Source: Pedobacter cryoconitis
GTDB lineage: Bacteria; Bacteroidota; Bacteroidia; Sphingobacteriales; Sphingobacteriaceae
DNA: 64,000 nt
Assembly: GCF_001590605.1 (NCBI RefSeq)
Contig: NZ_CP014504.1
Span: 3,720,001-3,784,000, forward strand
Direction of reading: 5' to 3'
Below the pieces are notes generated by a model. The model searched no databases, was not told where the DNA came from, and was given only the letters and a program-made list of their open reading frames with translations. Each line of letters opens with the position of its first letter. The first letter of the stretch is position 1. Positions 1 to 64,000 of this stretch are shown piece by piece. The position numbers and the translations under genes were made by a program.

Positions 1-140
1 TTATTTAAACCGGTTTTTTTCCTGAAAATAAAGTAAAATTCAGCCATTATGCGATAAAAAACAAAATATAAACGGAGAAAATCTGGTACATCAGCTGGAC
101 TGACAACCATCTGGAAGCCACAAACCAGGAAATATAAATT

Positions 141-175
141 AAAAACCACCTTCAACCTGAATGTTGAAGGTGGTT
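141..175 (-). terminator. Rho-independent terminator of the 138-aa gene
   Basis: A 13-bp perfect stem (AACCACCTTCAAC at 144-156, partner at 163-175) has a 6-nt loop. Read on the minus strand it is followed by a T-run (the plus strand shows TAAAAA just before it). It lies 23 bases beyond the stop of the minus-strand gene ending at 199. The 140 bases left of it show no convincing gene. Confidence 0.8.
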
Positions 176-198
176 AGTAGTTCGCTTCAAAAAACAAC

Positions 199-615
199 TT
201 ATCTTTCTTTAACGGCGCACTCTTTTACTTGTGCATTGGTTAAAGAAATCCAGCTCTCTTGTTCCGATACATTAGTACCAAGCAAAATTTCCTGATCCTT
301 TTGCAGCTGTTTTTCAAGCCGCAACAGCAAGTCATCTGGTATTGCTTTGTTCAAAATCCTGACTGGCTCATCTAACGCATCTGTTTTAAGTTCCAGATCA
401 TAAATTCCTGAAGTCAGTGTTTTACAAATTATCAGGTCCACTACTTTACCATGTGTAATGTTTTTCAAAGCCGTAAACGCATTCACTACCTGTTCTGCAT
501 GATCAGCCTTAAAGCCAAGCATCAGTATGGTACCTAATTCAGCGCTTTCGGTATCATTTGATACATATATTTTTTCAGCCTCCGCGAGGATTGATTCTAT
601 AACTAACCTGTCCAT
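199..615 (-). CDS. Hypothetical protein, 138 aa
   Basis: I do not recognise this protein. It is soluble, with no signal peptide or membrane segment. It is predicted helical with an acidic middle, and ends in a short Lys/Glu/Arg tail. The ATG at 613-615 is the only sensible start, and a strong hairpin terminator follows the stop, which supports a real monocistronic gene. The 170 bases upstream hold no other gene. Nothing in the sequence points to a catalytic site. Confidence 0.7.
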   Translation of the reverse strand: MDRLVIESILAEAEKIYVSNDTESAELGTILMLGFKADHAEQVVNAFTALKNITHGKVVDLIICKTLTSGIYDLELKTDALDEPVRILNKAIPDDLLLRLEKQLQKDQEILLGTNVSEQESWISLTNAQVKECAVKER

Positions 616-786
616 AATTTAATTCTTTAGAAATCTATACCATAAAAAGGAATGAAAAGGCTTATTGTTTGGTTAAAGATTAAATATTAAAGCCCGATTC
701 CTATAATATTCAATACATTGAAATCCACAGACATCCAATATCCGTAAACAAGGGGGTAACTTACCTTCCCTAAAACAAAAAATAAG

Positions 787-912
787 ATGATTACAATATT
801 ATATATGTTCAATAATATCAAAATAGGATTATCAGAAATTATGATTATCCTGCTGGCCCTGGTTGTTATCTTTTTAGTGATGCGTAACCTTATCGCTCCG
901 CCTAAATACTAA
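787..912 (+). CDS. Possible small single-span membrane protein, 41 aa
   Basis: This short reading frame starts at ATG 787 and stops with TAA at 910-912. The peptide has a soluble N-terminus of about 17 residues, then one hydrophobic segment (residues about 19-34, rich in I, L and V), then a short basic tail MRNLIAPPKY. That is a normal single-span topology with positive residues on one side. No family is recognised. It stands alone between two minus-strand genes, and only its composition and intact frame support it. Confidence 0.4.
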   Translation: MITILYMFNNIKIGLSEIMIILLALVVIFLVMRNLIAPPKY

Positions 913-1006
913 CCAGCAAATTCTGACCAAAAGAAATGCCTTCTTTACAGAAAGCATTTCTTTGAAACCATTTCAACAGCTTCTAAAAATTAGATTAATT
1001 ATTCTT

Positions 1007-1417
1007 TTAAACCAAACTAGCTTCCAGAGAGATAGCCACATTATAAGCCTTACTCACCGGACAGTTTTCTTTTGCACCAGCAGCAATTTTCTGAAACTGC
1101 TCTTCCGTAATATCAGGAATATTGGCTTTCAGTACCAGGTTAGAACTTGTAATCACTCCATTATCTAAAGATACTGTTCCTTTAGTTTCCAGTGATGTCG
1201 GATTGAAACCAGCCTCAGTCAGATCAAGACTTAACTTCATTGTAAAACATCCTGCATGCGCAGCTGCCATTAACTCTTCCGGATTGGTTCCTACACCATC
1301 TTCAAAACGGCTGCTAAATGAATATTGAGTTTGGTTCAGTACAGTACTGTCAGTTGTTAAATGACCTTTACCCTCTTTGATTGTGCCATTCCAAACGGCT
1401 GTTGCATTACGTTTCAT
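1007..1417 (-). CDS. OsmC-family peroxiredoxin
   Basis: This 136-aa protein has the length and layout of OsmC/Ohr proteins, which reduce organic hydroperoxides in the cytoplasm using a pair of reactive cysteines. The two family cysteines are visible: Cys57 in HAGCFTM and Cys119 in ENCPVSK. The conserved Arg37 (SSRFEDG) and the Glu47-Glu48 pair of NPEELMAAAHAG are also present. The N-terminus (MKRNATAVWNG) is typical of the OsmC rather than the Ohr branch. It appears monocistronic. A 15-bp perfect inverted repeat starts 48 bases upstream and is a good candidate operator. The physiological substrate and reductant cannot be read from the sequence. Confidence 0.93.
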   Translation of the reverse strand: MKRNATAVWNGTIKEGKGHLTTDSTVLNQTQYSFSSRFEDGVGTNPEELMAAAHAGCFTMKLSLDLTEAGFNPTSLETKGTVSLDNGVITSSNLVLKANIPDITEEQFQKIAAGAKENCPVSKAYNVAISLEASLV

Positions 1418-1464
1418 CTGTTTAGTTTTAATTGTTTATTTTTTGTTAGATGGAGCCTTTGATG

Positions 1465-1507
1465 AATATTATAATTATTGCATTGCATGCTTAATAATTA
1501 TAATATT
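1465..1507. promoter_or_regulatory. 15-bp perfect inverted repeat upstream of osmC-like gene
   Basis: The arms AATATTATAATTATT (1465-1479) and AATAATTATAATATT (1493-1507) are exact reverse complements around a 13-nt spacer. The repeat lies 48 bases before the OsmC start codon and just after the MFS stop. It has no T-run, so it is a poor terminator. It fits an operator for a dimeric regulator. No regulator gene is adjacent. Confidence 0.55.
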
Positions 1508-1536
1508 ACAAAATTGCCTCCACTATTAAAGACAGT

Positions 1537-2745
1537 TTAATCCATTTTATGTTTCAGTAATTTAAAACCTGACGCACAAACGACTAACAATACGATCAGC
1601 ATTATCCACAACCAGTTGTACCCATATTTTTCCGCCAGATAAAAACCTGCCGAAGGGCCGATCACTTGTGAAACCGACCAGCTTAAAGTATATCCGGCAG
1701 CATACTGTCCGCGGTTAAACTCATTGGTCCTGCTCATTACAAAAGTATTGATAAAAGGAAGTGCGAACATTTCCCCTATCGTAAACAGCAGTACAGATAA
1801 AAGAGCAACCATAACCGGCGTAATTCCTGGTAATAATAGTATGAAATAAGCACCAGCAATAAACAACACACCTTTGACGATATAATGGATTGGAGAACGT
1901 TTATTTTCAATTCTGCTGATCATGACCATCTCAAAAAGCGCAATGATCAAACCATTCATCCCCAATATCAAACCGATTTTCATTTCATTGATATGCCAAA
2001 CCTCTTTATAAAATAAAGGGACTACTCTGAACATCAGGAAAAAACAAGTAGTCAGCATGGTGGTCAGCAATAAAAACTTGATAAATAAGCTATCTTCCCA
2101 GGGCTTTCGCACTTGCATTCCCTTAATTTTCTCAGCTACCGCTTTACGTGCTCCTTTGGCAGTTGCCGGCAAAAGCAATAAAATCGAGAGACCAGAAAGT
2201 GCACTCACCGATCCATCCAGCACAAACAGCATAGGATAGCTAAAAGATGCAACAATCCCTCCTACAGCACTGCCTACTGCCCAACCCATATTTGTTGCCA
2301 GTCTGTTCAGCGAATACGAACGGGTTTGAGTGCCTTCTTTTGCATAAGTTGCAATCGCAGCAAAGTTTGCCGGTCTAAAGGCCTCAGAGAAGAAACTAAT
2401 TACAACAGTCAGCATACACAAAGCATGAAAATGCGTAACCGTAGAATACAGGATAAAAAACAATCCTCCAATAATGGAAGAGATAATTTGTACAGCCCTG
2501 AACCCAATCACATCAGTCAGTTTTCCTCCTGCAGTTGCACCCAAAATAGACCCTACTCCAAACAGGGTGATAATCAATCCTGCATCAGACGGTGGTCTGT
2601 GCAAATATTGAGTCATATATAAACTCATAAAAGGTACAGCCATGCTGCTGCTCCTATTGATGAGCATCACTATACTTAATAACCAGGTTTCAGCGCTTAA
2701 TCCAGAAAAAGAATCTTTATAAGTGGTATATACTTTTTTAATCAT
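1537..2745 (-). CDS. MFS transporter, multidrug-efflux type
   Basis: This 402-aa polytopic inner-membrane protein has about 12 hydrophobic segments split by a cytoplasmic loop near residues 195-215 (KGARKAVAEKIKGMQVRK). The MFS motif A is seen after the second segment (GGKLTDVIGFRAVQ, residues about 73-86), which marks the proton-driven drug/solute antiporter type. Its ATG overlaps the TAA of the upstream S9 peptidase gene by one base (TAATG), so the two are translationally coupled. A peptidase-exporter pair could suggest export of a peptide or amino acid derivative, but this is inference. The substrate is unknown. Confidence 0.9.
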   Translation of the reverse strand: MIKKVYTTYKDSFSGLSAETWLLSIVMLINRSSSMAVPFMSLYMTQYLHRPPSDAGLIITLFGVGSILGATAGGKLTDVIGFRAVQIISSIIGGLFFILYSTVTHFHALCMLTVVISFFSEAFRPANFAAIATYAKEGTQTRSYSLNRLATNMGWAVGSAVGGIVASFSYPMLFVLDGSVSALSGLSILLLLPATAKGARKAVAEKIKGMQVRKPWEDSLFIKFLLLTTMLTTCFFLMFRVVPLFYKEVWHINEMKIGLILGMNGLIIALFEMVMISRIENKRSPIHYIVKGVLFIAGAYFILLLPGITPVMVALLSVLLFTIGEMFALPFINTFVMSRTNEFNRGQYAAGYTLSWSVSQVIGPSAGFYLAEKYGYNWLWIMLIVLLVVCASGFKLLKHKMD

Positions 2746-4889
2746 TATTGTTTGTATCGTTCAAAAAATTCCATTGTCCTTAACATCTGGTCAGCACGCT
2801 GCCTGTTATTTCCTGATCTGGTGAGCTCATGGGTGCCGCCCGGATGTCTTACATATTCTACTGGTCTGCCTAAGACTTTGAGCGCTTTATAGAGCATTTC
2901 AGATTGAACAACCCCAGTTCGTAAATCCGTCTCCCCATGAAAGATAATCAGTGGCGTATGGATCTGATCTACATAAGTAAAGGGGGATTCAGCTCTGAGT
3001 AATTTTCCGGCTTCCTTTTCCCAGGGATAACCACCAAAATATTCCGGCACCAGCCTCCAGGCATTACCTTCTCCAAAAAAGGTAGTCAGGTCATAAACGC
3101 CGCGCTGTGCACAAGCTGCTTTAAACCGGTTAGTATGAGCGATGATCCAGGTAGTAAGGTAACCTGCATAAGAGCCACCGGTAATGAATTGTTTAGTCGT
3201 GTCAGCCCAGCCCTCTTCAATAGTCAGATCAAGCGCTTTCATCACATCCCGCATCGGCCCTGCCCCCCAATCCTTCACATTAGCCCTTAAAAAAGCTTCA
3301 CTATACCCACCCGATCCGCGCGGATTAGCATAGACTATGCCATACCCCAAGCCCGTGTAATATTGGAATTCATGCCACATACTGGATTCACCTGGTCCCC
3401 ACATCGCTGATGGCCCGCCATGAATTTCCAGCATCACAGGATATTGATGCCCGGCTTCTGCCCCTGCAGGTTTCATAACCCAGTACTCCACTTCCATCCC
3501 CTGATCATTGGTAAATGTTTTTTTCACCGGATAACTCAGTTTCTTTCCCTTAAGCCATCTTGTATTGAGGCTGGTAATCTGCTTTGGTGTTTTATTCAGC
3601 AAATCTGCAGCAAAAACTTCCGAAGGGTCTGAAGTATTCATTTGCGAATAAACCAATTGTGTTTTATTAATATCAAATGATGTTATTCCGGTATCAAAAG
3701 CAGAAAGACGTTTTACTGAATGATCAGCTAACTTATAACGGTACAATACATTTCCTCCATTGGAACTGGCTGTAAAATAAAGCTGCGTATTTTCTCTGTT
3801 CCAGCTAACGCCATTAAAATTACGTTCTAAAGGTATCTGAAGCTGTTGTTTTGATTTCAAGTTGTAAACAAATGTTTTCCCTATATTTATTCCTCTTCCA
3901 GGAGTTTGTGTAAAACTTATCCAATTGCCATCTCCAGAGATGCTGGTTGCCTTAAACTGCTGACCAGCACCACTCAAAATTAATTCTGGTTTTCCCCCAT
4001 TTATATTTATCCGGTAAATAGCAGACTCGGTACTTCTATCGGGGTGTACTGAAGGATTGAGATCGGCATTGACCAGAACTGATTTACCGTCCGGGCTCAC
4101 AGCTATCAATTCATAACTGTAAAAACCACTGGTTAAGGATATAGGAACTGCATCAGGATCAACCAGTGATAAAGTAAATAGCTGGGTAAAATTCAATTCA
4201 GGATTAGTAATTGCTTCGTCCTGAAAATCTAACCTGTTAAAAACCTTTGCCTTTTTCTCCTTTTCATTCTGTTGCAAATAAGCTCTGATCTCCTTTAAAC
4301 TACCATCAGCATTTCCCTTAGCAGAATTTGTATAAATCTCAAGAACAGTAACTTCAGGCTTTTCCAGGTTCCATGATGGTGAGGCCTTTTGCGGATTCAG
4401 GACTGAATCTTTTTCCAGTTCTTCCAGGTTTAGTGAAGCAGAGAAAAATAAAGTCTTTCCATCTTTGCTAACCACCGGTTTTTCCGCACCATATTGAAAA
4501 TCTGTCAACTGCACAGCTTCACCACCATTTAATGAGAGACTGAAGACCTGCGACTTCCCTTTGACCGCTCTTGTAAAAAATAATTGGCGGCTATCTCCAG
4601 ACCAGCAAACATAACTACTATTTTCTTTCTGGCTGGTGATGGCTCTTGGGGCAGCACTAAAATCTGAAGCAGCCAAAAACCATTGCCGCTGATAATCATA
4701 TTCCCCTGTTTTAGTTTCATTGGCAACTATAGACTGAACACTATAAGTATACCACTTTCCATCAGGAGAAAATTTCACATTAGAGGCTGTCTTTATTTGA
4801 TACAAATCGCTTAGCAAAACTCTTTCTTTGTTTTGTGCGGAAGTATCCAGCATAAATAACCATAAAATAATGAAAATGAGAGGTTTCAT
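2745..4889 (-). CDS. S9 family peptidase (acylaminoacyl/dipeptidyl peptidase type)
   Basis: This 714-aa serine peptidase has an N-terminal signal peptide (LWLFMLDTSAQ), so it should be exported to the periplasm. Residues about 25-440 have WD40-like beta-propeller repeats (SPDGKWYTY, SVSPDGKSV-type blades). Residues about 450-714 are the alpha/beta hydrolase domain. The catalytic triad is visible: Ser573 in GGSYAGY, Asp655 in FHGETDLRTG and His687 in RHPGGTHEL. Family members remove N-terminal acylated residues or dipeptides from oligopeptides. It is first in an operon with the MFS gene behind it, overlapping by one base. Confidence 0.93.
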   Translation of the reverse strand: MKPLIFIILWLFMLDTSAQNKERVLLSDLYQIKTASNVKFSPDGKWYTYSVQSIVANETKTGEYDYQRQWFLAASDFSAAPRAITSQKENSSYVCWSGDSRQLFFTRAVKGKSQVFSLSLNGGEAVQLTDFQYGAEKPVVSKDGKTLFFSASLNLEELEKDSVLNPQKASPSWNLEKPEVTVLEIYTNSAKGNADGSLKEIRAYLQQNEKEKKAKVFNRLDFQDEAITNPELNFTQLFTLSLVDPDAVPISLTSGFYSYELIAVSPDGKSVLVNADLNPSVHPDRSTESAIYRININGGKPELILSGAGQQFKATSISGDGNWISFTQTPGRGINIGKTFVYNLKSKQQLQIPLERNFNGVSWNRENTQLYFTASSNGGNVLYRYKLADHSVKRLSAFDTGITSFDINKTQLVYSQMNTSDPSEVFAADLLNKTPKQITSLNTRWLKGKKLSYPVKKTFTNDQGMEVEYWVMKPAGAEAGHQYPVMLEIHGGPSAMWGPGESSMWHEFQYYTGLGYGIVYANPRGSGGYSEAFLRANVKDWGAGPMRDVMKALDLTIEEGWADTTKQFITGGSYAGYLTTWIIAHTNRFKAACAQRGVYDLTTFFGEGNAWRLVPEYFGGYPWEKEAGKLLRAESPFTYVDQIHTPLIIFHGETDLRTGVVQSEMLYKALKVLGRPVEYVRHPGGTHELTRSGNNRQRADQMLRTMEFFERYKQ

Positions 4890-4996
4890 AGGCTCAGGAT
4901 CAGGGAAGATTTAGAAACCTAAATTAAAGACAAAACCTCGAATTTCAACTATGGTTAAATTTTAAAAGCCTTTAGCAAAGTAATCATAAAGTCAAT

Positions 4997-5260
4997 TTAG
5001 CCTAGATGTGTTTGCTTGGAAAATATCTCATGATGCGCATTTAAAACCAAATCTCTGATTTCCTGAGGTAAGTCGCTTTCTGGATAAAAAGATAGCTCGA
5101 AAGATTGATGATCCAGTATAAAATGATCATAAATCCGCTCTGTCTGGCTTAATCTCTTTTGAATAGATTTAAGACCAAAGTATAAATGATATTCTTTTTC
5201 TACCTGATCTATAATACTATAGAATAATTTCTGTCTCTTTTGGAGGTCAACAGCTGTCAT
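4997..5260 (-). CDS. Hypothetical protein, 87 aa
   Basis: This small soluble protein has no signal peptide and no recognisable family. The sequence is mostly helical and rich in aromatic and charged residues (KQTHLG at the C-terminus). It lies upstream of the S9 peptidase in the same direction but about 100 bases away. No motif suggests a function. The intact frame, the length and the normal codon use make it a likely gene. Confidence 0.6.
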   Translation of the reverse strand: MTAVDLQKRQKLFYSIIDQVEKEYHLYFGLKSIQKRLSQTERIYDHFILDHQSFELSFYPESDLPQEIRDLVLNAHHEIFSKQTHLG

Positions 5261-5460
5261 GTTTATATTTAGTATTTAGCCAAGATACACTGAACCCATA
5301 AATTACACAATAGACAATAGTCCCATAATTCTATTATGAATAAAAGGAACAAAAAGATAAGCCCTTTTGTTAGGGCTTCCATGCGTTAAAAAATGTTAAT
5401 TTATTGAGACTATATAGCTGATCAGATAGCTTTGTTAAGCGAGGTTATTTCCCCCCCTGC

Positions 5461-5705
5461 AAAAAAAAGGATTTAAAAACCATCCTGAGTTTAGTTATCT
5501 TCAGCAGCATCAACTGCCTTTCATTCACATCGCTTTATGCGCAAAAAACAGATCCGGATGCGGACGTAAATTTATGGGTCAGCAGCCTGTTAAAGTAGAT
5601 GGAGTTTCGGACGAATGGCATGAGCCGCTCAGCAGTTACAACGCAGCTACCAAAGTGACTACAAGAAAACTGATGTCCGGGGGACTTACGCTTGATATCA
5701 ATTAA
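5461..5705 (+). pseudogene. Remnant of a small secreted protein gene
   Basis: One frame (about 5462-5595) encodes a clear signal-peptide-like stretch, KTILSLVIFSSINCLSFTS followed by LYAQKTDPDAD, but has no ATG (it opens after a C-run) and hits a TAG. The next frame (5554-5705) continues with KFMGQQPVKVDGVSDEWHEP, then LSSYNAATK, then KLMSGGLTLDIN and a stop. Read together they resemble a Bacteroidota family of small secreted proteins with an IDG-x-x-DEW...YN..TK...KI..GG..x.IN pattern (recalled, not searched). The central segment between NAATK and KLMSGG is missing. Lost start, frameshift and deletion all point to decay. Confidence 0.6.
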
Positions 5706-5781
5706 ATTTCTCAAATTATTTTAATCGTACACAATAAATTCAAGATTTGGTCGTCTTATATACGAGAGCGTTAATTAGATA

Positions 5782-5817
5782 ACGGGGACCGTCCGCCTGG
5801 ATGGTCCCCGTTTCTTT
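5782..5817 (+). terminator. Terminator hairpin behind the decayed gene
   Basis: A 9-bp GC-rich stem, ACGGGGACC (5782-5790) with GGTCCCCGT (5803-5811), has a 12-nt loop and is followed by TTCTTT. It lies about 75 bases downstream of the pseudogene on the plus strand and was probably its terminator. Confidence 0.7.
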
Positions 5818-5861
5818 CCACTAAAATTAATTTTCTTATCATTTCAGACCATCCCAATTAT

Positions 5862-5869
5862 TATATTTG
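5862..5869 (+). promoter_or_regulatory. Putative -7 promoter element TATATTTG
   Basis: TATATTTG matches the Bacteroidota -7 consensus TAnnTTTG and lies 74 bases before the thioredoxin-like gene. No clear -33 TTG is seen at the right distance. Confidence 0.35.
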
Positions 5870-5943
5870 ATTACCTTAACAATAGGAATGAAGCCTGCAT
5901 AAATACGCCAGGCATCACGTTTATTGAAAAAACATCTGATCTT

Positions 5944-6423
5944 ATGAAACCATATCTTTTAGGCTTTTTGATGGCCTTCCTTTCTCTTACTGCTTCAGCA
6001 CAAATGCCTGCTACGGATATTCCAAATTTTCAGTTTTATAAAGCTGATGGAAAAACCTTCACGAAAGCACAAATTATTCCAGCACACAAATCACTTTTTG
6101 TTTTTTTTGATGCGACTTGCGTTCACTGCCAGAAGACCATGATTGAATTGTCTAAGAAATACCAGGACTTAAAAAAATTGAATATCTATCTTGTTTCTCT
6201 TGACCAGCATATTACCATGAATGATTTCATGGGCAAATACGGAAAGAACCTGGTTGGAAAAAAGAATGTATTGTTGCTGGAAGATCGCGATCATGTATTT
6301 ATCCCTTTATTCCAGCCTACAAAGTACCCATCCTTATTTTTATATTCCCCTAAAAATGCACTGACCTTCAAAACAAGTGGTGACACGGAATTACCCAAGC
6401 TTTTTGCTGCAATCGCAAAATAA
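5944..6423 (+). CDS. Secreted thioredoxin-fold protein
   Basis: This 159-aa protein has a signal peptide (residues 1-20, ending SLTASAQ), followed by a thioredoxin-like domain. The redox motif is C59-V-H-C62 in FFDATCVHCQKT. The cis-Pro loop is seen as TKYPSLF near residue 127. This resembles the TlpA/ResA-like periplasmic thioredoxins that reduce disulfides or support cytochrome maturation. The CVHC centre is unusual compared with CxPC, so the exact role is open. It is monocistronic; the next gene is on the other strand. Confidence 0.85.
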   Translation: MKPYLLGFLMAFLSLTASAQMPATDIPNFQFYKADGKTFTKAQIIPAHKSLFVFFDATCVHCQKTMIELSKKYQDLKKLNIYLVSLDQHITMNDFMGKYGKNLVGKKNVLLLEDRDHVFIPLFQPTKYPSLFLYSPKNALTFKTSGDTELPKLFAAIAK

Positions 6424-6428
6424 AAAAA

Positions 6429-6608
6429 TTACTGCCTGTTTTCTATAACCGGCACAGTTTTGTGCAATGCAGCGGTACGTTGAGGTGTTCTGCTGCATTG
6501 ACCTAAAGCAACATAAATAAGGACGAAAATAAGGATGGTAGACAGACAGCCTCCGCCAAGTTTTTTAGCGCCCCAGCCTGCGATGATTGTTTTGAAAAAT
6601 GAATTCAT
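6429..6608 (-). CDS. Small membrane protein with a GWGAKKLGGGC motif, 59 aa
   Basis: This frame starts at 6606-6608 and ends with TAA at 6429-6431. The peptide has a short amphipathic N-terminus, a glycine-rich motif GWGAKKLGGGCL (residues 11-22), one membrane span (about residues 22-37, STILIFVLIYVALG) and a soluble tail. I recall similar tiny proteins in Pedobacter relatives but know no function. It starts 15 bases after the stop of the NUDIX gene in the same direction, so it is probably in the same transcript. Confidence 0.7.
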   Translation of the reverse strand: MNSFFKTIIAGWGAKKLGGGCLSTILIFVLIYVALGQCSRTPQRTAALHKTVPVIENRQ

Positions 6609-6623
6609 ACTATAGATTTTTCT

Positions 6624-7016
6624 TTATAACATCATTTCATCTATAAAGTTTTGCACGACTGGAATATCTGCTTCTGCCCAGTCTAATTTCTTTAATTCTG
6701 CAGGAAACAGCCATTGAAAAGCTGCATGCTCGGTAAGTTTGATCTCCCCGCTAATCAGTTTACATTGAAAAGGTAGCAGGCGTATCACCTGTTTCCCCTG
6801 GTCATAAACTGAAGGCAACATCTTTTTCAAGATCTGGATTTCCACACCAAGCTCCTCCCGGATTTCCCGGATCAGGCCATCTTCAGCAGTTTCGCCCGGT
6901 TCAACCTTTCCCCCGGGAAATTCCCAATTAAGCGGCAAATGCATACTCAAACTTCTTTGAGCGACTAAAACTTGTCCGTTCTGGCTAATAATCAGGGCAC
7001 AGGATACATCTATCAT
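6624..7016 (-). CDS. mutT: NUDIX hydrolase, MutT-like (d)NTP pyrophosphohydrolase
   Basis: This 130-aa protein has the length and order of MutT: a first strand with SCALIISQNGQVLVAQRS, then WEFPGGKVEPGE and the complete Nudix box Gx5Ex7REUxEExGU at residues 36-58 (Gly36, Glu42, Arg50, Glu51, Glu54, Glu55, Gly57). MutT-type enzymes hydrolyse oxidised dGTP to the monophosphate and so prevent mutations. The WEFPGGK motif favours that subgroup over other NUDIX enzymes, but the substrate is not proven. It is followed at 15 bases by a small membrane protein gene and is divergent from the secreted-protein gene at 7164. Confidence 0.88.
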   Translation of the reverse strand: MIDVSCALIISQNGQVLVAQRSLSMHLPLNWEFPGGKVEPGETAEDGLIREIREELGVEIQILKKMLPSVYDQGKQVIRLLPFQCKLISGEIKLTEHAAFQWLFPAELKKLDWAEADIPVVQNFIDEMML

Positions 7017-7163
7017 TACGCTAAAATATTAAAAAAATCAGCCACGGGCGATAAGGATACCTCCTTCATCGGCAAATATCCATTATTCATGGGTAAAGTA
7101 TCTGATATACTGAATGATGGCATCTCGTTTGGAATACCCTTAGCAAATAACTCAACCACACAA

Positions 7164-7715
7164 ATGAAAAGAATTGTTTTAGCTGTAATTATCGGAGTAG
7201 CTTCGTTTAGCAGCATCAAAGCCAGTGCACAAATAAACCTGAATATAAATATAGGATCTCAGCCAGCCTGGGGACCAACAGGATACGACCATGTTGATAA
7301 CTACTACCTGCCAGATGTAGATTCATATTATAATGTATCCTCACAAAATTATACTTACCTGGTCAATGGAAAATGGGTATCGAAAAGAACTTTACCAGCC
7401 AGGTACAGCAACTATAATTTATACAATGGGTATAAGGTGGTGATGAACAAACCAAATCCATATTTAAACCATGCTCAAAACCTTAAACAATATGGTAAAT
7501 ACAAAAACTACCATGGTAAACAAGGAAATATCAGAGATAGCAAAGACAAAAGATACATGGCAGCAAGGAATAACAGACCTGGCCAAAATGTAAATCCCCG
7601 CTCCAATGAAAGATCACAAATGAAAGGCAGGGCCGGTCATGGACAGGGACATGGAAGAGATAACCAAAAAGGAAACAACAATAATCAGCCCCAAAGAGGT
7701 GGTAGAGAAAGATAA
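7164..7715 (+). CDS. Secreted hypothetical protein with basic, Asn/Gly-rich tail
   Basis: The start at 7164 is chosen because it begins a clean signal peptide (MKRIVLAVIIGVASFSSIKA, cleavage near SAQ). A longer frame upstream has no signal peptide. The mature 160 residues start with an aromatic-rich domain (YYLPDVDSYYN, YLVNGKWVSKRTLP, YNGYKVVMN) found in many Bacteroidota secreted proteins. They end in a low-complexity basic tail rich in N, G, Q, R and H (residues about 135-183). The function is unknown; a surface or matrix-binding role is possible. A terminator follows directly. Confidence 0.8.
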   Translation: MKRIVLAVIIGVASFSSIKASAQINLNINIGSQPAWGPTGYDHVDNYYLPDVDSYYNVSSQNYTYLVNGKWVSKRTLPARYSNYNLYNGYKVVMNKPNPYLNHAQNLKQYGKYKNYHGKQGNIRDSKDKRYMAARNNRPGQNVNPRSNERSQMKGRAGHGQGHGRDNQKGNNNNQPQRGGRER

Positions 7716-7728
7716 TACACACACAATT

Positions 7729-7765
7729 AAAAAAGCCAGTCTTTAATAGAGACCGGCTTTTTTTT
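7729..7765 (+). terminator. Rho-independent terminator
   Basis: AAAAAAGCC-AGTCTTT pairs with GAGACCGGCTTTTTTTT across a short AATA loop and ends in eight T residues. It lies just behind the secreted-protein gene. Confidence 0.8.
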
Positions 7766-7825
7766 GATATTTTTACCTGTAATCCTATAAGACTATTGGT
7801 GTATAAAAATTAAAACCTGATTATA

Positions 7826-8605
7826 ATGAACATGTCCCTTTCAAATAAAACTGCAGTAATTTGTGGAAGTACACAAGGTATTGGACTGGCTGCAGCAACC
7901 ATACTTGCCGGTTTGGGTGCAAACTGCATTTTGATTGCAAGAAATGAAGAATCATTAATCAATGCTTTAAAGGAGTTACCATTAATTGAAGGACAACAAC
8001 ATTCTTATGCCGTCGCAGATTTTTCCGACCCGGCATCAGTTAATACTGCAATTCAGAACATCGTAGCAAAAGACCTGGTAAAAATTTTGATCAATAACAG
8101 CGGAGGTCCAAAACCAGGCCCGATTACCGAAGCAATAACCAATGATTTTGAACAGGCATTCAGCCAGCATCTGGTTTGTAATCACTTACTGGTTCAGGCA
8201 GTTTTACCCGGTATGAAAGCTACAGGATATGGAAGGATCATTAACATCATCTCTACTTCGGTAAAAACACCACTTCCAAATCTTGGTGTGTCTAATACAA
8301 TCAGGGCTGCCGTGGCGGGATGGGCAAAAACCTTATCAAATGAGGTGGCACAGTATAACATTACAGTGAACAATGTCCTTCCGGGTCTGACAAATACCAC
8401 CCGCTACACAAAACTGCTGGATAGTCTCTCCGAAAAAGGAAATAGAAACGAAGTAGAAAAACAGCTGACCAATTCCATTCCTATGAATAGAATTGGTCAG
8501 CCGGAAGAAATTGGAAATGTAATTGCTTTCCTGGCTTCACCGGCTGCTTCATACGTTACAGGAGTTAGTATTCCAGTAGACGGCGGAAGAACTCCAGCTA
8601 TTTAG
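7826..8605 (+). CDS. SDR-family oxidoreductase with atypical active site
   Basis: This 259-aa Rossmann-fold protein has the cofactor motif GSTQGIG (usually TGxxxGIG), ILINNSGG in place of NNAG, and IISTS for the catalytic Ser. The usual YxxxK is replaced by Asn-x-x-Arg in VSNTIRAAV. It matches the BKR-like SDR subgroup (cd05344 by recollection), whose members lack the normal tetrad. The C-terminus VTGVSIPVDGGRTPAI is typical of FabG-like proteins. It may not be an ordinary ketoreductase, and the substrate is unknown. Its stop overlaps the convergent DUF6266 gene by 8 bases. Confidence 0.85.
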   Translation: MNMSLSNKTAVICGSTQGIGLAAATILAGLGANCILIARNEESLINALKELPLIEGQQHSYAVADFSDPASVNTAIQNIVAKDLVKILINNSGGPKPGPITEAITNDFEQAFSQHLVCNHLLVQAVLPGMKATGYGRIINIISTSVKTPLPNLGVSNTIRAAVAGWAKTLSNEVAQYNITVNNVLPGLTNTTRYTKLLDSLSEKGNRNEVEKQLTNSIPMNRIGQPEEIGNVIAFLASPAASYVTGVSIPVDGGRTPAI

Positions 8606-9251
8606 CCACTTTATCCCAGGAAACCTCTCCAAGATAAACACTGTCAGAAATACTTTTATAATCATCTGAGACAAAGGATAGATACAAATGTGCGTTGCGC
8701 ATTCTAGCACTCCTGTTCAGGTTGAACTTATAAGTACCCGCTGATCTTCTGACCGAGGTGGTAAAAATACGGGTCTTCCCGTTTTCCCCCGGAAAATAGG
8801 CCAATAGCAATACCTGGTCATCCTGATGTGTTTGCCCATTAATGACCTGAGTATCCCAGCTCACTTTAAGCCTGTCGGTCAGGAGACTTGCTTTTGCCTT
8901 TTCTACAATGGGCATCTTTCCTTTGGTGACCAGTATTTTTGCATAATCAATTGCGATGTCCGGAAATGTACCTGTAACGTGTTTTCGGTTATATTTAAAC
9001 GCGTGATTGAATGCATTAGCTGACGTGCCTTTAGCTTCTAATTCAAAACCGACTTTGAGAAACCCTTTGATGTCCTGTAAAAAAAAATTCATCTTTTTAA
9101 GCGCCATCCTTGAATTCAGCTGACTATTGGTGGCTTTTTTATAGGATATACCTATAGTTCTGGCAACTATCTGTCCTCCAAGAGGATAAATAACCATATT
9201 TCCTATTCTTCCAGAGAATGTTCCTAAATAACTGTTTGTAACAATAGCCAT
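8598..9251 (-). CDS. DUF6266 family protein
   Basis: I choose the start at 9251 because MAIVTNSYLGTFSGRIGNMV is the typical N-terminus of this family; the frame is open 41 codons further but without family similarity. The 217-aa product continues with the conserved IVARTIG and NSQLNSRMALKKM segments. The C-terminal half has predicted beta strands (VLLLAYFPGE, HLYLSFVSDD). The family is common and often multi-copy in Sphingobacteriaceae, with no known function. It is convergent with the SDR gene. An array of 11-bp units lies 250 bases upstream. Confidence 0.85.
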   Translation of the reverse strand: MAIVTNSYLGTFSGRIGNMVIYPLGGQIVARTIGISYKKATNSQLNSRMALKKMNFFLQDIKGFLKVGFELEAKGTSANAFNHAFKYNRKHVTGTFPDIAIDYAKILVTKGKMPIVEKAKASLLTDRLKVSWDTQVINGQTHQDDQVLLLAYFPGENGKTRIFTTSVRRSAGTYKFNLNRSARMRNAHLYLSFVSDDYKSISDSVYLGEVSWDKVAK

Positions 9252-9499
9252 AACTTTTTTATTAAGGTGAAAAATGCTGTGAATACTAATCAAAGGTGTT
9301 TTACCCTGTATTTTAACAATTAATAAACTATTAAATAAATACAGAACAAAAACAAGATACACATTAAAAATCAATTAATATATATTTATTTATGTTAACT
9401 GATTAGAAAACAAAAAATTAAGCTCCAAACCCGTTGAGAACCGTTTCAGTCTTAGTTAAACAGTAGTCTGCTTACCCTTTCTAACGACCTTAAAACGTC

Positions 9500-9569
9500 G
9501 TTGCAATGAGGTTGGAATGACTGTGGTCATTCCAACGTCATTCCAACCTCATCCCAAGGTCATTCCAAG
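9500..9569. repeat. Inverted array of 11-bp units
   Basis: Two head-to-tail units (GTTGCAATGAG at 9500-9510, GTTGGAATGAC at 9511-9521) are separated by TGTG from four units in the opposite sense: GTCATTCCAAC (9526-9536), GTCATTCCAAC (9537-9547), CTCATCCCAAG (9548-9558) and GTCATTCCAAG (9559-9569). The inner pair is a perfect 11-bp hairpin. The period is close to one DNA helical turn. It lies between the DUF6266 gene and the DnaA-box cluster. Confidence 0.85.
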
Positions 9570-9677
9570 GCACTATTTAACCCCTTCTCAACACCTGTTC
9601 TGTACGCCAAGGCCACGTTTTTAAAACTCAACCCTGTTTTCAGGAATCCGGCTTCAATTTCACTAAATTCAAAACAT

Positions 9678-9869
9678 TTATCCACACAAAAATATAGCTG
9701 AATATCAATCACTTAACATGCTTATTAACAATTATTGTGGATAAGTATACTTTTAATGAGCAATTGGATACCTTTTAAATGCAAAAACTATATTCAAGCC
9801 TTATCTTCCGATAGCTATCCACATTAAACAGGACTTAACTAACAGTTTATCAACAGCTAATGTGGATAA
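9678..9869. other. DnaA-box cluster, candidate replication origin
   Basis: Three perfect TTATCCACA boxes are present: 9678-9686 (plus sense), 9736-9744 and 9861-9869 (both as TGTGGATAA). Two near matches are CTATCCACA (9815-9823) and TTATCAACA (9847-9855). All lie in 192 bases of AT-rich intergenic DNA inside a 670-base gene-free stretch (9252-9921). Gene direction is mostly minus to the left and mostly plus for 15 kb to the right, as expected near an origin. dnaA itself is not in the window. It could also be a DnaA-regulated promoter or a titration site. Confidence 0.5.
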
Positions 9870-9921
9870 ACTGTTAATTCCGGGAAAAACACTATTTTAC
9901 ACCCCGTTATAGATCTCTTTT

Positions 9922-10695
9922 ATGAATGAATACGCTTTAATAACAGGTGCCAGCAAAGGAATAGGAAAAGCTATTGCAGTTTCACTTGCCCGTTCCGGCT
10001 ATCATTTACTGCTTGTTGCACGTAGCGATAGTGACCTTCAATTACTTTCACAAAGCATTGAACAACAATATAAAGTTAAAGTGCATTATTTGTCTGCCGA
10101 TCTTTCGCTCAACACATCTGCTGTACACCTCAAAGAATGGTGTACAGGTATCACTTCAGACCTATCTATCCTGGTTAATAATGCAGGATATGGACTATGG
10201 GCCGATTTTGAAGTTTTAAGCCTTTCGGAACAACTCAATATGCTCAGGCTGAACATCGATGCAGTAATTGAGCTGACCTATCACCTTTTACCTATTTTAA
10301 GAAAACAAAAACAGTCCTATATTCTAAATATATCCAGTGTAGCCGCTTATCAGGCTATGTCAAAACTTGCCTTATATGCCGCCAGCAAGTCATTCATACT
10401 TTCTTATAGTCGTGCCTTGCGCTATGAATTAAAAGATAGTCCGGTTACTGTTTCTTGCTTATCTCCCGGCCCTACTGCTACTGGATTTTCAAGTCGTGCC
10501 GGAATGGATGCCTTAACAGAGCTTGCCGAAAAATTCAACATGACGCCAGAAAAGGTAGCGGAAGCTGGCTTAAAAGGTATGTTCAAAAAGAAAGCAGAAA
10601 TCATTCCTGGCTTTCTAAATAAGGTTTCTGTTTTCAGTGCCTGGTTACTTCCTAAGTCATTGATTGAAAGGATTACAGCCAGCTTGTACAAGTAG
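9922..10695 (+). CDS. Classical SDR oxidoreductase (DltE/YqjQ-like)
   Basis: This 257-aa cytoplasmic NAD(P)-dependent short-chain dehydrogenase has all classical motifs in order: TGASKGIG (residues 8-15), ADL, NNAGYG (86-91), Asn111, the catalytic Ser near 138-139 (NISSVAAY), and Tyr152-x3-Lys156 (YAASK). PGPTATGF follows at about residue 177. The ending IPGFLNKVSVFSAWLLPKSL is typical of the DltE/YqjQ group, whose substrates are not well known. It stands alone immediately right of the DnaA-box cluster. Confidence 0.92.
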   Translation: MNEYALITGASKGIGKAIAVSLARSGYHLLLVARSDSDLQLLSQSIEQQYKVKVHYLSADLSLNTSAVHLKEWCTGITSDLSILVNNAGYGLWADFEVLSLSEQLNMLRLNIDAVIELTYHLLPILRKQKQSYILNISSVAAYQAMSKLALYAASKSFILSYSRALRYELKDSPVTVSCLSPGPTATGFSSRAGMDALTELAEKFNMTPEKVAEAGLKGMFKKKAEIIPGFLNKVSVFSAWLLPKSLIERITASLYK

Positions 10696-10757
10696 TAAAA
10701 AAGAATGGATATTTATTTTCAAATCTTATGATAAATAAAATATTTTCCTACATTTTT

Positions 10758-10782
10758 AATGTATACTAAATTAGTATACATT
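10758..10782. promoter_or_regulatory. Perfect 12-bp palindrome, candidate operator
   Basis: AATGTATACTAA (10758-10769) is followed, after one base, by its exact reverse complement (10771-10782). The palindrome ends 7 bases before the ATG of the poly-Cys leader peptide. Just upstream, TACATTTT (10749-10756) resembles the TAnnTTTG -7 element; if used, the palindrome would cover the transcription start. This fits a repressor operator. The regulator is not encoded nearby. Confidence 0.65.
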
Positions 10783-10789
10783 ACACCCT

Positions 10790-10876
10790 ATGAACTATAA
10801 CAACCCTATCCATAGCATGCCCATCATGCGAATGCCCTTCTCAGAAAGGGCAGGTTGTTGCTATTGTTGTTGTTAA
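10790..10876 (+). CDS. Poly-Cys leader peptide, 28 aa
   Basis: The frame opens at ATG 10790 and ends with TAA at 10874-10876. The peptide starts MNYNNPIHSMP and ends ERAGCCYCCC, with five Cys in its last six residues. Such C-terminal Cys runs are the hallmark of cysteine-responsive attenuator peptides described in mycobacteria upstream of sulfur genes; here the match is by analogy. It lies 99 bases before a PhyH-family dioxygenase gene and directly behind a palindromic operator. Translation stalling at the Cys codons when Cys-tRNA is scarce is the likely job. Confidence 0.6.
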   Translation: MNYNNPIHSMPIMRMPFSERAGCCYCCC

Positions 10877-10936
10877 ATCACTGAAAAAATATTCTTTGAT
10901 TAATATCCTTTAGAACCTGCCAATTTATGCAGCAGG
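10834..10936 (+). promoter_or_regulatory. Attenuator-like alternative RNA pairings
   Basis: Three pairings compete. GCCCTT (10834-10839) pairs with AAGGGC (10846-10851) inside the leader. GGCAGGTT (10849-10856), which covers the first Cys codon, is complementary to AACCTGCC (10914-10921). CCTGC (10916-10920) pairs with GCAGG (10932-10936) downstream. The second pairing excludes both others, so ribosome position on the Cys codons would decide the fold. No T-run follows, so control of translation or Rho access is likelier than intrinsic termination. Confidence 0.4.
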
Positions 10937-10975
10937 ATTTGCTATACCCAATTTTCACCCTAAATCTCAGCAACC

Positions 10976-11782
10976 ATGAACCATTCCTATACCAGATTCA
11001 CTTTAGGCGAAACCATTACAGATGAACAAAACTATTTTTTTAATAAAAATGGCTTCATCCATTTTAAAAACTTCATTCAGCCAGAAACGGTAAATAGCAT
11101 TATCCAGGCATCTTTAAAAGTCCAGCAGGATTGGATTGAGCAAAAGAAAATCAAAGTAAATGGCATCCCTGTTAAATATGGTAAGGATCTGGATGGTTCT
11201 GCTATTGTACAGCGTTTTGCGTTCCTGAATCAGCAGCATCCCTTGTTTTCCGGACTAACGCAAGATCCCCGATTTGAAACTTTATTAAGCCTTATCGGCC
11301 CTGGCGCCAGGTTAGGTACGGAAGAAAAAGATGGAATGGTTTTAAATCATTATGTCAATGGCCCGGAAAGTAAGTTTACACAAATGGGCTGGCATACGGA
11401 TGGTTTACGTGATATCTTTCACGGACAAAAATTAAATCCTATGCTGAATGTGGGAATCCATTTGAGTACGTTGAAACCAGAAAATGGTGGATTAAGGGTC
11501 CTGCCGGGTACGCACAAGCAAAGTCTTTATCAAATGTTATTCCGCAAGAAATATTTCCTGGATAATAAAGCTGATTTAAAAGAAGTAGCTATTGTTCCTG
11601 AGGCAGGAGATTTGACTATACACGACGGACGTTTATGGCACCGCGTTGCTCAATCGGCTGTAATTGGTGAACAAAGCCGGCGAAGAGTTATCTATTTACC
11701 AATCATTGCAGGTAAATACGAACCTAAACATGAAAATAGTCCAACTGCATTTTATCAGCGTTTTGCTAAACTTGTTAAATAA
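10976..11782 (+). CDS. Fe(II)/2-oxoglutarate dioxygenase, PhyH family
   Basis: This 268-aa cytoplasmic protein has the phytanoyl-CoA dioxygenase fold. The iron triad is visible: His140 and Asp142 in MGWHTDG and His222 in LWHRVA. Arg235-237 (SRRRVIY) is placed to bind 2-oxoglutarate. NGGLRVLPGTHKQS is the usual strand after the jelly-roll core. Family members hydroxylate very diverse small molecules. The poly-Cys leader and palindrome upstream suggest expression under sulfur limitation, so a sulfur-containing substrate (for instance a sulfonate or thioether) is possible. That is inference only, because the sequence is not TauD-like. Confidence 0.88.
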   Translation: MNHSYTRFTLGETITDEQNYFFNKNGFIHFKNFIQPETVNSIIQASLKVQQDWIEQKKIKVNGIPVKYGKDLDGSAIVQRFAFLNQQHPLFSGLTQDPRFETLLSLIGPGARLGTEEKDGMVLNHYVNGPESKFTQMGWHTDGLRDIFHGQKLNPMLNVGIHLSTLKPENGGLRVLPGTHKQSLYQMLFRKKYFLDNKADLKEVAIVPEAGDLTIHDGRLWHRVAQSAVIGEQSRRRVIYLPIIAGKYEPKHENSPTAFYQRFAKLVK

Positions 11783-11789
11783 CCAAGCC

Positions 11790-11891
11790 ATGCTGATCGC
11801 ATTAATTATAGGCTACCTGATACGCTCGGGAAAACTGCCCGCCTTGCAGAGAATTAAACTAAATCCTTTTGCACAAAAAAGAGCCGGATAA
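11790..11891 (+). CDS. Possible small membrane peptide, 33 aa
   Basis: This frame begins 7 bases after the PhyH stop. The peptide has a short hydrophobic N-terminus (MLIALIIGYLIR) and a basic tail (LPALQRIKLNPFAQKRAG). Its last codons lie inside the terminator hairpin of the convergent gene, which lowers confidence. The spacing would suit co-translation with the dioxygenase. Confidence 0.3.
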   Translation: MLIALIIGYLIRSGKLPALQRIKLNPFAQKRAG

Positions 11892-11901
11892 AATCCGGCT
11901 C
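11873..11901 (-). terminator. Terminator of the octapeptide-repeat protein gene
   Basis: A perfect 9-bp stem, GAGCCGGAT (11881-11889) with ATCCGGCTC (11893-11901), has a 3-nt loop. Read on the minus strand it is followed by TTTTTT. It lies 34 bases beyond the stop of the minus-strand gene. Confidence 0.85.
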
Positions 11902-11934
11902 CCATTATGATATTAAAACGTATTCTATTATTAT

Positions 11935-12441
11935 CTATTGAACAACAACACCATCTTTGTTGATTTTGATGAAGGCCTTTTCAGTACCTTTCGTTACATC
12001 AATTTGGTAGAATTGCGATTTATCTGCTGCAGTTACTAAAAATGCTGTTGTAGCTGTCCAGTCTTTGTAAGCATCTGCTTTTAAAGTAGTGGTTACAGGT
12101 GCTGGAAGCTCTTCTAATTTAACAGGCACTTTCTGAGAACTATCTTGTTTTACACTCATTGTACTGTCTGTTCTCATCGTAGCTGCGCTATCCATTTTCA
12201 TTGTAGCTGCACTATCTGTTTTCATTGTAGCTGCACTGTCCATCTTCATAGTGGATGCACTATCTGCTTTAATTGTATATGCACTATCTGCTTTCATTGT
12301 ATATGCACTATCCATTTTCATAGTGGATGCGCTATCCATTTTCACTGTAACTGCTAACGGAGATTTAGTTTCTGATGCTTTTACTGTTGATATACCTGTA
12401 ATTGCTAATAATGCTGCGGCTGATAAAATGATATTTTTCAT
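11935..12441 (-). CDS. Secreted octapeptide-repeat protein with PepSY-like C-terminus
   Basis: The start at 12441 is preferred because it opens directly into a signal peptide (MKNIILSAAALLAITGISTV, cleavage near KASE). The mature part has about eight tandem octapeptides of the form MK(M/A/T)DSA(A/Y/S)T (60 residues). It ends with a globular domain of about 65 residues (ELPAPVTTTLKADAYKDW ... AFIKINKDGVVVQ) resembling the PepSY-like domains of Bacteroidota secreted proteins. The repeat is probably an unstructured spacer or a metal/surface-contact segment. Unit number could vary between strains. The gene has its own terminator. Confidence 0.8.
   Translation of the reverse strand: MKNIILSAAALLAITGISTVKASETKSPLAVTVKMDSASTMKMDSAYTMKADSAYTIKADSASTMKMDSAATMKTDSAATMKMDSAATMRTDSTMSVKQDSSQKVPVKLEELPAPVTTTLKADAYKDWTATTAFLVTAADKSQFYQIDVTKGTEKAFIKINKDGVVVQ
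12163..12345 (-). repeat. 24-bp coding tandem repeat (about 8 units)
   Basis: In-frame 24-base units encode the octapeptides of the secreted protein. The units keep the MK-x-DSA core while positions 3 and 7 vary. Copy-number change by slippage or recombination would keep the frame. Confidence 0.9.
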
Positions 12442-13019
12442 AATTTTAAGATTTGTGTTAAGCATTCGAAATTTTCAATTTGGTAATTTTATATTTCGCT
12501 ACTGTTGTGTATAATTCAGTTATTTAATCTGAATAGTATAGTTTCATAATAATGCCATAAACCGGCACACAAATCAACAAACTGAAAATCAGTAAACTAA
12601 CATTTTATCCTATGAAAAACACTGTGGAATAATGCTACAATATGAGGAGACAGGTACCAAAGAAAAATGCTGACATCCATCAGCATTTTTTTTATTAACT
12701 ACCTATTTATAAGCCGAAGCTTATTTCTTTGCGCAGTTATTGAACTGCATATTTTTAAAATTCATCTATTATAGCTTAATAGAATTCAAATGAAAAACAT
12801 GAGTGATAATTCAAACATTTGAGAGCGAATTATAACTATAGAGCGTTTTAAACTTGATTGAAATAAAGATATAACTTTTTTATAAAAATGATAAACAATC
12901 GAAGTATTTTTTGGTATAAAAATGATTTAGCATACAAATTGGAGACATATGTCCTTCGTTAAGGATATATTTTAATAATTTCTGCATCAAATATTAGCAG
13001 CATCTTCTATATTTATTAC
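12442..13019. other. 578-base gene-free stretch
   Basis: I see no reading frame longer than a few residues here. The stretch is very AT-rich. It contains one terminator-like hairpin (12663-12693) and, at its ends, the promoter regions of the octapeptide-repeat gene (minus) and of yceH (plus). TATATTTA just before yceH is a weak -7 match. Confidence 0.5.
12663..12693 (+). terminator. Orphan terminator hairpin
   Basis: AAAAATGCTGA (12663-12673) pairs with TCAGCATTTTT around CATCCA and is followed by more T residues. No gene ends near it on the plus strand, so it may end an untranslated small RNA or be a leftover. Confidence 0.6.
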
Positions 13020-13661
13020 ATGGAAAATAATCAGCCTTTAATTTTATTAAACGCAGCAGAACAGCGCGTTTTGGGTGTGTTAATCGAAAAAAGCAGAACT
13101 ACACCAGACTATTATCCGATGACTATTTCTGCGTTGACCACTGCTTGTAATCAGAAAACATCAAGAAATCCTATTGTAAACTACGATGAAGAAACTGTCA
13201 CACTTACCTTAAATACTTTAAAAATTAAAGGTCTGACCAGTACAGCTATGGGTGGGAGCAGCAGGAGCACCAAATATAAACACAATCTTGCTATTGTATA
13301 TCCCCTGATCCCGGCCGAGCTGGCAGTAATTTGTTTATTGCTTTTACGCGGGCCCTTAACTCCTGGCGAAATCAACACGAATGCAGCAAGACTATATGAG
13401 TTTGAAACCATCGAAGAAGTTCAGGAAATCTTACATAAATTAGCAACAGAAGAACCTGTGTATGTTAAAAACCTGCCTAAAAAACCAGGGCAAAAAGAAG
13501 CCAGGTATAAACATTTATTTGGAGGTGATCTGAGGGAAGAAGAAAGTCCTGAACCTGAACTCAATCAGCAATCTGCTCCGGATCTGGAAAACAGGGTCAT
13601 TAAACTGGAACAGGAACTGGAAGAAGTTAAGGAAATGCTAAACCTGTTAATGAGTCAATAG
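13020..13661 (+). CDS. yceH: YceH/UPF0502 family protein (DUF480)
   Basis: This 213-aa soluble protein contains two winged-helix domains typical of YceH: residues about 8-90 (LNAAEQRVLGVLIEKSRTTP, YPMTISALTTACNQKTSRNP) and about 95-165 (ELAVICLLLLRGPLTPGEIN). The C-terminal 30 residues form a heptad coiled coil (LENRVIKLEQELEEVKEMLN) after an acidic linker. The family is widespread with no settled function; DNA binding is only suggested by the fold. A glycosyltransferase gene follows 30 bases downstream in the same direction. Confidence 0.93.
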   Translation: MENNQPLILLNAAEQRVLGVLIEKSRTTPDYYPMTISALTTACNQKTSRNPIVNYDEETVTLTLNTLKIKGLTSTAMGGSSRSTKYKHNLAIVYPLIPAELAVICLLLLRGPLTPGEINTNAARLYEFETIEEVQEILHKLATEEPVYVKNLPKKPGQKEARYKHLFGGDLREEESPEPELNQQSAPDLENRVIKLEQELEEVKEMLNLLMSQ

Positions 13662-13691
13662 TATTTTTTTTAAATTCGTAAAAAAAATACA

Positions 13692-14618
13692 ATGACCACT
13701 ATAGCCCCGATCATCCTTTTTGTGTATAATCGTTTAGCACATACACAGCAGGTTATAGCAGCTCTAAAGGAAAATATGTTGTCAGCAGAAAGTGAATTGT
13801 ATATCTATTCGGATGCTGCAAAAAATGCGGATGCTATACCTCTTGTTAATGCGCTTAGAAGCTATCTGACCACTATAACCGGTTTTAAAAGTGTCCACAT
13901 CTGTTTACGTGAAACTAATCTGGGGGTCGATGAGAATACCATTCTTGGCGTTACTGAGGTGATCAATGAACATGGTAAAGCTATAGTACTTGAGGATGAT
14001 CTGGTCACTTCACCCTGGTTTTTAAAATTTATGAATGAGGCGCTGGATTTTTATGAAAATAAAGATGAAGTTGCTTCAATACATGGATATGTCTATCCTA
14101 TTGCACAGGGACTAAAAGAAATCTTCTTTATAAAGGGTGCTGATTGCTGGGGCTGGGCGACCTGGAAGAGGGCCTGGGACTTGTTTGAACACGATGGTGC
14201 TAAATTATTGGAGAAAATCTTAACACAAGGACTTCAGAAAGAATTTGATTTTGACAATACCTACCCTTATGTCAAAGCATTGGAACAACAGGCAACCGGC
14301 AATACTACACATTGGGATATCAGATGGTATGCTTCTATGTTTATTGCAGAAAAACTAACACTCTATCCTGGTCAGTCTCTGGTGAAAAACATTGGTCATG
14401 ATGCCAGTGGAACACATTGCGGAGAAAGCAACAGTTATGACGTCACATTGTCTTTATCTCCATTAGCTGTAGAAACTGAAATTATTGCTGATCCGGAAGC
14501 TTATCGTGCATTTACAGATTTCCTGAGAAACTTATCATTTAACAGGCCCCAACGTCCTAAAAGTATAGCATCAAAACTTTTTAAACAATTGAAAACAGCT
14601 ATCAATCGCCGGTTTTAG
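13692..14618 (+). CDS. Glycosyltransferase, GT-A fold (HlpA-like)
   Basis: This 308-aa protein starts with the strand-helix of a GT-A nucleotide-sugar transferase (APIILFVYNRLAHTQQVIAA). It has a DxD-type metal motif in KAIVLEDDLVTSPWF (about residue 98) and the acceptor-side CWGWATWKRAW near residue 155. No membrane segment is seen. It belongs to the group of family-2-like transferases annotated as sugar transferases or HlpA-like in Bacteroidota, acting on surface polysaccharide or glycoprotein glycans. Donor and acceptor are unknown. Confidence 0.82.
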   Translation: MTTIAPIILFVYNRLAHTQQVIAALKENMLSAESELYIYSDAAKNADAIPLVNALRSYLTTITGFKSVHICLRETNLGVDENTILGVTEVINEHGKAIVLEDDLVTSPWFLKFMNEALDFYENKDEVASIHGYVYPIAQGLKEIFFIKGADCWGWATWKRAWDLFEHDGAKLLEKILTQGLQKEFDFDNTYPYVKALEQQATGNTTHWDIRWYASMFIAEKLTLYPGQSLVKNIGHDASGTHCGESNSYDVTLSLSPLAVETEIIADPEAYRAFTDFLRNLSFNRPQRPKSIASKLFKQLKTAINRRF

Positions 14619-14703
14619 CAGGAACATCTGAGACATTCCAGAGCGTAAAAATTCTGAATAGTAAGCATGGGGTGTTTATAATTGTTATTAAATCCTCTCT
14701 GTG

Positions 14704-15078
14704 CTAATCCAGCGATACAAAAAGTTCAGATTGCGTTAGCCATTTTCCCTTGATTTTTCGCCACATGGCCGAATAGTTACCTCTGAATTTTTCTGTTTTA
14801 TAATTCCACTCCCCTGTTTCCCAAGCCAGTACGCCACTATCTCCTATTGTAATCACTGAAGGTACCCGCTCAAAAACAGGCCGGTCTTCCTGGAACATTT
14901 CTGTAAACACTTTTAACAGCAGTTTTTTCCCTGCATACTGTCCACCTTCGCCAGAAATAACAATAATATCATCCATCCAGTACTGTGCAACCCCAGCCGC
15001 ATCTCCTTTAAGAATAGCAGCATTCGAATTTTCGCGGGAAGCCTGAATAATTTTAACCTCGTTTTGTTTTTGATCCAT
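14704..15078 (-). CDS. SnoaL/NTF2-like protein (DUF4440 type)
   Basis: This 124-aa protein has the layout of a single NTF2-like cone domain: an N-terminal helix (ASRENSNAAILKGDAAGVAQ), then YWMDDIIVISGEGGQYAGK and the closing strands GVLAWETGEWNYK and WRKIKGKWLTQSE. Family members are often small-molecule binding or isomerase-like enzymes with no fixed reaction. There is no signal peptide, so it should be cytoplasmic. It is divergent from the prephenate dehydrogenase gene. No catalytic assignment can be made. Confidence 0.8.
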   Translation of the reverse strand: MDQKQNEVKIIQASRENSNAAILKGDAAGVAQYWMDDIIVISGEGGQYAGKKLLLKVFTEMFQEDRPVFERVPSVITIGDSGVLAWETGEWNYKTEKFRGNYSAMWRKIKGKWLTQSELFVSLD

Positions 15079-15246
15079 ACTGAATATCTTATTTATCCTA
15101 TAAAAGTTTTGACAGATAAATAAGGTACAAATATAAATGATTACAAAAATTTACAAATAATTATTACCGTTACTGTTGTGATAAAATTGATGATAATCAT
15201 TCCTTTTCCAATAGAATTTCGCTTATTTGCCATATATAATATAGAG

Positions 15247-16509
15247 ATGGATATAGGAATTATTGGCCTGGGAGACATGGGCAAACTTTATGCAAAACAT
15301 TTTGCTAAAGCAGGGCATCAGGTTTGCGGTGCAGACCTCCCGGTCTTCAGAGAAAAGCTTGAGGAGGAATTGTCTCCTTTAGGTATAGAAATATTAATTG
15401 ATGGAAATGCAGTATCGCGTAAATGTGACGTGATATTTTATGCTGTAGAAGCGGAAAAAATAGAAGAAGTAGTCGCACTTTATGGCGCTTCTACCAAATA
15501 TGGTGCTATCGTTGCTGGTCAAACCTCCGTAAAACATCCTGAGATTGCCGCTTTTGAGAAATATTTACCTGGGGACGTTAATATTATTACTTGCCATTCT
15601 TTACATGGGCCTGGTTTTGACCCTAAAGGACAAACATTAATTGTGATTCCACACCGTTGTGATGCGGATGCTTATACCCGGATGACTGGCTTGCTTGAGG
15701 TTTTAGGTTCTGACATTGTAGAGATGAAAGATTACCATGAACACGATAAAATTGTAGCTGATACACAGGCAGTAACCCATATGGGTTTTGAAAGTATGGG
15801 TACCGCATGGAAAGAAGCTGGATTTTTTCCATGGGAGAATCCATCCTACCTTGGTGGAATAGATAATGTAAAAATTTTGACGATGCTGCGGATTTTCAGT
15901 TACAAATCCCATATCTATGCAGGTTTGGCGATCATGAACCCTTACGCGCGTCATCAGATCAAGCGCTATGCACAATCAGAATCAGAGTTGTTCAAGCTGA
16001 TGATTATGGAGAAAGAAGACGAATTCCGCCAACGCATTAAAGAGGTTAAGCATTACCTTTTTCCCGATGACAAGCAGTTCCTGCTGCTGGACAACCAGAT
16101 CATGAAGGAATTTTCGCTATCAGGGACCGGATCACCACATACACCAAATTCACATTTGAGCTTGTTGAGTATGGCAGATGCCTGGTACCATTTAAAAATC
16201 AATCCATATGACAACCTGATTTGTCAGACCCCTCCCTTTCGTTTACGTCTTGGAATTGTAGAATATCTGTTTAGAAACGAAGAATTATTGGAAGAATCTA
16301 TTGTGGCTGCCCTTTATGACAAGCAGATCCGGGCGGACGATCTTGAATTCCACTCTTCGGTAAGAGAATGGTCGTCCATTATTGGTTATGGAGATATAAA
16401 TGGTTATAAACAACATTTTGACCAGACCAAAAACTTCTTTAATGACAGATTGGAACAAGGCAGGTTACAGAGTGCAGAATTAATCAGCAGGTTAAACCGA
16501 AATTCATAA
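15247..16509 (+). CDS. tyrA: Prephenate dehydrogenase, yeast-TYR1-like
   Basis: The start at 15247 is chosen because the Rossmann strand and glycine loop GIIGLGDMG follow immediately; the 23 residues upstream are not family-like. The 420-aa product carries CHSLHGPGFDPKGQTL (about residues 117-132) and ADTQAVTHMGFESMGTAW, which I recall from the fungal NADP-dependent prephenate dehydrogenase TYR1 rather than from the usual 280-360-aa bacterial TyrA. It would oxidatively decarboxylate prephenate to 4-hydroxyphenylpyruvate for tyrosine synthesis. A histidine-kinase gene follows 10 bases later, perhaps in one transcript. Confidence 0.85.
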   Translation: MDIGIIGLGDMGKLYAKHFAKAGHQVCGADLPVFREKLEEELSPLGIEILIDGNAVSRKCDVIFYAVEAEKIEEVVALYGASTKYGAIVAGQTSVKHPEIAAFEKYLPGDVNIITCHSLHGPGFDPKGQTLIVIPHRCDADAYTRMTGLLEVLGSDIVEMKDYHEHDKIVADTQAVTHMGFESMGTAWKEAGFFPWENPSYLGGIDNVKILTMLRIFSYKSHIYAGLAIMNPYARHQIKRYAQSESELFKLMIMEKEDEFRQRIKEVKHYLFPDDKQFLLLDNQIMKEFSLSGTGSPHTPNSHLSLLSMADAWYHLKINPYDNLICQTPPFRLRLGIVEYLFRNEELLEESIVAALYDKQIRADDLEFHSSVREWSSIIGYGDINGYKQHFDQTKNFFNDRLEQGRLQSAELISRLNRNS

Positions 16510-16519
16510 ACAGTATTGC

Positions 16520-17737
16520 ATGAAGATGTTTCAGAACCCTACACCTGAAAATGAGCAGGAACGTATATTAAGTCTGGCAGAATTTGACATTGACTATTCC
16601 TCTATGGAGAACAATTTCAAAGATCTGGCTCATTTGGCGGCTAAGATTGCCGGTACGGAAATATCTCTGGTTAATTTAATTGATACTTTTACACAGTGGA
16701 CTTATTCCAGTTACGGGCTTGATGATATAGTTCAAAGTCCCAGGGAAGAGACTGTCTGTCAATATACAGTATCATTGTCGTCTACAGAGGAATACTTTGA
16801 AGTCCCTGACATGTCGGCTGACGACCGTTTTAAAGAATTTCCAGCTATGAGCGGGCCACCGAATCTGCGCTATTATTTTGGTGTTCCTTTAACGACTTCT
16901 GAAGGGGTTCATATCGGTTCACTTTGCGTACTGGATAAAAACCTGAGAGAACTAAGCCCTGAAAAGATTGAGTTGCTTAAAATTGTAGCTGATGAAGTGG
17001 TTAACAGATTAAAAGCATTAAAGGCTATTGCTGGTCTTAAACATCGGTTAGAAGAGGTCAGGGAAACTCAGAAAAAGGTAGCACACGACATCCGTGGCCC
17101 TATTGCTGGCATTGTTGGCCTGGCTGCAGTTATTGCAGAACAGGGCAATAACAATAACCTGGATGAGGTATTGGAGTTTATCGCTATGATCCATAAAAGT
17201 GGCAGGTCTGTACTTGAACTTGCGGATGAAATTCTGACCGAAGGAAAAACGTCTGCATTAAATGGTGACGAATTTAATCTACTGGTATTCAAGGAGAAAT
17301 TGGAACGGTTGTATTTGCCGCAGTCGTTGAACAAAAACATCACTTTTCAGATTAATATCAACGAAAAAAATGAACACATTGCTTTCATTAAAAATAAGTT
17401 GCTCCAGATTACAGGAAATCTGATCTCCAATGCGATGAAATTTACACCACAAGATGGTACGGTAACAGTAAACCTTGATCTTGAAATTGATGTTAGTCAG
17501 TATAAATTAAAGATCAAAGTTGAAGATTCTGGTGTGGGAATGAATGAAGATACAATCAATTGTATCATGGAAGGAAAAACTGCCACTACGGACGGTACCG
17601 TTGGCGAAAAAGGCTACGGATTCGGATTATCATTGGTTAAGCACCTTGTGAATAGCTTACATGGAAATTTCAACATTCATTCGGAAATCGGGACCGGTAC
17701 TACTTTTGAGATTACCCTGATCCAGCACCATCTTTAA
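16520..17737 (+). CDS. GAF-domain sensor histidine kinase
   Basis: This 405-aa cytoplasmic kinase has a GAF domain at residues about 25-165 (GVPLTTSEGVHIGSLCVLD is its characteristic end), a short coiled coil (GLKHRLEEVRETQKK), the HisKA helix with His189 in KVAHDIRGP, and a HATPase domain with the N box NLISNAMKFTP, the G1 box VEDSGVGM and the G2 box GEKGYGFGLSLVKHL. No transmembrane segment or signal peptide is seen, so it senses a cytoplasmic signal. No response-regulator gene is adjacent. It lies directly behind tyrA, and this does not identify its signal. Confidence 0.92.
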   Translation: MKMFQNPTPENEQERILSLAEFDIDYSSMENNFKDLAHLAAKIAGTEISLVNLIDTFTQWTYSSYGLDDIVQSPREETVCQYTVSLSSTEEYFEVPDMSADDRFKEFPAMSGPPNLRYYFGVPLTTSEGVHIGSLCVLDKNLRELSPEKIELLKIVADEVVNRLKALKAIAGLKHRLEEVRETQKKVAHDIRGPIAGIVGLAAVIAEQGNNNNLDEVLEFIAMIHKSGRSVLELADEILTEGKTSALNGDEFNLLVFKEKLERLYLPQSLNKNITFQININEKNEHIAFIKNKLLQITGNLISNAMKFTPQDGTVTVNLDLEIDVSQYKLKIKVEDSGVGMNEDTINCIMEGKTATTDGTVGEKGYGFGLSLVKHLVNSLHGNFNIHSEIGTGTTFEITLIQHHL

Positions 17738-17818
17738 AAAATAATTCTGAATTCCATATAGGACTTTTTGAACAACCGGTTGTCATGCATATGAAAAATC
17801 GATTATTCAAAACCTGTA

Positions 17819-18619
17819 ATGTTCAAATTATTTTCTTCTAAATTTAAAAAGCCATCTTACGGCTGGTCTGGAAACTATTCCAATTGGAACGATTTAACCG
17901 ATTCTATAGGCGGCTATAGCGAGGTCAGCATATTGGATAAAACCAGAGATGCCTTATTACAAGTTAAAAATGGTACTGCCATTTACGAACGGGATTCAGT
18001 GCTGTTCGACAAAATAGAACATCCATTCCCCTTATTAACTTGTCTATTCAAAAGCGCAGCCTTACTACAAAGGCCCCTTCACATTATTGATTTTGGCGGT
18101 TCATTGGGCAGCACCTATTTTCAGACTAAGCGCATGGCCGGACCGGCCATTTGTGCCAGCTGGAATATTGTAGAGCAGGAACATTATGTAACTGCCGGAA
18201 AAGAACATTTTGAAGATGACCATTTAAAATTTTATTCATCTATTGAGGCCTGTATGCAAGTTCAGAAACCAGATTTGGTTTTACTGTCAGGCTCGGTTCA
18301 ATATCTTCCAGAACCACATCTCTTCCTTAAAAAGTTAGCTGCCTACAATTTCGATTTTCTGATTTTTGACCGCACTGCTTTTCATCAAGGCAAGCAAGAC
18401 CGGCTCACTTTACAAATTGTACCACCTGAAATTTATAAAGCGGCTTATCCGTCCTGGTTTTTTCAGGAAGATAATTTTTTAAATCATTTCACTGACAATT
18501 ACAACAAGATCTGCGAATTCCCTTCTTATGTAGAGGGAGAAGCGGTGCTCTCTATCGACCAGCAACCAACTGGCTATAACAAAGGATTTTACTTCGTAAA
18601 TAAATCAAAACATGCTTAA
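17819..18619 (+). CDS. TIGR04325-type putative methyltransferase
   Basis: This 266-aa protein begins with the family start YGWSGNYSNW and has a SAM-binding-like strand-loop IIDFGGSLGSTYFQ (residues about 88-101), followed by LVLLSGSVQYLPEP in the motif IV position. This matches the methyltransferase family TIGR04325 found in polysaccharide clusters. Its last 8 bases overlap the start of the next glycosyltransferase gene (ATGCTTAA), indicating translational coupling and a shared pathway in surface glycan synthesis or modification. Confidence 0.82.
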   Translation: MFKLFSSKFKKPSYGWSGNYSNWNDLTDSIGGYSEVSILDKTRDALLQVKNGTAIYERDSVLFDKIEHPFPLLTCLFKSAALLQRPLHIIDFGGSLGSTYFQTKRMAGPAICASWNIVEQEHYVTAGKEHFEDDHLKFYSSIEACMQVQKPDLVLLSGSVQYLPEPHLFLKKLAAYNFDFLIFDRTAFHQGKQDRLTLQIVPPEIYKAAYPSWFFQEDNFLNHFTDNYNKICEFPSYVEGEAVLSIDQQPTGYNKGFYFVNKSKHA

Positions 18620-19640
18620 ATTTTGCACTTTATTTAATACAACTTACCTTTCCCGCGGAATTGCAATGTACAATTCTCTAGCGCAGCACGCTGAGGATTT
18701 CCATTTGTATATTTTCGCTTTTGATGACTATTGCTTTGACGTGCTTACAAAAATGGCATTAAAAAATGCAAGTATTATCAGTTTATATACCTTTGAAAAT
18801 GATCGGTTACTGGCCATAAAAGACGACCGCACTGCAGGGGAATATTGTTGGACTTGTGCATCTTCTACCATTAAATATTGTATGGAAAAATATGCTTTGG
18901 ATCATTGTACTTATATTGATGCAGACCTTTTGTTTTTTAGTAATCCAGCTTGTCTAATTGATGAAATGGGCGAAAAATCAGTGTTGATCACCCCACACAG
19001 ATATACTCCACGTTATGATCAATCGATGACTAGCGGTATTTATTGTGTACAATTCATGACTTTTAAAAATACACCAGCAGGTATGGAGGTATTGAACTGG
19101 TGGGTTGATGCTTGTATGGAATGGTGTTATAATCGTTTCGAAGATAATAAATTTGGTGATCAGAAGTATCTTGATGATTGGACTACCCGTTTTGATACTG
19201 TCCATGTACTGAAAAATATTGGAGGCGGAGTTGCACCGTGGAATGTACAGCAATATGAATTTGCGACTAAAGAGAAGCAGGTTAAGGGCAAAGAACTAGG
19301 TACACAGGCTTTTTTTAATCTTGTTTTTTATCATTTCCATGACTTTCAGTATATTACAGGTGATGCTTACCGCTTATCTTCGCCGGGTTATTTTTTGCAT
19401 CGTAAGGTAGCCAGGCACATTTATAAACCATATACCAAAGCGCTTTCAATTGCGGAAGCAGAAATTTATAAAGTTAATGCCGAAAAAACTGCCCATGAAT
19501 TATCAGAAGATAATATTTGGATTAAACTAAAGATGAGAAAATATGTCTTATTTACAGTATTGGGTTACTACAAGAATTTTCACAGTAAACGCTCTTTGGA
19601 ATATGGATTCCTCAGCAGGAGAACATTTAGATTTAATTAA
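18612..19640 (+). CDS. Glycosyltransferase, GT8/GT77-like
   Basis: This 342-aa protein has the start CTLFNTTYLSRGIAMYNSLA of retaining GT-A transferases and a DxD metal site in CTYIDADLLFF (about residues 96-106). GGGVAPWNVQQYEF near residue 206 is a typical substrate loop. FYHFHDFQY supplies a late His that could complete the metal site. There is no membrane segment. It overlaps the methyltransferase gene by 8 bases. Donor and acceptor are unknown. Confidence 0.82.
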   Translation: MLKFCTLFNTTYLSRGIAMYNSLAQHAEDFHLYIFAFDDYCFDVLTKMALKNASIISLYTFENDRLLAIKDDRTAGEYCWTCASSTIKYCMEKYALDHCTYIDADLLFFSNPACLIDEMGEKSVLITPHRYTPRYDQSMTSGIYCVQFMTFKNTPAGMEVLNWWVDACMEWCYNRFEDNKFGDQKYLDDWTTRFDTVHVLKNIGGGVAPWNVQQYEFATKEKQVKGKELGTQAFFNLVFYHFHDFQYITGDAYRLSSPGYFLHRKVARHIYKPYTKALSIAEAEIYKVNAEKTAHELSEDNIWIKLKMRKYVLFTVLGYYKNFHSKRSLEYGFLSRRTFRFN

Positions 19641-19689
19641 CAATTCGTTTAAGCTATAATTAGTACTTTAGCCTCCTGTATTAAATGGA

Positions 19690-20172
19690 ATGAGGGTTAG
19701 AAAATCAAGCTTACATAAGGTTTTAGGGACGATTTTAATTTTGATGACCGTATTGCAGACATCCTGCAAGAAAGTGTCACCGACTGGGGAAACGAAAATT
19801 AACCCGCCAGTAAAAAGTTATATCATTATAGCCAGAATTGATAAAAAAGGAACAAATACAAATGCCGAAGGCACAGGTATTTTAAAAGGGACATACGATG
19901 AAGGTACTAAGCAATTGACCTACACACTTAATTTTGAGAAAATTGCACCCACAATCATCACGCTCAGAAGCGGGACCAAGGGATCAGTTGGAGAACTGGT
20001 TAAGGAGATATACAAAAGCGATGGACAAATCTCCACATTGGAAATTACCGGCAGGCTGAATTTAAACCCCCTGCAGGAACGAAATCTATTAAAAGGACTT
20101 TGGTTTGTAGCCATGAATACAGTGTCTGATACTCCTGATATTTCAGGAGGACTGACCTTAAAGCAAAAATAG
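19690..20172 (+). CDS. CHRD-domain lipoprotein
   Basis: This 160-aa protein has a lipoprotein signal (LILMTVLQTSC, Cys26 acylated). It carries a beta-rich domain of about 110 residues: ARIDKKGTNTNAEGTGILKG, then TYTLNFEKIAPTIITLRSG and SGGLTLKQ. This fits the CHRD domain, a secreted beta domain of unknown ligand. Its stop is 7 bases before the ECF sigma gene, so it is the first gene of the surface-signalling operon, which is unusual and suggests a structural or accessory role in that system. No regulatory motif is visible. Confidence 0.75.
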   Translation: MRVRKSSLHKVLGTILILMTVLQTSCKKVSPTGETKINPPVKSYIIIARIDKKGTNTNAEGTGILKGTYDEGTKQLTYTLNFEKIAPTIITLRSGTKGSVGELVKEIYKSDGQISTLEITGRLNLNPLQERNLLKGLWFVAMNTVSDTPDISGGLTLKQK

Positions 20173-20179
20173 TGGCCGG

Positions 20180-20785
20180 ATGAGCGAGGAACAAAAACAC
20201 TCTCTTCCGGATGAAGAACGGGCATTGATCGCCGCGCTGAAAACGCATGATCGAAAGGCCTTTGAAAAACTGTATAAGCAGCATTACAGACAGTTGTTTG
20301 CACTGGCTTACCGTTATGTTGGACAGGCACCGGTTGCGGAGGAAATTGTACATGATGTGTTTCTGACGATCTGGAAAATAGCCGGACAGCTTAATGTTCA
20401 GTATTCCATTAAAAGCTATTTGTCCAGAGCAGTAATTAACTCTTCTCTGAACTTCATTAAGAAAGAGAAAATTAATAACGGAAAGCAAAATGCTTACCTG
20501 GTAGTGGAGAGTGATCCGGATATTGAAAATGAACAGCGGGACAAAAAAGAATCTTTGCTGAACAGCCTGGAGGATGCAATGGCTATTTTGCCTCCAAAAT
20601 GCAGGGAGGTAATGTATTTAAGCCGTTTTGGAAAATTAAAACAACAGGAAATCGCAAAACAAATGAATATATCAATTAAAACAGTTAAAAATCATTTGAC
20701 TTACGGTTTCCAGAAATTGAGAGAACTATTGGAAAAACAACAGCAAAATTTATTATTGCTGCTTCTGATACTTTATAAATATTAG
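20180..20785 (+). CDS. ECF RNA polymerase sigma factor (Bacteroidota expansion type)
   Basis: This 201-aa sigma factor has region 2 at residues about 25-95 (FEKLYKQHYRQLFALAYRYV, VAEEIVHDVFLTIWK) and region 4 at about 125-185 (LPPKCREVMYLSRFGKLKQQ with the helix-turn-helix EIAKQMNISIKTVKNHLTYG). These are the marks of ECF sigmas paired with FecR anti-sigmas. The FecR gene starts 20 bases downstream. It is expected to be released when the TonB receptor senses its substrate, and to transcribe the receptor operon. The extra C-terminal stretch (LLLLLLILYKY) is hydrophobic. Confidence 0.95.
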   Translation: MSEEQKHSLPDEERALIAALKTHDRKAFEKLYKQHYRQLFALAYRYVGQAPVAEEIVHDVFLTIWKIAGQLNVQYSIKSYLSRAVINSSLNFIKKEKINNGKQNAYLVVESDPDIENEQRDKKESLLNSLEDAMAILPPKCREVMYLSRFGKLKQQEIAKQMNISIKTVKNHLTYGFQKLRELLEKQQQNLLLLLLILYKY

Positions 20786-20804
20786 CGCCAGTACAAACTA
20801 TACT

Positions 20805-21800
20805 ATGAAAGCATTTGAAAGTAACGAACAGTTTATTTATTCCTTGATTCTTGACGATCTCGAAGAGACTATCAGTCCTGCGCATAAGATCCTGCTGGAA
20901 AACTGGAGGGCTGCAAGTGACCAGAATGAGAAGACATACCAGGGATTTGTTCAAGTAGAGCAAAATATCAATCAACTATACCATACAGAACCTTATGCAA
21001 CCGAATCTTCCTGGGAAAGTCTGGACTATAAAATTGATAACCTGGAATATACATGGAAACAAAAAGAAAGAAATAAGCATACCAGAATATGGTTTGGCAT
21101 TGCTGCATCGGTACTGCTTGTTGTCTCTTTAAGTTATTATTTCATCAATAAGAATACTTATACAGTGGTTAGCAATGAACAGAGTGCTACTGCAAAAATG
21201 ATCACATTGCCTGATGGCACCTCAATACAGCTGAATAGTGGCGCAACGATAAAATATGCTGCTGGTAGTTTCAAGACAAACAGAAGAGTTCAGTTGTTAA
21301 ATGGAGAAATTTTTGTTAAAGTTATTCATCAGACTAAATATCCTTTTCTGATAGATCTGGGCGATGTACATGCTTTGGATCTGGGTACAAGTTTTAACAT
21401 TGCTAAACGTAACCGTGATATTGTATTGACTGTTGAGGAGGGACAAGTTGCCTTACAGCAGCCGTTAGCCTCAAAATCCGTACTGCTGAGCGTTGGAACA
21501 ACAGGCCGTTATTCTTCTGCCACAGGAAAACTCACCGCTGAAAAAAATACAGACATCAATTATAAATCATGGTTAAATAAAGAGTTTATCTTCACAGAAA
21601 CACCTCTTAATGAAGTCGTTAAACAACTAAGCCGGGTTTATAAAAACTCGATTACGATTGATGGGGACAGCCTTGAAAACCGCAAGTTAACCGCGCATTT
21701 ACACTATCAAACACCTGATAGTGCTTTAAAAGTTATTGCTGCAACTTTACAATGTCAGGTTATTAATGAAGAAGGAAGTTATATTTTAGCCGAAAAATAA
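20805..21800 (+). CDS. FecR-family anti-sigma factor
   Basis: This 331-aa protein has a short cytoplasmic sigma-binding domain (residues about 1-85), one membrane span (about 88-106, IWFGIAASVLLVVSLSYYF), a periplasmic FecR domain (TLPDGTSIQLNSGATIKY, GEIFVKVIHQTKYPFLIDLG, ALDLGTSFNIA), and the C-terminal DUF4974 domain (FTETPLNEVVKQLSRVYKNS). It holds the ECF sigma inactive until the signal from the outer-membrane receptor arrives. It sits between the sigma and receptor genes, as in standard cell-surface signalling operons. Confidence 0.95.
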   Translation: MKAFESNEQFIYSLILDDLEETISPAHKILLENWRAASDQNEKTYQGFVQVEQNINQLYHTEPYATESSWESLDYKIDNLEYTWKQKERNKHTRIWFGIAASVLLVVSLSYYFINKNTYTVVSNEQSATAKMITLPDGTSIQLNSGATIKYAAGSFKTNRRVQLLNGEIFVKVIHQTKYPFLIDLGDVHALDLGTSFNIAKRNRDIVLTVEEGQVALQQPLASKSVLLSVGTTGRYSSATGKLTAEKNTDINYKSWLNKEFIFTETPLNEVVKQLSRVYKNSITIDGDSLENRKLTAHLHYQTPDSALKVIAATLQCQVINEEGSYILAEK

Positions 21801-21841
21801 CTAAATTTCCACCCCCACTTCTATTCCCTGGTCAATGATGT

Positions 21842-24382
21842 ATGTTAAATAAGGTTTTTGCATTACTTCTTTCTGTATGTTTATTGCATACAGGCAGGCT
21901 TTGTGCGCAAGAAAAAACAATCCTCGAACAGCAGGTAAGTATTGATTTGAAGACTGGTTCTCTAGTCAGTGTCCTTTCTAAGTTGCAGGCAAATTATGCA
22001 GTAACTTTTTCTTATGAGTCTGATTTACTCGGAGCCTACCAGATAGCTGATATGCATTTCGTAAATACACCCATGTCCTCGGTCTTGAAAAAGGTTTTCA
22101 AGGGCACTTCCTTAACATTTAATCTGATTGGGAACAACATCGTAATTACAAAATCAAGATCCAATATCTGTACGATTCATGGGCATATACGTAATAAGGA
22201 AGATGGGGAAGAATTAATTGGTGCTACTTTATTTATTCCAAAGCTTAAGGTGGGCGTAGTCACTAATCAATATGGTTTTTATTCACTAAGTGTCCCTAAA
22301 GGGAATTATGAAGTACTGATTTCTAATCTGGGTTACGAAACACAGCTAAAAACTATTCACCTGACTGAAAACACAGCGCTGGAAGCCGAGTTGTCTGCAC
22401 AAACCAATTCACTGCCTGAAGTAGAGATCAAACAAACAGTTACACCAAATTCAATCTTACAGAATCAACAGGATTACAGTCCTGCAGCGTTAGATATGAA
22501 AACTTATTATGCTGGTGAAACTGATGTCATCAAGGCTTTACAGATGCAGAATGGTATAAAAACGATTTCTGAAGGAAGTTCAGGCTTATTTATCCGGGGT
22601 GGTAATTCAGATCAGAATCTGATTTTACTGGATGAAGCAGTGGTTTATAATCCTTCACATCTGTATGGTTTGGTTTCTGTTTTCAATCCGGATGCCATCA
22701 ACAATATACAAGTCTATAAAGATTACATTCCAGCTAATTATGGTGGAAGGCTTTCTGCTGTTATTGTTAACCGTATGGCTGAAGGTAATAACAAGGAATT
22801 TCACGTCAACGGGGGGATTAATATGTTATCTGCCCGGATTTCAGCAGAAGGCCCGATCGTTAAGGATAAAGGGTCATTTATTTTTGCCGTCAGAAGAAGT
22901 TTGCTTGATGTTTTCAGAAGCAAGTTTAAATTATTCAACCCGAATTCAATTTATTACGATATCAATGCCAAGGCAAACTATAGGATCAATAAAAACAATA
23001 GTGTGTTTTATTCGGTCTATGCTGGTCAGGACAGACTGCTTTCAGAAAACTCATTCCGCAATGACTGGGGCAACCTGACCTCTACTTTAAGATGGAACCA
23101 TATTTTTAATTCCAGATTGTTCATGAATGCTTCAGCAATTTACAGCAATTATAGCAATCTGCTGGACTTAAACTCAGACACCTTGTCGCAGAAAAGTCAA
23201 TGGAGTACTGGGGTAAGGGACTTAACTGTTAAAGCAGATTATACTTTCTACAGCAGTCCTGTCAACCTGGTTAAATTCGGGATTTTAACCACTTACCACC
23301 AGTTTACACCCGGTCAGACAAAAAACAAGGAAAGTAACGAGTTTAACATTGCAAAAGATAAGTCTGTAGAAGCTGCTGTTTATTATAATCAGGAGATTTC
23401 CTTTGACAATTCTTTTACGCTGAATTATGGCCTGCGCCTTGGACTGTTTCAGAATGCAGAGGAACGTCTTGATGTTTTTGATCCACAGGGAAACAGGGTA
23501 AAGCAAAATGATTATAAGACATTTATCAATCCGGAGCCGAGAGTTAATATAAGTTACTTATTAAATGATAAAAAGCGATTGTTCATTACTTACAACCGCA
23601 GTTTTCAGTACCTGCAACTGGTGCAAAACAGTACTTTGGCATTTTCTTCTCTGGAACCCTGGGTTCCTGCTTCTGCGACCATTGCCCCACAACGTTCAGA
23701 TCTATTTTCAACAGGATATAATTATTCGCCAAATGGCTTCCTCTTTTCTTTAAGTGCGTATTATAAGAAATTACACAATCAACTGGATTTAACTGGTCAC
23801 GCACAGATTATTCAGAATCCTGATATCAGAAATCAGCTCAAGGCAGGCAAGTCAGATGTTTATGGAGTTGAAGTGGAGATTAGTAAAACAGCTGGAAAGT
23901 TAACAGGCAGTCTGGCTTACACTTATTCAAGGGCTTTCAGGACGATACAGGGAATTAATGACGGAAACCGGTTTGCCGCTAATTATGATATTCCACATGA
24001 GGTGAAACTGAGTGCCTCTTATCTTTTCAACACTAAATTTTCTGTTCAGGCATTTTTCACTTATGCAACTGGAAGACCGTTAACACTGCCTGTCGGTTAT
24101 TATCAGCATGACGGAATCAATGTTCCCATTTACGAGGGCAGGAATACTTCCAGATTCCCTGATTTCAGTAGATTGGATATTTCAGGTCAGTATCATTTCC
24201 AGACTCCATTATCCAGAAAAAGAGCTTTATCAAGTACGCTTTCTGTAGGAATATATAATTTATACGATAGAAAAAACCCTTTGTATTATCATTTAACGAC
24301 GGACTCTTCAATTGATCAGAAAAGTTCGCTGGAGTATGCATTTGGTGTTTCTCCGTGGGTTTCATACAGTTTTAAACTCTAA
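21842..24382 (+). CDS. TonB-dependent outer-membrane receptor with STN signalling domain
   Basis: This 846-aa protein has a signal peptide (LLSVCLLHTGRLCAQ), then an STN secretin/TonB N-terminal domain (about residues 35-100, DLKTGSLVSVLSKL) that signals to FecR. A CarboxypepD_reg-like beta domain follows (ATLFIPKLKVGVVTNQYGFY, about 115-185), then the plug (EGSSGLFIRGGNSDQNLILL, about 240-330) and a 22-strand barrel to the C-terminal Leu. There is no SusD next to it; a DUF4249 lipoprotein follows one base later. The receptor takes up an unknown ligand and senses it. Confidence 0.95.
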   Translation: MLNKVFALLLSVCLLHTGRLCAQEKTILEQQVSIDLKTGSLVSVLSKLQANYAVTFSYESDLLGAYQIADMHFVNTPMSSVLKKVFKGTSLTFNLIGNNIVITKSRSNICTIHGHIRNKEDGEELIGATLFIPKLKVGVVTNQYGFYSLSVPKGNYEVLISNLGYETQLKTIHLTENTALEAELSAQTNSLPEVEIKQTVTPNSILQNQQDYSPAALDMKTYYAGETDVIKALQMQNGIKTISEGSSGLFIRGGNSDQNLILLDEAVVYNPSHLYGLVSVFNPDAINNIQVYKDYIPANYGGRLSAVIVNRMAEGNNKEFHVNGGINMLSARISAEGPIVKDKGSFIFAVRRSLLDVFRSKFKLFNPNSIYYDINAKANYRINKNNSVFYSVYAGQDRLLSENSFRNDWGNLTSTLRWNHIFNSRLFMNASAIYSNYSNLLDLNSDTLSQKSQWSTGVRDLTVKADYTFYSSPVNLVKFGILTTYHQFTPGQTKNKESNEFNIAKDKSVEAAVYYNQEISFDNSFTLNYGLRLGLFQNAEERLDVFDPQGNRVKQNDYKTFINPEPRVNISYLLNDKKRLFITYNRSFQYLQLVQNSTLAFSSLEPWVPASATIAPQRSDLFSTGYNYSPNGFLFSLSAYYKKLHNQLDLTGHAQIIQNPDIRNQLKAGKSDVYGVEVEISKTAGKLTGSLAYTYSRAFRTIQGINDGNRFAANYDIPHEVKLSASYLFNTKFSVQAFFTYATGRPLTLPVGYYQHDGINVPIYEGRNTSRFPDFSRLDISGQYHFQTPLSRKRALSSTLSVGIYNLYDRKNPLYYHLTTDSSIDQKSSLEYAFGVSPWVSYSFKL

Positions 24383-24383
24383 T

Positions 24384-25217
24384 ATGAAAACGCATTATTA
24401 TTTCCTCATTTTGTTTTTCTGTATAGTGTCGTTCAGTGCTTGTAAGAAGGATGATAAGATTTCGTTTGATCATCCTAAACGTCAATATGAACTTGCTGTT
24501 GAAGGGGGGATTAATACGCTAACAAAAAATCAGTTTATTAAGCTCAGCATACCTTCTTTAGCACTAAACGCAATGCCGGCAGCAATTTCAAAGGCAGTCA
24601 TTATTGTAAATGATAGTAAAACGAATATCGTCTTTAAAGAAACAGCAATACCCGGTATATATTCTGCAATTAATAACAATAGTCCAAATTACAATAAGGC
24701 TTATACATTGACTATTACCTATAATAATAAAACCTATACAGCAGTTGATACGTTAAGGCAGGTGGTTAATATTGTAGATGACTTTTTACCATTGAAGGTA
24801 AAAATCAATAGTCGCGGTTCTTATGATGGAACAATACCAAAACATACTTTTGGTTATTTGAATCCTAATAAATGGTGGATAAATTACACAGGGATACCGG
24901 TATGGAACCCTTCAAAATTTGACGGTGTACAATATTATAACTATACGCATTTTCTGGGTTCGCCTAATTCTTTATATCCACTGAATAATCTTAAACGCGA
25001 TTTTAATTTACTGAGCCAGGATGTGATCACTATTTACAAGTTCTCTCTTTCCAAAGGATATGCAAGGTATCTTTATGATGTTTTCCTGGAAACGGACTGG
25101 AGCGGTCTTTTTTCCAGTGTTCCGGTAAATGCACAAGGTAATGTATCTGGAAATGCACAAGGTTATTTCTATGTTACAGACATAGATTTAAGAAGATACA
25201 AGGCTAAAGAATTGTAA
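24384..25217 (+). CDS. DUF4249 lipoprotein
   Basis: The start at 24384 is chosen because it opens the lipoprotein signal MKTHYYFLILFFCIVSFSAC (lipid on the Cys at residue 20); upstream codons belong to the receptor gene. The 277-aa product has the DUF4249 beta domain: YELAVEGGINTLTKNQFIKL, then PAAISKAVIIVNDSKTNIVF and YTLTITYNNKTYTAVDTL. Such lipoproteins always accompany TonB receptors of this type, and probably act at the outer-membrane surface in ligand binding. The stop and start are separated by one base, so this is the last gene of the operon. Confidence 0.88.
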   Translation: MKTHYYFLILFFCIVSFSACKKDDKISFDHPKRQYELAVEGGINTLTKNQFIKLSIPSLALNAMPAAISKAVIIVNDSKTNIVFKETAIPGIYSAINNNSPNYNKAYTLTITYNNKTYTAVDTLRQVVNIVDDFLPLKVKINSRGSYDGTIPKHTFGYLNPNKWWINYTGIPVWNPSKFDGVQYYNYTHFLGSPNSLYPLNNLKRDFNLLSQDVITIYKFSLSKGYARYLYDVFLETDWSGLFSSVPVNAQGNVSGNAQGYFYVTDIDLRRYKAKEL

Positions 25218-25234
25218 GCGTTATGCGTATTTTT

Positions 25235-25531
25235 CTATAAATGTCTTTCTATAATTCCCTGTAACTGATTTGCAGGAATTACGCCCGACTGCCTCCATTT
25301 GATCTCTCCATTTTTGAAAAGGATTAAAGTGGGAACTCCCTGAATTTGATATTTACTGGAAACTGCCTGATTTTTATCGACGTCAACTTTCAAAATTGTT
25401 GCCCGGTCTCCCAGCATCCCTTTAAGTTGCTGCAGAATTGGAGCCATCATTTTACAAGGACCACACCATTCGGCAGAGAAATCTACCAATACTGGTTTAG
25501 CTGAATTAATAATTTCTGCGAAGTTTGCCAT
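25235..25531 (-). CDS. trxA: Thioredoxin
   Basis: The start at 25531 gives [20 protein letters not shown], a normal thioredoxin N-terminus; 12 further codons upstream are not family-like. The 98-aa product has the active site WCGPC (about residues 20-24), KVDVDKN and the cis-Pro loop [12 protein letters not shown]. It is a standard cytoplasmic disulfide reductase. The gene is convergent with the surface-signalling operon, 17 bases from its end. A companion reductase gene is not in the window. Confidence 0.95.
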
Positions 25532-25645
25532 AAAGATTTTTGTCTGAAAAATAAGCGGGGATCCCACTCTCGCAGTATCCCCGCCATCTAAATTAACGCT
25601 CTCAAATATATAGACGCTTATAATTTGATATTATTATGTATGACT

Positions 25646-25786
25646 TCAAATATTTTTTAAGATTAATCTTTTTAGCCCCATAATGTAGCCTAAGTGCATC
25701 CCTTCGTGGAAACTAAGGAAGTTTGTTGCATCTTCAATACTGTTCAAATTAACGCTGTAACGGGTAGTCCATCCTTTATAGTTATC
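25646..25786 (-). pseudogene. C-terminal remnant of a DinB-family protein
   Basis: The minus strand reads DNYKGWTTRYSVNLNSIED, then ATNFLSFHEGMHLGYIMGLK and RLILKNI and a stop. The FHEGMHLGYIM part is the C-terminal His-containing helix of DinB-fold proteins. A TGA in frame lies immediately upstream and the rest of the gene (over 100 codons) is missing. A 21-bp tandem array starts just beyond it, so truncation may be linked to the repeat. Only the tail remains, so it should not be functional. Confidence 0.6.
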
Positions 25787-25810
25787 AAATATTCAGTTAT
25801 GATAGTATGT

Positions 25811-25913
25811 CTGCTACATTGGTTTTCTATTGTGTTCTACTGGTTTCTATCCTGCTACACTGGTTTTCTATCCTGCTACTCTGATTTTCTATTATGTTCT
25901 ACTGGTTTTCTAT
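25811..25913. repeat. 21-bp tandem repeat array, five units
   Basis: The motif TGGTTTTCTAT (or one-base variants) begins at 25820, 25841, 25861, 25882 and 25903, spaced 21, 20, 21 and 21 bases. Between them stands CTGCTAC- or TTCTAC-type sequence. The last unit reaches the MFS stop codon. The spacing is about two helical turns. No spacers are present, so it is not CRISPR. Confidence 0.8.
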
Positions 25914-27082
25914 TGTGATTTCTCAGGAATAGCCATCATCTTCTTCTGATACCTGAAAAATAGCTGCGAAATCGGTATCAGCATTAATCCGCTGAAACCA
26001 AAAATAATAAATGCGACTCTTAGCCCGAAAGCGTGCGCAAGGTATCCTATAATCGGGGGGCCAAGCAACATTCCGGTAATTGCATAAGTGGCAATAATCG
26101 AGATAGCCATTCCTGGCGAATATTTGCTGGAAGCACCTGCTAAAGCATAACTCATAGGCACTACTGCAGCTGTACCAAAGCCAACCATCGAAAACCCAAT
26201 CATAGCAGGCCAGAACTGCGGTACAATAATAGCGAGCGAAATTCCCGAAACAACAAGGAGTGCACACATCAAAAAGGTAGCTGGCATTCCAATTCTTGAA
26301 ATGATCAGATCGGACAGGAACCTGGAGGCAGCCATAAAGGTCATGAAAATTAAATAGCCGTAAGTAAAGATCTCTACATGGAGTACTTCCTGGAAGTAAA
26401 TCCCACTCCAGTCAAACATTCCTCCTTCGCATATTGCAGCAAAAAAGATGATAAATCCGAGATATAGAATATAAGGATCAGGCTTGCCTACAATAATTTT
26501 ATTACCTTTTTCAGACCGGTCTCCTTTTAACAAAAACTGATACGAATAACAGGTAATCACTAAACACAGGAGCGCTACAATCAATAAGTGCATGTGCAGA
26601 GAAACATTGTAAGTCAGCAATAATGTCGAAAATGCAACTCCGGCAATCCCGCCTGTACTCCAGAAGCCGTGAAAAGAGCCGATAATTTTCTGACTGAATT
26701 GCTTTTGCAGCGTAATCGCCTGTGTATTGACTGAAATATTAAAAATCCGTGTCGTAAAAGCAAACAGGACAACTGCAACAACCAAACTAAAAGTGTTTTG
26801 AGAAAATCCGATAATCGCCAGTGCAACTGCATTTAAGCCATAGCCGACAGCAAGGGGAACACGGCTGTTATATTTAGAAACCAGCCAGCCCGATATTGGC
26901 AGCCCGATTAGAGAACCAATTGGCATAGCCAGTAAAATCGTCCCAAGTTCAGCTTCATTAAAGCCAAAGGCCATTTTAATAGTTGGAATCCTTGAAGCCC
27001 AGGTCGCAAAACTGAATCCGGACATAAAGAAAAAAAGGCTTAGATATATTCTGTGTTTGTTTTTGGTGATTTTATCCTTCAT
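25910..27082 (-). CDS. MFS transporter, YbjJ/FucP-like
   Basis: This 390-aa inner-membrane carrier has about 12 segments. It starts MKDKITKNKHRIYLSLFFFM with an early conserved GFSFATWASRIPTIK, typical of the YbjJ-like MFS group. The central loop is residues about 190-205 (LKGDRSEKGNKIIVGKP). FFAAICEGGMFDWSGIYFQE in the seventh segment is characteristic of this group. The substrate is unknown; sugars or organic acids have been proposed for relatives. The stop codon lies inside the 21-bp tandem array, so its last codons are shared with repeat sequence. It is monocistronic. Confidence 0.9.
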   Translation of the reverse strand: MKDKITKNKHRIYLSLFFFMSGFSFATWASRIPTIKMAFGFNEAELGTILLAMPIGSLIGLPISGWLVSKYNSRVPLAVGYGLNAVALAIIGFSQNTFSLVVAVVLFAFTTRIFNISVNTQAITLQKQFSQKIIGSFHGFWSTGGIAGVAFSTLLLTYNVSLHMHLLIVALLCLVITCYSYQFLLKGDRSEKGNKIIVGKPDPYILYLGFIIFFAAICEGGMFDWSGIYFQEVLHVEIFTYGYLIFMTFMAASRFLSDLIISRIGMPATFLMCALLVVSGISLAIIVPQFWPAMIGFSMVGFGTAAVVPMSYALAGASSKYSPGMAISIIATYAITGMLLGPPIIGYLAHAFGLRVAFIIFGFSGLMLIPISQLFFRYQKKMMAIPEKSQ

Positions 27083-27136
27083 TTATACCGCAAATATAAG
27101 AAGGAGTTTATATTTAAATCTTTAAATTATTGCTCC

Positions 27137-27649
27137 TTATAATTTAACATAAGGCAAAAGCTCTTTCCACAGCTCCAACTTTTGTTCAAATGTTTTTGAA
27201 GCATTTGCACGGCTTGGAGAGGGTAACAAATGATAGTTTTTATCCTCACTTTTCTTTACGTGCTTAAGATAAAATTGTTCTGCTTTCCTGCTATCAAAAA
27301 ATATTTCTGTGATAGCGGGATATTGTTGGTAAAAAGCAGCAAAGTCATTGACTACTTCATTCTTAATATTACTATCCAGACTACCTTCGCAGGTACAGGA
27401 TTCCAGCACATCCCATAGTGCAATTCCATGATTGAGCAAGAATCTTTTCCTTGCTTCATAATCTGCTTCAACGGGTTGCTGAAAAAGTGTATAGATCAAT
27501 TTCCAGAAATGATTGCCCGCATGACCGTAATATTGTTGAAGACTTAGAGAGCGGTCGCCAGGCATAGTGCCCAGTAACAGTACCTTACAGTTTTGATCAA
27601 CAATTGGTGGAAAGGCAGTTTTCAATGGAGGAATAATTGGGTCGTTCAT
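27137..27649 (-). CDS. Hypoxanthine-DNA glycosylase (uracil-DNA glycosylase superfamily)
   Basis: This 170-aa protein matches the HDG family (TIGR04274). The active-site motif LLGTMPGDRSL (about residues 24-34) is followed by YYGHAGNHFWKLIY and WDVLESCTCEGSLDS, and the closing motif LLPSPSRANAS (about 141-151) replaces HPSP of classic enzymes. It excises deaminated adenine (hypoxanthine) or uracil from DNA. There is no signal peptide. The gene is alone, divergent from cvfB. Confidence 0.88.
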   Translation of the reverse strand: MNDPIIPPLKTAFPPIVDQNCKVLLLGTMPGDRSLSLQQYYGHAGNHFWKLIYTLFQQPVEADYEARKRFLLNHGIALWDVLESCTCEGSLDSNIKNEVVNDFAAFYQQYPAITEIFFDSRKAEQFYLKHVKKSEDKNYHLLPSPSRANASKTFEQKLELWKELLPYVKL

Positions 27650-27735
27650 TCTTTATGTCGTTTTATGCTCAGGGTTTAATGATATATTATAACACATGGA
27701 GTGTAAAGATGTTCTCATATTCTTGCTGATATTGC

Positions 27736-27743
27736 TACCTTTG
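27736..27743 (+). promoter_or_regulatory. Putative -7 promoter element TACCTTTG of cvfB
   Basis: TACCTTTG is a perfect TAnnTTTG match 24 bases before the cvfB ATG. The start point would be very close to the gene. No TTG at the expected -33 spacing is seen. Confidence 0.4.
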
Positions 27744-27767
27744 CGGATTGAATATTAAGAAATACCA

Positions 27768-28601
27768 ATGATACAGATAGGACAATACAACGAGTTAAGA
27801 ATTATAAACAAGACAGAATCAGGACTAATACTGTCTGATGGCGATAAGGAAGCGCTATTGCCCTACAACCACGTTCCTAAGGATGCGGAAATTGGAGATA
27901 ATATCAATGTTTTTATTTATATGCATAAAGATGGAAAGCTTCATGCAACTACACAAAAACCTCTGGCTTGTGTAGGCGATTTTGCTTACCTGACTGTTGT
28001 TGAAGATGGTGAGAATGGTGTGTTCATGGATATCGGTATCGATAAAGATGTATATGTACCTGAAAAAGAACAAAAACGCCCAATGTTTAAGGGTGATAAA
28101 CACGTTGTTTATGTTTTTCTTGATGATAGCAATGACCGTATGGTGGCTTCATCCAGATTAACGAATTATGTGGAAGAGGAAGAAATCAATTTTGAAGAAG
28201 GTGATGAAGTAAGTTTATTGATCGCAGACCGGAGTGATTTAGGTTACAACGCAATTGTTGATAATAAGTATATAGGTTTATTATATCAGAATGAATTATT
28301 TGATCAGCTTAATCCTGGAGAAGTAAGAAAAGGCTGGATTAAAAAGGTTAGAGTGGAAGGAAAGATTGACCTGAGTTTACAGCCTATGGGTTATAGTCAT
28401 ATTCTGGATACGAAAGAAGTCCTGATCAAAATGCTGGAAGAAAACCAGGGCCTGATCGCTTTAGGTGATAAAAGTTCACCAGAAGAGGTTTATGACCTGT
28501 TGAAGATCAGCAAAAAAGCTTTCAAGAAAACAACTGGTGCGCTTTATAAGGAGCGTTTGATTACCATCGGTGATCATGAAATCAGGTTATTATCTGAATA
28601 G
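27768..28601 (+). CDS. cvfB: S1-domain RNA-binding protein, CvfB family
   Basis: This 277-aa protein has three S1-like OB domains followed by a winged helix: residues about 1-60 (NELRIINKTESGLILSDGD), 62-130 (LTVVEDGENGVFMDIGIDKD), 140-205 (IVDNKYIGLLYQNELFDQL, ending KIDLSLQPMGY), and a C-terminal wHTH (about 215-277, SPEEVYDLLKISKKAFKKTT). This is the CvfB architecture, a conserved RNA-binding regulator in Firmicutes and Bacteroidota. A perfect hairpin terminator follows. The gene is alone on the plus strand. Confidence 0.93.
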   Translation: MIQIGQYNELRIINKTESGLILSDGDKEALLPYNHVPKDAEIGDNINVFIYMHKDGKLHATTQKPLACVGDFAYLTVVEDGENGVFMDIGIDKDVYVPEKEQKRPMFKGDKHVVYVFLDDSNDRMVASSRLTNYVEEEEINFEEGDEVSLLIADRSDLGYNAIVDNKYIGLLYQNELFDQLNPGEVRKGWIKKVRVEGKIDLSLQPMGYSHILDTKEVLIKMLEENQGLIALGDKSSPEEVYDLLKISKKAFKKTTGALYKERLITIGDHEIRLLSE

Positions 28602-28630
28602 ATTAAATGATTAGCTGAATACCAAAGAAG

Positions 28631-28660
28631 AGGCCTCTTATAAATATAAGAGGCCTTTTT
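28631..28660. terminator. Bidirectional terminator
   Basis: AGGCCTCTTATA (28631-28642) pairs perfectly with TATAAGAGGCCT (28645-28656), followed by TTTTT. It serves cvfB and, from the other side, the convergent YXWGXW gene that ends at 28665. Confidence 0.85.
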
Positions 28661-28664
28661 AATG

Positions 28665-29675
28665 CTATCTACGTCCCCTTTCTTCCCGATGCGGGTTACC
28701 TTGATGTGGCTGGTGGGCTTCACGTTGCGGATGATGTTGTTGCATGCGGTGCTGTTGTTGATTAGGATGTGGCTGTTGCATATGATTTGGCTGTTGCATA
28801 TGATTTGATTGCTGTTGTTGCATAGCATTTGAATGTCTGCTTATCCCAGGATGCCACTGTTGAGGTGATTTAGCTCCATTAGCCAGCCTGTCGTCTTTCA
28901 AAGGACTATTTCCGTTAATCTGCCTGTCATTTTTCATTGGATTATTTTCATTAGCCTGATGATTGTTCCCGGCTCCATTCCCATGTATCCTGTCCATTGC
29001 TGGATTTGCAGGCTTACCGTGATTTACATTAGCAAACTGATTGTGATCTTTTCCAGCCGATTGCTGATGAGCTAATTGAGAGGCAGTTGGCTGTATATGA
29101 TTTTCGTTCATTGCCCTGCGTTCTTCTTCACGAGGCTGCACATTTACTCCCCCCTGACCATTAAAGCTTGTACGGTTGTTATTTACTATATTGTTATTAA
29201 TTACTGTTTTATTGATATAAGTGTTATGAACGACAGTAGTATTTACATTAGTGATGGCTGTGTTATATCTATAGGATCCTCCCTCCCATCTCCCACCATA
29301 AAAGCCTGAACCACTATAACCATAGCCATAATTGATACCACCGTAAAAACCAATATGCGGCCCCCAGTAGCCAGAGTGAAAACTATAGACTCCACCGTCA
29401 AAGCCCCAGTAGGCAGGAGTCCATAATACACCAGCACGTGGAGGATGCACCCATACGCCTGGTACCCAGTAATAGCCATCTGCATCGTCATAGGCCCAGT
29501 AGCCAGGAGTCCATAAGTAACCATCGGCCGGACAAGGAGGTTGTGAATAAACCGGAAGTGCTGGCGGAGCAATTCTTGCAGATATATTAATGCCTACACT
29601 GATCTGCGCGAATGCAACAGTCCTGGCAAAAGTCATTGCTAATAGCAAAAGACTAATTTTCGCAATCTTTTTCAT
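28665..29675 (-). CDS. Secreted YXWGXW-repeat protein with Gln/His-rich tail
   Basis: This 336-aa protein has a signal peptide (MKKIAKISLLLLAMTFARTV, cleavage near AFAQ). Residues about 45-125 hold three repeats of the YxWxPGxW type (GYLWTPGYWAYDDADGYYWVP, GVLWTPAYWGFDGG). A Tyr/Gly-rich strand follows, then NTYINKTVINNNIVNNNRTS. The last 150 residues are low-complexity, rich in N, Q and H. Secreted YXWGXW proteins are known but without a function; the tail suggests a surface or metal-binding role. An ECF sigma gene lies upstream in the same direction, 130 bases away. Confidence 0.85.
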   Translation of the reverse strand: MKKIAKISLLLLAMTFARTVAFAQISVGINISARIAPPALPVYSQPPCPADGYLWTPGYWAYDDADGYYWVPGVWVHPPRAGVLWTPAYWGFDGGVYSFHSGYWGPHIGFYGGINYGYGYSGSGFYGGRWEGGSYRYNTAITNVNTTVVHNTYINKTVINNNIVNNNRTSFNGQGGVNVQPREEERRAMNENHIQPTASQLAHQQSAGKDHNQFANVNHGKPANPAMDRIHGNGAGNNHQANENNPMKNDRQINGNSPLKDDRLANGAKSPQQWHPGISRHSNAMQQQQSNHMQQPNHMQQPHPNQQQHRMQQHHPQREAHQPHQGNPHREERGRR

Positions 29676-29805
29676 AAATATGAGTTTTAAATTTCATAGT
29701 TATAGGATCTGAAGATCAGGAGATAGTTTAAATTAGAATTCCATTAAAATTCGATTAGTAAATTTTAATTTTTATCGGGTCTGTTAGCCAATATTAAAAA
29801 AATGA

Positions 29806-30420
29806 TTATAAATCAAACACCAATGGAATCGTGAAATATTTTCTCAGTGTCAGGATCGAAATCCTTATCCTGGTCTTGACTGTACCAATTGGAATGTTAA
29901 GAATTTTTGCAGTTTCAGCATGTGAATAGCCCTGAAAATAGACCAGATCAAGTACTTCTTTCTGAAAGGGATTTAATGTTGTCGTCAATTGTCCGATCCC
30001 AATAGTATCAGTATTGTAATAACAATAGTTATTCATTTCTACCAAGTCCATGATTTCTTCTATTTTTATATTTTTGGCGCTGTTAGTAGAACTACGCCCT
30101 TTGATATGATCAAAAGCTTTATTTCTTGCAATTCTTGCCATCCAGGTAAATAACCGGCCTTTAGTTTCATCGTACTGAACAATTTTGGAAGCCACTTTCG
30201 TAAAAGTTTCCTGCAATACGTCTTCTGCGGTTTCTCTGGATTTTACAATCTTTATAATGATAGCTAACAAAGCCGGTGAATATTGCGCATACAGGAAAGT
30301 AAATGCTCTCATATCCATTAATTTCAGATCTTTGATCAATTCCTTTTCCCGGTTACCGGCAACACTAATTGCGGGCAGGAGATTTGTCTTTACAGAAAAG
30401 ATTCCGATGAGTATAAGCAT
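29806..30420 (-). CDS. ECF RNA polymerase sigma factor, no adjacent anti-sigma
   Basis: This 204-aa sigma factor has region 2 (FTFLYAQYSPALLAIIIKIV, SRETAEDVLQETFTKVASKI, GRLFTWMARIARNKAFDHIK) and region 4 with the helix-turn-helix SHAETAKILNIPIGTVKTRI near residues 168-187. The first 22 residues are hydrophobic and may be annotation overreach; a start nearer the first charged residues (GNREKELIKDL) is possible. No FecR or zinc-type anti-sigma is adjacent, unlike the sigma at 20.2 kb. A YXWGXW secreted-protein gene follows 130 bases later and could be its target. Confidence 0.9.
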   Translation of the reverse strand: MLILIGIFSVKTNLLPAISVAGNREKELIKDLKLMDMRAFTFLYAQYSPALLAIIIKIVKSRETAEDVLQETFTKVASKIVQYDETKGRLFTWMARIARNKAFDHIKGRSSTNSAKNIKIEEIMDLVEMNNYCYYNTDTIGIGQLTTTLNPFQKEVLDLVYFQGYSHAETAKILNIPIGTVKTRIRISILTLRKYFTIPLVFDL

Positions 30421-30694
30421 GGCTTAGGATTAAGTAGCTATTTAAATAAATGTGTATTTTATTACACTATTAATTAAATTATCTACAAGCGTGCCATTTA
30501 CTACATCTATTTATGTTGCATAGACTGAACAATCTGATTTAGGCCAAACCCTCCTAACTTAAAGAGGGCTTGAAATCTACTTAAACGCATAAATTCATTC
30601 TATATATTAAAATCCCGTTCAATTTATTCATTAACCTCCTAAACAAATTCTTAGCAGAAAGACATTCAATTGACTCAAATAAGATGCGGCAGAT

Positions 30695-31186
30695 TTAATT
30701 AGATATAATCGTATATAACATCCAAATTGAACAGGAATAATGACCTGTATCACCAATCGGTTTATCCAACAAACTGAATCCCAGCTTCTCGTAAGCAGAA
30801 ACTGCAGCGGAGAGTTCTGGCATTGATTCGAGATAAATATATTTGTAACCCAGTTCTCCGGCTAAGTCAATACATTTTTGCATTAGTATCTTCCCGAGTC
30901 CCTTGCCCCTATGTGCTGAAGCAAGGTACATTTTCACCAGCTCAACAGTATCTTCAGGAAGTCCTTTCGAAGGGTATAGTCCTACTCCACCTAAGATTTC
31001 ATTTCCTTGTTCAGCAACAAAATATTTGCTTCCTGCTACCCGAAATGACTCGTACAAATGATTTGTACTTTCATCAAAATAGGCAGTACCTGGAATGTTA
31101 AGACCAAATTCTTCCAGACTTCTTTTTAGAATAATCGCCATTGCAGCATTATCTTGCGGCTGAATTTCTCTTATCGTTATATTCAT
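30695..31186 (-). CDS. GNAT-family N-acetyltransferase
   Basis: The start at 31186 gives MNITIREIQPQDNAAMAIIL, the usual GNAT first strand; 16 codons upstream do not fit. The 163-aa product has motif A, the acetyl-CoA loop, as VKMYLASAHRGKGLGKILMQ (Q/RxxGxG/A written HRGKGLGK) and motif B as YIYLESMPELSAAVSAYEKLGF. It should transfer an acetyl group to an amine; the acceptor is unknown. The gene is alone, and its promoter faces the small secreted-protein gene at 31301. Confidence 0.9.
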   Translation of the reverse strand: MNITIREIQPQDNAAMAIILKRSLEEFGLNIPGTAYFDESTNHLYESFRVAGSKYFVAEQGNEILGGVGLYPSKGLPEDTVELVKMYLASAHRGKGLGKILMQKCIDLAGELGYKYIYLESMPELSAAVSAYEKLGFSLLDKPIGDTGHYSCSIWMLYTIISN

Positions 31187-31257
31187 AGGGCCCAATCTAG
31201 CTAATCTGCACAAAAAATAAAAGCCATTCTTCAAAACATATAGCTAGCAGTGTTTGT

Positions 31258-31265
31258 TATCTTTG
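31258..31265 (+). promoter_or_regulatory. Putative -7 promoter element TATCTTTG
   Basis: TATCTTTG matches TAnnTTTG exactly and lies 35 bases before the ATG of the secreted protein at 31301. A -33 TTG at the expected spacing is not seen. Confidence 0.4.
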
Positions 31266-31300
31266 ATCAGATTAAAAGTTAAATTATATATTAATAATTA

Positions 31301-31891
31301 ATGAAATATATCTTTATTATCGTCATTTTATTTTCCTCGCAAAAAATGTTCTCTCAGTCAGCTACTTATAAATTAATAAATAAGGAGAAAGGTACTTCGA
31401 GCAATATATCAGTTAGGAGAACAGACGATCAGGTGGAAGTAAACGTGCTGGCTAATTGGAACAATAAGGCTGGGACTTATGGTCAGTTTACGGGAAAAGG
31501 AATATTGACAGATAATAAAACCACTATTAAGGCAGAGAAAAAATCACTGCTGTGCAAAGTATCTCTTAAATTTTTGAAGGATTCATTAGAAGCCAGTTTC
31601 CAGGATTGCAATAATTATCAACTTACAGATCGCTTCAATGGCATTTACGCCAAGATTGCCGATAATGTAACCGGGGAATATATTGTTTCCACGGATATTT
31701 GTTATTTCTATAGCAAACCAGATGATAAATCAAGGAAGAAAGGTTTTGCTAATACTCCTGAGGTCATTAACGTTGAGGAAATTTTTGAAGGCGAATGGGG
31801 TTTTGCGACCCTCATGTCCAATGGGAAGCAACTTTTTGGGTATGTCAAATTATCAGATTTGAAGTTCAAAAGGACTTATTTGTATGATTAG
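31301..31891 (+). CDS. Secreted hypothetical protein, 196 aa
   Basis: A signal peptide (MKYIFIIVILFSSQKMFSQS) is followed by a beta-rich domain (SNISVRRTDDQVEVNVLANW, GQFTGKGILTDNKTTIKAEK). The last 60 residues (DICYFYSKPDDKSRKKGF ... GYVKLSDLKF) have the look of an SH3-like bacterial domain. I recognise no named family. It opens the island of small secreted/membrane genes that runs to 35.2 kb and is 94 bases upstream of the first TPR-like paralogue. Confidence 0.7.
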   Translation: MKYIFIIVILFSSQKMFSQSATYKLINKEKGTSSNISVRRTDDQVEVNVLANWNNKAGTYGQFTGKGILTDNKTTIKAEKKSLLCKVSLKFLKDSLEASFQDCNNYQLTDRFNGIYAKIADNVTGEYIVSTDICYFYSKPDDKSRKKGFANTPEVINVEEIFEGEWGFATLMSNGKQLFGYVKLSDLKFKRTYLYD

Positions 31892-31984
31892 GGATTAGGG
31901 CAAAAAGTCTTTGTTTTTAATTAGAATGCAAAGATAAATTATATTTTGCACCTTCGTTAGGGACAACAATGAGGAATAGTAAAA

Positions 31985-32614
31985 ATGAGAATCTTATTAA
32001 CAGTTGCACTATTTCTCTCTATCGCAGGCATTTCGTATGGTCAAAACAGCACCCCTCAAAAAGCTGAAGCTAATAGATTAATTAATGAAGCAGGTAATTT
32101 ACTTTATAAACCTGGCAACATAACAGAAAGAGATAATAACCTTAAACAGAGTATTTCTTTAGCAAAAAAAGCGATTCAATTAGATACTAGCAGATTTGTA
32201 GCTTATGAACTTCTATTTGGTGCATATATGATGCTAAAGGATGCTAAAGGAAGTATAAACACTTGCTCGGAATGGTTAATTAATCATCCCAACGATTTAA
32301 ATGTACGGTTAAGAAGAGGTGTTATTTATCACCGTATCCAAAAACAAAAACTTGCAGATAAGGATTTCAAATTTGTTAAAAATGGATTAGCTAAAACACA
32401 TGTAAAAATTACGAATAGGCTATCAGAGAAAGAAATAGCTGGTATTGTGTCAAATGCATATACCTATCTTTTAATTGGAGATAGAAAAACTTCTTTAAAT
32501 TCAATGGATAGTCTTTCTAAAGCATTTCCAGCTAATAAAAAAATTGCTCAAGCCAATAAAGAAATTCAAAATTTGGATATAGAGAAAAGCATGTACGAAA
32601 CCACAGGTTTTTAA
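31985..32614 (+). CDS. Secreted TPR-like protein, copy 1 of three paralogues
   Basis: This 209-aa protein has a signal peptide (MRILLTVALFLSIAGISYGQ). The mature part is helical with TPR-type pattern: SISLAKKAIQLDTSRFVAYE, then SINTCSEWLINHPNDLNVRL and RRGVIYHRIQKQKLADKDFK, then a conserved LSEKEIAGIVSNAYTYLLIG. It has no catalytic features; TPR domains bind proteins. Its first 87 coding bases are identical to those of the next gene, while the remainder is diverged. It is probably co-transcribed with the following copies, 78 bases apart. Confidence 0.75.
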   Translation: MRILLTVALFLSIAGISYGQNSTPQKAEANRLINEAGNLLYKPGNITERDNNLKQSISLAKKAIQLDTSRFVAYELLFGAYMMLKDAKGSINTCSEWLINHPNDLNVRLRRGVIYHRIQKQKLADKDFKFVKNGLAKTHVKITNRLSEKEIAGIVSNAYTYLLIGDRKTSLNSMDSLSKAFPANKKIAQANKEIQNLDIEKSMYETTGF

Positions 32615-32692
32615 TAAACTGCAGTAAGAATCTATAGAAACACTATAGGTTCTTACTCTTATAAATTGAATTAATTCAACATTAGTCAAAAA

Positions 32693-32779
32693 ATGAGAAT
32701 CTTATTAACAGTTGCACTATTTCTCTCTATCGCAGGCATTTCGTATGGTCAAAACAGCACCCCTCAAAAAGCTGAAGCT
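32693..32779 (+). repeat. 87-nt exact repeat of 31985-32071
   Basis: The first 29 codons of the gene at 31985 and the gene at 32693 are identical at all 87 bases, including third positions, whereas bases before the ATG and after codon 29 differ. The segment covers the signal peptide and nine mature residues. Confidence 0.95.
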
Positions 32780-33313
32780 CAGAGATTGATTAATCAGGCT
32801 GGTGACTTGATGTATGATGTTGGGGATGGAAGCTTAGCTCAAAAAAATGGCAATCTTAAGAAAAGTATTATTCTGGCAAAAAAAGCGATCGAGTTAGACA
32901 GCAGCAGATTTGTAGCCTATCAGATTTTAATGGGTTCTTATCAAATGTTACATGAGCCACGGGGAATAATCAATACCTGCTCGGAATGGCTTAGAAATCA
33001 TCCCAATGATATGAATGTACGATTAAGAAGAGGTATTATCTATCACCGTACTCAAAAACAGAACCTCGCAGACAAAGATTTCAAGTTCGTTAAAGACGGA
33101 TTAGTCAAAGCGCATATAAAAATTAGTAATAAGCTATCAGAAAAGGAAATAGCTGCCATAGTATCTAACGCATATACTTACCTGCTAATTGGAGAGAAAA
33201 AAACATCTTTAAATACAATGGAAAGCCTTTGTAAAGCATTTCCAAATGATAAAAAACTTGTAGAAACTTATAAAAAGATTCAAACTATTGATATAGAAAA
33301 AGAATCAATTTAG
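32693..33313 (+). CDS. Secreted TPR-like protein, copy 2 of three paralogues
   Basis: This 206-aa protein has the same signal peptide and the same first 29 residues as the previous gene, down to the base. After residue 29 the two proteins diverge but keep the same helix order (CSEWLRNHPNDMNVRLRRGI, QKQNLADKDFKFVKDGLVKA, LSEKEIAAIVSNAYTYLLIG). Tandem duplication followed by local conversion of the signal-peptide segment explains this best. The third copy starts 15 bases after its stop. Function unknown. Confidence 0.75.
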   Translation: MRILLTVALFLSIAGISYGQNSTPQKAEAQRLINQAGDLMYDVGDGSLAQKNGNLKKSIILAKKAIELDSSRFVAYQILMGSYQMLHEPRGIINTCSEWLRNHPNDMNVRLRRGIIYHRTQKQNLADKDFKFVKDGLVKAHIKISNKLSEKEIAAIVSNAYTYLLIGEKKTSLNTMESLCKAFPNDKKLVETYKKIQTIDIEKESI

Positions 33314-33328
33314 TTTTATTAACTCCTT

Positions 33329-34042
33329 ATGCAGCTGTATCCAATAAAAAAAAATCTATTCATCTCTGTCCTGACCTTTTTAATCTTAGGTTTCAGTATT
33401 TCCTTTGCCTGTGCACAGAAAAAATTTGATTATAATTATAAAACATCAAATAGTGAAGTAAAGAAGATAAATAACGATGCCTCTAAGATACTTTCCCAAA
33501 TAAATATTGGTAAAGTTGAGGAATCTGCACTTATCTCTGTAAAGAAGGATTTAAAACGAGTTATTCACCTTGATCCTGATTATAAAAGATCGTATTTGAA
33601 TCTACTGGATTGTATAAAATCACTGAACGAAAAACCTTATTCAGCTAAAATAGGTTTTCAAAAAGAGCAAATTGATATTTGTAGTACATGGTTAGCAAGA
33701 CATCCTGATGATCAGGATATGAGAATTAAAAGAGGTATCCTGTATGAAAAAAACAAGGAAATAGTTTTATCTGATAAAGATTATGAAATGGTGAAAAACT
33801 ATTTGGGTAAATTAAATATTAAGTGTGTTACTGGTATGTCCGAGCAAGAAATACAAGACAATGCCAGTTACTCATTACTGTTTTTTGTTGTTAGGGAAAG
33901 AGAAAAAGGATTAAAATTAATTAGCGATTTTAAAAAAATATATCCTAATAATGCTCGAGTAAATTTTATGTATAAAGTCATTGCAGATAATAATAGAGAA
34001 GAATATATATTCGAAACAAAGACAAGATCAATCAGTTATTGA
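33329..34042 (+). CDS. Secreted TPR-like protein, diverged copy 3
   Basis: This 237-aa protein has its own signal peptide (NLFISVLTFLILGFSISFAC, cleavage near AQ). The middle keeps the paralogue pattern: ICSTWLARHPDDQDMRIKRG and SDKDYEMVKNYLGKLNIKCV, then MSEQEIQDNASYSLLFFVVR. It lacks the shared 87-nt cassette. The gene starts 15 bases after copy 2 and probably belongs to one transcript with it. Function unknown. Confidence 0.7.
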   Translation: MQLYPIKKNLFISVLTFLILGFSISFACAQKKFDYNYKTSNSEVKKINNDASKILSQINIGKVEESALISVKKDLKRVIHLDPDYKRSYLNLLDCIKSLNEKPYSAKIGFQKEQIDICSTWLARHPDDQDMRIKRGILYEKNKEIVLSDKDYEMVKNYLGKLNIKCVTGMSEQEIQDNASYSLLFFVVREREKGLKLISDFKKIYPNNARVNFMYKVIADNNREEYIFETKTRSISY

Positions 34043-34147
34043 TTTTCGTGTTTTACAACCATTTAACAAATCAAATTCACTGTTTATTTTACCCTGGATG
34101 CTATTAATTCAACTTATTCTGCGTATCAATATAGCACCAACTAAAAT

Positions 34148-34648
34148 ATGCTTTTTTTCAATATAAACCTTGATGGCTTATTGTTTCTTGAAAATTTCGT
34201 AACGAGAATCAAGAAAAGTTTATTTGTTTTTGTGCCAATTATTTTTGGTCTATTAGGAATTGTTGTATTTATAAATTCTTTATCCACTCCGCCAGGGAGG
34301 AAAGGTTATTTAGTTGGTGCGTTTGTAGGTGTAGTCCTTATTGTAAAAATATTTATTATTAGGGGGATACAGCTTTTGTCCATAGTAAGATATACCATTA
34401 CAGAAATTAAATTAACAAACGACAAAGTGATCTTTGTTTGTTCTAAAGGATTAAAAGGGCAAAAATATAATTTTGAGACTACTAAAGACAAAATTCTTAT
34501 CAATGAAGAATTAAACCCTAAGATGGCATTTAAGGATGATAAAATTTTTACTTTTAAATTCGATGGTAACAAAAGATTATATTTTGTTCCGTCATTTTGG
34601 GACAATCAAGAAGAAATAATACAATTATTAAAACCTAAAAATGTATAA
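34148..34648 (+). CDS. Small membrane protein, 166 aa
   Basis: This protein has two hydrophobic segments near residues 25-42 (SLFVFVPIIFGLLGIVVFIN) and 55-75 (YLVGAFVGVVLIVKIFIIRG). A soluble beta-rich C-terminal domain follows (KLTNDKVIFVCSKGLKGQKY, IFTFKFDGNKRLYFVP), reminiscent of the PH-like domains attached to small membrane proteins. No family is certain. Its last 8 bases overlap the start of the next gene, so the two are coupled. It belongs to the small-protein island. Confidence 0.65.
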   Translation: MLFFNINLDGLLFLENFVTRIKKSLFVFVPIIFGLLGIVVFINSLSTPPGRKGYLVGAFVGVVLIVKIFIIRGIQLLSIVRYTITEIKLTNDKVIFVCSKGLKGQKYNFETTKDKILINEELNPKMAFKDDKIFTFKFDGNKRLYFVPSFWDNQEEIIQLLKPKNV

Positions 34649-35222
34649 CAAGATAAAATTTATAATAGCCTTACTATTATTCGTCAACTTCAGTTTATCA
34701 GCTCAGACAGAAAGCCTGGTAAATGGTAAATATAATAATAAGATAATTGGATGGAGCATGGACGTGCCTGCGGGCTGGCACATAGAAACTTCAAAAGATA
34801 AAGCAGAATTGTTTAAACGTTTAGAAAAAACTGCCAATCACAAACTTAATGATTCTGGAGCCACTCAATTGATAAGCTTTAGCAAAGGTGACAACACAGG
34901 TCCAATGTTTAGAAGCATGATTGAAGATAGTGTCTCATTAGCCAATAAAGGCGTAAAGAATCTTGATGATTTCACCAGGAACATTTTGACAGTATTAAAG
35001 AAAACTTATCCATCAGTTAAAATGGATACCAAGGTTCAAACTTTAACAGTTGGTTCACAAGATTTCAGATCAATAATTTATACTAGGGACGGCTATACTG
35101 GCGTAAATCAATCCATAGTTGCCTATAGAAAAGGTTATCTCTTTACGATGACCTGGTTCTTTGATAACGTTGAAGATAAAACAGCGATTGAGAACGCAGT
35201 TCTTAGCTCAACCTTCCAATAA
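34641..35222 (+). CDS. Secreted hypothetical protein, 193 aa
   Basis: A signal peptide (FIIALLLFVNFSLSAQ) precedes a mature domain of about 170 residues: IIGWSMDVPAGWHIETSKDK, then VKMDTKVQTLTVGSQDFRSI and SIVAYRKGYLFTMTWFFDNV. The pattern GWSMDVPAGWHI...KGYLFTMTW resembles the PsbP/DUF1795-like secreted domains that bind lipids or proteins, but the identification is weak. It is coupled to the membrane-protein gene by an 8-base overlap. A strong terminator follows. Confidence 0.7.
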   Translation: MYNKIKFIIALLLFVNFSLSAQTESLVNGKYNNKIIGWSMDVPAGWHIETSKDKAELFKRLEKTANHKLNDSGATQLISFSKGDNTGPMFRSMIEDSVSLANKGVKNLDDFTRNILTVLKKTYPSVKMDTKVQTLTVGSQDFRSIIYTRDGYTGVNQSIVAYRKGYLFTMTWFFDNVEDKTAIENAVLSSTFQ

Positions 35223-35235
35223 AATTCAAGTGCAT

Positions 35236-35268
35236 AAAAAAACCTGCAAATTACTTTGCAGGTTTTTT
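35236..35268. terminator. Bidirectional terminator
   Basis: AACCTGCAAA (35241-35250) pairs perfectly with TTTGCAGGTT around TTAC, flanked by A-run and T-run. It ends the small-protein island and the convergent DUF3050 gene. Confidence 0.88.
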
Positions 35269-35283
35269 TATGTTTTATGTTGA

Positions 35284-36060
35284 CTATTTAGCCCCTGTAA
35301 TCTCGTTATAAACACCGTTCCACAAGTTGATCCTTTGCTGTAATGAAGCTACCGTAACCTCTTCTGCGGCTTTCCAAGCTGCTTCATCATCTCCGCAAAG
35401 TTCAGCAGTCATTTCCAGCGCTAAATGACTATGGTGGTCTCCATCCACCTCAATATGTCTGTCCAGATAATATTTGATCAGGGATAACTGATCAGGGAAT
35501 TTCTTATTTAAATCGCCTACGATCGAGATAAACATATGTGGGATCAGATCTTCTCTGCCAAAAGTAAAAGCAGCAGATTGCAAATGAGATTTTCCACCAT
35601 CAATAACCTTAAAAGTAAAGTCAACAAACTGACGTGCTTCCTGCGGTACTCCTGCTGCTTCATAAGCAGTGCTCAGTGATTCTGTTTCTTTTAAATTCTC
35701 TACAAATTTATGGATAGCTGTAATGTCAGCACCACATTGTGCCATCGCTTCCAGATACATCTCATAATGACTCTTCCGGATACCCGCTCCATCTACATCA
35801 GATTCTTCACCAGCAACGATTTCATTGATCAGATATCTTGTATTTGCATTTCCGACAGGAAACCACGGCGTAGTCGTACAGGTTAAACCAATTTGTAAGG
35901 ATTTAAGCAATGACATGAAGTCCCATACCGCATAAACATGGTATTGCATAAAAACTTTCAAGTCATCCAGATTATTGATTACTGAATAAACTTTATGATT
36001 AATAATTTCTTGTCTTAGCGGCTCGATAACCTGCTGTATTCTTGCGATATGGTGATTCAT
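35284..36060 (-). CDS. DUF3050 protein, heme-oxygenase-like fold
   Basis: This 258-aa cytoplasmic protein is all-helical with the DUF3050 signature YHVYAVWDFMSLLKSLQIGL (about residues 40-59) followed by LTCTTTPWFP. Conserved metal-type residues are spread through the helices (Glu84-Glu85 in VAGEESD, His97 in KSHYEMY, His in HIEVDGDHHSHLALEM). The family is grouped with heme-oxygenase-like di-iron enzymes, and its reaction is unknown. The gene is monocistronic, convergent with the small-protein island through a shared terminator. Confidence 0.88.
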   Translation of the reverse strand: MNHHIARIQQVIEPLRQEIINHKVYSVINNLDDLKVFMQYHVYAVWDFMSLLKSLQIGLTCTTTPWFPVGNANTRYLINEIVAGEESDVDGAGIRKSHYEMYLEAMAQCGADITAIHKFVENLKETESLSTAYEAAGVPQEARQFVDFTFKVIDGGKSHLQSAAFTFGREDLIPHMFISIVGDLNKKFPDQLSLIKYYLDRHIEVDGDHHSHLALEMTAELCGDDEAAWKAAEEVTVASLQQRINLWNGVYNEITGAK

Positions 36061-36180
36061 TGCTGTTTTTCTTATGATCTAATCACAAATGTAATTAGTA
36101 ATTGATATGTTTTTACACCTACCAATTGTTTTTTCAGACCCTAAATAATTAAATTACTTTTCTAAGAGGATAGCTATCGG

Positions 36181-37149
36181 TTATTCTACTTTTAATACAA
36201 TTTTGCCGATATGTGTGCTGCTTTCCATCAATTGCTGTGCATCTCCGGCCTCTGCTAGTGGAAACACTTTATAAAGGATTGGTTTTATTTTTCCTGCTGT
36301 GATCAGTGGCCAGATTGTTTGCTCAATCTCCGCTGCCAGCAATGCTTTATAATCATCTGTTCTCGGTTTAAGCATACTTCCGGTAAGCATCAGCCGTTTA
36401 CTCATCATCTGCAAAATATCGATCTCCGATTTAGAACCATTCATCGCATTAATGAAAGTAATCCGTCCATCAGGGTTCAGAATTTCCATGTTTTTCAAAG
36501 TATTCTCCCCTCCTGTCATATCCAGGATCACATCAATTCCAACAGGTTTAAGCAGCGCCACAAAGTCTTCTGTTTTATAGTTTACAGCCATAGTTGCGCC
36601 AAGGTCTTCACAGAACTGGCACTTCTCTACAGTACCGGCCGTTGCATAAGCTTTTCCACCCATAGCCACAATCATTTGTATAGCAGTTACCCCTATCCCA
36701 CTGGTTCCACCGTGAATCAAGAAGTTTTCACCGGTTTTAAAAGCTGCATCTTTAAATACATTAGACCAGATAGTAAAAATGGTTTCGGGCAAAGTTGCAG
36801 CTTCTTCAAAAGATAAGCCCTCAGGTACAGGAAGACATAACCTTTCATCTACAGCTCTATATTGCGCATACCCACCGCCAGCAATTAACGCACAAACACG
36901 GTCACCGGTTTTCCAGCGTTTCACTTCGGGGCCGGTAGCTTCCACAATACCAGAAATTTCCAGTCCTGGAATTTCCCTGACAGTGTCTGTTCCATAGGGA
37001 TTGCTCTTCCTTGAAATGATATCGCTCCGGTTTAAGCCCGCAGCATGTATTTTAATCAAAACCTCGTTTCCCTGGGGTACAGGTTTAGCTACTTGTTCTA
37101 ACTTAAGAACTTCAGGCCCACCTTTTTCTGTAATTACTATAGCATCCAT
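36181..37149 (-). CDS. Zinc-free quinone oxidoreductase (MDR family, PIG3-like)
   Basis: This 322-aa NAD(P)H-dependent enzyme starts MDAIVITEKGGPEVLKLEQV and has HAAGLNRSDIISRKSNPYG (about residues 50-68) and the Rossmann motif LIHGGTSGIGVTAIQM (about 143-158). There are no zinc-binding Cys clusters, so it belongs to the zinc-free quinone oxidoreductase group of the MDR superfamily. It would reduce quinones or enones. Its 5' end overlaps the upstream VirJ-like gene by 13 bases, indicating coupled translation. Confidence 0.92.
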   Translation of the reverse strand: MDAIVITEKGGPEVLKLEQVAKPVPQGNEVLIKIHAAGLNRSDIISRKSNPYGTDTVREIPGLEISGIVEATGPEVKRWKTGDRVCALIAGGGYAQYRAVDERLCLPVPEGLSFEEAATLPETIFTIWSNVFKDAAFKTGENFLIHGGTSGIGVTAIQMIVAMGGKAYATAGTVEKCQFCEDLGATMAVNYKTEDFVALLKPVGIDVILDMTGGENTLKNMEILNPDGRITFINAMNGSKSEIDILQMMSKRLMLTGSMLKPRTDDYKALLAAEIEQTIWPLITAGKIKPILYKVFPLAEAGDAQQLMESSTHIGKIVLKVE

Positions 37150-37898
37150 AATCCGTGTTCTCTAAAAAATTGGTTTCTTCTTAATCCGCGTAATGCTTTA
37201 AAAATTTCCTGATGAGAGGAAACATCATAATGATGATCGCCCGGTAAGATCTTTAATGTAAAATTCTTTTTCTGCAATTTCTCCATTGGCTTTGGGTCTT
37301 CATTCTTTCCGTAAAAACAGAAAATCGGGACGTTTACAGCTTCAATTTCGGGCTGAACCTTATATTGCCTGTCATCGCCGGCTAAGTTCAGCAGATCGGA
37401 GGTATGTACCTTAAAATCTGAGGTGAAATAAGGGGACATCAGCTCCAATGCGACAACTTTGTTTTTCATCGCCTCTGGTAAGCGGTTATAGATGAAAGGG
37501 ACAACGTCTGCGCCAAAAGAATAACCAACCAGATAAATTACCCTGGTATTGTAAAGTGTGGAATATTTATAAATTAATAAGGCGATATCATCTGCCGTTT
37601 GCTGCGGCGTTTTGCCATCCCAGAAATAGCTTCTGGAATTAAAGCCAATCGTATGAAATCCTTTCTGTGCAAAACCAGTAGACAGCTGATCTTCAAAATC
37701 CAGCCACCCTCCGTCTCCCGAGAAAAGAAGGAGTAATCTTTTGGAAGAAGGAATAGCACTTGGGTAATTAATTACCGGGAGATTAAAGTCATCAGTTTCA
37801 ACCCCATGGTGATTTGTTGCCCTGGTTTTCATCAGGATTCCACAGCTCGAAAAAAGAAAAATATAGATAAGGCATAAACCTCGTTGCCAATAACTCAT
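37137..37898 (-). CDS. VirJ/AcvB-like alpha/beta-hydrolase lipoprotein
   Basis: This 253-aa protein has a lipoprotein signal (LIYIFLFSSC, Cys19) and the VirJ-domain hallmarks: LLLLFSGDGGWLDFEDQLS (about residues 55-73), GFNSRSYFWDGKTPQQTADD, the nucleophile elbow VGYSFGADVVPF with Ser at about 147, and PEAMKNKVVALELMSPYFTS. The C-terminal DHHYDVS provides the likely His. AcvB/VirJ proteins hydrolyse aminoacylated phospholipids in Agrobacterium; that activity here is inference. It is coupled to the quinone oxidoreductase gene downstream. Confidence 0.82.
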   Translation of the reverse strand: MSYWQRGLCLIYIFLFSSCGILMKTRATNHHGVETDDFNLPVINYPSAIPSSKRLLLLFSGDGGWLDFEDQLSTGFAQKGFHTIGFNSRSYFWDGKTPQQTADDIALLIYKYSTLYNTRVIYLVGYSFGADVVPFIYNRLPEAMKNKVVALELMSPYFTSDFKVHTSDLLNLAGDDRQYKVQPEIEAVNVPIFCFYGKNEDPKPMEKLQKKNFTLKILPGDHHYDVSSHQEIFKALRGLRRNQFFREHGLWML

Positions 37899-38021
37899 TA
37901 TAGCTTTAAAAATATGATAGATTCAGTGTATGCTGACGCATTTATGACAACAAACGTCAATTATAGTTTAATGGTTTTTCTAAAATTAAACCCGGCTCGC
38001 TTAAATATAGAGAAATAATGT

Positions 38022-39224
38022 TTAAAACAGATCTAATTGACCTCCTTTAGGCGGTTTAGCATCGCCAAAAATCGTTTTCCCTCCATACTTCCAGGAGTTA
38101 TTCCGTTCTTTTTCAAGAAGTTCCTCAAAATTATTATTTGGAACAAAATCGTTTTCTGCCTGACGGGATAATTCGCCTAGTTTTTGAATCGCCTGCAGTT
38201 TGTCAGAAGCCCCTATTTTAGCTTTGTTAACTGCCTTTGTTAAAACACTGATGGTCTCGTCATAGACTTTCAGCGGTACCGGAAAAGGGTGTCCGTCTTT
38301 ACCTCCATGTGCGAAAGAAAAACGGGCAGGGTCTTTAAAGCGGGAAGGTGTACCGTAAATTACCTCACTAACTAAAGCCATAGATTGTAAAGTTCTTGGC
38401 CCCATCCCTTCGAGCAACAGTAATTCTTCGAAATCGGCAGGTTGTTTTTCATGCGTGAGCCACAACATCGCACCAAGACGTTTCAGGTCTATATCTTTAG
38501 CTTTTACCTCATGGTGGTTTGGCAAAACGAGATGCTGTATTTCAGCAATCATACGCGAAGGATGTTCTGTAGTCATAGATAGCATGGATAAACGGGCAGG
38601 TTGCGCTGCCTGAGTGACCATATTCATTATTGTTCCCTGGTTAACCCCGCAAATCGCCGTATGCGGATCTTCTACGAAAGAATTCATTTCTGCGGAATGC
38701 CAGTGGTAACGGCGGGCGGTGGAACTTCCGTCTTGCATACCTTGCTGAACAACTGTCCATAAACCATCCGTATTGACAATAAAGCTGTGCATGTACAGTT
38801 GAAAACCATCTTGTATAGCTGTATTGTCTACTTTAGCACTCAGTTTACTGCAACGCACCAGTTCAGTTCCATTGAGTCCGTTATGGTCACTGTAATGCAG
38901 CAATTCCTGAGGGGTTTGACGGGAAGATTTACCTTTTCCTCCGCAGATATATATACCCAGTTCTTTGGAAAGTGGGTTAATTGCACTTTTCAAAGCGCCC
39001 ATTACAGAGGTCGTAATGCCAGAAGAATGCCAGTCCATTCCCATGACCGCGCCCAGGCTTTGAAACCAAAACGGGTCACTTAACCTGCGCAATACTTCGG
39101 CAGTGCCATATTCTGTAATAATAGCTTCGGTGATAGCCAGTCCAAGACGTGACATCCTTAAGGAAAGCCATTTCGGAATATGGCCATAGTGAAGCGGTAA
39201 ATCTGCTGTCCCTGACCTTTTCAT
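38022..39224 (-). CDS. DUF763 family protein
   Basis: This 400-aa protein starts with the conserved KRSGTADLPLHYGHIPKWLS and has the family core DPFWFQSLGAVMGMDWHSSG and CGGKGKSSRQTPQEL. A helix-hairpin-helix-like segment (LLLLEGMGPRTLQSMALVSE, residues about 267-286) resembles DNA-repair glycosylases. The family is found in bacteria and archaea with unknown function; the HhH hints at DNA binding. The gene starts 7 bases after the HAD gene, so it is the last gene of the ndh-cyd operon as laid out here. Confidence 0.9.
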   Translation of the reverse strand: MKRSGTADLPLHYGHIPKWLSLRMSRLGLAITEAIITEYGTAEVLRRLSDPFWFQSLGAVMGMDWHSSGITTSVMGALKSAINPLSKELGIYICGGKGKSSRQTPQELLHYSDHNGLNGTELVRCSKLSAKVDNTAIQDGFQLYMHSFIVNTDGLWTVVQQGMQDGSSTARRYHWHSAEMNSFVEDPHTAICGVNQGTIMNMVTQAAQPARLSMLSMTTEHPSRMIAEIQHLVLPNHHEVKAKDIDLKRLGAMLWLTHEKQPADFEELLLLEGMGPRTLQSMALVSEVIYGTPSRFKDPARFSFAHGGKDGHPFPVPLKVYDETISVLTKAVNKAKIGASDKLQAIQKLGELSRQAENDFVPNNNFEELLEKERNNSWKYGGKTIFGDAKPPKGGQLDLF

Positions 39225-39231
39225 TTATATA

Positions 39232-39846
39232 TTATCCGAACTTAAATTGATCGATTCTTACCCAGTGCATTCCGGCTGCTTCAGCGGCATCTGTTCCTGG
39301 CTTTCCATCTTCAAACACCAGGCATTTTTTAGGGTCAACACCCAATAGTTCCGCTGCTTTGAGGAATGGATCTGCAAAAGGCTTACCTCTTGGTGTTTCT
39401 CCAGCGCAAACCATAGCTTCTACATAGTCACTTACGCCAACTACCTCCAGCGTATGCTGAACAGCCCTGCGATCTCCACCAGAAACTACAGCAATACGTA
39501 CTTTAGCTGCGTTCGCTTTTAAATGGTCTACAACATAGGTGATTGGCTGTGCTTTACTCAAATATTCTTCAAAGTAAAGTTTTGCTTTTCTGGCAGTGAA
39601 TTCTGCCGGATCCATATCAGCCTGGTAACGCCTGTTCAATTCTTCTACGACATTGAAAATAGGCCAGCCTGCAAGTTCATCTATAATTGCGGGATCCATA
39701 GCTACGTTGTATTGCTTGGCTATGGCCACATAAGTTTCGGTATGCGCTGGCATATTGTCGGCTAATGTACCATCACAGTCGTATAAAAATGCTTCGTAAT
39801 CTCCCGCTGTTAGTTTACTGAGCCTTGAAAAATTAGTCTCTTCCAT
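39232..39846 (-). CDS. HAD-superfamily phosphatase, beta-phosphoglucomutase-like
   Basis: This 204-aa cytoplasmic HAD hydrolase has motif I as YDCDGTLADN with nucleophile Asp23 and acid Asp25, motif II as VVSGGDRR (Ser at about 122), and motif III/IV as GKPFADPFLKAA and VFEDGKPGTDAAEAAGM. The cap (residues about 28-90) is of the beta-phosphoglucomutase type. It dephosphorylates a small phosphorylated metabolite, unidentified. It follows cydB by 29 bases. Confidence 0.9.
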   Translation of the reverse strand: MEETNFSRLSKLTAGDYEAFLYDCDGTLADNMPAHTETYVAIAKQYNVAMDPAIIDELAGWPIFNVVEELNRRYQADMDPAEFTARKAKLYFEEYLSKAQPITYVVDHLKANAAKVRIAVVSGGDRRAVQHTLEVVGVSDYVEAMVCAGETPRGKPFADPFLKAAELLGVDPKKCLVFEDGKPGTDAAEAAGMHWVRIDQFKFG

Positions 39847-39875
39847 AAATAATATTTAACGCCTTTTTAGCAGGC

Positions 39876-40895
39876 TTAATGTGCTTCGGTATTACCTTTT
39901 TTTTGCTGAAAGCTGTAAATCAGATAAACCAATGCAGGTATAATAAAAATACTGCCAATCAGCAGTGCATAACCTAAAGTTTCTATTGTTTTGAATTGTC
40001 CCTGGTGAGTTAGTAAAGAAAGATTGTCTCCGCCTTTAAGTAAGATAATATCCGGGAAATGGCTGTAAGTAGCGGCAAAAAGGATCATGGTCACTTGAAA
40101 ACCCGCCAATAAGCGTAATATAATCGGTTTATTCCGGTTCAGTAAGACAAAGGTAATAACAAGTGAAATGGTAGCCATAATCAATGCTATAATTCCCGGA
40201 ACATCACTAAATATCCAGTTTAACAAAGGAATGCCTTCTGAGTGTGCTGCTAAGAATACCAAGCCTCCTGCTGCCATAACCACAAAAATAGTACGTCTTG
40301 CTTTCCGGGTAAATAATTGCCTGTCCTGCTCGTTTTCTGCTTCACCAATGATAAATACATTGGCCAGATACGCACAAATAGTAACGGTAAAGATGCCTAC
40401 AGTAACTGAGAACCAGCTTAACCAGCTAAAGACATATGCTGAAAGAAAATCTTTAGCCTGCAGATCGATTTGTCCCGATACAGCGCTTGCAGCTATAATC
40501 CCTAAAAAGAAAGGGGTAACTACACTGGAAATAACGAATATTGGAGTATATACTTTTTGCATATCATCTTTTACGGCATCGTAATTCCTGAAAACAAAGG
40601 CTGTTCCCCTGGCAATAATCCCCATTAACATACAAACTAGCGGGATATGCAGATAAATGGAAACGGTAGTATAGATTTTAGGAAAACCGACAAAAAGGAT
40701 AACGATCACAATGATGAGCCACATGTGATTGGCTTCCCAGACCGGGCCAATGGCTTCATACATCTTTTTACGCATTCTCGGTCTGTTAGCCCTGGAAGTA
40801 AATAGTTCTATAATTCCGGCACCAAAATCAGCTCCCCCCAATAAGATGTATAACAGTATGGCAGTCCACAGGAAAATTATTACGACGTATACCAT
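39876..40895 (-). CDS. cydB: Cytochrome bd ubiquinol oxidase subunit II
   Basis: This 339-aa membrane protein has the CydB start and spans: YVVIIFLWTAILLYILLGGA (containing GGADFGAGIIEL, about residues 19-30), then AIGPVWEANHMWLIIVIVIL (about 48-67). About eight or nine hydrophobic segments follow. The spacing to cydA is three bases. It forms the second subunit of a bd-type oxygen-reducing quinol oxidase, with CydA carrying the hemes. No CydX-sized gene is seen behind it. Confidence 0.95.
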   Translation of the reverse strand: MVYVVIIFLWTAILLYILLGGADFGAGIIELFTSRANRPRMRKKMYEAIGPVWEANHMWLIIVIVILFVGFPKIYTTVSIYLHIPLVCMLMGIIARGTAFVFRNYDAVKDDMQKVYTPIFVISSVVTPFFLGIIAASAVSGQIDLQAKDFLSAYVFSWLSWFSVTVGIFTVTICAYLANVFIIGEAENEQDRQLFTRKARRTIFVVMAAGGLVFLAAHSEGIPLLNWIFSDVPGIIALIMATISLVITFVLLNRNKPIILRLLAGFQVTMILFAATYSHFPDIILLKGGDNLSLLTHQGQFKTIETLGYALLIGSIFIIPALVYLIYSFQQKKGNTEAH

Positions 40896-40898
40896 ATG

Positions 40899-42227
40899 CT
40901 ATTGTATTTTTTTATCAGTGGAAGAATCATAAAGTTTATCAACCATCGTGATCTGGCGGAATAGCAACAGACTCACAATGATGGCGAGTGAAATGTAAAC
41001 GGCTGTAAACAGATAAAATGAATAAGCAATTCCGGGCATTGGGGTAACTGCATCGGCGGTACGCATCACGCCATAAATAATCCATGGCTGACGGCCCACT
41101 TCTGTAACTGTCCAACCTGCTTCAAGTGCAAGAAAACCCATTGGAGTTGCAATAACAAATAGTTTGAGCATCCATTTACTTTCAGCCCAGCCTTTCTTTT
41201 TAATCAGTGCGATAAAGTAAATCACGGCCAGGCCTAGCATAGCCATCCCGAGCCCTACCATGATCTGGAAGGCATAGTGTACCACTACAACTGGCGGCTG
41301 ATCTTTTTTAGCAAACTGGTCTAGTCCTTTAACTTCTGCATTAAAATCTCCGGTAGCCATAAAGCTTAGGGCTTTAGGTATTTCCAGTGCATATTTAACA
41401 GTTTTAGTCGCGGTATCCGGAATTCCTCCAATGATTAACCCGGCTCCTTTTTCGGTATGAAAGTGAGCTTCCATGGCAGCAAGTTTTGCGGGCTGCCGTT
41501 TTGCAACATCCTTTGCTGAAATATCACCACTAATAGGTTGAAGACAAGCGGCTACAGTTCCGAATATGGCTGCGATCTGAAATGCTTTACGATGAAAGTT
41601 TACATTTTTGCCTTTTAAAATCATCAGGGCATGAACTCCTGCAACGGCAAATCCTGTGGAGACAAAGGCGGCAACACACATGTGGAGTGCTTGTGAAAAC
41701 CAAGCTTCATTAAACATGGCTTTCATTGGGTCTATATTCAGGTATTGCCCGTTGACGAAATCAAATCCTGCAGGGCTGTTCATCCAGGCATTGGCTGCAA
41801 CAACAAGGATACCTGACAGTAATCCGCTGATCCCTACAATTACACCGGTAAACCAGTGAAACCAGGGATGAAAACGGTTCCATCCGTACAGGTAAAATCC
41901 TAGAGCGATGGCCTCGATAAAAAAGGCTGTTCCTTCTAATGAAAATGGCATTCCGAAGATCGGGCCTGCATGTTCCATAAATTTAGGCCAGAGCAGACCG
42001 AGTTCAAAAGACAATACGGTTCCTGAAACTGCACCGGTGGCGAAGAAAATTGCTACTCCTTTGCTCCATGCTTTAGTGACATCGAGGTATACTGCTTTTT
42101 TTCTTTTTAACCAAAGATAGTGGGCAGTACACATGAAGAATGGCATCACCATTCCGATACAGGAGAAAACAATATGAAAGCCTAATGAAAAGGCCATTTG
42201 GAGTCGTGCGGCTAAGAAATCATCCAT
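40899..42227 (-). CDS. cydA: Cytochrome bd ubiquinol oxidase subunit I
   Basis: The start at 42227 gives MDDFLAARLQMAFSLGFHIV, the normal CydA N-terminus with the heme-ligand His at residue 18; 14 codons upstream are not family-like. The 442-aa product has the heme-binding GLLWPKFMEHAGPIFGMPFS, SQALHMCVAAF, and GRQPWIIYGVMRTADAVTP in the quinol-binding half. The Q loop is short, as in the cyanide-insensitive group. It oxidises quinol and reduces oxygen at high affinity. It lies 80 bases behind ndh and 3 bases before cydB, giving a compact aerobic chain. Confidence 0.95.
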   Translation of the reverse strand: MDDFLAARLQMAFSLGFHIVFSCIGMVMPFFMCTAHYLWLKRKKAVYLDVTKAWSKGVAIFFATGAVSGTVLSFELGLLWPKFMEHAGPIFGMPFSLEGTAFFIEAIALGFYLYGWNRFHPWFHWFTGVIVGISGLLSGILVVAANAWMNSPAGFDFVNGQYLNIDPMKAMFNEAWFSQALHMCVAAFVSTGFAVAGVHALMILKGKNVNFHRKAFQIAAIFGTVAACLQPISGDISAKDVAKRQPAKLAAMEAHFHTEKGAGLIIGGIPDTATKTVKYALEIPKALSFMATGDFNAEVKGLDQFAKKDQPPVVVVHYAFQIMVGLGMAMLGLAVIYFIALIKKKGWAESKWMLKLFVIATPMGFLALEAGWTVTEVGRQPWIIYGVMRTADAVTPMPGIAYSFYLFTAVYISLAIIVSLLLFRQITMVDKLYDSSTDKKIQ

Positions 42228-42243
42228 GTAGCAAATGTAATAG

Positions 42244-42264
42244 TTATGGCTTATGAAGCCATAA
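42244..42264. promoter_or_regulatory. 9-bp inverted repeat between ndh and cydA
   Basis: TTATGGCTT (42244-42252) and AAGCCATAA (42256-42264) are perfect reverse complements around ATG. The repeat starts 17 bases before the cydA start codon. It may be an operator or an RNA processing hairpin. A second small repeat (GGCAA/TTGCC around GAA) lies just upstream. Confidence 0.4.
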
Positions 42265-42307
42265 ATCAAGGGGCAAGAATTGCCTTATAATTGTAATATT
42301 AGCAGCT

Positions 42308-43576
42308 TTATAGCTTCTTGCTTGCCGGTCTGACGATCATCCTTAAGGATTGGTCTTTGGTAAAGTAAGCAATCATCCAATTGTATAAAGTTTTGATCCT
42401 GTTTCCCGAATTTATCAGAGAGATCAAATGGATAAATAACCACATCGCCCAGGCAATAAATCCACTGAAAAACAGCTTTGGTTTTGGCAGATCGGCAACG
42501 GCTTTATTTCTTCCGATAATCGCCATGGTGCCTTTATCTACATAACTGAATGCTTTAGGAAATTGGTTTTCCTCTACCCGGATCATGTTTTTACCTACAT
42601 TATCTCCTTGCTGAAGGGCAACTTGTGCTAATTGCGGATGTCCCTGCGGAAAGCCGGGGTCGGTTAACTGGATACAGGTATCACCTATGGCATAAATATC
42701 TTCCAGCCCTTTTACTTTGTTGAATTCATCAACTTGTAGTCTTTTGCCTTTTCCGTAAGCTTCTTCTGGCATACCTTTAAAAGTCATTGCAGTTACTCCG
42801 GCTGCCCAGATCAGGTTTTTAGCTTCAATTGTACTTCCGTCAGCGAAATGAACGGTATCGTTTACAAAATCTTTCACCATCACATTCAGCTTTACTTTGA
42901 CACCCATTTTGGTCAAGGTATCATATGTGTATTGCTGTGATTTCTCACTCATTGGGGCAAGTACTGATTTTAGTCCGTCGACAAGATGGATTTCACCATC
43001 TGCGCCTTTAAGTTCAGGATAATCTTTAGCCAGGATCGTCCGTTTCATTTCGGCAAACATTCCTGAGATCTCAACTCCTGTGGGGCCGCCACCTGCAACA
43101 ACTACAGTCAGCAGCTTTTTACGCTCAACGGGATCTGTTGAGCGGGAAGCTTCTTCTAAACGCTCTAATAAGGTATTGCGCATTTGCAGCGCATCAGCAA
43201 CTGTTTTCATCGGGATAGCATGCTTTGCGACATTGTCCATTCCGAAATAGTTAGTTTCACAACCTGTGGCAAAAACGAGGTAATCGTAGTTAACAGTGCC
43301 CGTGGAAAGGATAACTTGCTTTTGTTGTGGTAAAACTTCTTCCAGTTCTCCCAGTCTGAACATAAAGTTCTTCTTTCCCCGGAAAAGCTTACGAAACGGA
43401 TAAGTGATGTTAGAGGTTTCCAGGTAACCAGTAGCTACCTGATATAGCAGCGGCGGAAAAAAGTTATAATTATTTTTGTCTACAAGGGTTATATCAAATG
43501 ATTCATTACCCGCTAGTTTTTTCGCAAGGTTTACTCCTGCAAATCCACCACCTATAATGACTACTTTTTTTGGCAT
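42308..43576 (-). CDS. ndh: Type II NADH dehydrogenase
   Basis: This 422-aa peripheral flavoprotein has the FAD motif VVIIGGGFAGVNLAKKL (residues about 4-20), the quinone-pocket sequence NFFPPLLYQVATGYLE (about 44-58), the NAD motif VVAGGGPTGVEISGMFAEMK (about 160-179) and the second FAD motif IYAIGDTCIQ (about 290-299). The C-terminal amphipathic helices (IAWAMWLFIHLISLINSGNR) anchor it to the membrane. It feeds electrons to the quinone pool without pumping protons, and sits directly upstream of cydAB. Confidence 0.95.
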   Translation of the reverse strand: MPKKVVIIGGGFAGVNLAKKLAGNESFDITLVDKNNYNFFPPLLYQVATGYLETSNITYPFRKLFRGKKNFMFRLGELEEVLPQQKQVILSTGTVNYDYLVFATGCETNYFGMDNVAKHAIPMKTVADALQMRNTLLERLEEASRSTDPVERKKLLTVVVAGGGPTGVEISGMFAEMKRTILAKDYPELKGADGEIHLVDGLKSVLAPMSEKSQQYTYDTLTKMGVKVKLNVMVKDFVNDTVHFADGSTIEAKNLIWAAGVTAMTFKGMPEEAYGKGKRLQVDEFNKVKGLEDIYAIGDTCIQLTDPGFPQGHPQLAQVALQQGDNVGKNMIRVEENQFPKAFSYVDKGTMAIIGRNKAVADLPKPKLFFSGFIAWAMWLFIHLISLINSGNRIKTLYNWMIAYFTKDQSLRMIVRPASKKL

Positions 43577-43822
43577 ATGATTGAGATTTAAAATATCAGA
43601 TCAATTCTAAACAGTTAGTTTACTAGCCTTAGAACAACAACAAACGTGCTATGTTTGAAGTTATTTAAATTTAGATGGTAAAATTGCTTATCGCTTAACA
43701 GAATAATATTTTGTGAAGAAAAAGTCAAATAAACTGGCAAACCAATCAGTTTAAAGATTCCTGTGCAAAGAATTTTATTACTATTACTGACGTTAAAGGT
43801 TTAAGTTTACAAAAAATTCAAA

Positions 43823-44332
43823 ATGAGCAGCAAAGATCAATCGTCCGCAAATGTTTTAACATTCCAGAAAGGTAAATATGTATTTACTGACCATTTAGAA
43901 GAAGTACATCCTGAAGGAGCGAGCGTGCCGTTTTTAACTGCACAGGCAATTCTGATGACTGTTGAAAAAGATGTTTTCAAAGGAGATATCGCTACTGTAA
44001 AAATCAGTGACCTGATCTTAAAGCAATCAACTTTTATAGATGATAATGGAAAGGTTGTAGAAGCGCATAAGTTATACGTATGGCCACGTAATTTAGGAAG
44101 CACAAAGGAATGGACAGCTAATAAGCTTGAATTTCTGAATGAATTCGTACTGAACTTCCCAATTGAAATCATCTCTTTAGAAGAATCAAATGGGGTAACC
44201 TGGAAATATATTACACCTGAGAATTTCAAAAAGATCCCCGAAGGAATTGAGGCTTCTTCGAGCTTCCAGGAGTATGCAATGCATCAAAGTGAATATTTCT
44301 TTTTGCGCCGTCCTTTGAACGAGCCAAAATAA
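43823..44332 (+). CDS. Hypothetical protein, 169 aa
   Basis: I do not recognise this protein. It is soluble, with no signal peptide or membrane span, and predicted mixed alpha/beta (FLTAQAILMTVEKDVFKGDI, YVWPRNLGSTKEWTANKLEF, SEYFFLRRPLNEP). It stands alone between ndh and the glycosidase on the opposite strand from both. The clean frame and normal codon use support a gene. Confidence 0.7.
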   Translation: MSSKDQSSANVLTFQKGKYVFTDHLEEVHPEGASVPFLTAQAILMTVEKDVFKGDIATVKISDLILKQSTFIDDNGKVVEAHKLYVWPRNLGSTKEWTANKLEFLNEFVLNFPIEIISLEESNGVTWKYITPENFKKIPEGIEASSSFQEYAMHQSEYFFLRRPLNEPK

Positions 44333-44381
44333 AGGCTGAAGGTTCGTCTGCGCTCAGAATTATTTATAAAAAGGGTCTTTT

Positions 44382-47012
44382 CTAGTTTATCCTGATCAGT
44401 CTCAGGTAGTCGAGCATAGCCTGGTTAATCTCACCATTCATATTCTCGTTCCAGTCTTCCAATGAAAGTTGGAATTCATGTGTCCCTGTAGTTAGTTTTA
44501 CTGTATTTATATTGCTAAAACCCCAGTCAGACCATTCCTCTTTTCCGCGTTGTGGAAATACAAAGGTTCCTGCAAACTGACCATCCACATTAAATGTTCT
44601 GATGGCGCATTTGTTCTCTGTATTGGTTGGGCCATTCCCATTGGCATACCTGAAATCAATGGCATAAATCCCTGCTTCAGCTATATCAATCTCAAGCGTT
44701 ATTTTATTATTCTTTGCTTTACTGATCTCGATAAAACCATTTGTGGTATATCCCTGATAAGGCAACGGTGATTTGGCAGCTACGGTTTCCATGGCAATAG
44801 TCTGTATTTCTTTTACGTCAGTAATTAAAACAGGTTCACTGGCAAATGAAGTAATCTTATCTTTATCTACAGCAATTACCTGGAATTCTCCACTTTGTTT
44901 TGCGGTATAACTTAAGTCTTGAGTTTGAGCAATTTCTTTGCCGTTACAGCTGATGTGATAAGTTTCAGCACCTGCTACCTTTTCCCAGCTAATCTGGTTA
45001 TTCACTTTTTTCAACGCAGGCGCAGCGACTGAGAAGTAGTCTGCAGACGTTGCAACTTTACCTTGTTCCAATTTGTTATCAGCAAGTATAATATCGATTT
45101 GATGTTTTCCTTTTAGTGTGGCAGAGACCATAGCCCCTGGCAAAGGCTTACCATCAAGTGTGATTGATTTAATCTGGTTTCCGTATCCGCTCAATTTAAT
45201 ATCCAATACTGCATTGCGGTATTTAAAATTAGTCAGTGTTCTTTCTCCTTTTAATATTTCAGGAATAAATGGTTTAAATACCAGGGCGTTTGCTTGCATA
45301 TCCATACCAAATAACACACTATAAACGAGGCTGATATTTCCAGCCAGGCTCCATAACATATTACTGGAATTGATTTGTGTACCTGCGAAATCTCCAGAGG
45401 TAGAAACGAAATTCTCTTTATTGGTCAGAAACAATGCTGCAGGGCGATAAATTGCGCTCATACTTTGCATAAGAGCTGCTGCATTTCCAGTTTTCGCCGC
45501 AGCGAGTGACCAGTAGGCTTGTACGAAAGGCCATACTGCATTGTTATGATAGGGTGGGATATTCGGAATCTGCGGATAGATACAGGGAATCCCAAATTTA
45601 GTGACTGGGGTATTTGCGATTACAGATTTCTGCTGCACTGCATCTGCAATATCAAATAGAACAGTTAGTGCTGCTCCTAATGCTTCGGAACGGGGAGACA
45701 AAATTTTAAACTGCCTGCCGTATAAGTATTGCCCATAGTATCCTTTTTCTGGCATCCACAGGTATTTGTTGATCCCTTCTTTTATTTGATTGGCAATACC
45801 CGCATATTTTTCAGTCCTCTCTTTGTCTTTCAAAAGCAGCGCCATTTGTGCAAGGACTTTATTGGCCTGGTAGTGAACTGCATTAGTTCCCAGATTTTCT
45901 GAGGCATAAATATCGGCAGACTGCATCCATTTTGGATAGGTCTGGTCCCGCCAGTCTAAAAAAGAGGATTCACCTCTGACCATGCCTGTTTGCGGGTCAT
46001 ATACGTTTTTCAGGTCATCTTCAACAGTATTTCTGATTATCGAATAAGCTTTGGTAAGCCATGCCTGATCACCTGTGGTTTTATAGACTTCCCAGGCTGC
46101 AACAGCCCAAATCATCCGGTCAGAAGACACTGGCCATGAACCTCCTGTTCCCGTATCCTGAATAACACGGTTATTTTTGACCTTTCTCAGTAAACTATTC
46201 TGGGCAACTTTGGGTTGCAGTGTAGCCATGGAAAGTATAATACTATAACTAATATCCCTTGTCCATACACCTGCCCATTCTTTACCCGTCCTGAAAGTAC
46301 CGTCAGGCTCTATTGCATTCTCCATTTCTTCTAAACCAAGATTATAGAGTGCATCCATGATTGGAACAGTTGATTTATACTGAGGGAAAGCAGAAATGTC
46401 TTTGGAAAGTTTCCACGAAGAAGCCGTAGTTTTCTTTTCCTGAGCCTGATTCATTTCCAGCGTAATCCTATAAATACCATCACCATCAGTATCTTTTAAT
46501 TCCAGTTCTTGGTGATTGCTCAGGTTATCGAAATCCCAGATAAGCGGACTGATACTTCCGGCTACAAAAACGCCTTTGAAATCTGCTTTGTAAATTTTTG
46601 TTCCATCATAAGTTGTATAAAAACCTTTGGACGCAAAATCAGCCAGCACTTCACGCAGATCAAGCTTGATTGTGAATTTAGTATCTGGTCTGAGAAATAC
46701 ACCTTTTGATAGTGGTTCTTTGAGTTGTTGTCCAAAACGGATCACTGGCGTTTCAAATTTTCCATCAACGGCAATAATACTGATCTGGTGATTTTTTCCA
46801 GAAGCCATTTCGTTGTCTTTACCATTAATACTGAACTTGAAGGACAGATCCGGACTGATGTCCAGGTTAACTGGACTTTGGTAGTTAGAATGTATGGTTG
46901 TGGGAGAAAGTGCAATCGCCTCAAATGCTCCTTGTGTAACTCTATCTTTTGATAAGGTATAAGCTTCAGATTGATATAGGTTGTTCATAGGTTTCCGGAC
47001 CACAGCGGCCAT
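44382..47012 (-). CDS. Six-hairpin glycoside hydrolase with C-terminal carbohydrate-binding domain
   Basis: This 876-aa protein has an N-terminal beta region (residues about 10-200), then an (alpha/alpha)6 catalytic-type domain (about 205-580): GKEWAGVWTRDISYSIILSM, GGSWPVSSDRMIWAVAAWEV, LDWRDQTYPKWMQSADIYAS, NNAVWPFVQAYWSLAAAKTG. Acidic residues in VWTRDISY and FLDWRDQTYP are candidate catalytic groups. A beta domain and a CBM35-like domain (about 740-876, YAIDFRYANGNGPTN, GTHEFQLSLEDWNENMNGEI) follow. It resembles glycogen-debranching or MGH1-like families. No signal peptide precedes the Met, with a stop just upstream in frame, unlike expectations for a surface glycosidase. Confidence 0.82.
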   Translation of the reverse strand: MAAVVRKPMNNLYQSEAYTLSKDRVTQGAFEAIALSPTTIHSNYQSPVNLDISPDLSFKFSINGKDNEMASGKNHQISIIAVDGKFETPVIRFGQQLKEPLSKGVFLRPDTKFTIKLDLREVLADFASKGFYTTYDGTKIYKADFKGVFVAGSISPLIWDFDNLSNHQELELKDTDGDGIYRITLEMNQAQEKKTTASSWKLSKDISAFPQYKSTVPIMDALYNLGLEEMENAIEPDGTFRTGKEWAGVWTRDISYSIILSMATLQPKVAQNSLLRKVKNNRVIQDTGTGGSWPVSSDRMIWAVAAWEVYKTTGDQAWLTKAYSIIRNTVEDDLKNVYDPQTGMVRGESSFLDWRDQTYPKWMQSADIYASENLGTNAVHYQANKVLAQMALLLKDKERTEKYAGIANQIKEGINKYLWMPEKGYYGQYLYGRQFKILSPRSEALGAALTVLFDIADAVQQKSVIANTPVTKFGIPCIYPQIPNIPPYHNNAVWPFVQAYWSLAAAKTGNAAALMQSMSAIYRPAALFLTNKENFVSTSGDFAGTQINSSNMLWSLAGNISLVYSVLFGMDMQANALVFKPFIPEILKGERTLTNFKYRNAVLDIKLSGYGNQIKSITLDGKPLPGAMVSATLKGKHQIDIILADNKLEQGKVATSADYFSVAAPALKKVNNQISWEKVAGAETYHISCNGKEIAQTQDLSYTAKQSGEFQVIAVDKDKITSFASEPVLITDVKEIQTIAMETVAAKSPLPYQGYTTNGFIEISKAKNNKITLEIDIAEAGIYAIDFRYANGNGPTNTENKCAIRTFNVDGQFAGTFVFPQRGKEEWSDWGFSNINTVKLTTGTHEFQLSLEDWNENMNGEINQAMLDYLRLIRIN

Positions 47013-47037
47013 AAATGAGAACGGGAAATTTCAGTTC

Positions 47038-47379
47038 TTATTCTTCGTCTTCCAGGATATTTCTATCCTCCCAGCTCAGATATGCTCTGTACCATTCTGC
47101 GCATTGTTTAAATACCTCAGTCAAATCCCCCTCTTCCAAAGTAAAATGCACTGCGAAAATATGATTTTCGACAACCCCATAAAGGTTCAGGTATTCAAAC
47201 TCATAAGTTTTAGTATCCGCCTTAAAATTAAGTCCTTCAACTTCATCCGTCGCGATAACCTCCATGATCGTATGTGAGCCCGTATGCTGTATCACAGTGC
47301 GGCCCCCCATTTCATCTTCAACATGCTCACTTGGCTCTAAGAAAACTATTTCAGGAAGTGTAAAGTCCATTAAATTCAT
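47038..47379 (-). CDS. Hypothetical protein, 113 aa
   Basis: This acidic soluble protein has no signal peptide and no recognised family. The start at 47379 or the Met at codon 4 both fit. It has strands YEFEYLNLYGVVENHIFAVH and a final helix WYRAYLSWEDRNILEDEE. It is upstream of the glycosidase in the same direction, 25 bases apart, so they may share a transcript. A (GAAA)17 tract on its coding strand lies 128 bases before the ATG. Confidence 0.65.
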   Translation of the reverse strand: MNLMDFTLPEIVFLEPSEHVEDEMGGRTVIQHTGSHTIMEVIATDEVEGLNFKADTKTYEFEYLNLYGVVENHIFAVHFTLEEGDLTEVFKQCAEWYRAYLSWEDRNILEDEE

Positions 47380-47506
47380 GCCGCGAATCTAAGGATTTTA
47401 CGTTACAAAAAGCTAATCAAGATGTATTTATCCGTGTTGAACAGCTAGAAAAACATTTGATGAAACATGATCAGAAAATTGGGTTATTTATTTTTTCGCC
47501 TCAAGG

Positions 47507-47574
<68 letters not shown>

Positions 47575-47607
47575 CTCTTCCCAACCACTTCCCCCGCTTG
47601 GACATAG

Positions 47608-47697
47608 AAAAAAAACACCTATACTAATGTGAAGGGCATTCGTTCCGAGCCTTTTCGGCGACGGCAATGTCGCCCGAACATAGTATAGGTGTTTTTT
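47608..47697 (-). ncRNA. Structured terminator-like element, copy 1
   Basis: An outer stem (AACACCTATACT side at 47613-47624, partner AGTATAGGTGTT at 47682-47693) with T-runs on both ends encloses a 63-nt core (47624-47686) that recurs at 57641-57703 with only two changes. Inside are GGGC/GCCC, CCGA/TCGG and CGAC/GTCG pairings, giving a branched fold. It begins right behind the thiH stop, so it probably terminates the thiamine operon. The strand given is that of thiH. Confidence 0.75.
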
Positions 47698-48812
47698 TAT
47701 TGGAGAAGCCTATCCCAATCCTTCCACACCGCCTCATACCCCTTTTCTTTCAACATTTCCTTAATCTCTTCCGGCGTCCTTTCATCACAAATCTCAAACT
47801 GTTCCAGCGATTCCGGTTCCACCGCATACCCACCAGGATTAGTTTTAGAACCCGCGCTCATAGAAGTAATCCCCAAGCCAATCACATGATCCCTAAAAAC
47901 AACAGACTCCCTTGTAGAAATAGAAAGCTCAACCTCTTCATTCAACAACCTGTATGCGCAAATCAGCTGTACCAACTCCCTGTCTGACATTTCAACTTTA
48001 GGCGCTAACCCTCCACTAAATGGCCTTAACCGTGGAAACGATAAACTATATTTAGTCTTCCAATACTTTTTCTCCAAATATTCCAGATGCAACGCTGTAA
48101 AAAACGAATCCGTACGCCAATCTTCCAATCCGATCAACACCCCCAGTCCCATCTTATGCACCCCAGCTTTTCCTAACCGGTCTGGCGTTTCCAATCTATA
48201 TTCAAAATTCGATTTCTTTCCCTTTGGATGATGCTTTTTATAATCTTCCCGGTGATAAGTCTCCTGGTAAACCAGCACTGTATTTAACCCCAAAGGAATC
48301 AAGACCTCATAATCCTCCGTATCCAGCGGCTGTACTTCCATTGAAATCAGTGCAAAATGTGGACGCAAAAGTTCCAGTACCCTTTTAAAATATTCAGTAT
48401 GAACCGTCTGATTAGCCTCACCAGTCACCAGTAATACATGTTCATACCCCATTTCTTTTAACACAGCAACTTCCTGCATAATCTCCATGGGAGACAGTGT
48501 TTTACGCCTCACCTTATTATCCAGGCTAAACCCACAATAAGTACAAATATTATTACACTCATTAGAAAGATAAAGCGGTACATATAACTGCATTACTTTA
48601 CCAAAACGCTTCAAAGTAGCCAATCTGCTCAACTGTGCCATTTGTTCCAGATAAGGAGCAGCAGCAGGAGAAATTAATGCTTTAAAATCTTCTAAAGTCC
48701 GATTGCTATTCCCCAAAGCACGTTCTACATCGTACGATGTCTTTTCATATATACTCTGTTTAATCTGTTCCCAGCTATAAGTATTAAAAAGTGCAGTAAA
48801 ATTATCAGTCAT
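47697..48812 (-). CDS. thiH: 2-iminoacetate synthase ThiH
   Basis: This 371-aa radical-SAM enzyme cleaves tyrosine to dehydroglycine for the thiazole ring of thiamine. The iron-sulfur Cys motif CxxxCxxC is seen as [10 protein letters not shown] (about residues 85-94). [19 protein letters not shown] and [20 protein letters not shown] are ThiH signatures. It is the last gene of the thiamine operon and overlaps thiG by 8 bases. A structured hairpin element follows the stop. Use of ThiH rather than ThiO implies an anaerobic-type dehydroglycine route. Confidence 0.95.
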
Positions 48813-49569
48813 CCAAAAATGAGGTTAGTGGGCTGCTTGACACAGCAGATGAATTGATAGACCCTAATTTTGCTTCAAATGCCATCCTTCCGGCAATGAC
48901 CGCAATCTTAAATGCTTCAGCCATTTTCACTGGATCTCTGGAAACAGCGATTGCCGTATTTACCAGAACTGCGTCTGCACCAATTTCCATAGCCTTTGCG
49001 GCATCAGAAGGAGCACCAATTCCAGCATCTACAATTACAGGAACATTACTTTGACTAATAATAATTTCCAGAAAATCAATAGTTTTCAAACCTTTATTAC
49101 TTCCGATTGGCGAACCTAAAGGCATCACTGCGGCAGTTCCAGCATCTTCTAAATGCTTGCATAATACCGGGTCAGCATGAATATAGGGTAAGACAATAAA
49201 GCCTAATTTCGCTAGTTCTTCTGTTGCCTTTAAGGTCTCAATCGGATCAGGCATTAAATATTTAGGATCAGGATGAATCTCCAGCTTAATCCAGTTGGTT
49301 TCTAAAGCTTCCCTGGCCATCTGAGCTGCAAAAACAGCTTCCTTCGCATTTCTCACACCCGAAGTATTAGGCAGCAGGTTAAACTGCGGATAATTTAAAT
49401 GGCTTAATATATCGTCTTCCTGATCTTTCAGGTCAACTCTTTTTAAGGCTACAGTAACCAGTTCTGAACCAGAAACAAGCAATGCTTGCTCCATAATTTC
49501 TGCCGAACTGAACTTGCCCGTCCCTGTAAATAAACGGGAGTTAAATACTTTATCTGCAATAGTTAACAT
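48805..49569 (-). CDS. thiG: Thiazole synthase ThiG
   Basis: This 254-aa TIM-barrel enzyme forms the thiazole phosphate from DXP, dehydroglycine and ThiS-thiocarboxylate. The Schiff-base lysine is Lys95 in [26 protein letters not shown] (about residues 140-155) and [20 protein letters not shown] are family signatures. It overlaps thiE by 7 bases and thiH by 8 bases. Confidence 0.97.
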
Positions 49570-50213
49570 ATCGTTTGTTTTGAATTAAGGTTTAATTCCT
49601 GATAGATCAAGCTGATATTTTCTGACGGATCAGTATGCTGTGTGAGTAAACCAGAAACAGCAATACCATAAATCCCCGTTTGGAGAATACTATTGATATC
49701 CTGGGTTTTTATTCCACCAATGGCTATAATGGGTAATTTAATTCCAGCAGCTAAAACCTGTTGCATGAGTTGCTGATATCCTTCAAGTCCAAGCACCGGA
49801 CTTAAGTTTTGCTTGGTTGTGGTAAAACGAAAAGGGCCCAAACCAATATAATCCGCACCTTCCTCTACTCTTCTGCATATATCTGCAAAAGTGTTTGCTG
49901 TACCACCAATACACTTATCCTTTCCCAAAATACCCCTTGCCTGCGCTACAGGCATATCATTCAAACCCAAATGCACGCCATACGCACCTGATTTTAAAGC
50001 CAGTTCCGGATAGTCATTAACAATTAATTTTGCGCCGTACTTTTCACATAAACGACTGGCCTGAATGGCGAGTTCGAGTACTACATCTTCAGATTGCTCT
50101 TTAACCCGGAGCTGTATCCATTGACCACCTGCCTGCAGTACTTTTTCAATAGCAGTAAGGTGTGTCCCATTTTCCGGGGGCTGTGATATATAATGTAACT
50201 GATCAATTAACAT
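49563..50213 (-). CDS. thiE: Thiamine-phosphate synthase ThiE
   Basis: This 216-aa TIM-barrel enzyme joins HMP-PP and thiazole phosphate. The active site is visible: [31 protein letters not shown], the phosphate loop [13 protein letters not shown] (residues about 124-136) and [14 protein letters not shown]. It overlaps the TenI-like gene by 11 bases and thiG by 7 bases. This complete active site marks it as the true ThiE of the pair. Confidence 0.95.
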
Positions 50214-50817
50214 CTCTTTTTTCTTCTAATGATTTGAGCATCTTTTCAAATTCTTTTAATGCGCCAGACGGGTGATTCCAAAGTGCACCAAGAACAGCAG
50301 CACCATCAAAATTCATTCGTTGCAATTCCTGGAACAGGTCTGCATTCACCCCTCCAATCCCAAAAACCTTTAATCCCTGTGGAACAGCAGACAAATAGAA
50401 ATTACGCTCTACTATACTTTGATATCCAACTTTTGAAATACTATTAAATACTGGCCCAAAAAACACATAATCCAAAAAGGCAGTATCCGCTGGTGGTCCC
50501 CATTGATGAACAGACCGGCTTAAGTGAAAACCAGCTGCAAAAAGCGCTGTTTTTTTTTGCTGACTGGTAAGCTTCCATAGTTTTTCAGGATAATGAAGCC
50601 TGCGGATTGAAAACATGTTTGCCAATTCATGATGCTGATGAATTGAAATTGCCCGGTAATAATCCGGGTTAATCTCCAGCATCAGCCTCATAAATCTGGT
50701 CTCATCATTTTCCGGTTTCCTGAGATGCAATAATTGAAGTCCTGCCTCAAACAAGGCATTGATCAATTTGCCTTCTCCCTGGAAATAATCCGGACGTGTT
50801 ACGGCTATAAGTTCCAT
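50203..50817 (-). CDS. tenI: TenI/ThiE-like protein
   Basis: This 204-aa TIM-barrel protein resembles ThiE (LIAVTRPDYFQGEGKLINAL, LLHLRKPENDE, DYVFFGPVFNSISKVGY, FGIGGVNADLFQEL) but lacks the TK-containing phosphate loop and the ND motif of true ThiE. It fits the TenI group, which in Bacillus aromatises the thiazole product of ThiG. It begins immediately after the thiC stop (TAAATG) and overlaps thiE. The TenI-like assignment is by motif loss and context. Confidence 0.85.
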   Translation of the reverse strand: MELIAVTRPDYFQGEGKLINALFEAGLQLLHLRKPENDETRFMRLMLEINPDYYRAISIHQHHELANMFSIRRLHYPEKLWKLTSQQKKTALFAAGFHLSRSVHQWGPPADTAFLDYVFFGPVFNSISKVGYQSIVERNFYLSAVPQGLKVFGIGGVNADLFQELQRMNFDGAAVLGALWNHPSGALKEFEKMLKSLEEKRDVN

Positions 50818-52734
<1,917 letters not shown>

Positions 52735-52742
52735 TTAATGAA

Positions 52743-52946
52743 TTATCCTCCTTGAGTTGCCTTGATTAGCATGACCTGGTCTCCGGGTTGAAGATGGTAT
52801 ACAGACCAATCAGATTTAGACATGACTGACTGATTAACAGCCACCGCAATACCGCTTCCAGAAATCTGCAAAACAGCAGTTAACAGCTGTACTAATGAGC
52901 ATGGTCCGGCAATAGAATAAGTTTGATGATTTACAGTAATTTCCAT
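52743..52946 (-). CDS. thiS: Sulfur carrier ThiS
   Basis: The start at 52946 gives MEITVNHQTYSIAGPCSLVQ, a normal ThiS N-terminus; an ATG three codons upstream is also possible, but the frame further up runs into the riboswitch. The 67-aa beta-grasp protein ends KATQGG, the GG tail that is adenylated and thiocarboxylated. It is the first gene behind the TPP riboswitch. The activating ThiF is not in this operon. Confidence 0.93.
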   Translation of the reverse strand: MEITVNHQTYSIAGPCSLVQLLTAVLQISGSGIAVAVNQSVMSKSDWSVYHLQPGDQVMLIKATQGG

Positions 52947-53017
52947 TCTTTTCATTTTTAATAACGATAGGAATGACCTGTATAAGGAATGGAAAACCAA
53001 CAACATAGTTGTGGCCT

Positions 53018-53090
53018 TACTTTTCCCTTCGGCAGTACTAACTGCATCAGGTTCAAAGGGTATATCTCAGCACAAGGCACCCCTAAAGTT
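53018..53090 (-). promoter_or_regulatory. TPP riboswitch (THI element)
   Basis: Read on the minus strand the segment has all THI-box parts in order: GGGGTGCC, CTGAGATATACCC, GAACCTGATGCAGTTAGTAC, and TGCCGAAGGGAAAAG. It lies 72 bases before the thiS start and controls thiS-thiC-tenI-thiE-thiG-thiH by thiamine pyrophosphate. Confidence 0.97.
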
Positions 53091-53095
53091 TTTTG

Positions 53096-53103
53096 TAAAC
53101 CTA
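53096..53103 (-). promoter_or_regulatory. Putative -7 element of the thiamine operon
   Basis: On the minus strand TAGGTTTA lies 6 bases before the first conserved riboswitch bases, and matches TAnnTTTG except for the last base. A matching -33 TTG is not evident. Confidence 0.35.
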
Positions 53104-53186
53104 TAACATTTTTAAGAAGAAAAGAAATTTATTAAAAGATCAACTTCAAAAAAGACAGTTTCTCTTGTCACTTTTACATTACAAAC

Positions 53187-53200
53187 ATCAGACGTATGAT
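53187..53200. promoter_or_regulatory. Candidate FadR/GntR operator
   Basis: ATCAGACGTATGAT is a near-perfect palindrome centred on ACGT (one mismatched pair). It lies just upstream of the -7 element of the FadR-type gene, where a bound regulator would block or steer its own promoter. A related sequence, CATCAGATG, occurs 30 bases downstream. Confidence 0.5.
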
Positions 53201-53209
53201 CCGATTATA

Positions 53210-53217
53210 TACCTTTG
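53210..53217 (+). promoter_or_regulatory. -7 promoter element TACCTTTG of the FadR-type gene
   Basis: TACCTTTG matches TAnnTTTG. It places the start of transcription near 53224, which rules out the earlier in-frame ATG at 53196 and supports translation from 53238. Confidence 0.5.
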
Positions 53218-53237
53218 AAACATCAGATGTTTTAATC

Positions 53238-53888
53238 ATGAAAAGAATCAATTTATCAGACAAAGTAATCGTTGCACTCAAAAGCGATATTGCCTCTGGA
53301 AAACTCAAAAAAGGCACAAAAATCCCATCAGAACCTGAACTGATGGAGCGTTATGAAGTTGGCCGTTCTACCATCAGGGAAGCAATTAAAACCCTTGCTA
53401 TCTCTGGCATACTTAAAGTACAGCAAGGCTCAGGTACTTTTGTCGCTTCAAAAATAAAAGAGGAATCTCTTGCACAGCGTCTGCGCCGGGCAGACTTCGA
53501 AGAAATAAATACTGTCCGCTCTTTACTTGAAAAAGAAATCGTAAAACTTGCTTGTCTGAACAGAACTGAAGAAGATTTGACTGCCATGCAAAATCATCTT
53601 TCCCAGCGGAAAAAAGCTATCGATACTGATCAGCAACAAAAATGTACTGATGCAGATATAGCTTTTCACGTCAGCATTGCAAAAGCTTCAAAAAACAAAG
53701 TATTAATCGATCTCTATCAAAACTTCACTGCAGTAATCCTGGATTTCTTTACCAAGCGTAAAGAACAAAATATGGCTTATTTTGCCAGAAGCCATGCCTG
53801 GCATGAGGAACTTTCGCTGGCCATTGTCAACAGAGATCAGGCAGCGGCAGAACAACTCATTAAAACTTTATTAGATAACAATTACTAA
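53238..53888 (+). CDS. FadR-type GntR transcriptional regulator
   Basis: The start at 53238 is chosen because of the promoter element at 53210 and the typical beginning MKRINLSDKVIVALKSDIAS. The 216-aa product has the winged helix (residues about 8-72, IPSEPELMERYEVGRSTIRE and VQQGSGTFVA) and the all-helical FCD ligand-binding domain (FEEINTVRSLLEKEIVKLAC, DIAFHVSIAKASKNKVLIDL, HAWHEELSLAIVNRD). Metal/ligand residues Asp, His and His are in the usual places. It precedes a TauE-DUF1634 pair and probably controls it. The ligand is unknown. Confidence 0.92.
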   Translation: MKRINLSDKVIVALKSDIASGKLKKGTKIPSEPELMERYEVGRSTIREAIKTLAISGILKVQQGSGTFVASKIKEESLAQRLRRADFEEINTVRSLLEKEIVKLACLNRTEEDLTAMQNHLSQRKKAIDTDQQQKCTDADIAFHVSIAKASKNKVLIDLYQNFTAVILDFFTKRKEQNMAYFARSHAWHEELSLAIVNRDQAAAEQLIKTLLDNNY

Positions 53889-53912
53889 AAACTATTATTA
53901 ATTATACAACTC

Positions 53913-54746
53913 ATGACAATTTTAACCTTTACCCTGATCCTGTTATTAGGGGCTTATCTTGCAGGACTTGCTGGTTCACTAACCGGTCTTGGCGGCGGCG
54001 TGGTAATTATACCCTTGCTGACCTTATTTTTTCACGTTGACATCCGTTATGCAATTGGTGCTGCGCTGATCGCATCAATCGCTACCTCTTCTGGCTCTGC
54101 AAGTGCTTATGTGAAAGAAGGCATTACCAATATCCGTCTCGGAATGTTCCTGGAGATAGCAACAACGGCAGGTGCTGTTTTGGGGGCTATTCTGGCGATC
54201 TATACGCCTGTTAACATTGTAGCCATTCTGTTTGGTGCCACCTTGATCTTTTCAGCAGCAATGACAATGAGAAAGAAACATGAAGGTGCATTAGCGGAAG
54301 GTAGTCAACTTTCCTATTTGCTGAAATTAAACAGCAGCTATCCTACAAAAGATGGTATAATAGACTATAAACTAAAGAATATAGGCGGGGGATTCTCGAT
54401 CATGACCTTGGCGGGAATACTTTCAGGCTTATTAGGAATAGGTTCCGGTGCCTTAAAAGTATTGGCAATGGACAGTGCCATGCGTGTCCCTTTCCGGGTA
54501 AGTACTACGACCAGTAATTTCATGGTCGGAGTAACTGCTGCTGCGAGTGCTGTGGTTTATTTACAAAGAGGTTATATCGATCCTGGAATTGCTTTTCCAG
54601 TAATTATCGGTGTACTTGCGGGAGCTTTTACAGGCTCAAAGTTATTGATGAAGATCGATGTCAAATGGTTGAAGGTCATCTTCAGTTTTGCGATCACAGC
54701 TATCGCCCTTAACATGATTTACAATGGTTTTAATCACAAATTCTAG
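53913..54746 (+). CDS. TSUP/TauE-SafE family transporter
   Basis: This 277-aa inner-membrane protein has 8 or so hydrophobic segments and the family repeats LAGSLTGLGGGVVIIPLLTL (residues about 19-38) and LSGLLGIGSGALKVLAMDSA (about 169-188). TSUP members export sulfite, sulfoacetate or other organic anions. It lies 24 bases after the FadR-type gene and 5 bases before DUF1634. The pair with DUF1634 is recurrent in bacteria; the substrate here is unknown. Confidence 0.92.
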   Translation: MTILTFTLILLLGAYLAGLAGSLTGLGGGVVIIPLLTLFFHVDIRYAIGAALIASIATSSGSASAYVKEGITNIRLGMFLEIATTAGAVLGAILAIYTPVNIVAILFGATLIFSAAMTMRKKHEGALAEGSQLSYLLKLNSSYPTKDGIIDYKLKNIGGGFSIMTLAGILSGLLGIGSGALKVLAMDSAMRVPFRVSTTTSNFMVGVTAAASAVVYLQRGYIDPGIAFPVIIGVLAGAFTGSKLLMKIDVKWLKVIFSFAITAIALNMIYNGFNHKF

Positions 54747-54751
54747 GAAAC

Positions 54752-55150
54752 ATGAATAACAGTAAAGAAACTAAAAGAGTAACCGACTACGATATGCAAC
54801 AGCTAATCGGTCAGGTTTTAAGATATGGTGTATTAATTTCAGGCCTTGTTGCCATTATCGGAGGAATCTGGTACTTATTCCAGCAAGGCTCCGGCCTTCC
54901 TGACTACGGCACATTCCATGGGGAAGGCGAAGGCTATACCAGCTTACCAGGTATCATTAAAGGATTAGGGCAAGGCAGTGCAAAAGAAATCATCCAGCTC
55001 GGTGTAGTCATTCTGATTGCGACCCCGATTTTAAGGATTGTATTTTCACTGGTTGCTTTTGGAATGGAGAGAGATAAACTCTATGTATTGATCACATTGA
55101 TTGTACTTTCAATTATCCTGTTCAGTACTTTCGGAGGATTGAGTATTTAA
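54752..55150 (+). CDS. DUF1634 membrane protein
   Basis: This 132-aa protein has three membrane segments: residues about 25-45 (YGVLISGLVAIIGGIWYLF), 78-98 (IIQLGVVILIATPILRIVFS) and 108-130 (LYVLITLIVLSIILFSTFGG). LGVVILIATPILRI is the DUF1634 signature. It normally accompanies TSUP transporters and may be a partner subunit. The gene is 5 bases behind the transporter and ends at a hairpin. Confidence 0.9.
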   Translation: MNNSKETKRVTDYDMQQLIGQVLRYGVLISGLVAIIGGIWYLFQQGSGLPDYGTFHGEGEGYTSLPGIIKGLGQGSAKEIIQLGVVILIATPILRIVFSLVAFGMERDKLYVLITLIVLSIILFSTFGGLSI

Positions 55151-55170
55151 GCGGGCGAGTATTAAAACAT

Positions 55171-55199
55171 AATGCGCGTATCGTTATGATACGCGCATT
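55171..55199. terminator. Hairpin between convergent genes
   Basis: AATGCGCGTATC (55171-55182) pairs perfectly with GATACGCGCATT (55188-55199) around GTTAT. There is no T-run, so termination may be imperfect or factor-aided. It separates DUF1634 from the convergent MFS gene. Confidence 0.6.
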
Positions 55200-55202
55200 G
55201 CC

Positions 55203-56417
55203 TTATATAGTTTTAACTGCTGCCTGTCTGCTTTTATAATAGGCAAAGATACCAGTAGCAGTTATTCCTATTAATCCTTCGATTAATACTGCCGGTCTTG
55301 GGCCAATCAAATGAGCAACCCAGCCAATCAATAAACTACCAACAGGAATCAGTCCCTGGTAAGCCATTACATAATAACTGATTGCACGTCCGCGCATTTC
55401 GGGAATAGCATGTGTTTGAATATAAGTGTTGATAGCTGAGGACTGTGCCATCATCCCTACTCCTGATATTCCCATAAATAGTAAGGCAATAGGCAATTGT
55501 GGTGCAAAAGCAAGGAATAATAAACTACCTCCCAATACAGCCCCTGCAATAGTTGTTAATTTAATCAGCGTGCTGCTATCTTTTAAATTGGCCAGATAAA
55601 TAGCACTGATAATTGATCCTAAACCAGCTGCACTTTCAAACCAGCTAAAGGTTTTGGCATCCCCATTAAAAATATCCTTGGCAAAAATCGGCATCAGTGT
55701 ATTGAAAGGAATTACAAAAAGGCTGCTGATTCCGATCATCATGATCATGCTGCTTAATTCTTTATCTCCCGATACATATCTGAAACCTTCTTCCAGCTCT
55801 ACCCAAATGCTTTTAGTTGATTTTGTAATAATCTGCACAGGTAAACGCATCATGAATAAACAGATCAGTACCGGGATATAACTCAGGAAATTTCCCATGA
55901 AACAAATGTCTGTACCAAAAGTACTCAGAATGATCCCTGCGACAGCCGGACCTGCAATACGTGCAAAATTGGCCATCGAAGAGTTCAGCGCAATCGCATT
56001 CGGTAAATCATTTTTATCATTCACCATCTCTACCATCAGTGATTGCCTGCAGGTTACATCAAAAGCATTGACAACTCCCTGTACCAGGCTCAATCCGATA
56101 ATAAAAAGAATATTATTATATCCAAAATAAATAATCGCTGCCAGTGCTCCTGCCTGAATCATGGAAACAATCTGTGTAATGACCAGGATGCGGTACCGGT
56201 TATGCCTGTCGACCAGGCTCCCTGCGTATGGCGATAAAATTAACGAAGGGATCAAACTTACAAAACCAACTACCCCTAGTAAAACAGCAGATCCCGTAAG
56301 CTGATAAACCAGCCAGCTGACCGCCGTCTTTTGCATCCATGTGCCTATAAGGGAAATTGATTGTCCATAAAAGAAGAGTTTGAAATTACGTGATTTTAAC
56401 GACCGGAAAACATTCAT
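55203..56417 (-). CDS. MFS exporter, EntS-like
   Basis: This 404-aa inner-membrane carrier begins MNVFRSLKSRNFKLFFYGQS, followed by TWMQKTAVSWLVYQLTGSAV, the hallmark start of the EntS/DUF894-like MFS group. It has motif A as YAGSLVDRHNRYRIL (about residues 64-78) and about 12 segments. EntS exports the siderophore enterobactin; other members export various small molecules. It is divergent from the LysR gene, which probably regulates it. Confidence 0.9.
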   Translation of the reverse strand: MNVFRSLKSRNFKLFFYGQSISLIGTWMQKTAVSWLVYQLTGSAVLLGVVGFVSLIPSLILSPYAGSLVDRHNRYRILVITQIVSMIQAGALAAIIYFGYNNILFIIGLSLVQGVVNAFDVTCRQSLMVEMVNDKNDLPNAIALNSSMANFARIAGPAVAGIILSTFGTDICFMGNFLSYIPVLICLFMMRLPVQIITKSTKSIWVELEEGFRYVSGDKELSSMIMMIGISSLFVIPFNTLMPIFAKDIFNGDAKTFSWFESAAGLGSIISAIYLANLKDSSTLIKLTTIAGAVLGGSLLFLAFAPQLPIALLFMGISGVGMMAQSSAINTYIQTHAIPEMRGRAISYYVMAYQGLIPVGSLLIGWVAHLIGPRPAVLIEGLIGITATGIFAYYKSRQAAVKTI

Positions 56418-56516
56418 GATATTATTTTACTATTTTGAAGATCTGAAAGCTGGTGGACTGCATCTGATTTTCTCATCAACAGCTTCATCAGAAAGACTGT
56501 TACAAATTTCGGCATA

Positions 56517-56543
56517 AACTATCTATTTATAAAATTGATAGTT
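56517..56543. promoter_or_regulatory. Inverted repeat in the MFS/LysR intergenic region
   Basis: AACTATC (56517-56523) and GATAGTT (56537-56543) are reverse complements with a 13-base AT-rich spacer. It is placed 32 bases before the LysR start, where LysR-type sites usually sit in divergent pairs. Confidence 0.4.
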
Positions 56544-56575
56544 TTAATGATATTGATTAGTTTTAACGATCGATT

Positions 56576-57448
56576 ATGGAAATCAGACAACTCAACTACT
56601 TCATCAAAGCCGCAGAACTCCTGCACTTTACAGCTGCAGCAGCAGCCTGCTTCGTAACGCAGTCTACCCTATCACAGCAAATCAAACAACTCGAAGAAGA
56701 TTTAGGTATGCTCTTATTCGACCGCATGGGTAAACAAGTAAAGCTAACAGAAGCCGGTAATGTATTCCTGACGCATGCCTATCAAATCATGCTCGACATC
56801 AAGAAGTCAAGGCAAGCCATCTTTGAGCTCGCGAATATGGTTAACGGAGAGCTGAAAATCGGGGTGACCTATGCCTTCAGTTCTTTGCTGCTCCCAGCAT
56901 TAACCCCTTTCTCAGAGAAATATCCCGGTATCATGATCCATATTGAATACGGAACAGCGGGTGAACTGGAAAACAAACTAAAAATGGCTGATCTGGATAT
57001 CATTCTGGCCTTCCACGAACAACGTGACAGTAGTGGCTTTGAAATGCAGCCTGTATTTTCTTCCAAAATTGTCATGGGTATCTCCAAAGAAAACCCTTTG
57101 GCCAAACTTCCAAAAATCTCCCTGAAAGAACTCGGAAAATTAGACCTGATCCTCCCTAGCAAAGGCTTTAGTTCACGCGACCTATTCGATGAAATCTTTA
57201 GAAAAAACAATATTATACCCAATACAAGAATCGAAATGAATGATGTACATTCCCTGTTATCCATGGTTGAATCCGGGAACTGGGCAACCATCATTAATGA
57301 AAAGGCAATAAGCACCTGGGAAAACATTGCTGCCGTACCTATCTCAGATAAAAAGCTTTACAAACAGGCTTTCATCCTCTGGCAAAAAGGAGTATACCGT
57401 AAAAAATCAGCCATGCTATTTGTGGAGGAATTTATGAAAGTGGTATAG
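56576..57448 (+). CDS. LysR-type transcriptional regulator
   Basis: This 290-aa protein has the winged-helix N-terminus MEIRQLNYFIKAAELLHFTA, with STLSQQIKQLEEDLGMLLFD as recognition helix, and an effector domain of two lobes (residues about 90-290; LKIGVTYAFSSLLLPALTPF, LDIILAFHEQ, ISKENPLAKLPKISLKEL). It is divergent from the EntS-like exporter gene and probably controls it. The effector is unknown. A 25-bp tandem array follows its stop. Confidence 0.92.
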   Translation: MEIRQLNYFIKAAELLHFTAAAAACFVTQSTLSQQIKQLEEDLGMLLFDRMGKQVKLTEAGNVFLTHAYQIMLDIKKSRQAIFELANMVNGELKIGVTYAFSSLLLPALTPFSEKYPGIMIHIEYGTAGELENKLKMADLDIILAFHEQRDSSGFEMQPVFSSKIVMGISKENPLAKLPKISLKELGKLDLILPSKGFSSRDLFDEIFRKNNIIPNTRIEMNDVHSLLSMVESGNWATIINEKAISTWENIAAVPISDKKLYKQAFILWQKGVYRKKSAMLFVEEFMKVV

Positions 57449-57477
57449 TGACGCAATGAGTTACCCACTGAAGTAAT

Positions 57478-57577
57478 CAAACAGGACAATCCAAAAAACT
57501 ATCCAACAAGGCAATCCAAAAAGCTAGCCAACAGGGTAATCCGAAAAACTATTCAACAGGAGAATCCAAAAAGCTAT
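57478..57577. repeat. 25-bp tandem repeat array, four units
   Basis: The conserved AATCCAAAAA (or AATCCGAAAA) occurs at 57488, 57513, 57538 and 57563, exactly 25 bases apart. Each is preceded by CAACAGG-type and followed by CTATC-type sequence. A decayed fifth unit follows at 57578-57602. Units are 80-90% alike, without spacers. Confidence 0.85.
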
Positions 57578-57625
57578 CCATTGGGTTATGAATCCAGCTA
57601 TACATCCTGCAACAGGAGAAACTGT

Positions 57626-57715
57626 AAAAAAAGGAGTATGCTAATGTGAAGGGCATTCGTTCCGAGCCTCTTCGGCGACGGCGATGTCGCCCGAACATAG
57701 TATACTCCTTTTTTT
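57626..57715 (-). ncRNA. Structured terminator-like element, copy 2
   Basis: The 63-nt core at 57641-57703 is 61/63 identical to the copy at 47624-47686. The outer stem (AAGGAGTATGCT at 57631-57642, partner AGTATACTCCTT at 57699-57710) differs completely from copy 1 but still pairs, with one G-U on the plus strand. T-runs flank both ends. It ends 23 bases beyond the ribB stop, given as minus strand for that reason. The two core changes fall in loops. Confidence 0.75.
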
Positions 57716-57738
57716 ACGTTTGAAGAACGCGCAAAAAA

Positions 57739-58389
57739 TTATTTCAACAGCGATAAACGATACTGGAAAATATCTTCAATAGAAACCACAGTAGACTCAT
57801 ACTTATCCGCAAAAACAGAAATCTCAGCCAACCTTGCCATCGTACCATCCTCATTGGTCAGCTCACAAAGAACAGCTACAGGTCTGAACCCAGCCAGAAC
57901 CACTAAATCAATGCTCCCCTCCGTATGACCACGTCTGCCGAAAACCCCATCCTCATTAGCCCTTAACGGGAAAACATGACCAGGTCTGGAAAGATCACCA
58001 GGCTTAGCCTGATCAGCAATCGCCGTTCTGATTGTCTGTAAACGATCCGCAGCAGAAACACCAGTAGTCACTCCCTCCTTAGCCTCAATAGACACTGTAA
58101 AAGGCGTATGATACTTACTTGTATTCACCTGTACCATAGGTTGTAACTCTAAAGAATCAACCTTATCGGGCTTCAAACACAAACAAATGATACCACTGCA
58201 CTCCCGGATCATTAAAGCCATATCCGGCACTGTCATAGACTCTGCAGGAAAAATCAGGTCACCCTCATTCTCCCTGCTCTCATCATCAACAACCAGTACC
58301 CCTTTACCCTTTTTCAGACAGTCCAGCGCATTTTCAACTCTTTCCTTAAACCCTTTTCCGAAACGGGACAGCTCATAATGATCTTCCAT
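57739..58389 (-). CDS. ribB: 3,4-dihydroxy-2-butanone-4-phosphate synthase RibB
   Basis: This 216-aa enzyme converts ribulose 5-phosphate to the four-carbon riboflavin precursor. The acidic catalytic loop [20 protein letters not shown] (residues about 32-51), [20 protein letters not shown] and [20 protein letters not shown] are full family signatures. Length matches stand-alone RibB, with no RibA domain. It is monocistronic, followed by the structured terminator-like element. Confidence 0.96.
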
Positions 58390-58433
58390 ATATTATATTT
58401 TTTTTGACCGTGCAAAGGTGATTAATTAAACTT

Positions 58434-59753
58434 TCAATTCAAATGCAAAGCAAACAAATCATTCTGAGAAGAAATCTGAAGACTTATAAAAAAAGTAGTC
58501 CCCACATTCAATGTACTCTCCACCCAGATCCTCCCCTCCTGTAACTCAATAAACTCCTTACACAAAACCAACCCCAAACCCACACCTTTCTCCTGGTTCG
58601 TTCCATAGGTGCTCTGAGAATTCAAAGAAAAGATATGATCAAAATCAACTTTATCAATTCCGATTCCCGTATCCTGTATCTTAATCCAGCACTCCTTGCC
58701 ATGCACTTCAGAAGAAATTGTGAGCTGTCCGCCAGGTGGCGTAAACTTAATTGCATTATTCAGCAAATTGCGGACAATCAATTCTAACATATCATTGTCA
58801 GCAATCACGTACATATTCTGCTGCAGCTTATTGTTCAAAATCAATCCCTTTTCTTCTGCCAGGCTAGTCTGTAAAAGTAACGTCGTTTCCAGCGCCCACT
58901 CCAAATTAAGTACAAGCATTTTTACACTTGCCCCCTCCATCTGCGTTTTACTCCACGAAAGTAAATTGATTAACATCTGCCCAGTATACTTGGTTTCCTT
59001 CAGCAAACTCGAATTTATGCTTCTTTTCTCCTCCTCCTCAATTTCAACCTCCATAGAAATTTCAAGGAAACTCTGGATAGAATTCAAAGGTGACCGGAGA
59101 TCATGCGCCAGAATAGAGAACAGCTTATTCTTTGACTGATTGGCAATCTCCAATTGCTCAGCGCGCTTTTCTGCCAGCAACCGCTCCCTATTATAACTTG
59201 TAATAATACTCGTCAGAATAAAATAAATGATAATTAAAGTAAAGAAGTATACATAACTAAAATCCAGGTGCCTGCTCAGATTATCCTCATAATTAACCGG
59301 TACCAGCTCAGGATAACGGTACTGAAAAAGGATAAGGCTGATCGCCACAATAATATTAACGGCCATCCACCCAAAGCGCTGATTTTTAGGAACGATACTG
59401 ATCACCAAAAAGAAAAAAAGCAAATAAACTACCAGTCCGGGCCCATTAATACCTGAGTTTTTCAGAAAAAAAGCGATGAACAACAAATTACCAAGCACAC
59501 AAAAAATTGTGACCGCAAGATTTAGTCTGTATTTAAACTTTGATAAATAGTAAACAAAACCAACAGAGAATACAGCTGGCACCAGCAATATTGATAAAGT
59601 GTATAAACCTATCAGATAATTAAAAATTATGCTGCAAATAAAAAGCAAACCAGTAAAAATGCAGGCAGTATGAAATATGATTGCTTCCAGCGTATGGGTA
59701 TCAGGACTTCCCATAAGTTGTTGCCATAACTGCATTTTATCTTTTTTCATCAA
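58434..59753 (-). CDS. Membrane sensor histidine kinase
   Basis: This 439-aa kinase has about six membrane segments in residues 25-185 (an integral sensor of the 7TM-like or MASE type), then a coiled coil (RERLLAEKRAEQLEIANQSK), the HisKA domain with His217 in ILAHDLRSPLNS, and a HATPase domain (LLNNAIKFTPPG, IQDTGIGID, EKGVGLGLVLCKEFIE). No response regulator gene is adjacent. The signal is unknown. It is monocistronic, upstream of and on the same strand as ribB but 44 bases apart. Confidence 0.92.
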   Translation of the reverse strand: MMKKDKMQLWQQLMGSPDTHTLEAIIFHTACIFTGLLFICSIIFNYLIGLYTLSILLVPAVFSVGFVYYLSKFKYRLNLAVTIFCVLGNLLFIAFFLKNSGINGPGLVVYLLFFFLVISIVPKNQRFGWMAVNIIVAISLILFQYRYPELVPVNYEDNLSRHLDFSYVYFFTLIIIYFILTSIITSYNRERLLAEKRAEQLEIANQSKNKLFSILAHDLRSPLNSIQSFLEISMEVEIEEEEKRSINSSLLKETKYTGQMLINLLSWSKTQMEGASVKMLVLNLEWALETTLLLQTSLAEEKGLILNNKLQQNMYVIADNDMLELIVRNLLNNAIKFTPPGGQLTISSEVHGKECWIKIQDTGIGIDKVDFDHIFSLNSQSTYGTNQEKGVGLGLVLCKEFIELQEGRIWVESTLNVGTTFFISLQISSQNDLFALHLN

Positions 59754-59914
59754 TAATAAAATTGTTTCTCGGTTGTGATGAAGCTATCATTTGCTAACGA
59801 TTTTGCTCATTTCGCGATATATTCTGCTGCAAACAACAGTTCTATTCTATAATAAGACTCTGCAGTGGGCAATAGTTTTTAATTTCACGAAATAAAATAT
59901 AAAGTTATGGAAAT

Positions 59915-59936
59915 AAAAGTGACATGCGTCACTTTT
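59915..59936. promoter_or_regulatory. FNR/CRP-family palindrome upstream of ccoI
   Basis: AAAAGTGAC (59915-59923) and GTCACTTTT (59928-59936) form a perfect inverted repeat around ATGC. The TGAC-n4-GTCA core is typical of CRP/FNR-superfamily sites. It lies 65 bases before the ccoI ATG, upstream of a possible TATCATTT promoter element, the right place for oxygen- or NO-dependent activation. Confidence 0.6.
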
Positions 59937-60001
59937 TAAGGTTTCTGCTATCATTTTACAACTGAGATTATGCCCCCACTTTTGGAGGAAAGAATTTCAG
60001 C

Positions 60002-62392
60002 ATGAAAGAAACAAACAGTATAGCCGTGGAAACACATTGTTTTCACTGTGGTGACCATCTTCCGGAAAAGCCCTATCCTGCGGACAATAAACAATTTTGC
60101 TGCCTGGGCTGTAAAGGTGTTTATCAGATTCTTTCAAAACATAACCTTTCCAGCTATTATCTCTATAATGACGTACCTGGGAGCTCCCAGAAGAAGAAAA
60201 CTGTACATTTCGCTTATCTGGATGAACCCGGGATTGCTGCGGAACTGGTCGATTATACCGACGCAAAAGTAACTGTAATTACACTTTTCATCCCAGTGAT
60301 CCATTGCAGTTCCTGTATCTGGTTGCTCGAACATTTGCATAAAATCAATCCCGCAATTGCACAGTCGCGCGTTGATTTTCTCAAAAAACAAGTCAGTATT
60401 ACTTTCAGAAATCAACAAATATCACTCCGTGAGGTTGTAGAAAACTTAAGCGCAATCGGCTATGAACCGCTGATTAGCTTACAGGATATGATCAAAAAAC
60501 AACAAACTGATCATTCCGAACGTAATCTTTTCACTAAAATCGCAGTTGCAGGATTCTGTTTTGGTAATGTAATGCTATTAAGTTTTCCAGATTATTTCGG
60601 GTTAAATAGCCTTGACCAGGACTTCAAAAACTTCTTTGGCTGGATTAATCTTGCCTTCGCCATTCCCGTACTGCTTTATAGTGCCAGAGATTATTTTATT
60701 TCTGCCTGGACAAACCTCAGAAATGGTGTCCTGAATCTTGATTTCCCACTCGCTCTGGGTATAGCAGTTATGTTTATACGCTCTGCCTATGAAATTATTA
60801 CCCAAACAGGTGCAGGCTTTGTAGACACGCTGTGTTCACTTGTATTTTTTCTGCTGATCGGTAAATGGATGCAGAAACGAACCTATCATTATCTCTCCTT
60901 TGAGCGTGATTTCCGCTCGTATTTCCCTGTAGCCGTAACACAGTTAAAAGACGGCAAAGAAAAACCACTCCCTTTAAATGAGCTGAAAACCGGCGACCGT
61001 ATTCTAATCCGCAGCAATGAAATTATTCCTGCCGATGCCATCTTATTAAAAGGCAATGCCAAACTTGATTTCAGCTTTGTAACCGGAGAATCTATTCCAG
61101 TAGAAAAGATTTTAGGGGAGATCGTTTACGCTGGAGGAAGACAGCTTCATGGCGCAATTGAATTGGAAGTTGTTAAGCCTGTTTCTCAAAGTTATCTAAC
61201 CAAATTATGGAACAATGAGGCCTTTAATGGTCAAAAAGACCCTATAAAAACCTTTAGCGACACCGCCAGCAGGCACTTTAGTATCGTTCTGCTTGCCATA
61301 GCTCTTTCAGCTGGCCTGTACTGGATAAATACGGATATCAATAAGGCAGTGGCTGCATTTACAGCAGTACTGATTATTGCCTGCCCCTGTGCATTAGCAC
61401 TAAGTTCTCCTTTTACATTGGCCGCTGTACTCAGCATTTTTGATAAAAATAAGTTTTATTTAAAAAACACTTCAGTTATAGAGGAGCTTGCCCGGATCGA
61501 TACGATCGTATTTGACAAAACCGGAACGATTACCAACCCAGAAGCCAAAGGTTTTGAATTTAATGGAAAACTCGATCAATATGAGCGTCAATTGGTATTT
61601 GATCTGGCCAGGAATTCAGGACATCCCTTAAGCCGCGAACTGGTGAAATGGCTAGCAGAAACGCCATTATTCCAAGTCGGACACTATATGGAAAAAGTAG
61701 GCCGCGGAATTAGTGGCTGTGTAGACGGTCACGATATAAAACTAGGCAGTGCTGCTTACCTGGGGTTGAAAACAGAAGATGAAGGCAGCGTGGTCCATAT
61801 CCTCATTGAAAAAAATTATTGTGGCTATTTCCGCTCTGCCCAGCAATGGAGAGTGGGATTTAAACCCTTGGCTTTAAAATTAAGCCAGACTGCTGACCTT
61901 CATTTATTATCAGGAGATCAGGACCATGACCGGAATGCACTGACTCCATTTTTCCCAAGAGTCCAGCAATTACATTTCCAGCAAAGCCCACAGCAAAAGC
62001 TGGATTATATTCTTCAACTGCAACAAGACGGAGCTAAAGTAATGATGTTAGGAGATGGTTTAAATGACGCGGGTGCTTTAAAACAAAGTAATTTAGGGGT
62101 GGCAGTGACAGATGATATCAATAACTTTTCACCAGGTTGTGATGCCATATTGGATGGAGTTGCTTTCCAAAAAATCCCACAGTTCATTAAACAGGCAAAA
62201 GATGCAGTAAAAGTGATCCATATGAGTTTCGTTATTTCGTTGCTCTATAATGTGGCAGGCTTGTTCTTTGCTGTACAAGGCTTACTTTCCCCACTCATGG
62301 CGGCGATACTGATGCCAATGAGTACAGTCACTATTATTTTATTCACCAGTTTAACCGCCCGGTTTTACGCCCGTAAAAACCAGTTATTATGA
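60002..62392 (+). CDS. ccoI: Copper-translocating P-type ATPase CcoI
   Basis: This 796-aa membrane ATPase supplies copper for cbb3 oxidase assembly. The N-terminus has CFHCGDHLPE and CCLGCKGVY, then the HMA motif CSSC at residues 102-105. CPC at 461-463 in ACPCALALSSP is the membrane metal site. Asp505 in DKTGT is the phosphorylated residue. GDGLNDAGALK is the hinge. About eight membrane segments are seen. It overlaps ccoS by four bases (ATGA) and lies behind an FNR/CRP-type site. Confidence 0.96.
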   Translation: MKETNSIAVETHCFHCGDHLPEKPYPADNKQFCCLGCKGVYQILSKHNLSSYYLYNDVPGSSQKKKTVHFAYLDEPGIAAELVDYTDAKVTVITLFIPVIHCSSCIWLLEHLHKINPAIAQSRVDFLKKQVSITFRNQQISLREVVENLSAIGYEPLISLQDMIKKQQTDHSERNLFTKIAVAGFCFGNVMLLSFPDYFGLNSLDQDFKNFFGWINLAFAIPVLLYSARDYFISAWTNLRNGVLNLDFPLALGIAVMFIRSAYEIITQTGAGFVDTLCSLVFFLLIGKWMQKRTYHYLSFERDFRSYFPVAVTQLKDGKEKPLPLNELKTGDRILIRSNEIIPADAILLKGNAKLDFSFVTGESIPVEKILGEIVYAGGRQLHGAIELEVVKPVSQSYLTKLWNNEAFNGQKDPIKTFSDTASRHFSIVLLAIALSAGLYWINTDINKAVAAFTAVLIIACPCALALSSPFTLAAVLSIFDKNKFYLKNTSVIEELARIDTIVFDKTGTITNPEAKGFEFNGKLDQYERQLVFDLARNSGHPLSRELVKWLAETPLFQVGHYMEKVGRGISGCVDGHDIKLGSAAYLGLKTEDEGSVVHILIEKNYCGYFRSAQQWRVGFKPLALKLSQTADLHLLSGDQDHDRNALTPFFPRVQQLHFQQSPQQKLDYILQLQQDGAKVMMLGDGLNDAGALKQSNLGVAVTDDINNFSPGCDAILDGVAFQKIPQFIKQAKDAVKVIHMSFVISLLYNVAGLFFAVQGLLSPLMAAILMPMSTVTIILFTSLTARFYARKNQLL

Positions 62393-62583
62393 ACATGATC
62401 TATATGCTGATTGGCTTCAGTATCCTATTGGCATTGCTATTTCTGCTCGCCTTTTTCTGGGCAAATAAATCTGGTCAGCATGATGATCTTTTTACACCGG
62501 GTGTACGGGTACTTTTTGAAGAAGAAGAACCTCAGGAAACCCGTAACGAAGAAAAAAGTGATGAAGATCATTCCGGGACATAA
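62389..62583 (+). CDS. ccoS: Cbb3 oxidase maturation protein CcoS
   Basis: This 64-aa protein has one membrane span (residues about 5-25, YMLIGFSILLALLFLLAFFW) followed by WANKSGQHDDLFTPGVRVLF and an acidic tail. The AFFWANKSGQHDD pattern is the CcoS signature. CcoS is needed for heme and copper insertion in cbb3 oxidase. It overlaps ccoI by 4 bases and precedes ccoN by 68 bases. Confidence 0.93.
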   Translation: MNMIYMLIGFSILLALLFLLAFFWANKSGQHDDLFTPGVRVLFEEEEPQETRNEEKSDEDHSGT

Positions 62584-62651
62584 CTCCTGTCACTCCCCAG
62601 GATAACACCAGCAGCTAATTTTACCCTCATAAACAACTACAAGTTTTTCTC

Positions 62652-64000
62652 ATGACTGAAAAATTCCACTACGACAACAAGATCGTCAGAAACTTCGCAT
62701 TAGCCACCATAGTCTGGGGCATAGTGGGAATGACGATTGGACTTCTGATTGCCATGCAGCTATTCAAGCCTGCCTTGAACATGGGTTCCCAATACACAAC
62801 TTTTGGCCGGATCAGGCCATTGCATACCAATGCAGTAATTTTTGCATTTGTAGGTAATGCCATTTTCATGGGCGTTTATTACTCCCTGCAACGACTCCTT
62901 AAAGCCAGGATGTACAGCGATATTCTCAGCAAGATACATTTCTGGGGCTGGCAATTAATCATTATTGCAACGGTAATTACCCTTCCTTTAGGCTTAACCA
63001 GTTCTCATGAATACGCAGAGATGGAGTGGCCGATCGATATTGCCATTACCATTATCTGGGTAGTATTTGGTTACAACATGTTTGGTACTATTATTAAAAG
63101 ACGGGAGAAACACATGTACGTGGCGATCTGGTTTTATATTGCAACTTTTGTTACCGTAGCCGTACTCCATATTGTTAACTCTATCCAGTTACCAGTCTCT
63201 GCTTTTAAAAGTTACTATGTCTATGCTGGCGTACAAGATGCACTGGTACAATGGTGGTACGGACATAATGCGGTTGCCTTTTTCCTGACTACCCCTTATC
63301 TGGGTATGATGTATTACTTTTTGCCTAAAATGGCAAACCGTCCTGTTTACTCTTATAAATTAAGTATCCTGCATTTCTGGTCACTTATTTTCATCTATAT
63401 CTGGGCAGGCCCTCACCATTTATTATATACTTCTCTGCCTTCGTGGGCACAGTCTTTAGGAGTCGCTTTCTCTGTGATGCTGATCGCTCCAAGCTGGGGT
63501 GGTATGATCAACGGACTGCTGACTTTACGCGGTGCCTGGGATAAAGTAAGAGAAGATCCAAAACTAAAATTCATGGTCGTAGGTTTAACCGCCTATGGTA
63601 TGGCGACTTTTGAAGGGCCTCTATTAGCCTTTAAACAAATCAATGCAATCGCCCATTATACAGATTGGATAGTTGCACACGTCCACGTTGGTGCTTTAGG
63701 CTGGAACGGATTCTTAACTTTCGCTATTTTATACTGGTTGATTCCAAGAATTTACAATACCACTTTATACTCGGTCAAATTAGCTTCTTTCCACTTCTGG
63801 ATTGGTACCATGGGAATTATTTTTTATGCTGTCCCCTTATACTTTGCAGGATTTACGCAGGGGCTGATGTGGAAAGAGTTTACACCAGAAGGGTTGTTGA
63901 AATATCCTAACTTCCTGGAAACGGTACTTCAGATTATACCGATGTATGTGATGAGAGCCATTGGTGGTGCCTTATATCTGACAGGTGTGATCGTGATGAC
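62652..64000 (+). CDS. ccoN: Cbb3 cytochrome oxidase subunit I (partial, runs off window)
   Basis: The frame opens at ATG 62652 (MTEKFHYDNKIVRNFALATI) and is still open at the last base; about 449 residues are visible. Heme-copper ligands are present: His in GRIRPLHTNAVIF, WWYGHNAVAFFLT (copper-B His), WAGPHHLLYTS (two copper-B His) and WIVAHVHVGALGW (heme ligands). About 11 membrane segments are visible. It is the catalytic subunit of the oxygen-reducing cbb3 oxidase. A CcoO fusion at the C-terminus cannot be excluded because the end is missing. Confidence 0.96.
   Translation, partial: MTEKFHYDNKIVRNFALATIVWGIVGMTIGLLIAMQLFKPALNMGSQYTTFGRIRPLHTNAVIFAFVGNAIFMGVYYSLQRLLKARMYSDILSKIHFWGWQLIIIATVITLPLGLTSSHEYAEMEWPIDIAITIIWVVFGYNMFGTIIKRREKHMYVAIWFYIATFVTVAVLHIVNSIQLPVSAFKSYYVYAGVQDALVQWWYGHNAVAFFLTTPYLGMMYYFLPKMANRPVYSYKLSILHFWSLIFIYIWAGPHHLLYTSLPSWAQSLGVAFSVMLIAPSWGGMINGLLTLRGAWDKVREDPKLKFMVVGLTAYGMATFEGPLLAFKQINAIAHYTDWIVAHVHVGALGWNGFLTFAILYWLIPRIYNTTLYSVKLASFHFWIGTMGIIFYAVPLYFAGFTQGLMWKEFTPEGLLKYPNFLETVLQIIPMYVMRAIGGALYLTGVIVM

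Follow-up and report, generated by a model that had tools for sequence, protein, structure and literature searches.

The question raised by this locus of Pedobacter cryoconitis is why the gene of a PhyH-family oxygenase is preceded by a perfect palindrome and by a short open reading frame that ends in a run of cysteine codons. The window, i.e. the whole stretch of 64,000 nucleotides that was analyzed (contig NZ_CP014504.1, positions 3,720,001 to 3,784,000), includes here an inverted repeat with 12-bp arms (AATGTATACTAA and TTAGTATACATT, separated by a single A), followed 7 bases later by the ATG of a frame ending in CCYCCC, and then by a gene whose product matches Pfam PF05721 (E value 6.7e-17; 62.9 bits as compared to a gathering cut-off of 22 bits). 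These elements, listed in Table 1, are as the initial annotation had described them. The answer that we favor, with a probability of about 0.78 given what the sequences allow, is that the frame is a ribosome-stalling uORF that belongs to a sulfur regulon and is governed by an operator, and that it would give rise to PhyH when Cys-tRNA is scarce.

Table 1. Features of the region around the PhyH gene, in window coordinates.
Feature	Position	Strand	Basis
SDR-family oxidoreductase gene, usual upstream neighbor, outside the leader control	9922..10695	+	PF00106
Putative -7 promoter element TACATTTT	10749..10756	+	One base off TAnnTTTG
Putative palindromic operator, 12-bp arms, core TATACTAAATTAGTATA	10758..10782	.	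Inverted repeat and conservation counts
Leader ORF, 28 codons, MNYNNPIHSMPIMRMPFSERAGCCYCCC	10790..10876	+	Conserved in relatives
Met-Arg-Met with CGA codon (ATGCGAATG)	10826..10834	+	CGA in 77/78 Met-Arg-Met triplets of distinct upstream regions
Hairpin P1, just 5' of the Cys codons, in the clade of the window	10834..10851	+	20-sequence covariation
Cys codons TGT TGC, Tyr, TGT TGT TGT; proposed sensor	10856..10873	+	Sequence, conservation
Leader stop-codon hairpin, AATCA / TGATT	10876..10901	+	Folds, by eye
Hairpin CCTGC...GCAGG	10916..10936	+	Sequence, folds; no long T run 3'
PhyH-family oxygenase gene	10976..11782	+	PF05721

According to this reading the promoter palindrome, which is related to an element found at other sulfur genes, would bind a regulator, most likely a CymR-like protein of the Rrf2 family that represses when cysteine is plentiful. 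The transcript would open with the short ORF, the run of Cys codons would stall ribosomes when Cys-tRNA is scarce, and the stall on these codons would raise the expression of PhyH.

PhyH homologues were collected from 40 of 201 genomes of the family (30 were taken as loci) and from the best 80 of 190 places in a genome collection. The 110 pooled loci were reduced to 101 distinct upstream regions by removal of the identical ones (L014 is the same as L170, and L001 duplicates L002). Because only the best 80 of 190 relatives were used, the conservation counts concern close relatives, with PhyH identities of 67 to 100%, and because these share ancestry the 101 regions do not represent 101 independent events. 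At least three consecutive Cys codons in one frame are included in 99 of the 101. In 97 of the 101 this frame also extends uninterrupted from an ATG located 12 codons or more before the run; the antisense strand gave 1 such case, and the 100 shuffled sets gave 0.11 on average and 2 at most. The runs of the leaders consist of 3 to 8 whole codons, and in 18 leaders of equal length (26 amino acids) the four Cys codons vary at the third position only (0, 0, and 3 variable sites). The leaders have little in common in their N-terminal halves but keep Cys-rich tails: one Pedobacter group has the type RMRMCCCCA, the group of the window MRM...CCxCCC, and many Flavobacterium MRMCCCCCCC. In 17 distinct Flavobacterium-type upstream regions there is no stop codon past the Cys codons, and the leader continues, in another reading frame, over the first 43 nt of PhyH. 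Among the exceptions, L028 has no leader, L030 has two Cys codons only (YCC), and L024 has no ATG far enough upstream. Six homologues with lower identity (52 to 56%; L085 to L090) have no Cys-run leader, the closest feature in L089 being a 15-amino acids TTG-started frame with two separate Cys, and therefore the leader device is limited to one PhyH clade as far as it has been sampled.

As a separate observation, in the identical L014 and L170 an ATA is found about 130 nt before PhyH in place of the usual leader ATG, a possible natural loss of the start codon.

Within the genome that includes the window, searched as a 5.95-Mb single contig, the pattern Gly-Cys-Cys-[Tyr/Cys]-Cys-Cys-Cys-T(A/G)(A/G) is found at one site and its reversed control at none. 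A looser pattern, TGYTGYTGYTRR, by which TGG is accepted as well, is found at 118 sites as compared to 21 for the reversed control; inspection of 30 of the 118 showed a true stop codon in 19 and an ATG-started frame of at least 12 codons ending there in none (there was one of 11). A known Rfam leader family was ruled out, since Rfam 15 gave no match up to an E value of 1 within 10600-11100. The Arg codon of Met-Arg-Met is near-invariant (Table 1), and this codon, CGA, is the rarest Arg codon of the PhyH genes (38 of 1407 in the 110 loci). Slow decoding or a role in the RNA are possible. For the clade of the window RNAalifold pairs GCGA with the Cys codons, with no double changes at those pairs.

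The palindrome is conserved as well. When the best 17-mer match to either of two consensus forms was scored, allowing up to 3 mismatches, 94 of the 101 upstream regions had one, as compared to 1 of 505 shuffles. The distance from the end of the operator to the leader ATG is 2 nt at 65 loci and 11 nt at 15, together 80 of 99. In the 20-sequence alignment of the clade the inverted repeat is 83.3% paired, and slid versions reach at most 50.4%. The motif TAnnTTTG, which we take to be the Bacteroidota -7 element, lies within the 25 nt that precede the operator in 88 of the 101 distinct upstream regions, and the position of the operator relative to it varies between target classes. A search of the window's own genome for the palindrome with up to 2 mismatches was uninformative, with 7 matches (the site of the window among them, and one site entered once for each strand) as compared to 4 for the reversed control, and a longer pattern combining promoter and operator matched the site in the window only. 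Leader and operator are thus conserved across Pedobacter and Flavobacterium PhyH upstream regions, and the joint occurrence of Cys frame and palindrome that the initial annotation had proposed to look for in relatives was found.

Exact copies of a related element, CTACTAAATYTATAGAT, were found at 62 sites in 49 of the 145 genomes of the genus, and the reversed pattern at none. All 62 sites were inspected and their assignment to classes was finished by eye: 17 precede PhyH, 15 are of receptor type (TonB/SusC, or an operon containing them), 23 precede a small ORF and a tRNA-Met-like RNA, 3 precede tRNA-Cys, and 4 fall outside these classes (L105, L238, L243, and L240, the last within a gene). 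The 17 PhyH sites carry a Cys leader, which in L230 has two Cys codons only. An ATG-started short ORF with at least two adjacent Cys codons is found at 11 of the 15 receptor-type sites (L221 being doubtful); of the remaining ones L119 has only a TTG-started Cys short ORF, and L114, L116, and L220 have none. The operon behind the element in L091 includes SusC, SusD, a rhodanese, and a sulfatase, and that in L255 includes a formylglycine-generating-enzyme (FGE) domain, a TonB receptor, and SusD; both operons plainly concern organic sulfur. A looser search, in which the reversed control gave 2 matches, located the element before a tetrapyrrole methylase adjoining sulfate-assimilation genes (L064/L095).

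In the genome that includes the window the exact CTACTAAATYTATAGAT is absent. A second Cys leader, MKTDLHFIKMKRKTVKEGILFLSNCCC (...LSNCCC; contig coordinates 2171552-2171635), is located there behind the related site ACTACAAAATCTATAGA and ahead of a TonB receptor that is 77% identical to one of the regulon receptors. An element-like sequence, ACTACTAATTCTATCTA, with 3 mismatches and weak if taken alone, precedes a sulfite-reductase-type gene of the sulfate operon.

Since the same operator is found before sulfur-scavenging genes in Pedobacter, these bacteria probably sense cysteine shortage through the Cys leader and the operator. The initial annotation had described two layers of control, operator and leader, on a single enzyme. 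The two layers are indeed conserved together before PhyH, and their conservation argues for a cysteine-responsive unit. The restriction to a single enzyme does not hold: the element recurs, together with Cys-containing short ORFs, at receptor-type operons, and it recurs at tRNA genes, and it is therefore not a one-enzyme device. Taken together, the earlier interpretation is partly supported, in that the region appears to be a real, conserved, and cysteine-linked control region, with a mechanism that needs correction and a wider scope.

Two kinds of RNA genes were observed behind the element. In L117, L225, and L226 it is located just upstream of a tRNA-Cys (GCA) gene, which suggests that the supply of tRNA is subject to the sulfur operator; such an arrangement would tie charging capacity to sulfur supply. 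At 23 sites (L102, L103, L104, L112, L118, L120-L124, L127, L129, L222, L223, L229, L231, L233, L235, L236, L239, L241, L242, and L246) the element is followed by a conserved small ORF, mostly of 53 amino acids (MSIYFQYPAIDEYP..., MSIYFQYP...), behind which all 23 have a tRNA-like core. In this core the acceptor stem is irregular and the 3' tail is conserved; the anticodon, read by eye, is CAT except in L121 and L242, and those of the tested cores that passed did so as tRNA-Met by ARAGORN or as Rfam tRNA. The genome that includes the window gave no match to the 53-amino acids ORF. In L102 (2046-2142) and L124 (895-990) the strand opposite to the tRNA-like element carries the Flavo-1 RNA (RF01705), a few hundred bases away.

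How a stalled ribosome could act on PhyH depends on the RNA around and behind the leader. The initial annotation had invoked a switch in which GGCAGGTT (10849-10856), said to lie at the Cys codons, pairs with AACCTGCC (10914-10921) and thereby excludes two hairpins, P1 and CCTGC...GCAGG. Both hairpins are able to form and the two segments are complementary, but the overlap of GGCAGGTT with the Cys codons is limited to one base, with which the first of them begins (10856). This long-range pairing was rejected, as in 20 sequences it showed no covariation and was 52.9% paired as compared to 53.2% in shuffles. Hairpin P1, in the same number of sequences, is paired in 92.5% of the cells, with far lower values in slid controls; its covariation score, its paired percentage, and its doubly changed cells were each reached by 0 of 500 shuffles, and on two further measures it is weaker, since 140 of 500 shuffles reached its number of doubly changed pairs and 34 of 500 its value on the other. 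The spacers of 99 distinct upstream regions were folded, with L028 and L030, which have no Cys run, excluded. The 26 long-spacer leaders are followed by RNA that is structured on average (mean z -1.34, 10 of them below -1.5), and the RNA behind the 56 short-spacer (mean z +0.85) and the 17 overlapping leaders (+1.34) has less structure than shuffles, with none of these leaders below -1.5.

Classical transcription attenuation, in which the leader governs mutually exclusive terminator and antiterminator hairpins, is the strongest competitor and can be considered unlikely. It would account for the structured RNA of the 26 long-spacer leaders, for the covariation of P1 by three of five measures, and for L019, where a strong hairpin is followed by a T run. 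On the other hand, the alternative pairing that it needs does not covary, the last hairpin of the window has no long T run, and 73 of the 99 spacers are no more structured than shuffles, and therefore a terminator/antiterminator cannot be the general mechanism. This suggests that Cys-codon sensing operates mostly without a terminator. The Cys-codon stalling that we favor may thus be followed by different steps in different clades. In the clade of the window the hairpin before the Cys codons and the structured spacer RNA may act on transcription; hairpins similar to that at the stop codon in Table 1 were seen by eye in the folds of many long-spacer relatives. Most of the relatives examined have an unstructured spacer or a leader that overlaps out of frame with the start of PhyH, and there control must be translational (by occlusion or coupling) or Rho-based. 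The overlapping leaders suggest that a ribosome completing the leader runs across the start of PhyH, which a stall upstream could leave free.

It is a good deal less probable that the sign is the opposite one, so that a stall on the Cys codons lowers PhyH and the oxygenase is licensed only when cysteine suffices. Rho-type polarity behind a stalled ribosome would act in this way. However, the element also precedes tRNA-Cys and the operons for sulfatase, FGE, and receptors, an arrangement that is sensible under shortage, and in Bacillus subtilis CymR and its partner enzyme bind DNA only with cysteine present, according to excerpts of PMC9338935.

Very improbable, in our opinion, is the possibility that the Cys-rich peptide is itself the product, as a metal- or redox-sensing or a modified (RiPP-like) peptide with PhyH as its partner. 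Cys clusters bind metals and PhyH-type enzymes can tailor metabolites, which would fit such a role. Against it, the N-terminal parts of the peptides diverge freely, short ORFs with Cys runs are found before receptors without any PhyH, the run is located mid-peptide in some short ORFs, the frame overlaps PhyH in others, and the peptide of the window has no Pfam or NCBIfam family match. A chance short frame next to a chance palindrome, which could be argued because short frames are common and the original observation came from one sequence, is hardly credible and the chance frame was rejected in view of the leaders (97 of 101, shuffled mean 0.11), the operators (94 of 101, 1 of 505 shuffles), and the 62 element sites (control 0).

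In the favored reading the palindrome would bind a regulator, and CymR sites are palindromic and located at sulfur genes. An Rrf2 gene heads the sulfate-assimilation region of genome G213 (L095), which includes sulfite-reductase and PAPS-reductase domains, and its homologue in the window's own genome, 84% identical, is located before a tetrapyrrole methylase. The best specific model for both proteins is CymR (NF047409), at 80.5 and 82.9 bits and thus below its cut-off of 195 bits, and both pass the Rrf2 superfamily model (108.1 and 113 bits as compared to 73.3). The system resembles the CymR/Rrf2 cysteine regulon in having palindromic sites at sulfur genes and, as portrayed in excerpts of PMC9338935, an Rrf2 gene beside sulfur-assimilation genes; it differs in that the candidate Rrf2 protein scores well below the CymR cut-off and has a Cys-rich stretch, its contact with the operator being presumptive. 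A search around the Rrf2 gene of the window's own genome (at 5426232) gave no clear operator match, the best one upstream of the gene having 6 mismatches. A CymR-like Rrf2 protein is perhaps the regulator and the likeliest candidate.

Polycysteine leaderless uORFs have reportedly been described in mycobacteria by Canestrari et al. in 2020. In excerpts of two articles on these mycobacterial uORFs (PMC9094748, PMC9031893) cysteine availability is said to set the speed of the ribosome. As far as these excerpts go, the leaders described here are similar in that a short uORF with contiguous Cys codons is located ahead of the controlled gene. They differ in belonging to another phylum, in having an oxygenase and receptor/sulfatase operons among their targets, and in the near-invariant CGA codon for Arg. 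The start codon of the PhyH leader is located downstream of the operator and of the -7 element, and therefore the transcript is probably not leaderless. The uORFC-8-2 motif, upstream of cysS in Rhodobacterales, also has tandem Cys codons, and ribosome-mediated attenuation has been proposed for it; according to sections of PMC8632094 it serves cysS and has at its end a stem resembling an intrinsic terminator, unlike the 73 of 99 leaders without a structured spacer found here. Within the same phylum, leader peptides are thought to act in the attenuation of amino-acid biosynthesis operons in Flavobacterium psychrophilum (PMC9723704, in part); a term search of the main text of that article for cysteine and sulfur found no Cys leader. 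Among the matches listed in open-license literature, as judged by titles and the openings of abstracts, no description of a Cys leader in Bacteroidota was found. It is therefore conceivable, though we hold it only tentatively, that Pedobacter and perhaps its Bacteroidota relatives harbor an undescribed two-layer control of sulfur amino acids. In it, one type of operator would be placed over operons for organosulfur scavenging, over tRNA-Cys, and over the conserved tRNA-Met-like RNA with its 53-amino acids protein, and the Cys-codon uORFs in the mRNAs of the scavenging operons would have evolved independently. Most PhyH leaders would work without a terminator, and the near-invariant CGA would be a built-in pause before the Cys codons. 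One odd peptide would in this way offer a route into the cysteine control of a large bacterial phylum.

The function of the oxygenase itself can be approached through its regulation. PhyH proteins are presumably oxygenases of the 2-oxoglutarate/Fe(II) type, and residues H140 and D142 are invariant in 24 aligned relatives. A search of the PDB by sequence gave no homologue at an E value of 0.01. The structure model (mean pLDDT 66.8) has a general fold like those of FtmOx1, human PhyH, and EctD, and indicates no substrate. Among the best 80 of 190 the closest named relative is from Pedobacter cryoconitis (94% identity). Co-regulation would place PhyH among the functions of organosulfur acquisition, and therefore the enzyme probably acts on a sulfur compound or carries out a sulfur-sparing reaction. 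The regulon assigns testable functions to the PhyH enzyme and to receptors and sulfatase operons. A role in sulfonolipids or other lipids was also considered. It would agree with the SDR-type gene found directly upstream of PhyH by a motif test in 70 of 80 named loci (3 are at a contig edge and 7 fail, of which L157 is SDR-like by eye) and with a CDP-alcohol-phosphatidyltransferase-type gene downstream in some relatives (with a Pfam match for L174 and none for L160); no gene of the latter type is located beside the PhyH gene of the window. Beyond PhyH, the minus strand of the window (11935-12465) codes for a protein that has only a sub-threshold Pfam match and includes a run of MKMDSA-type repeats.
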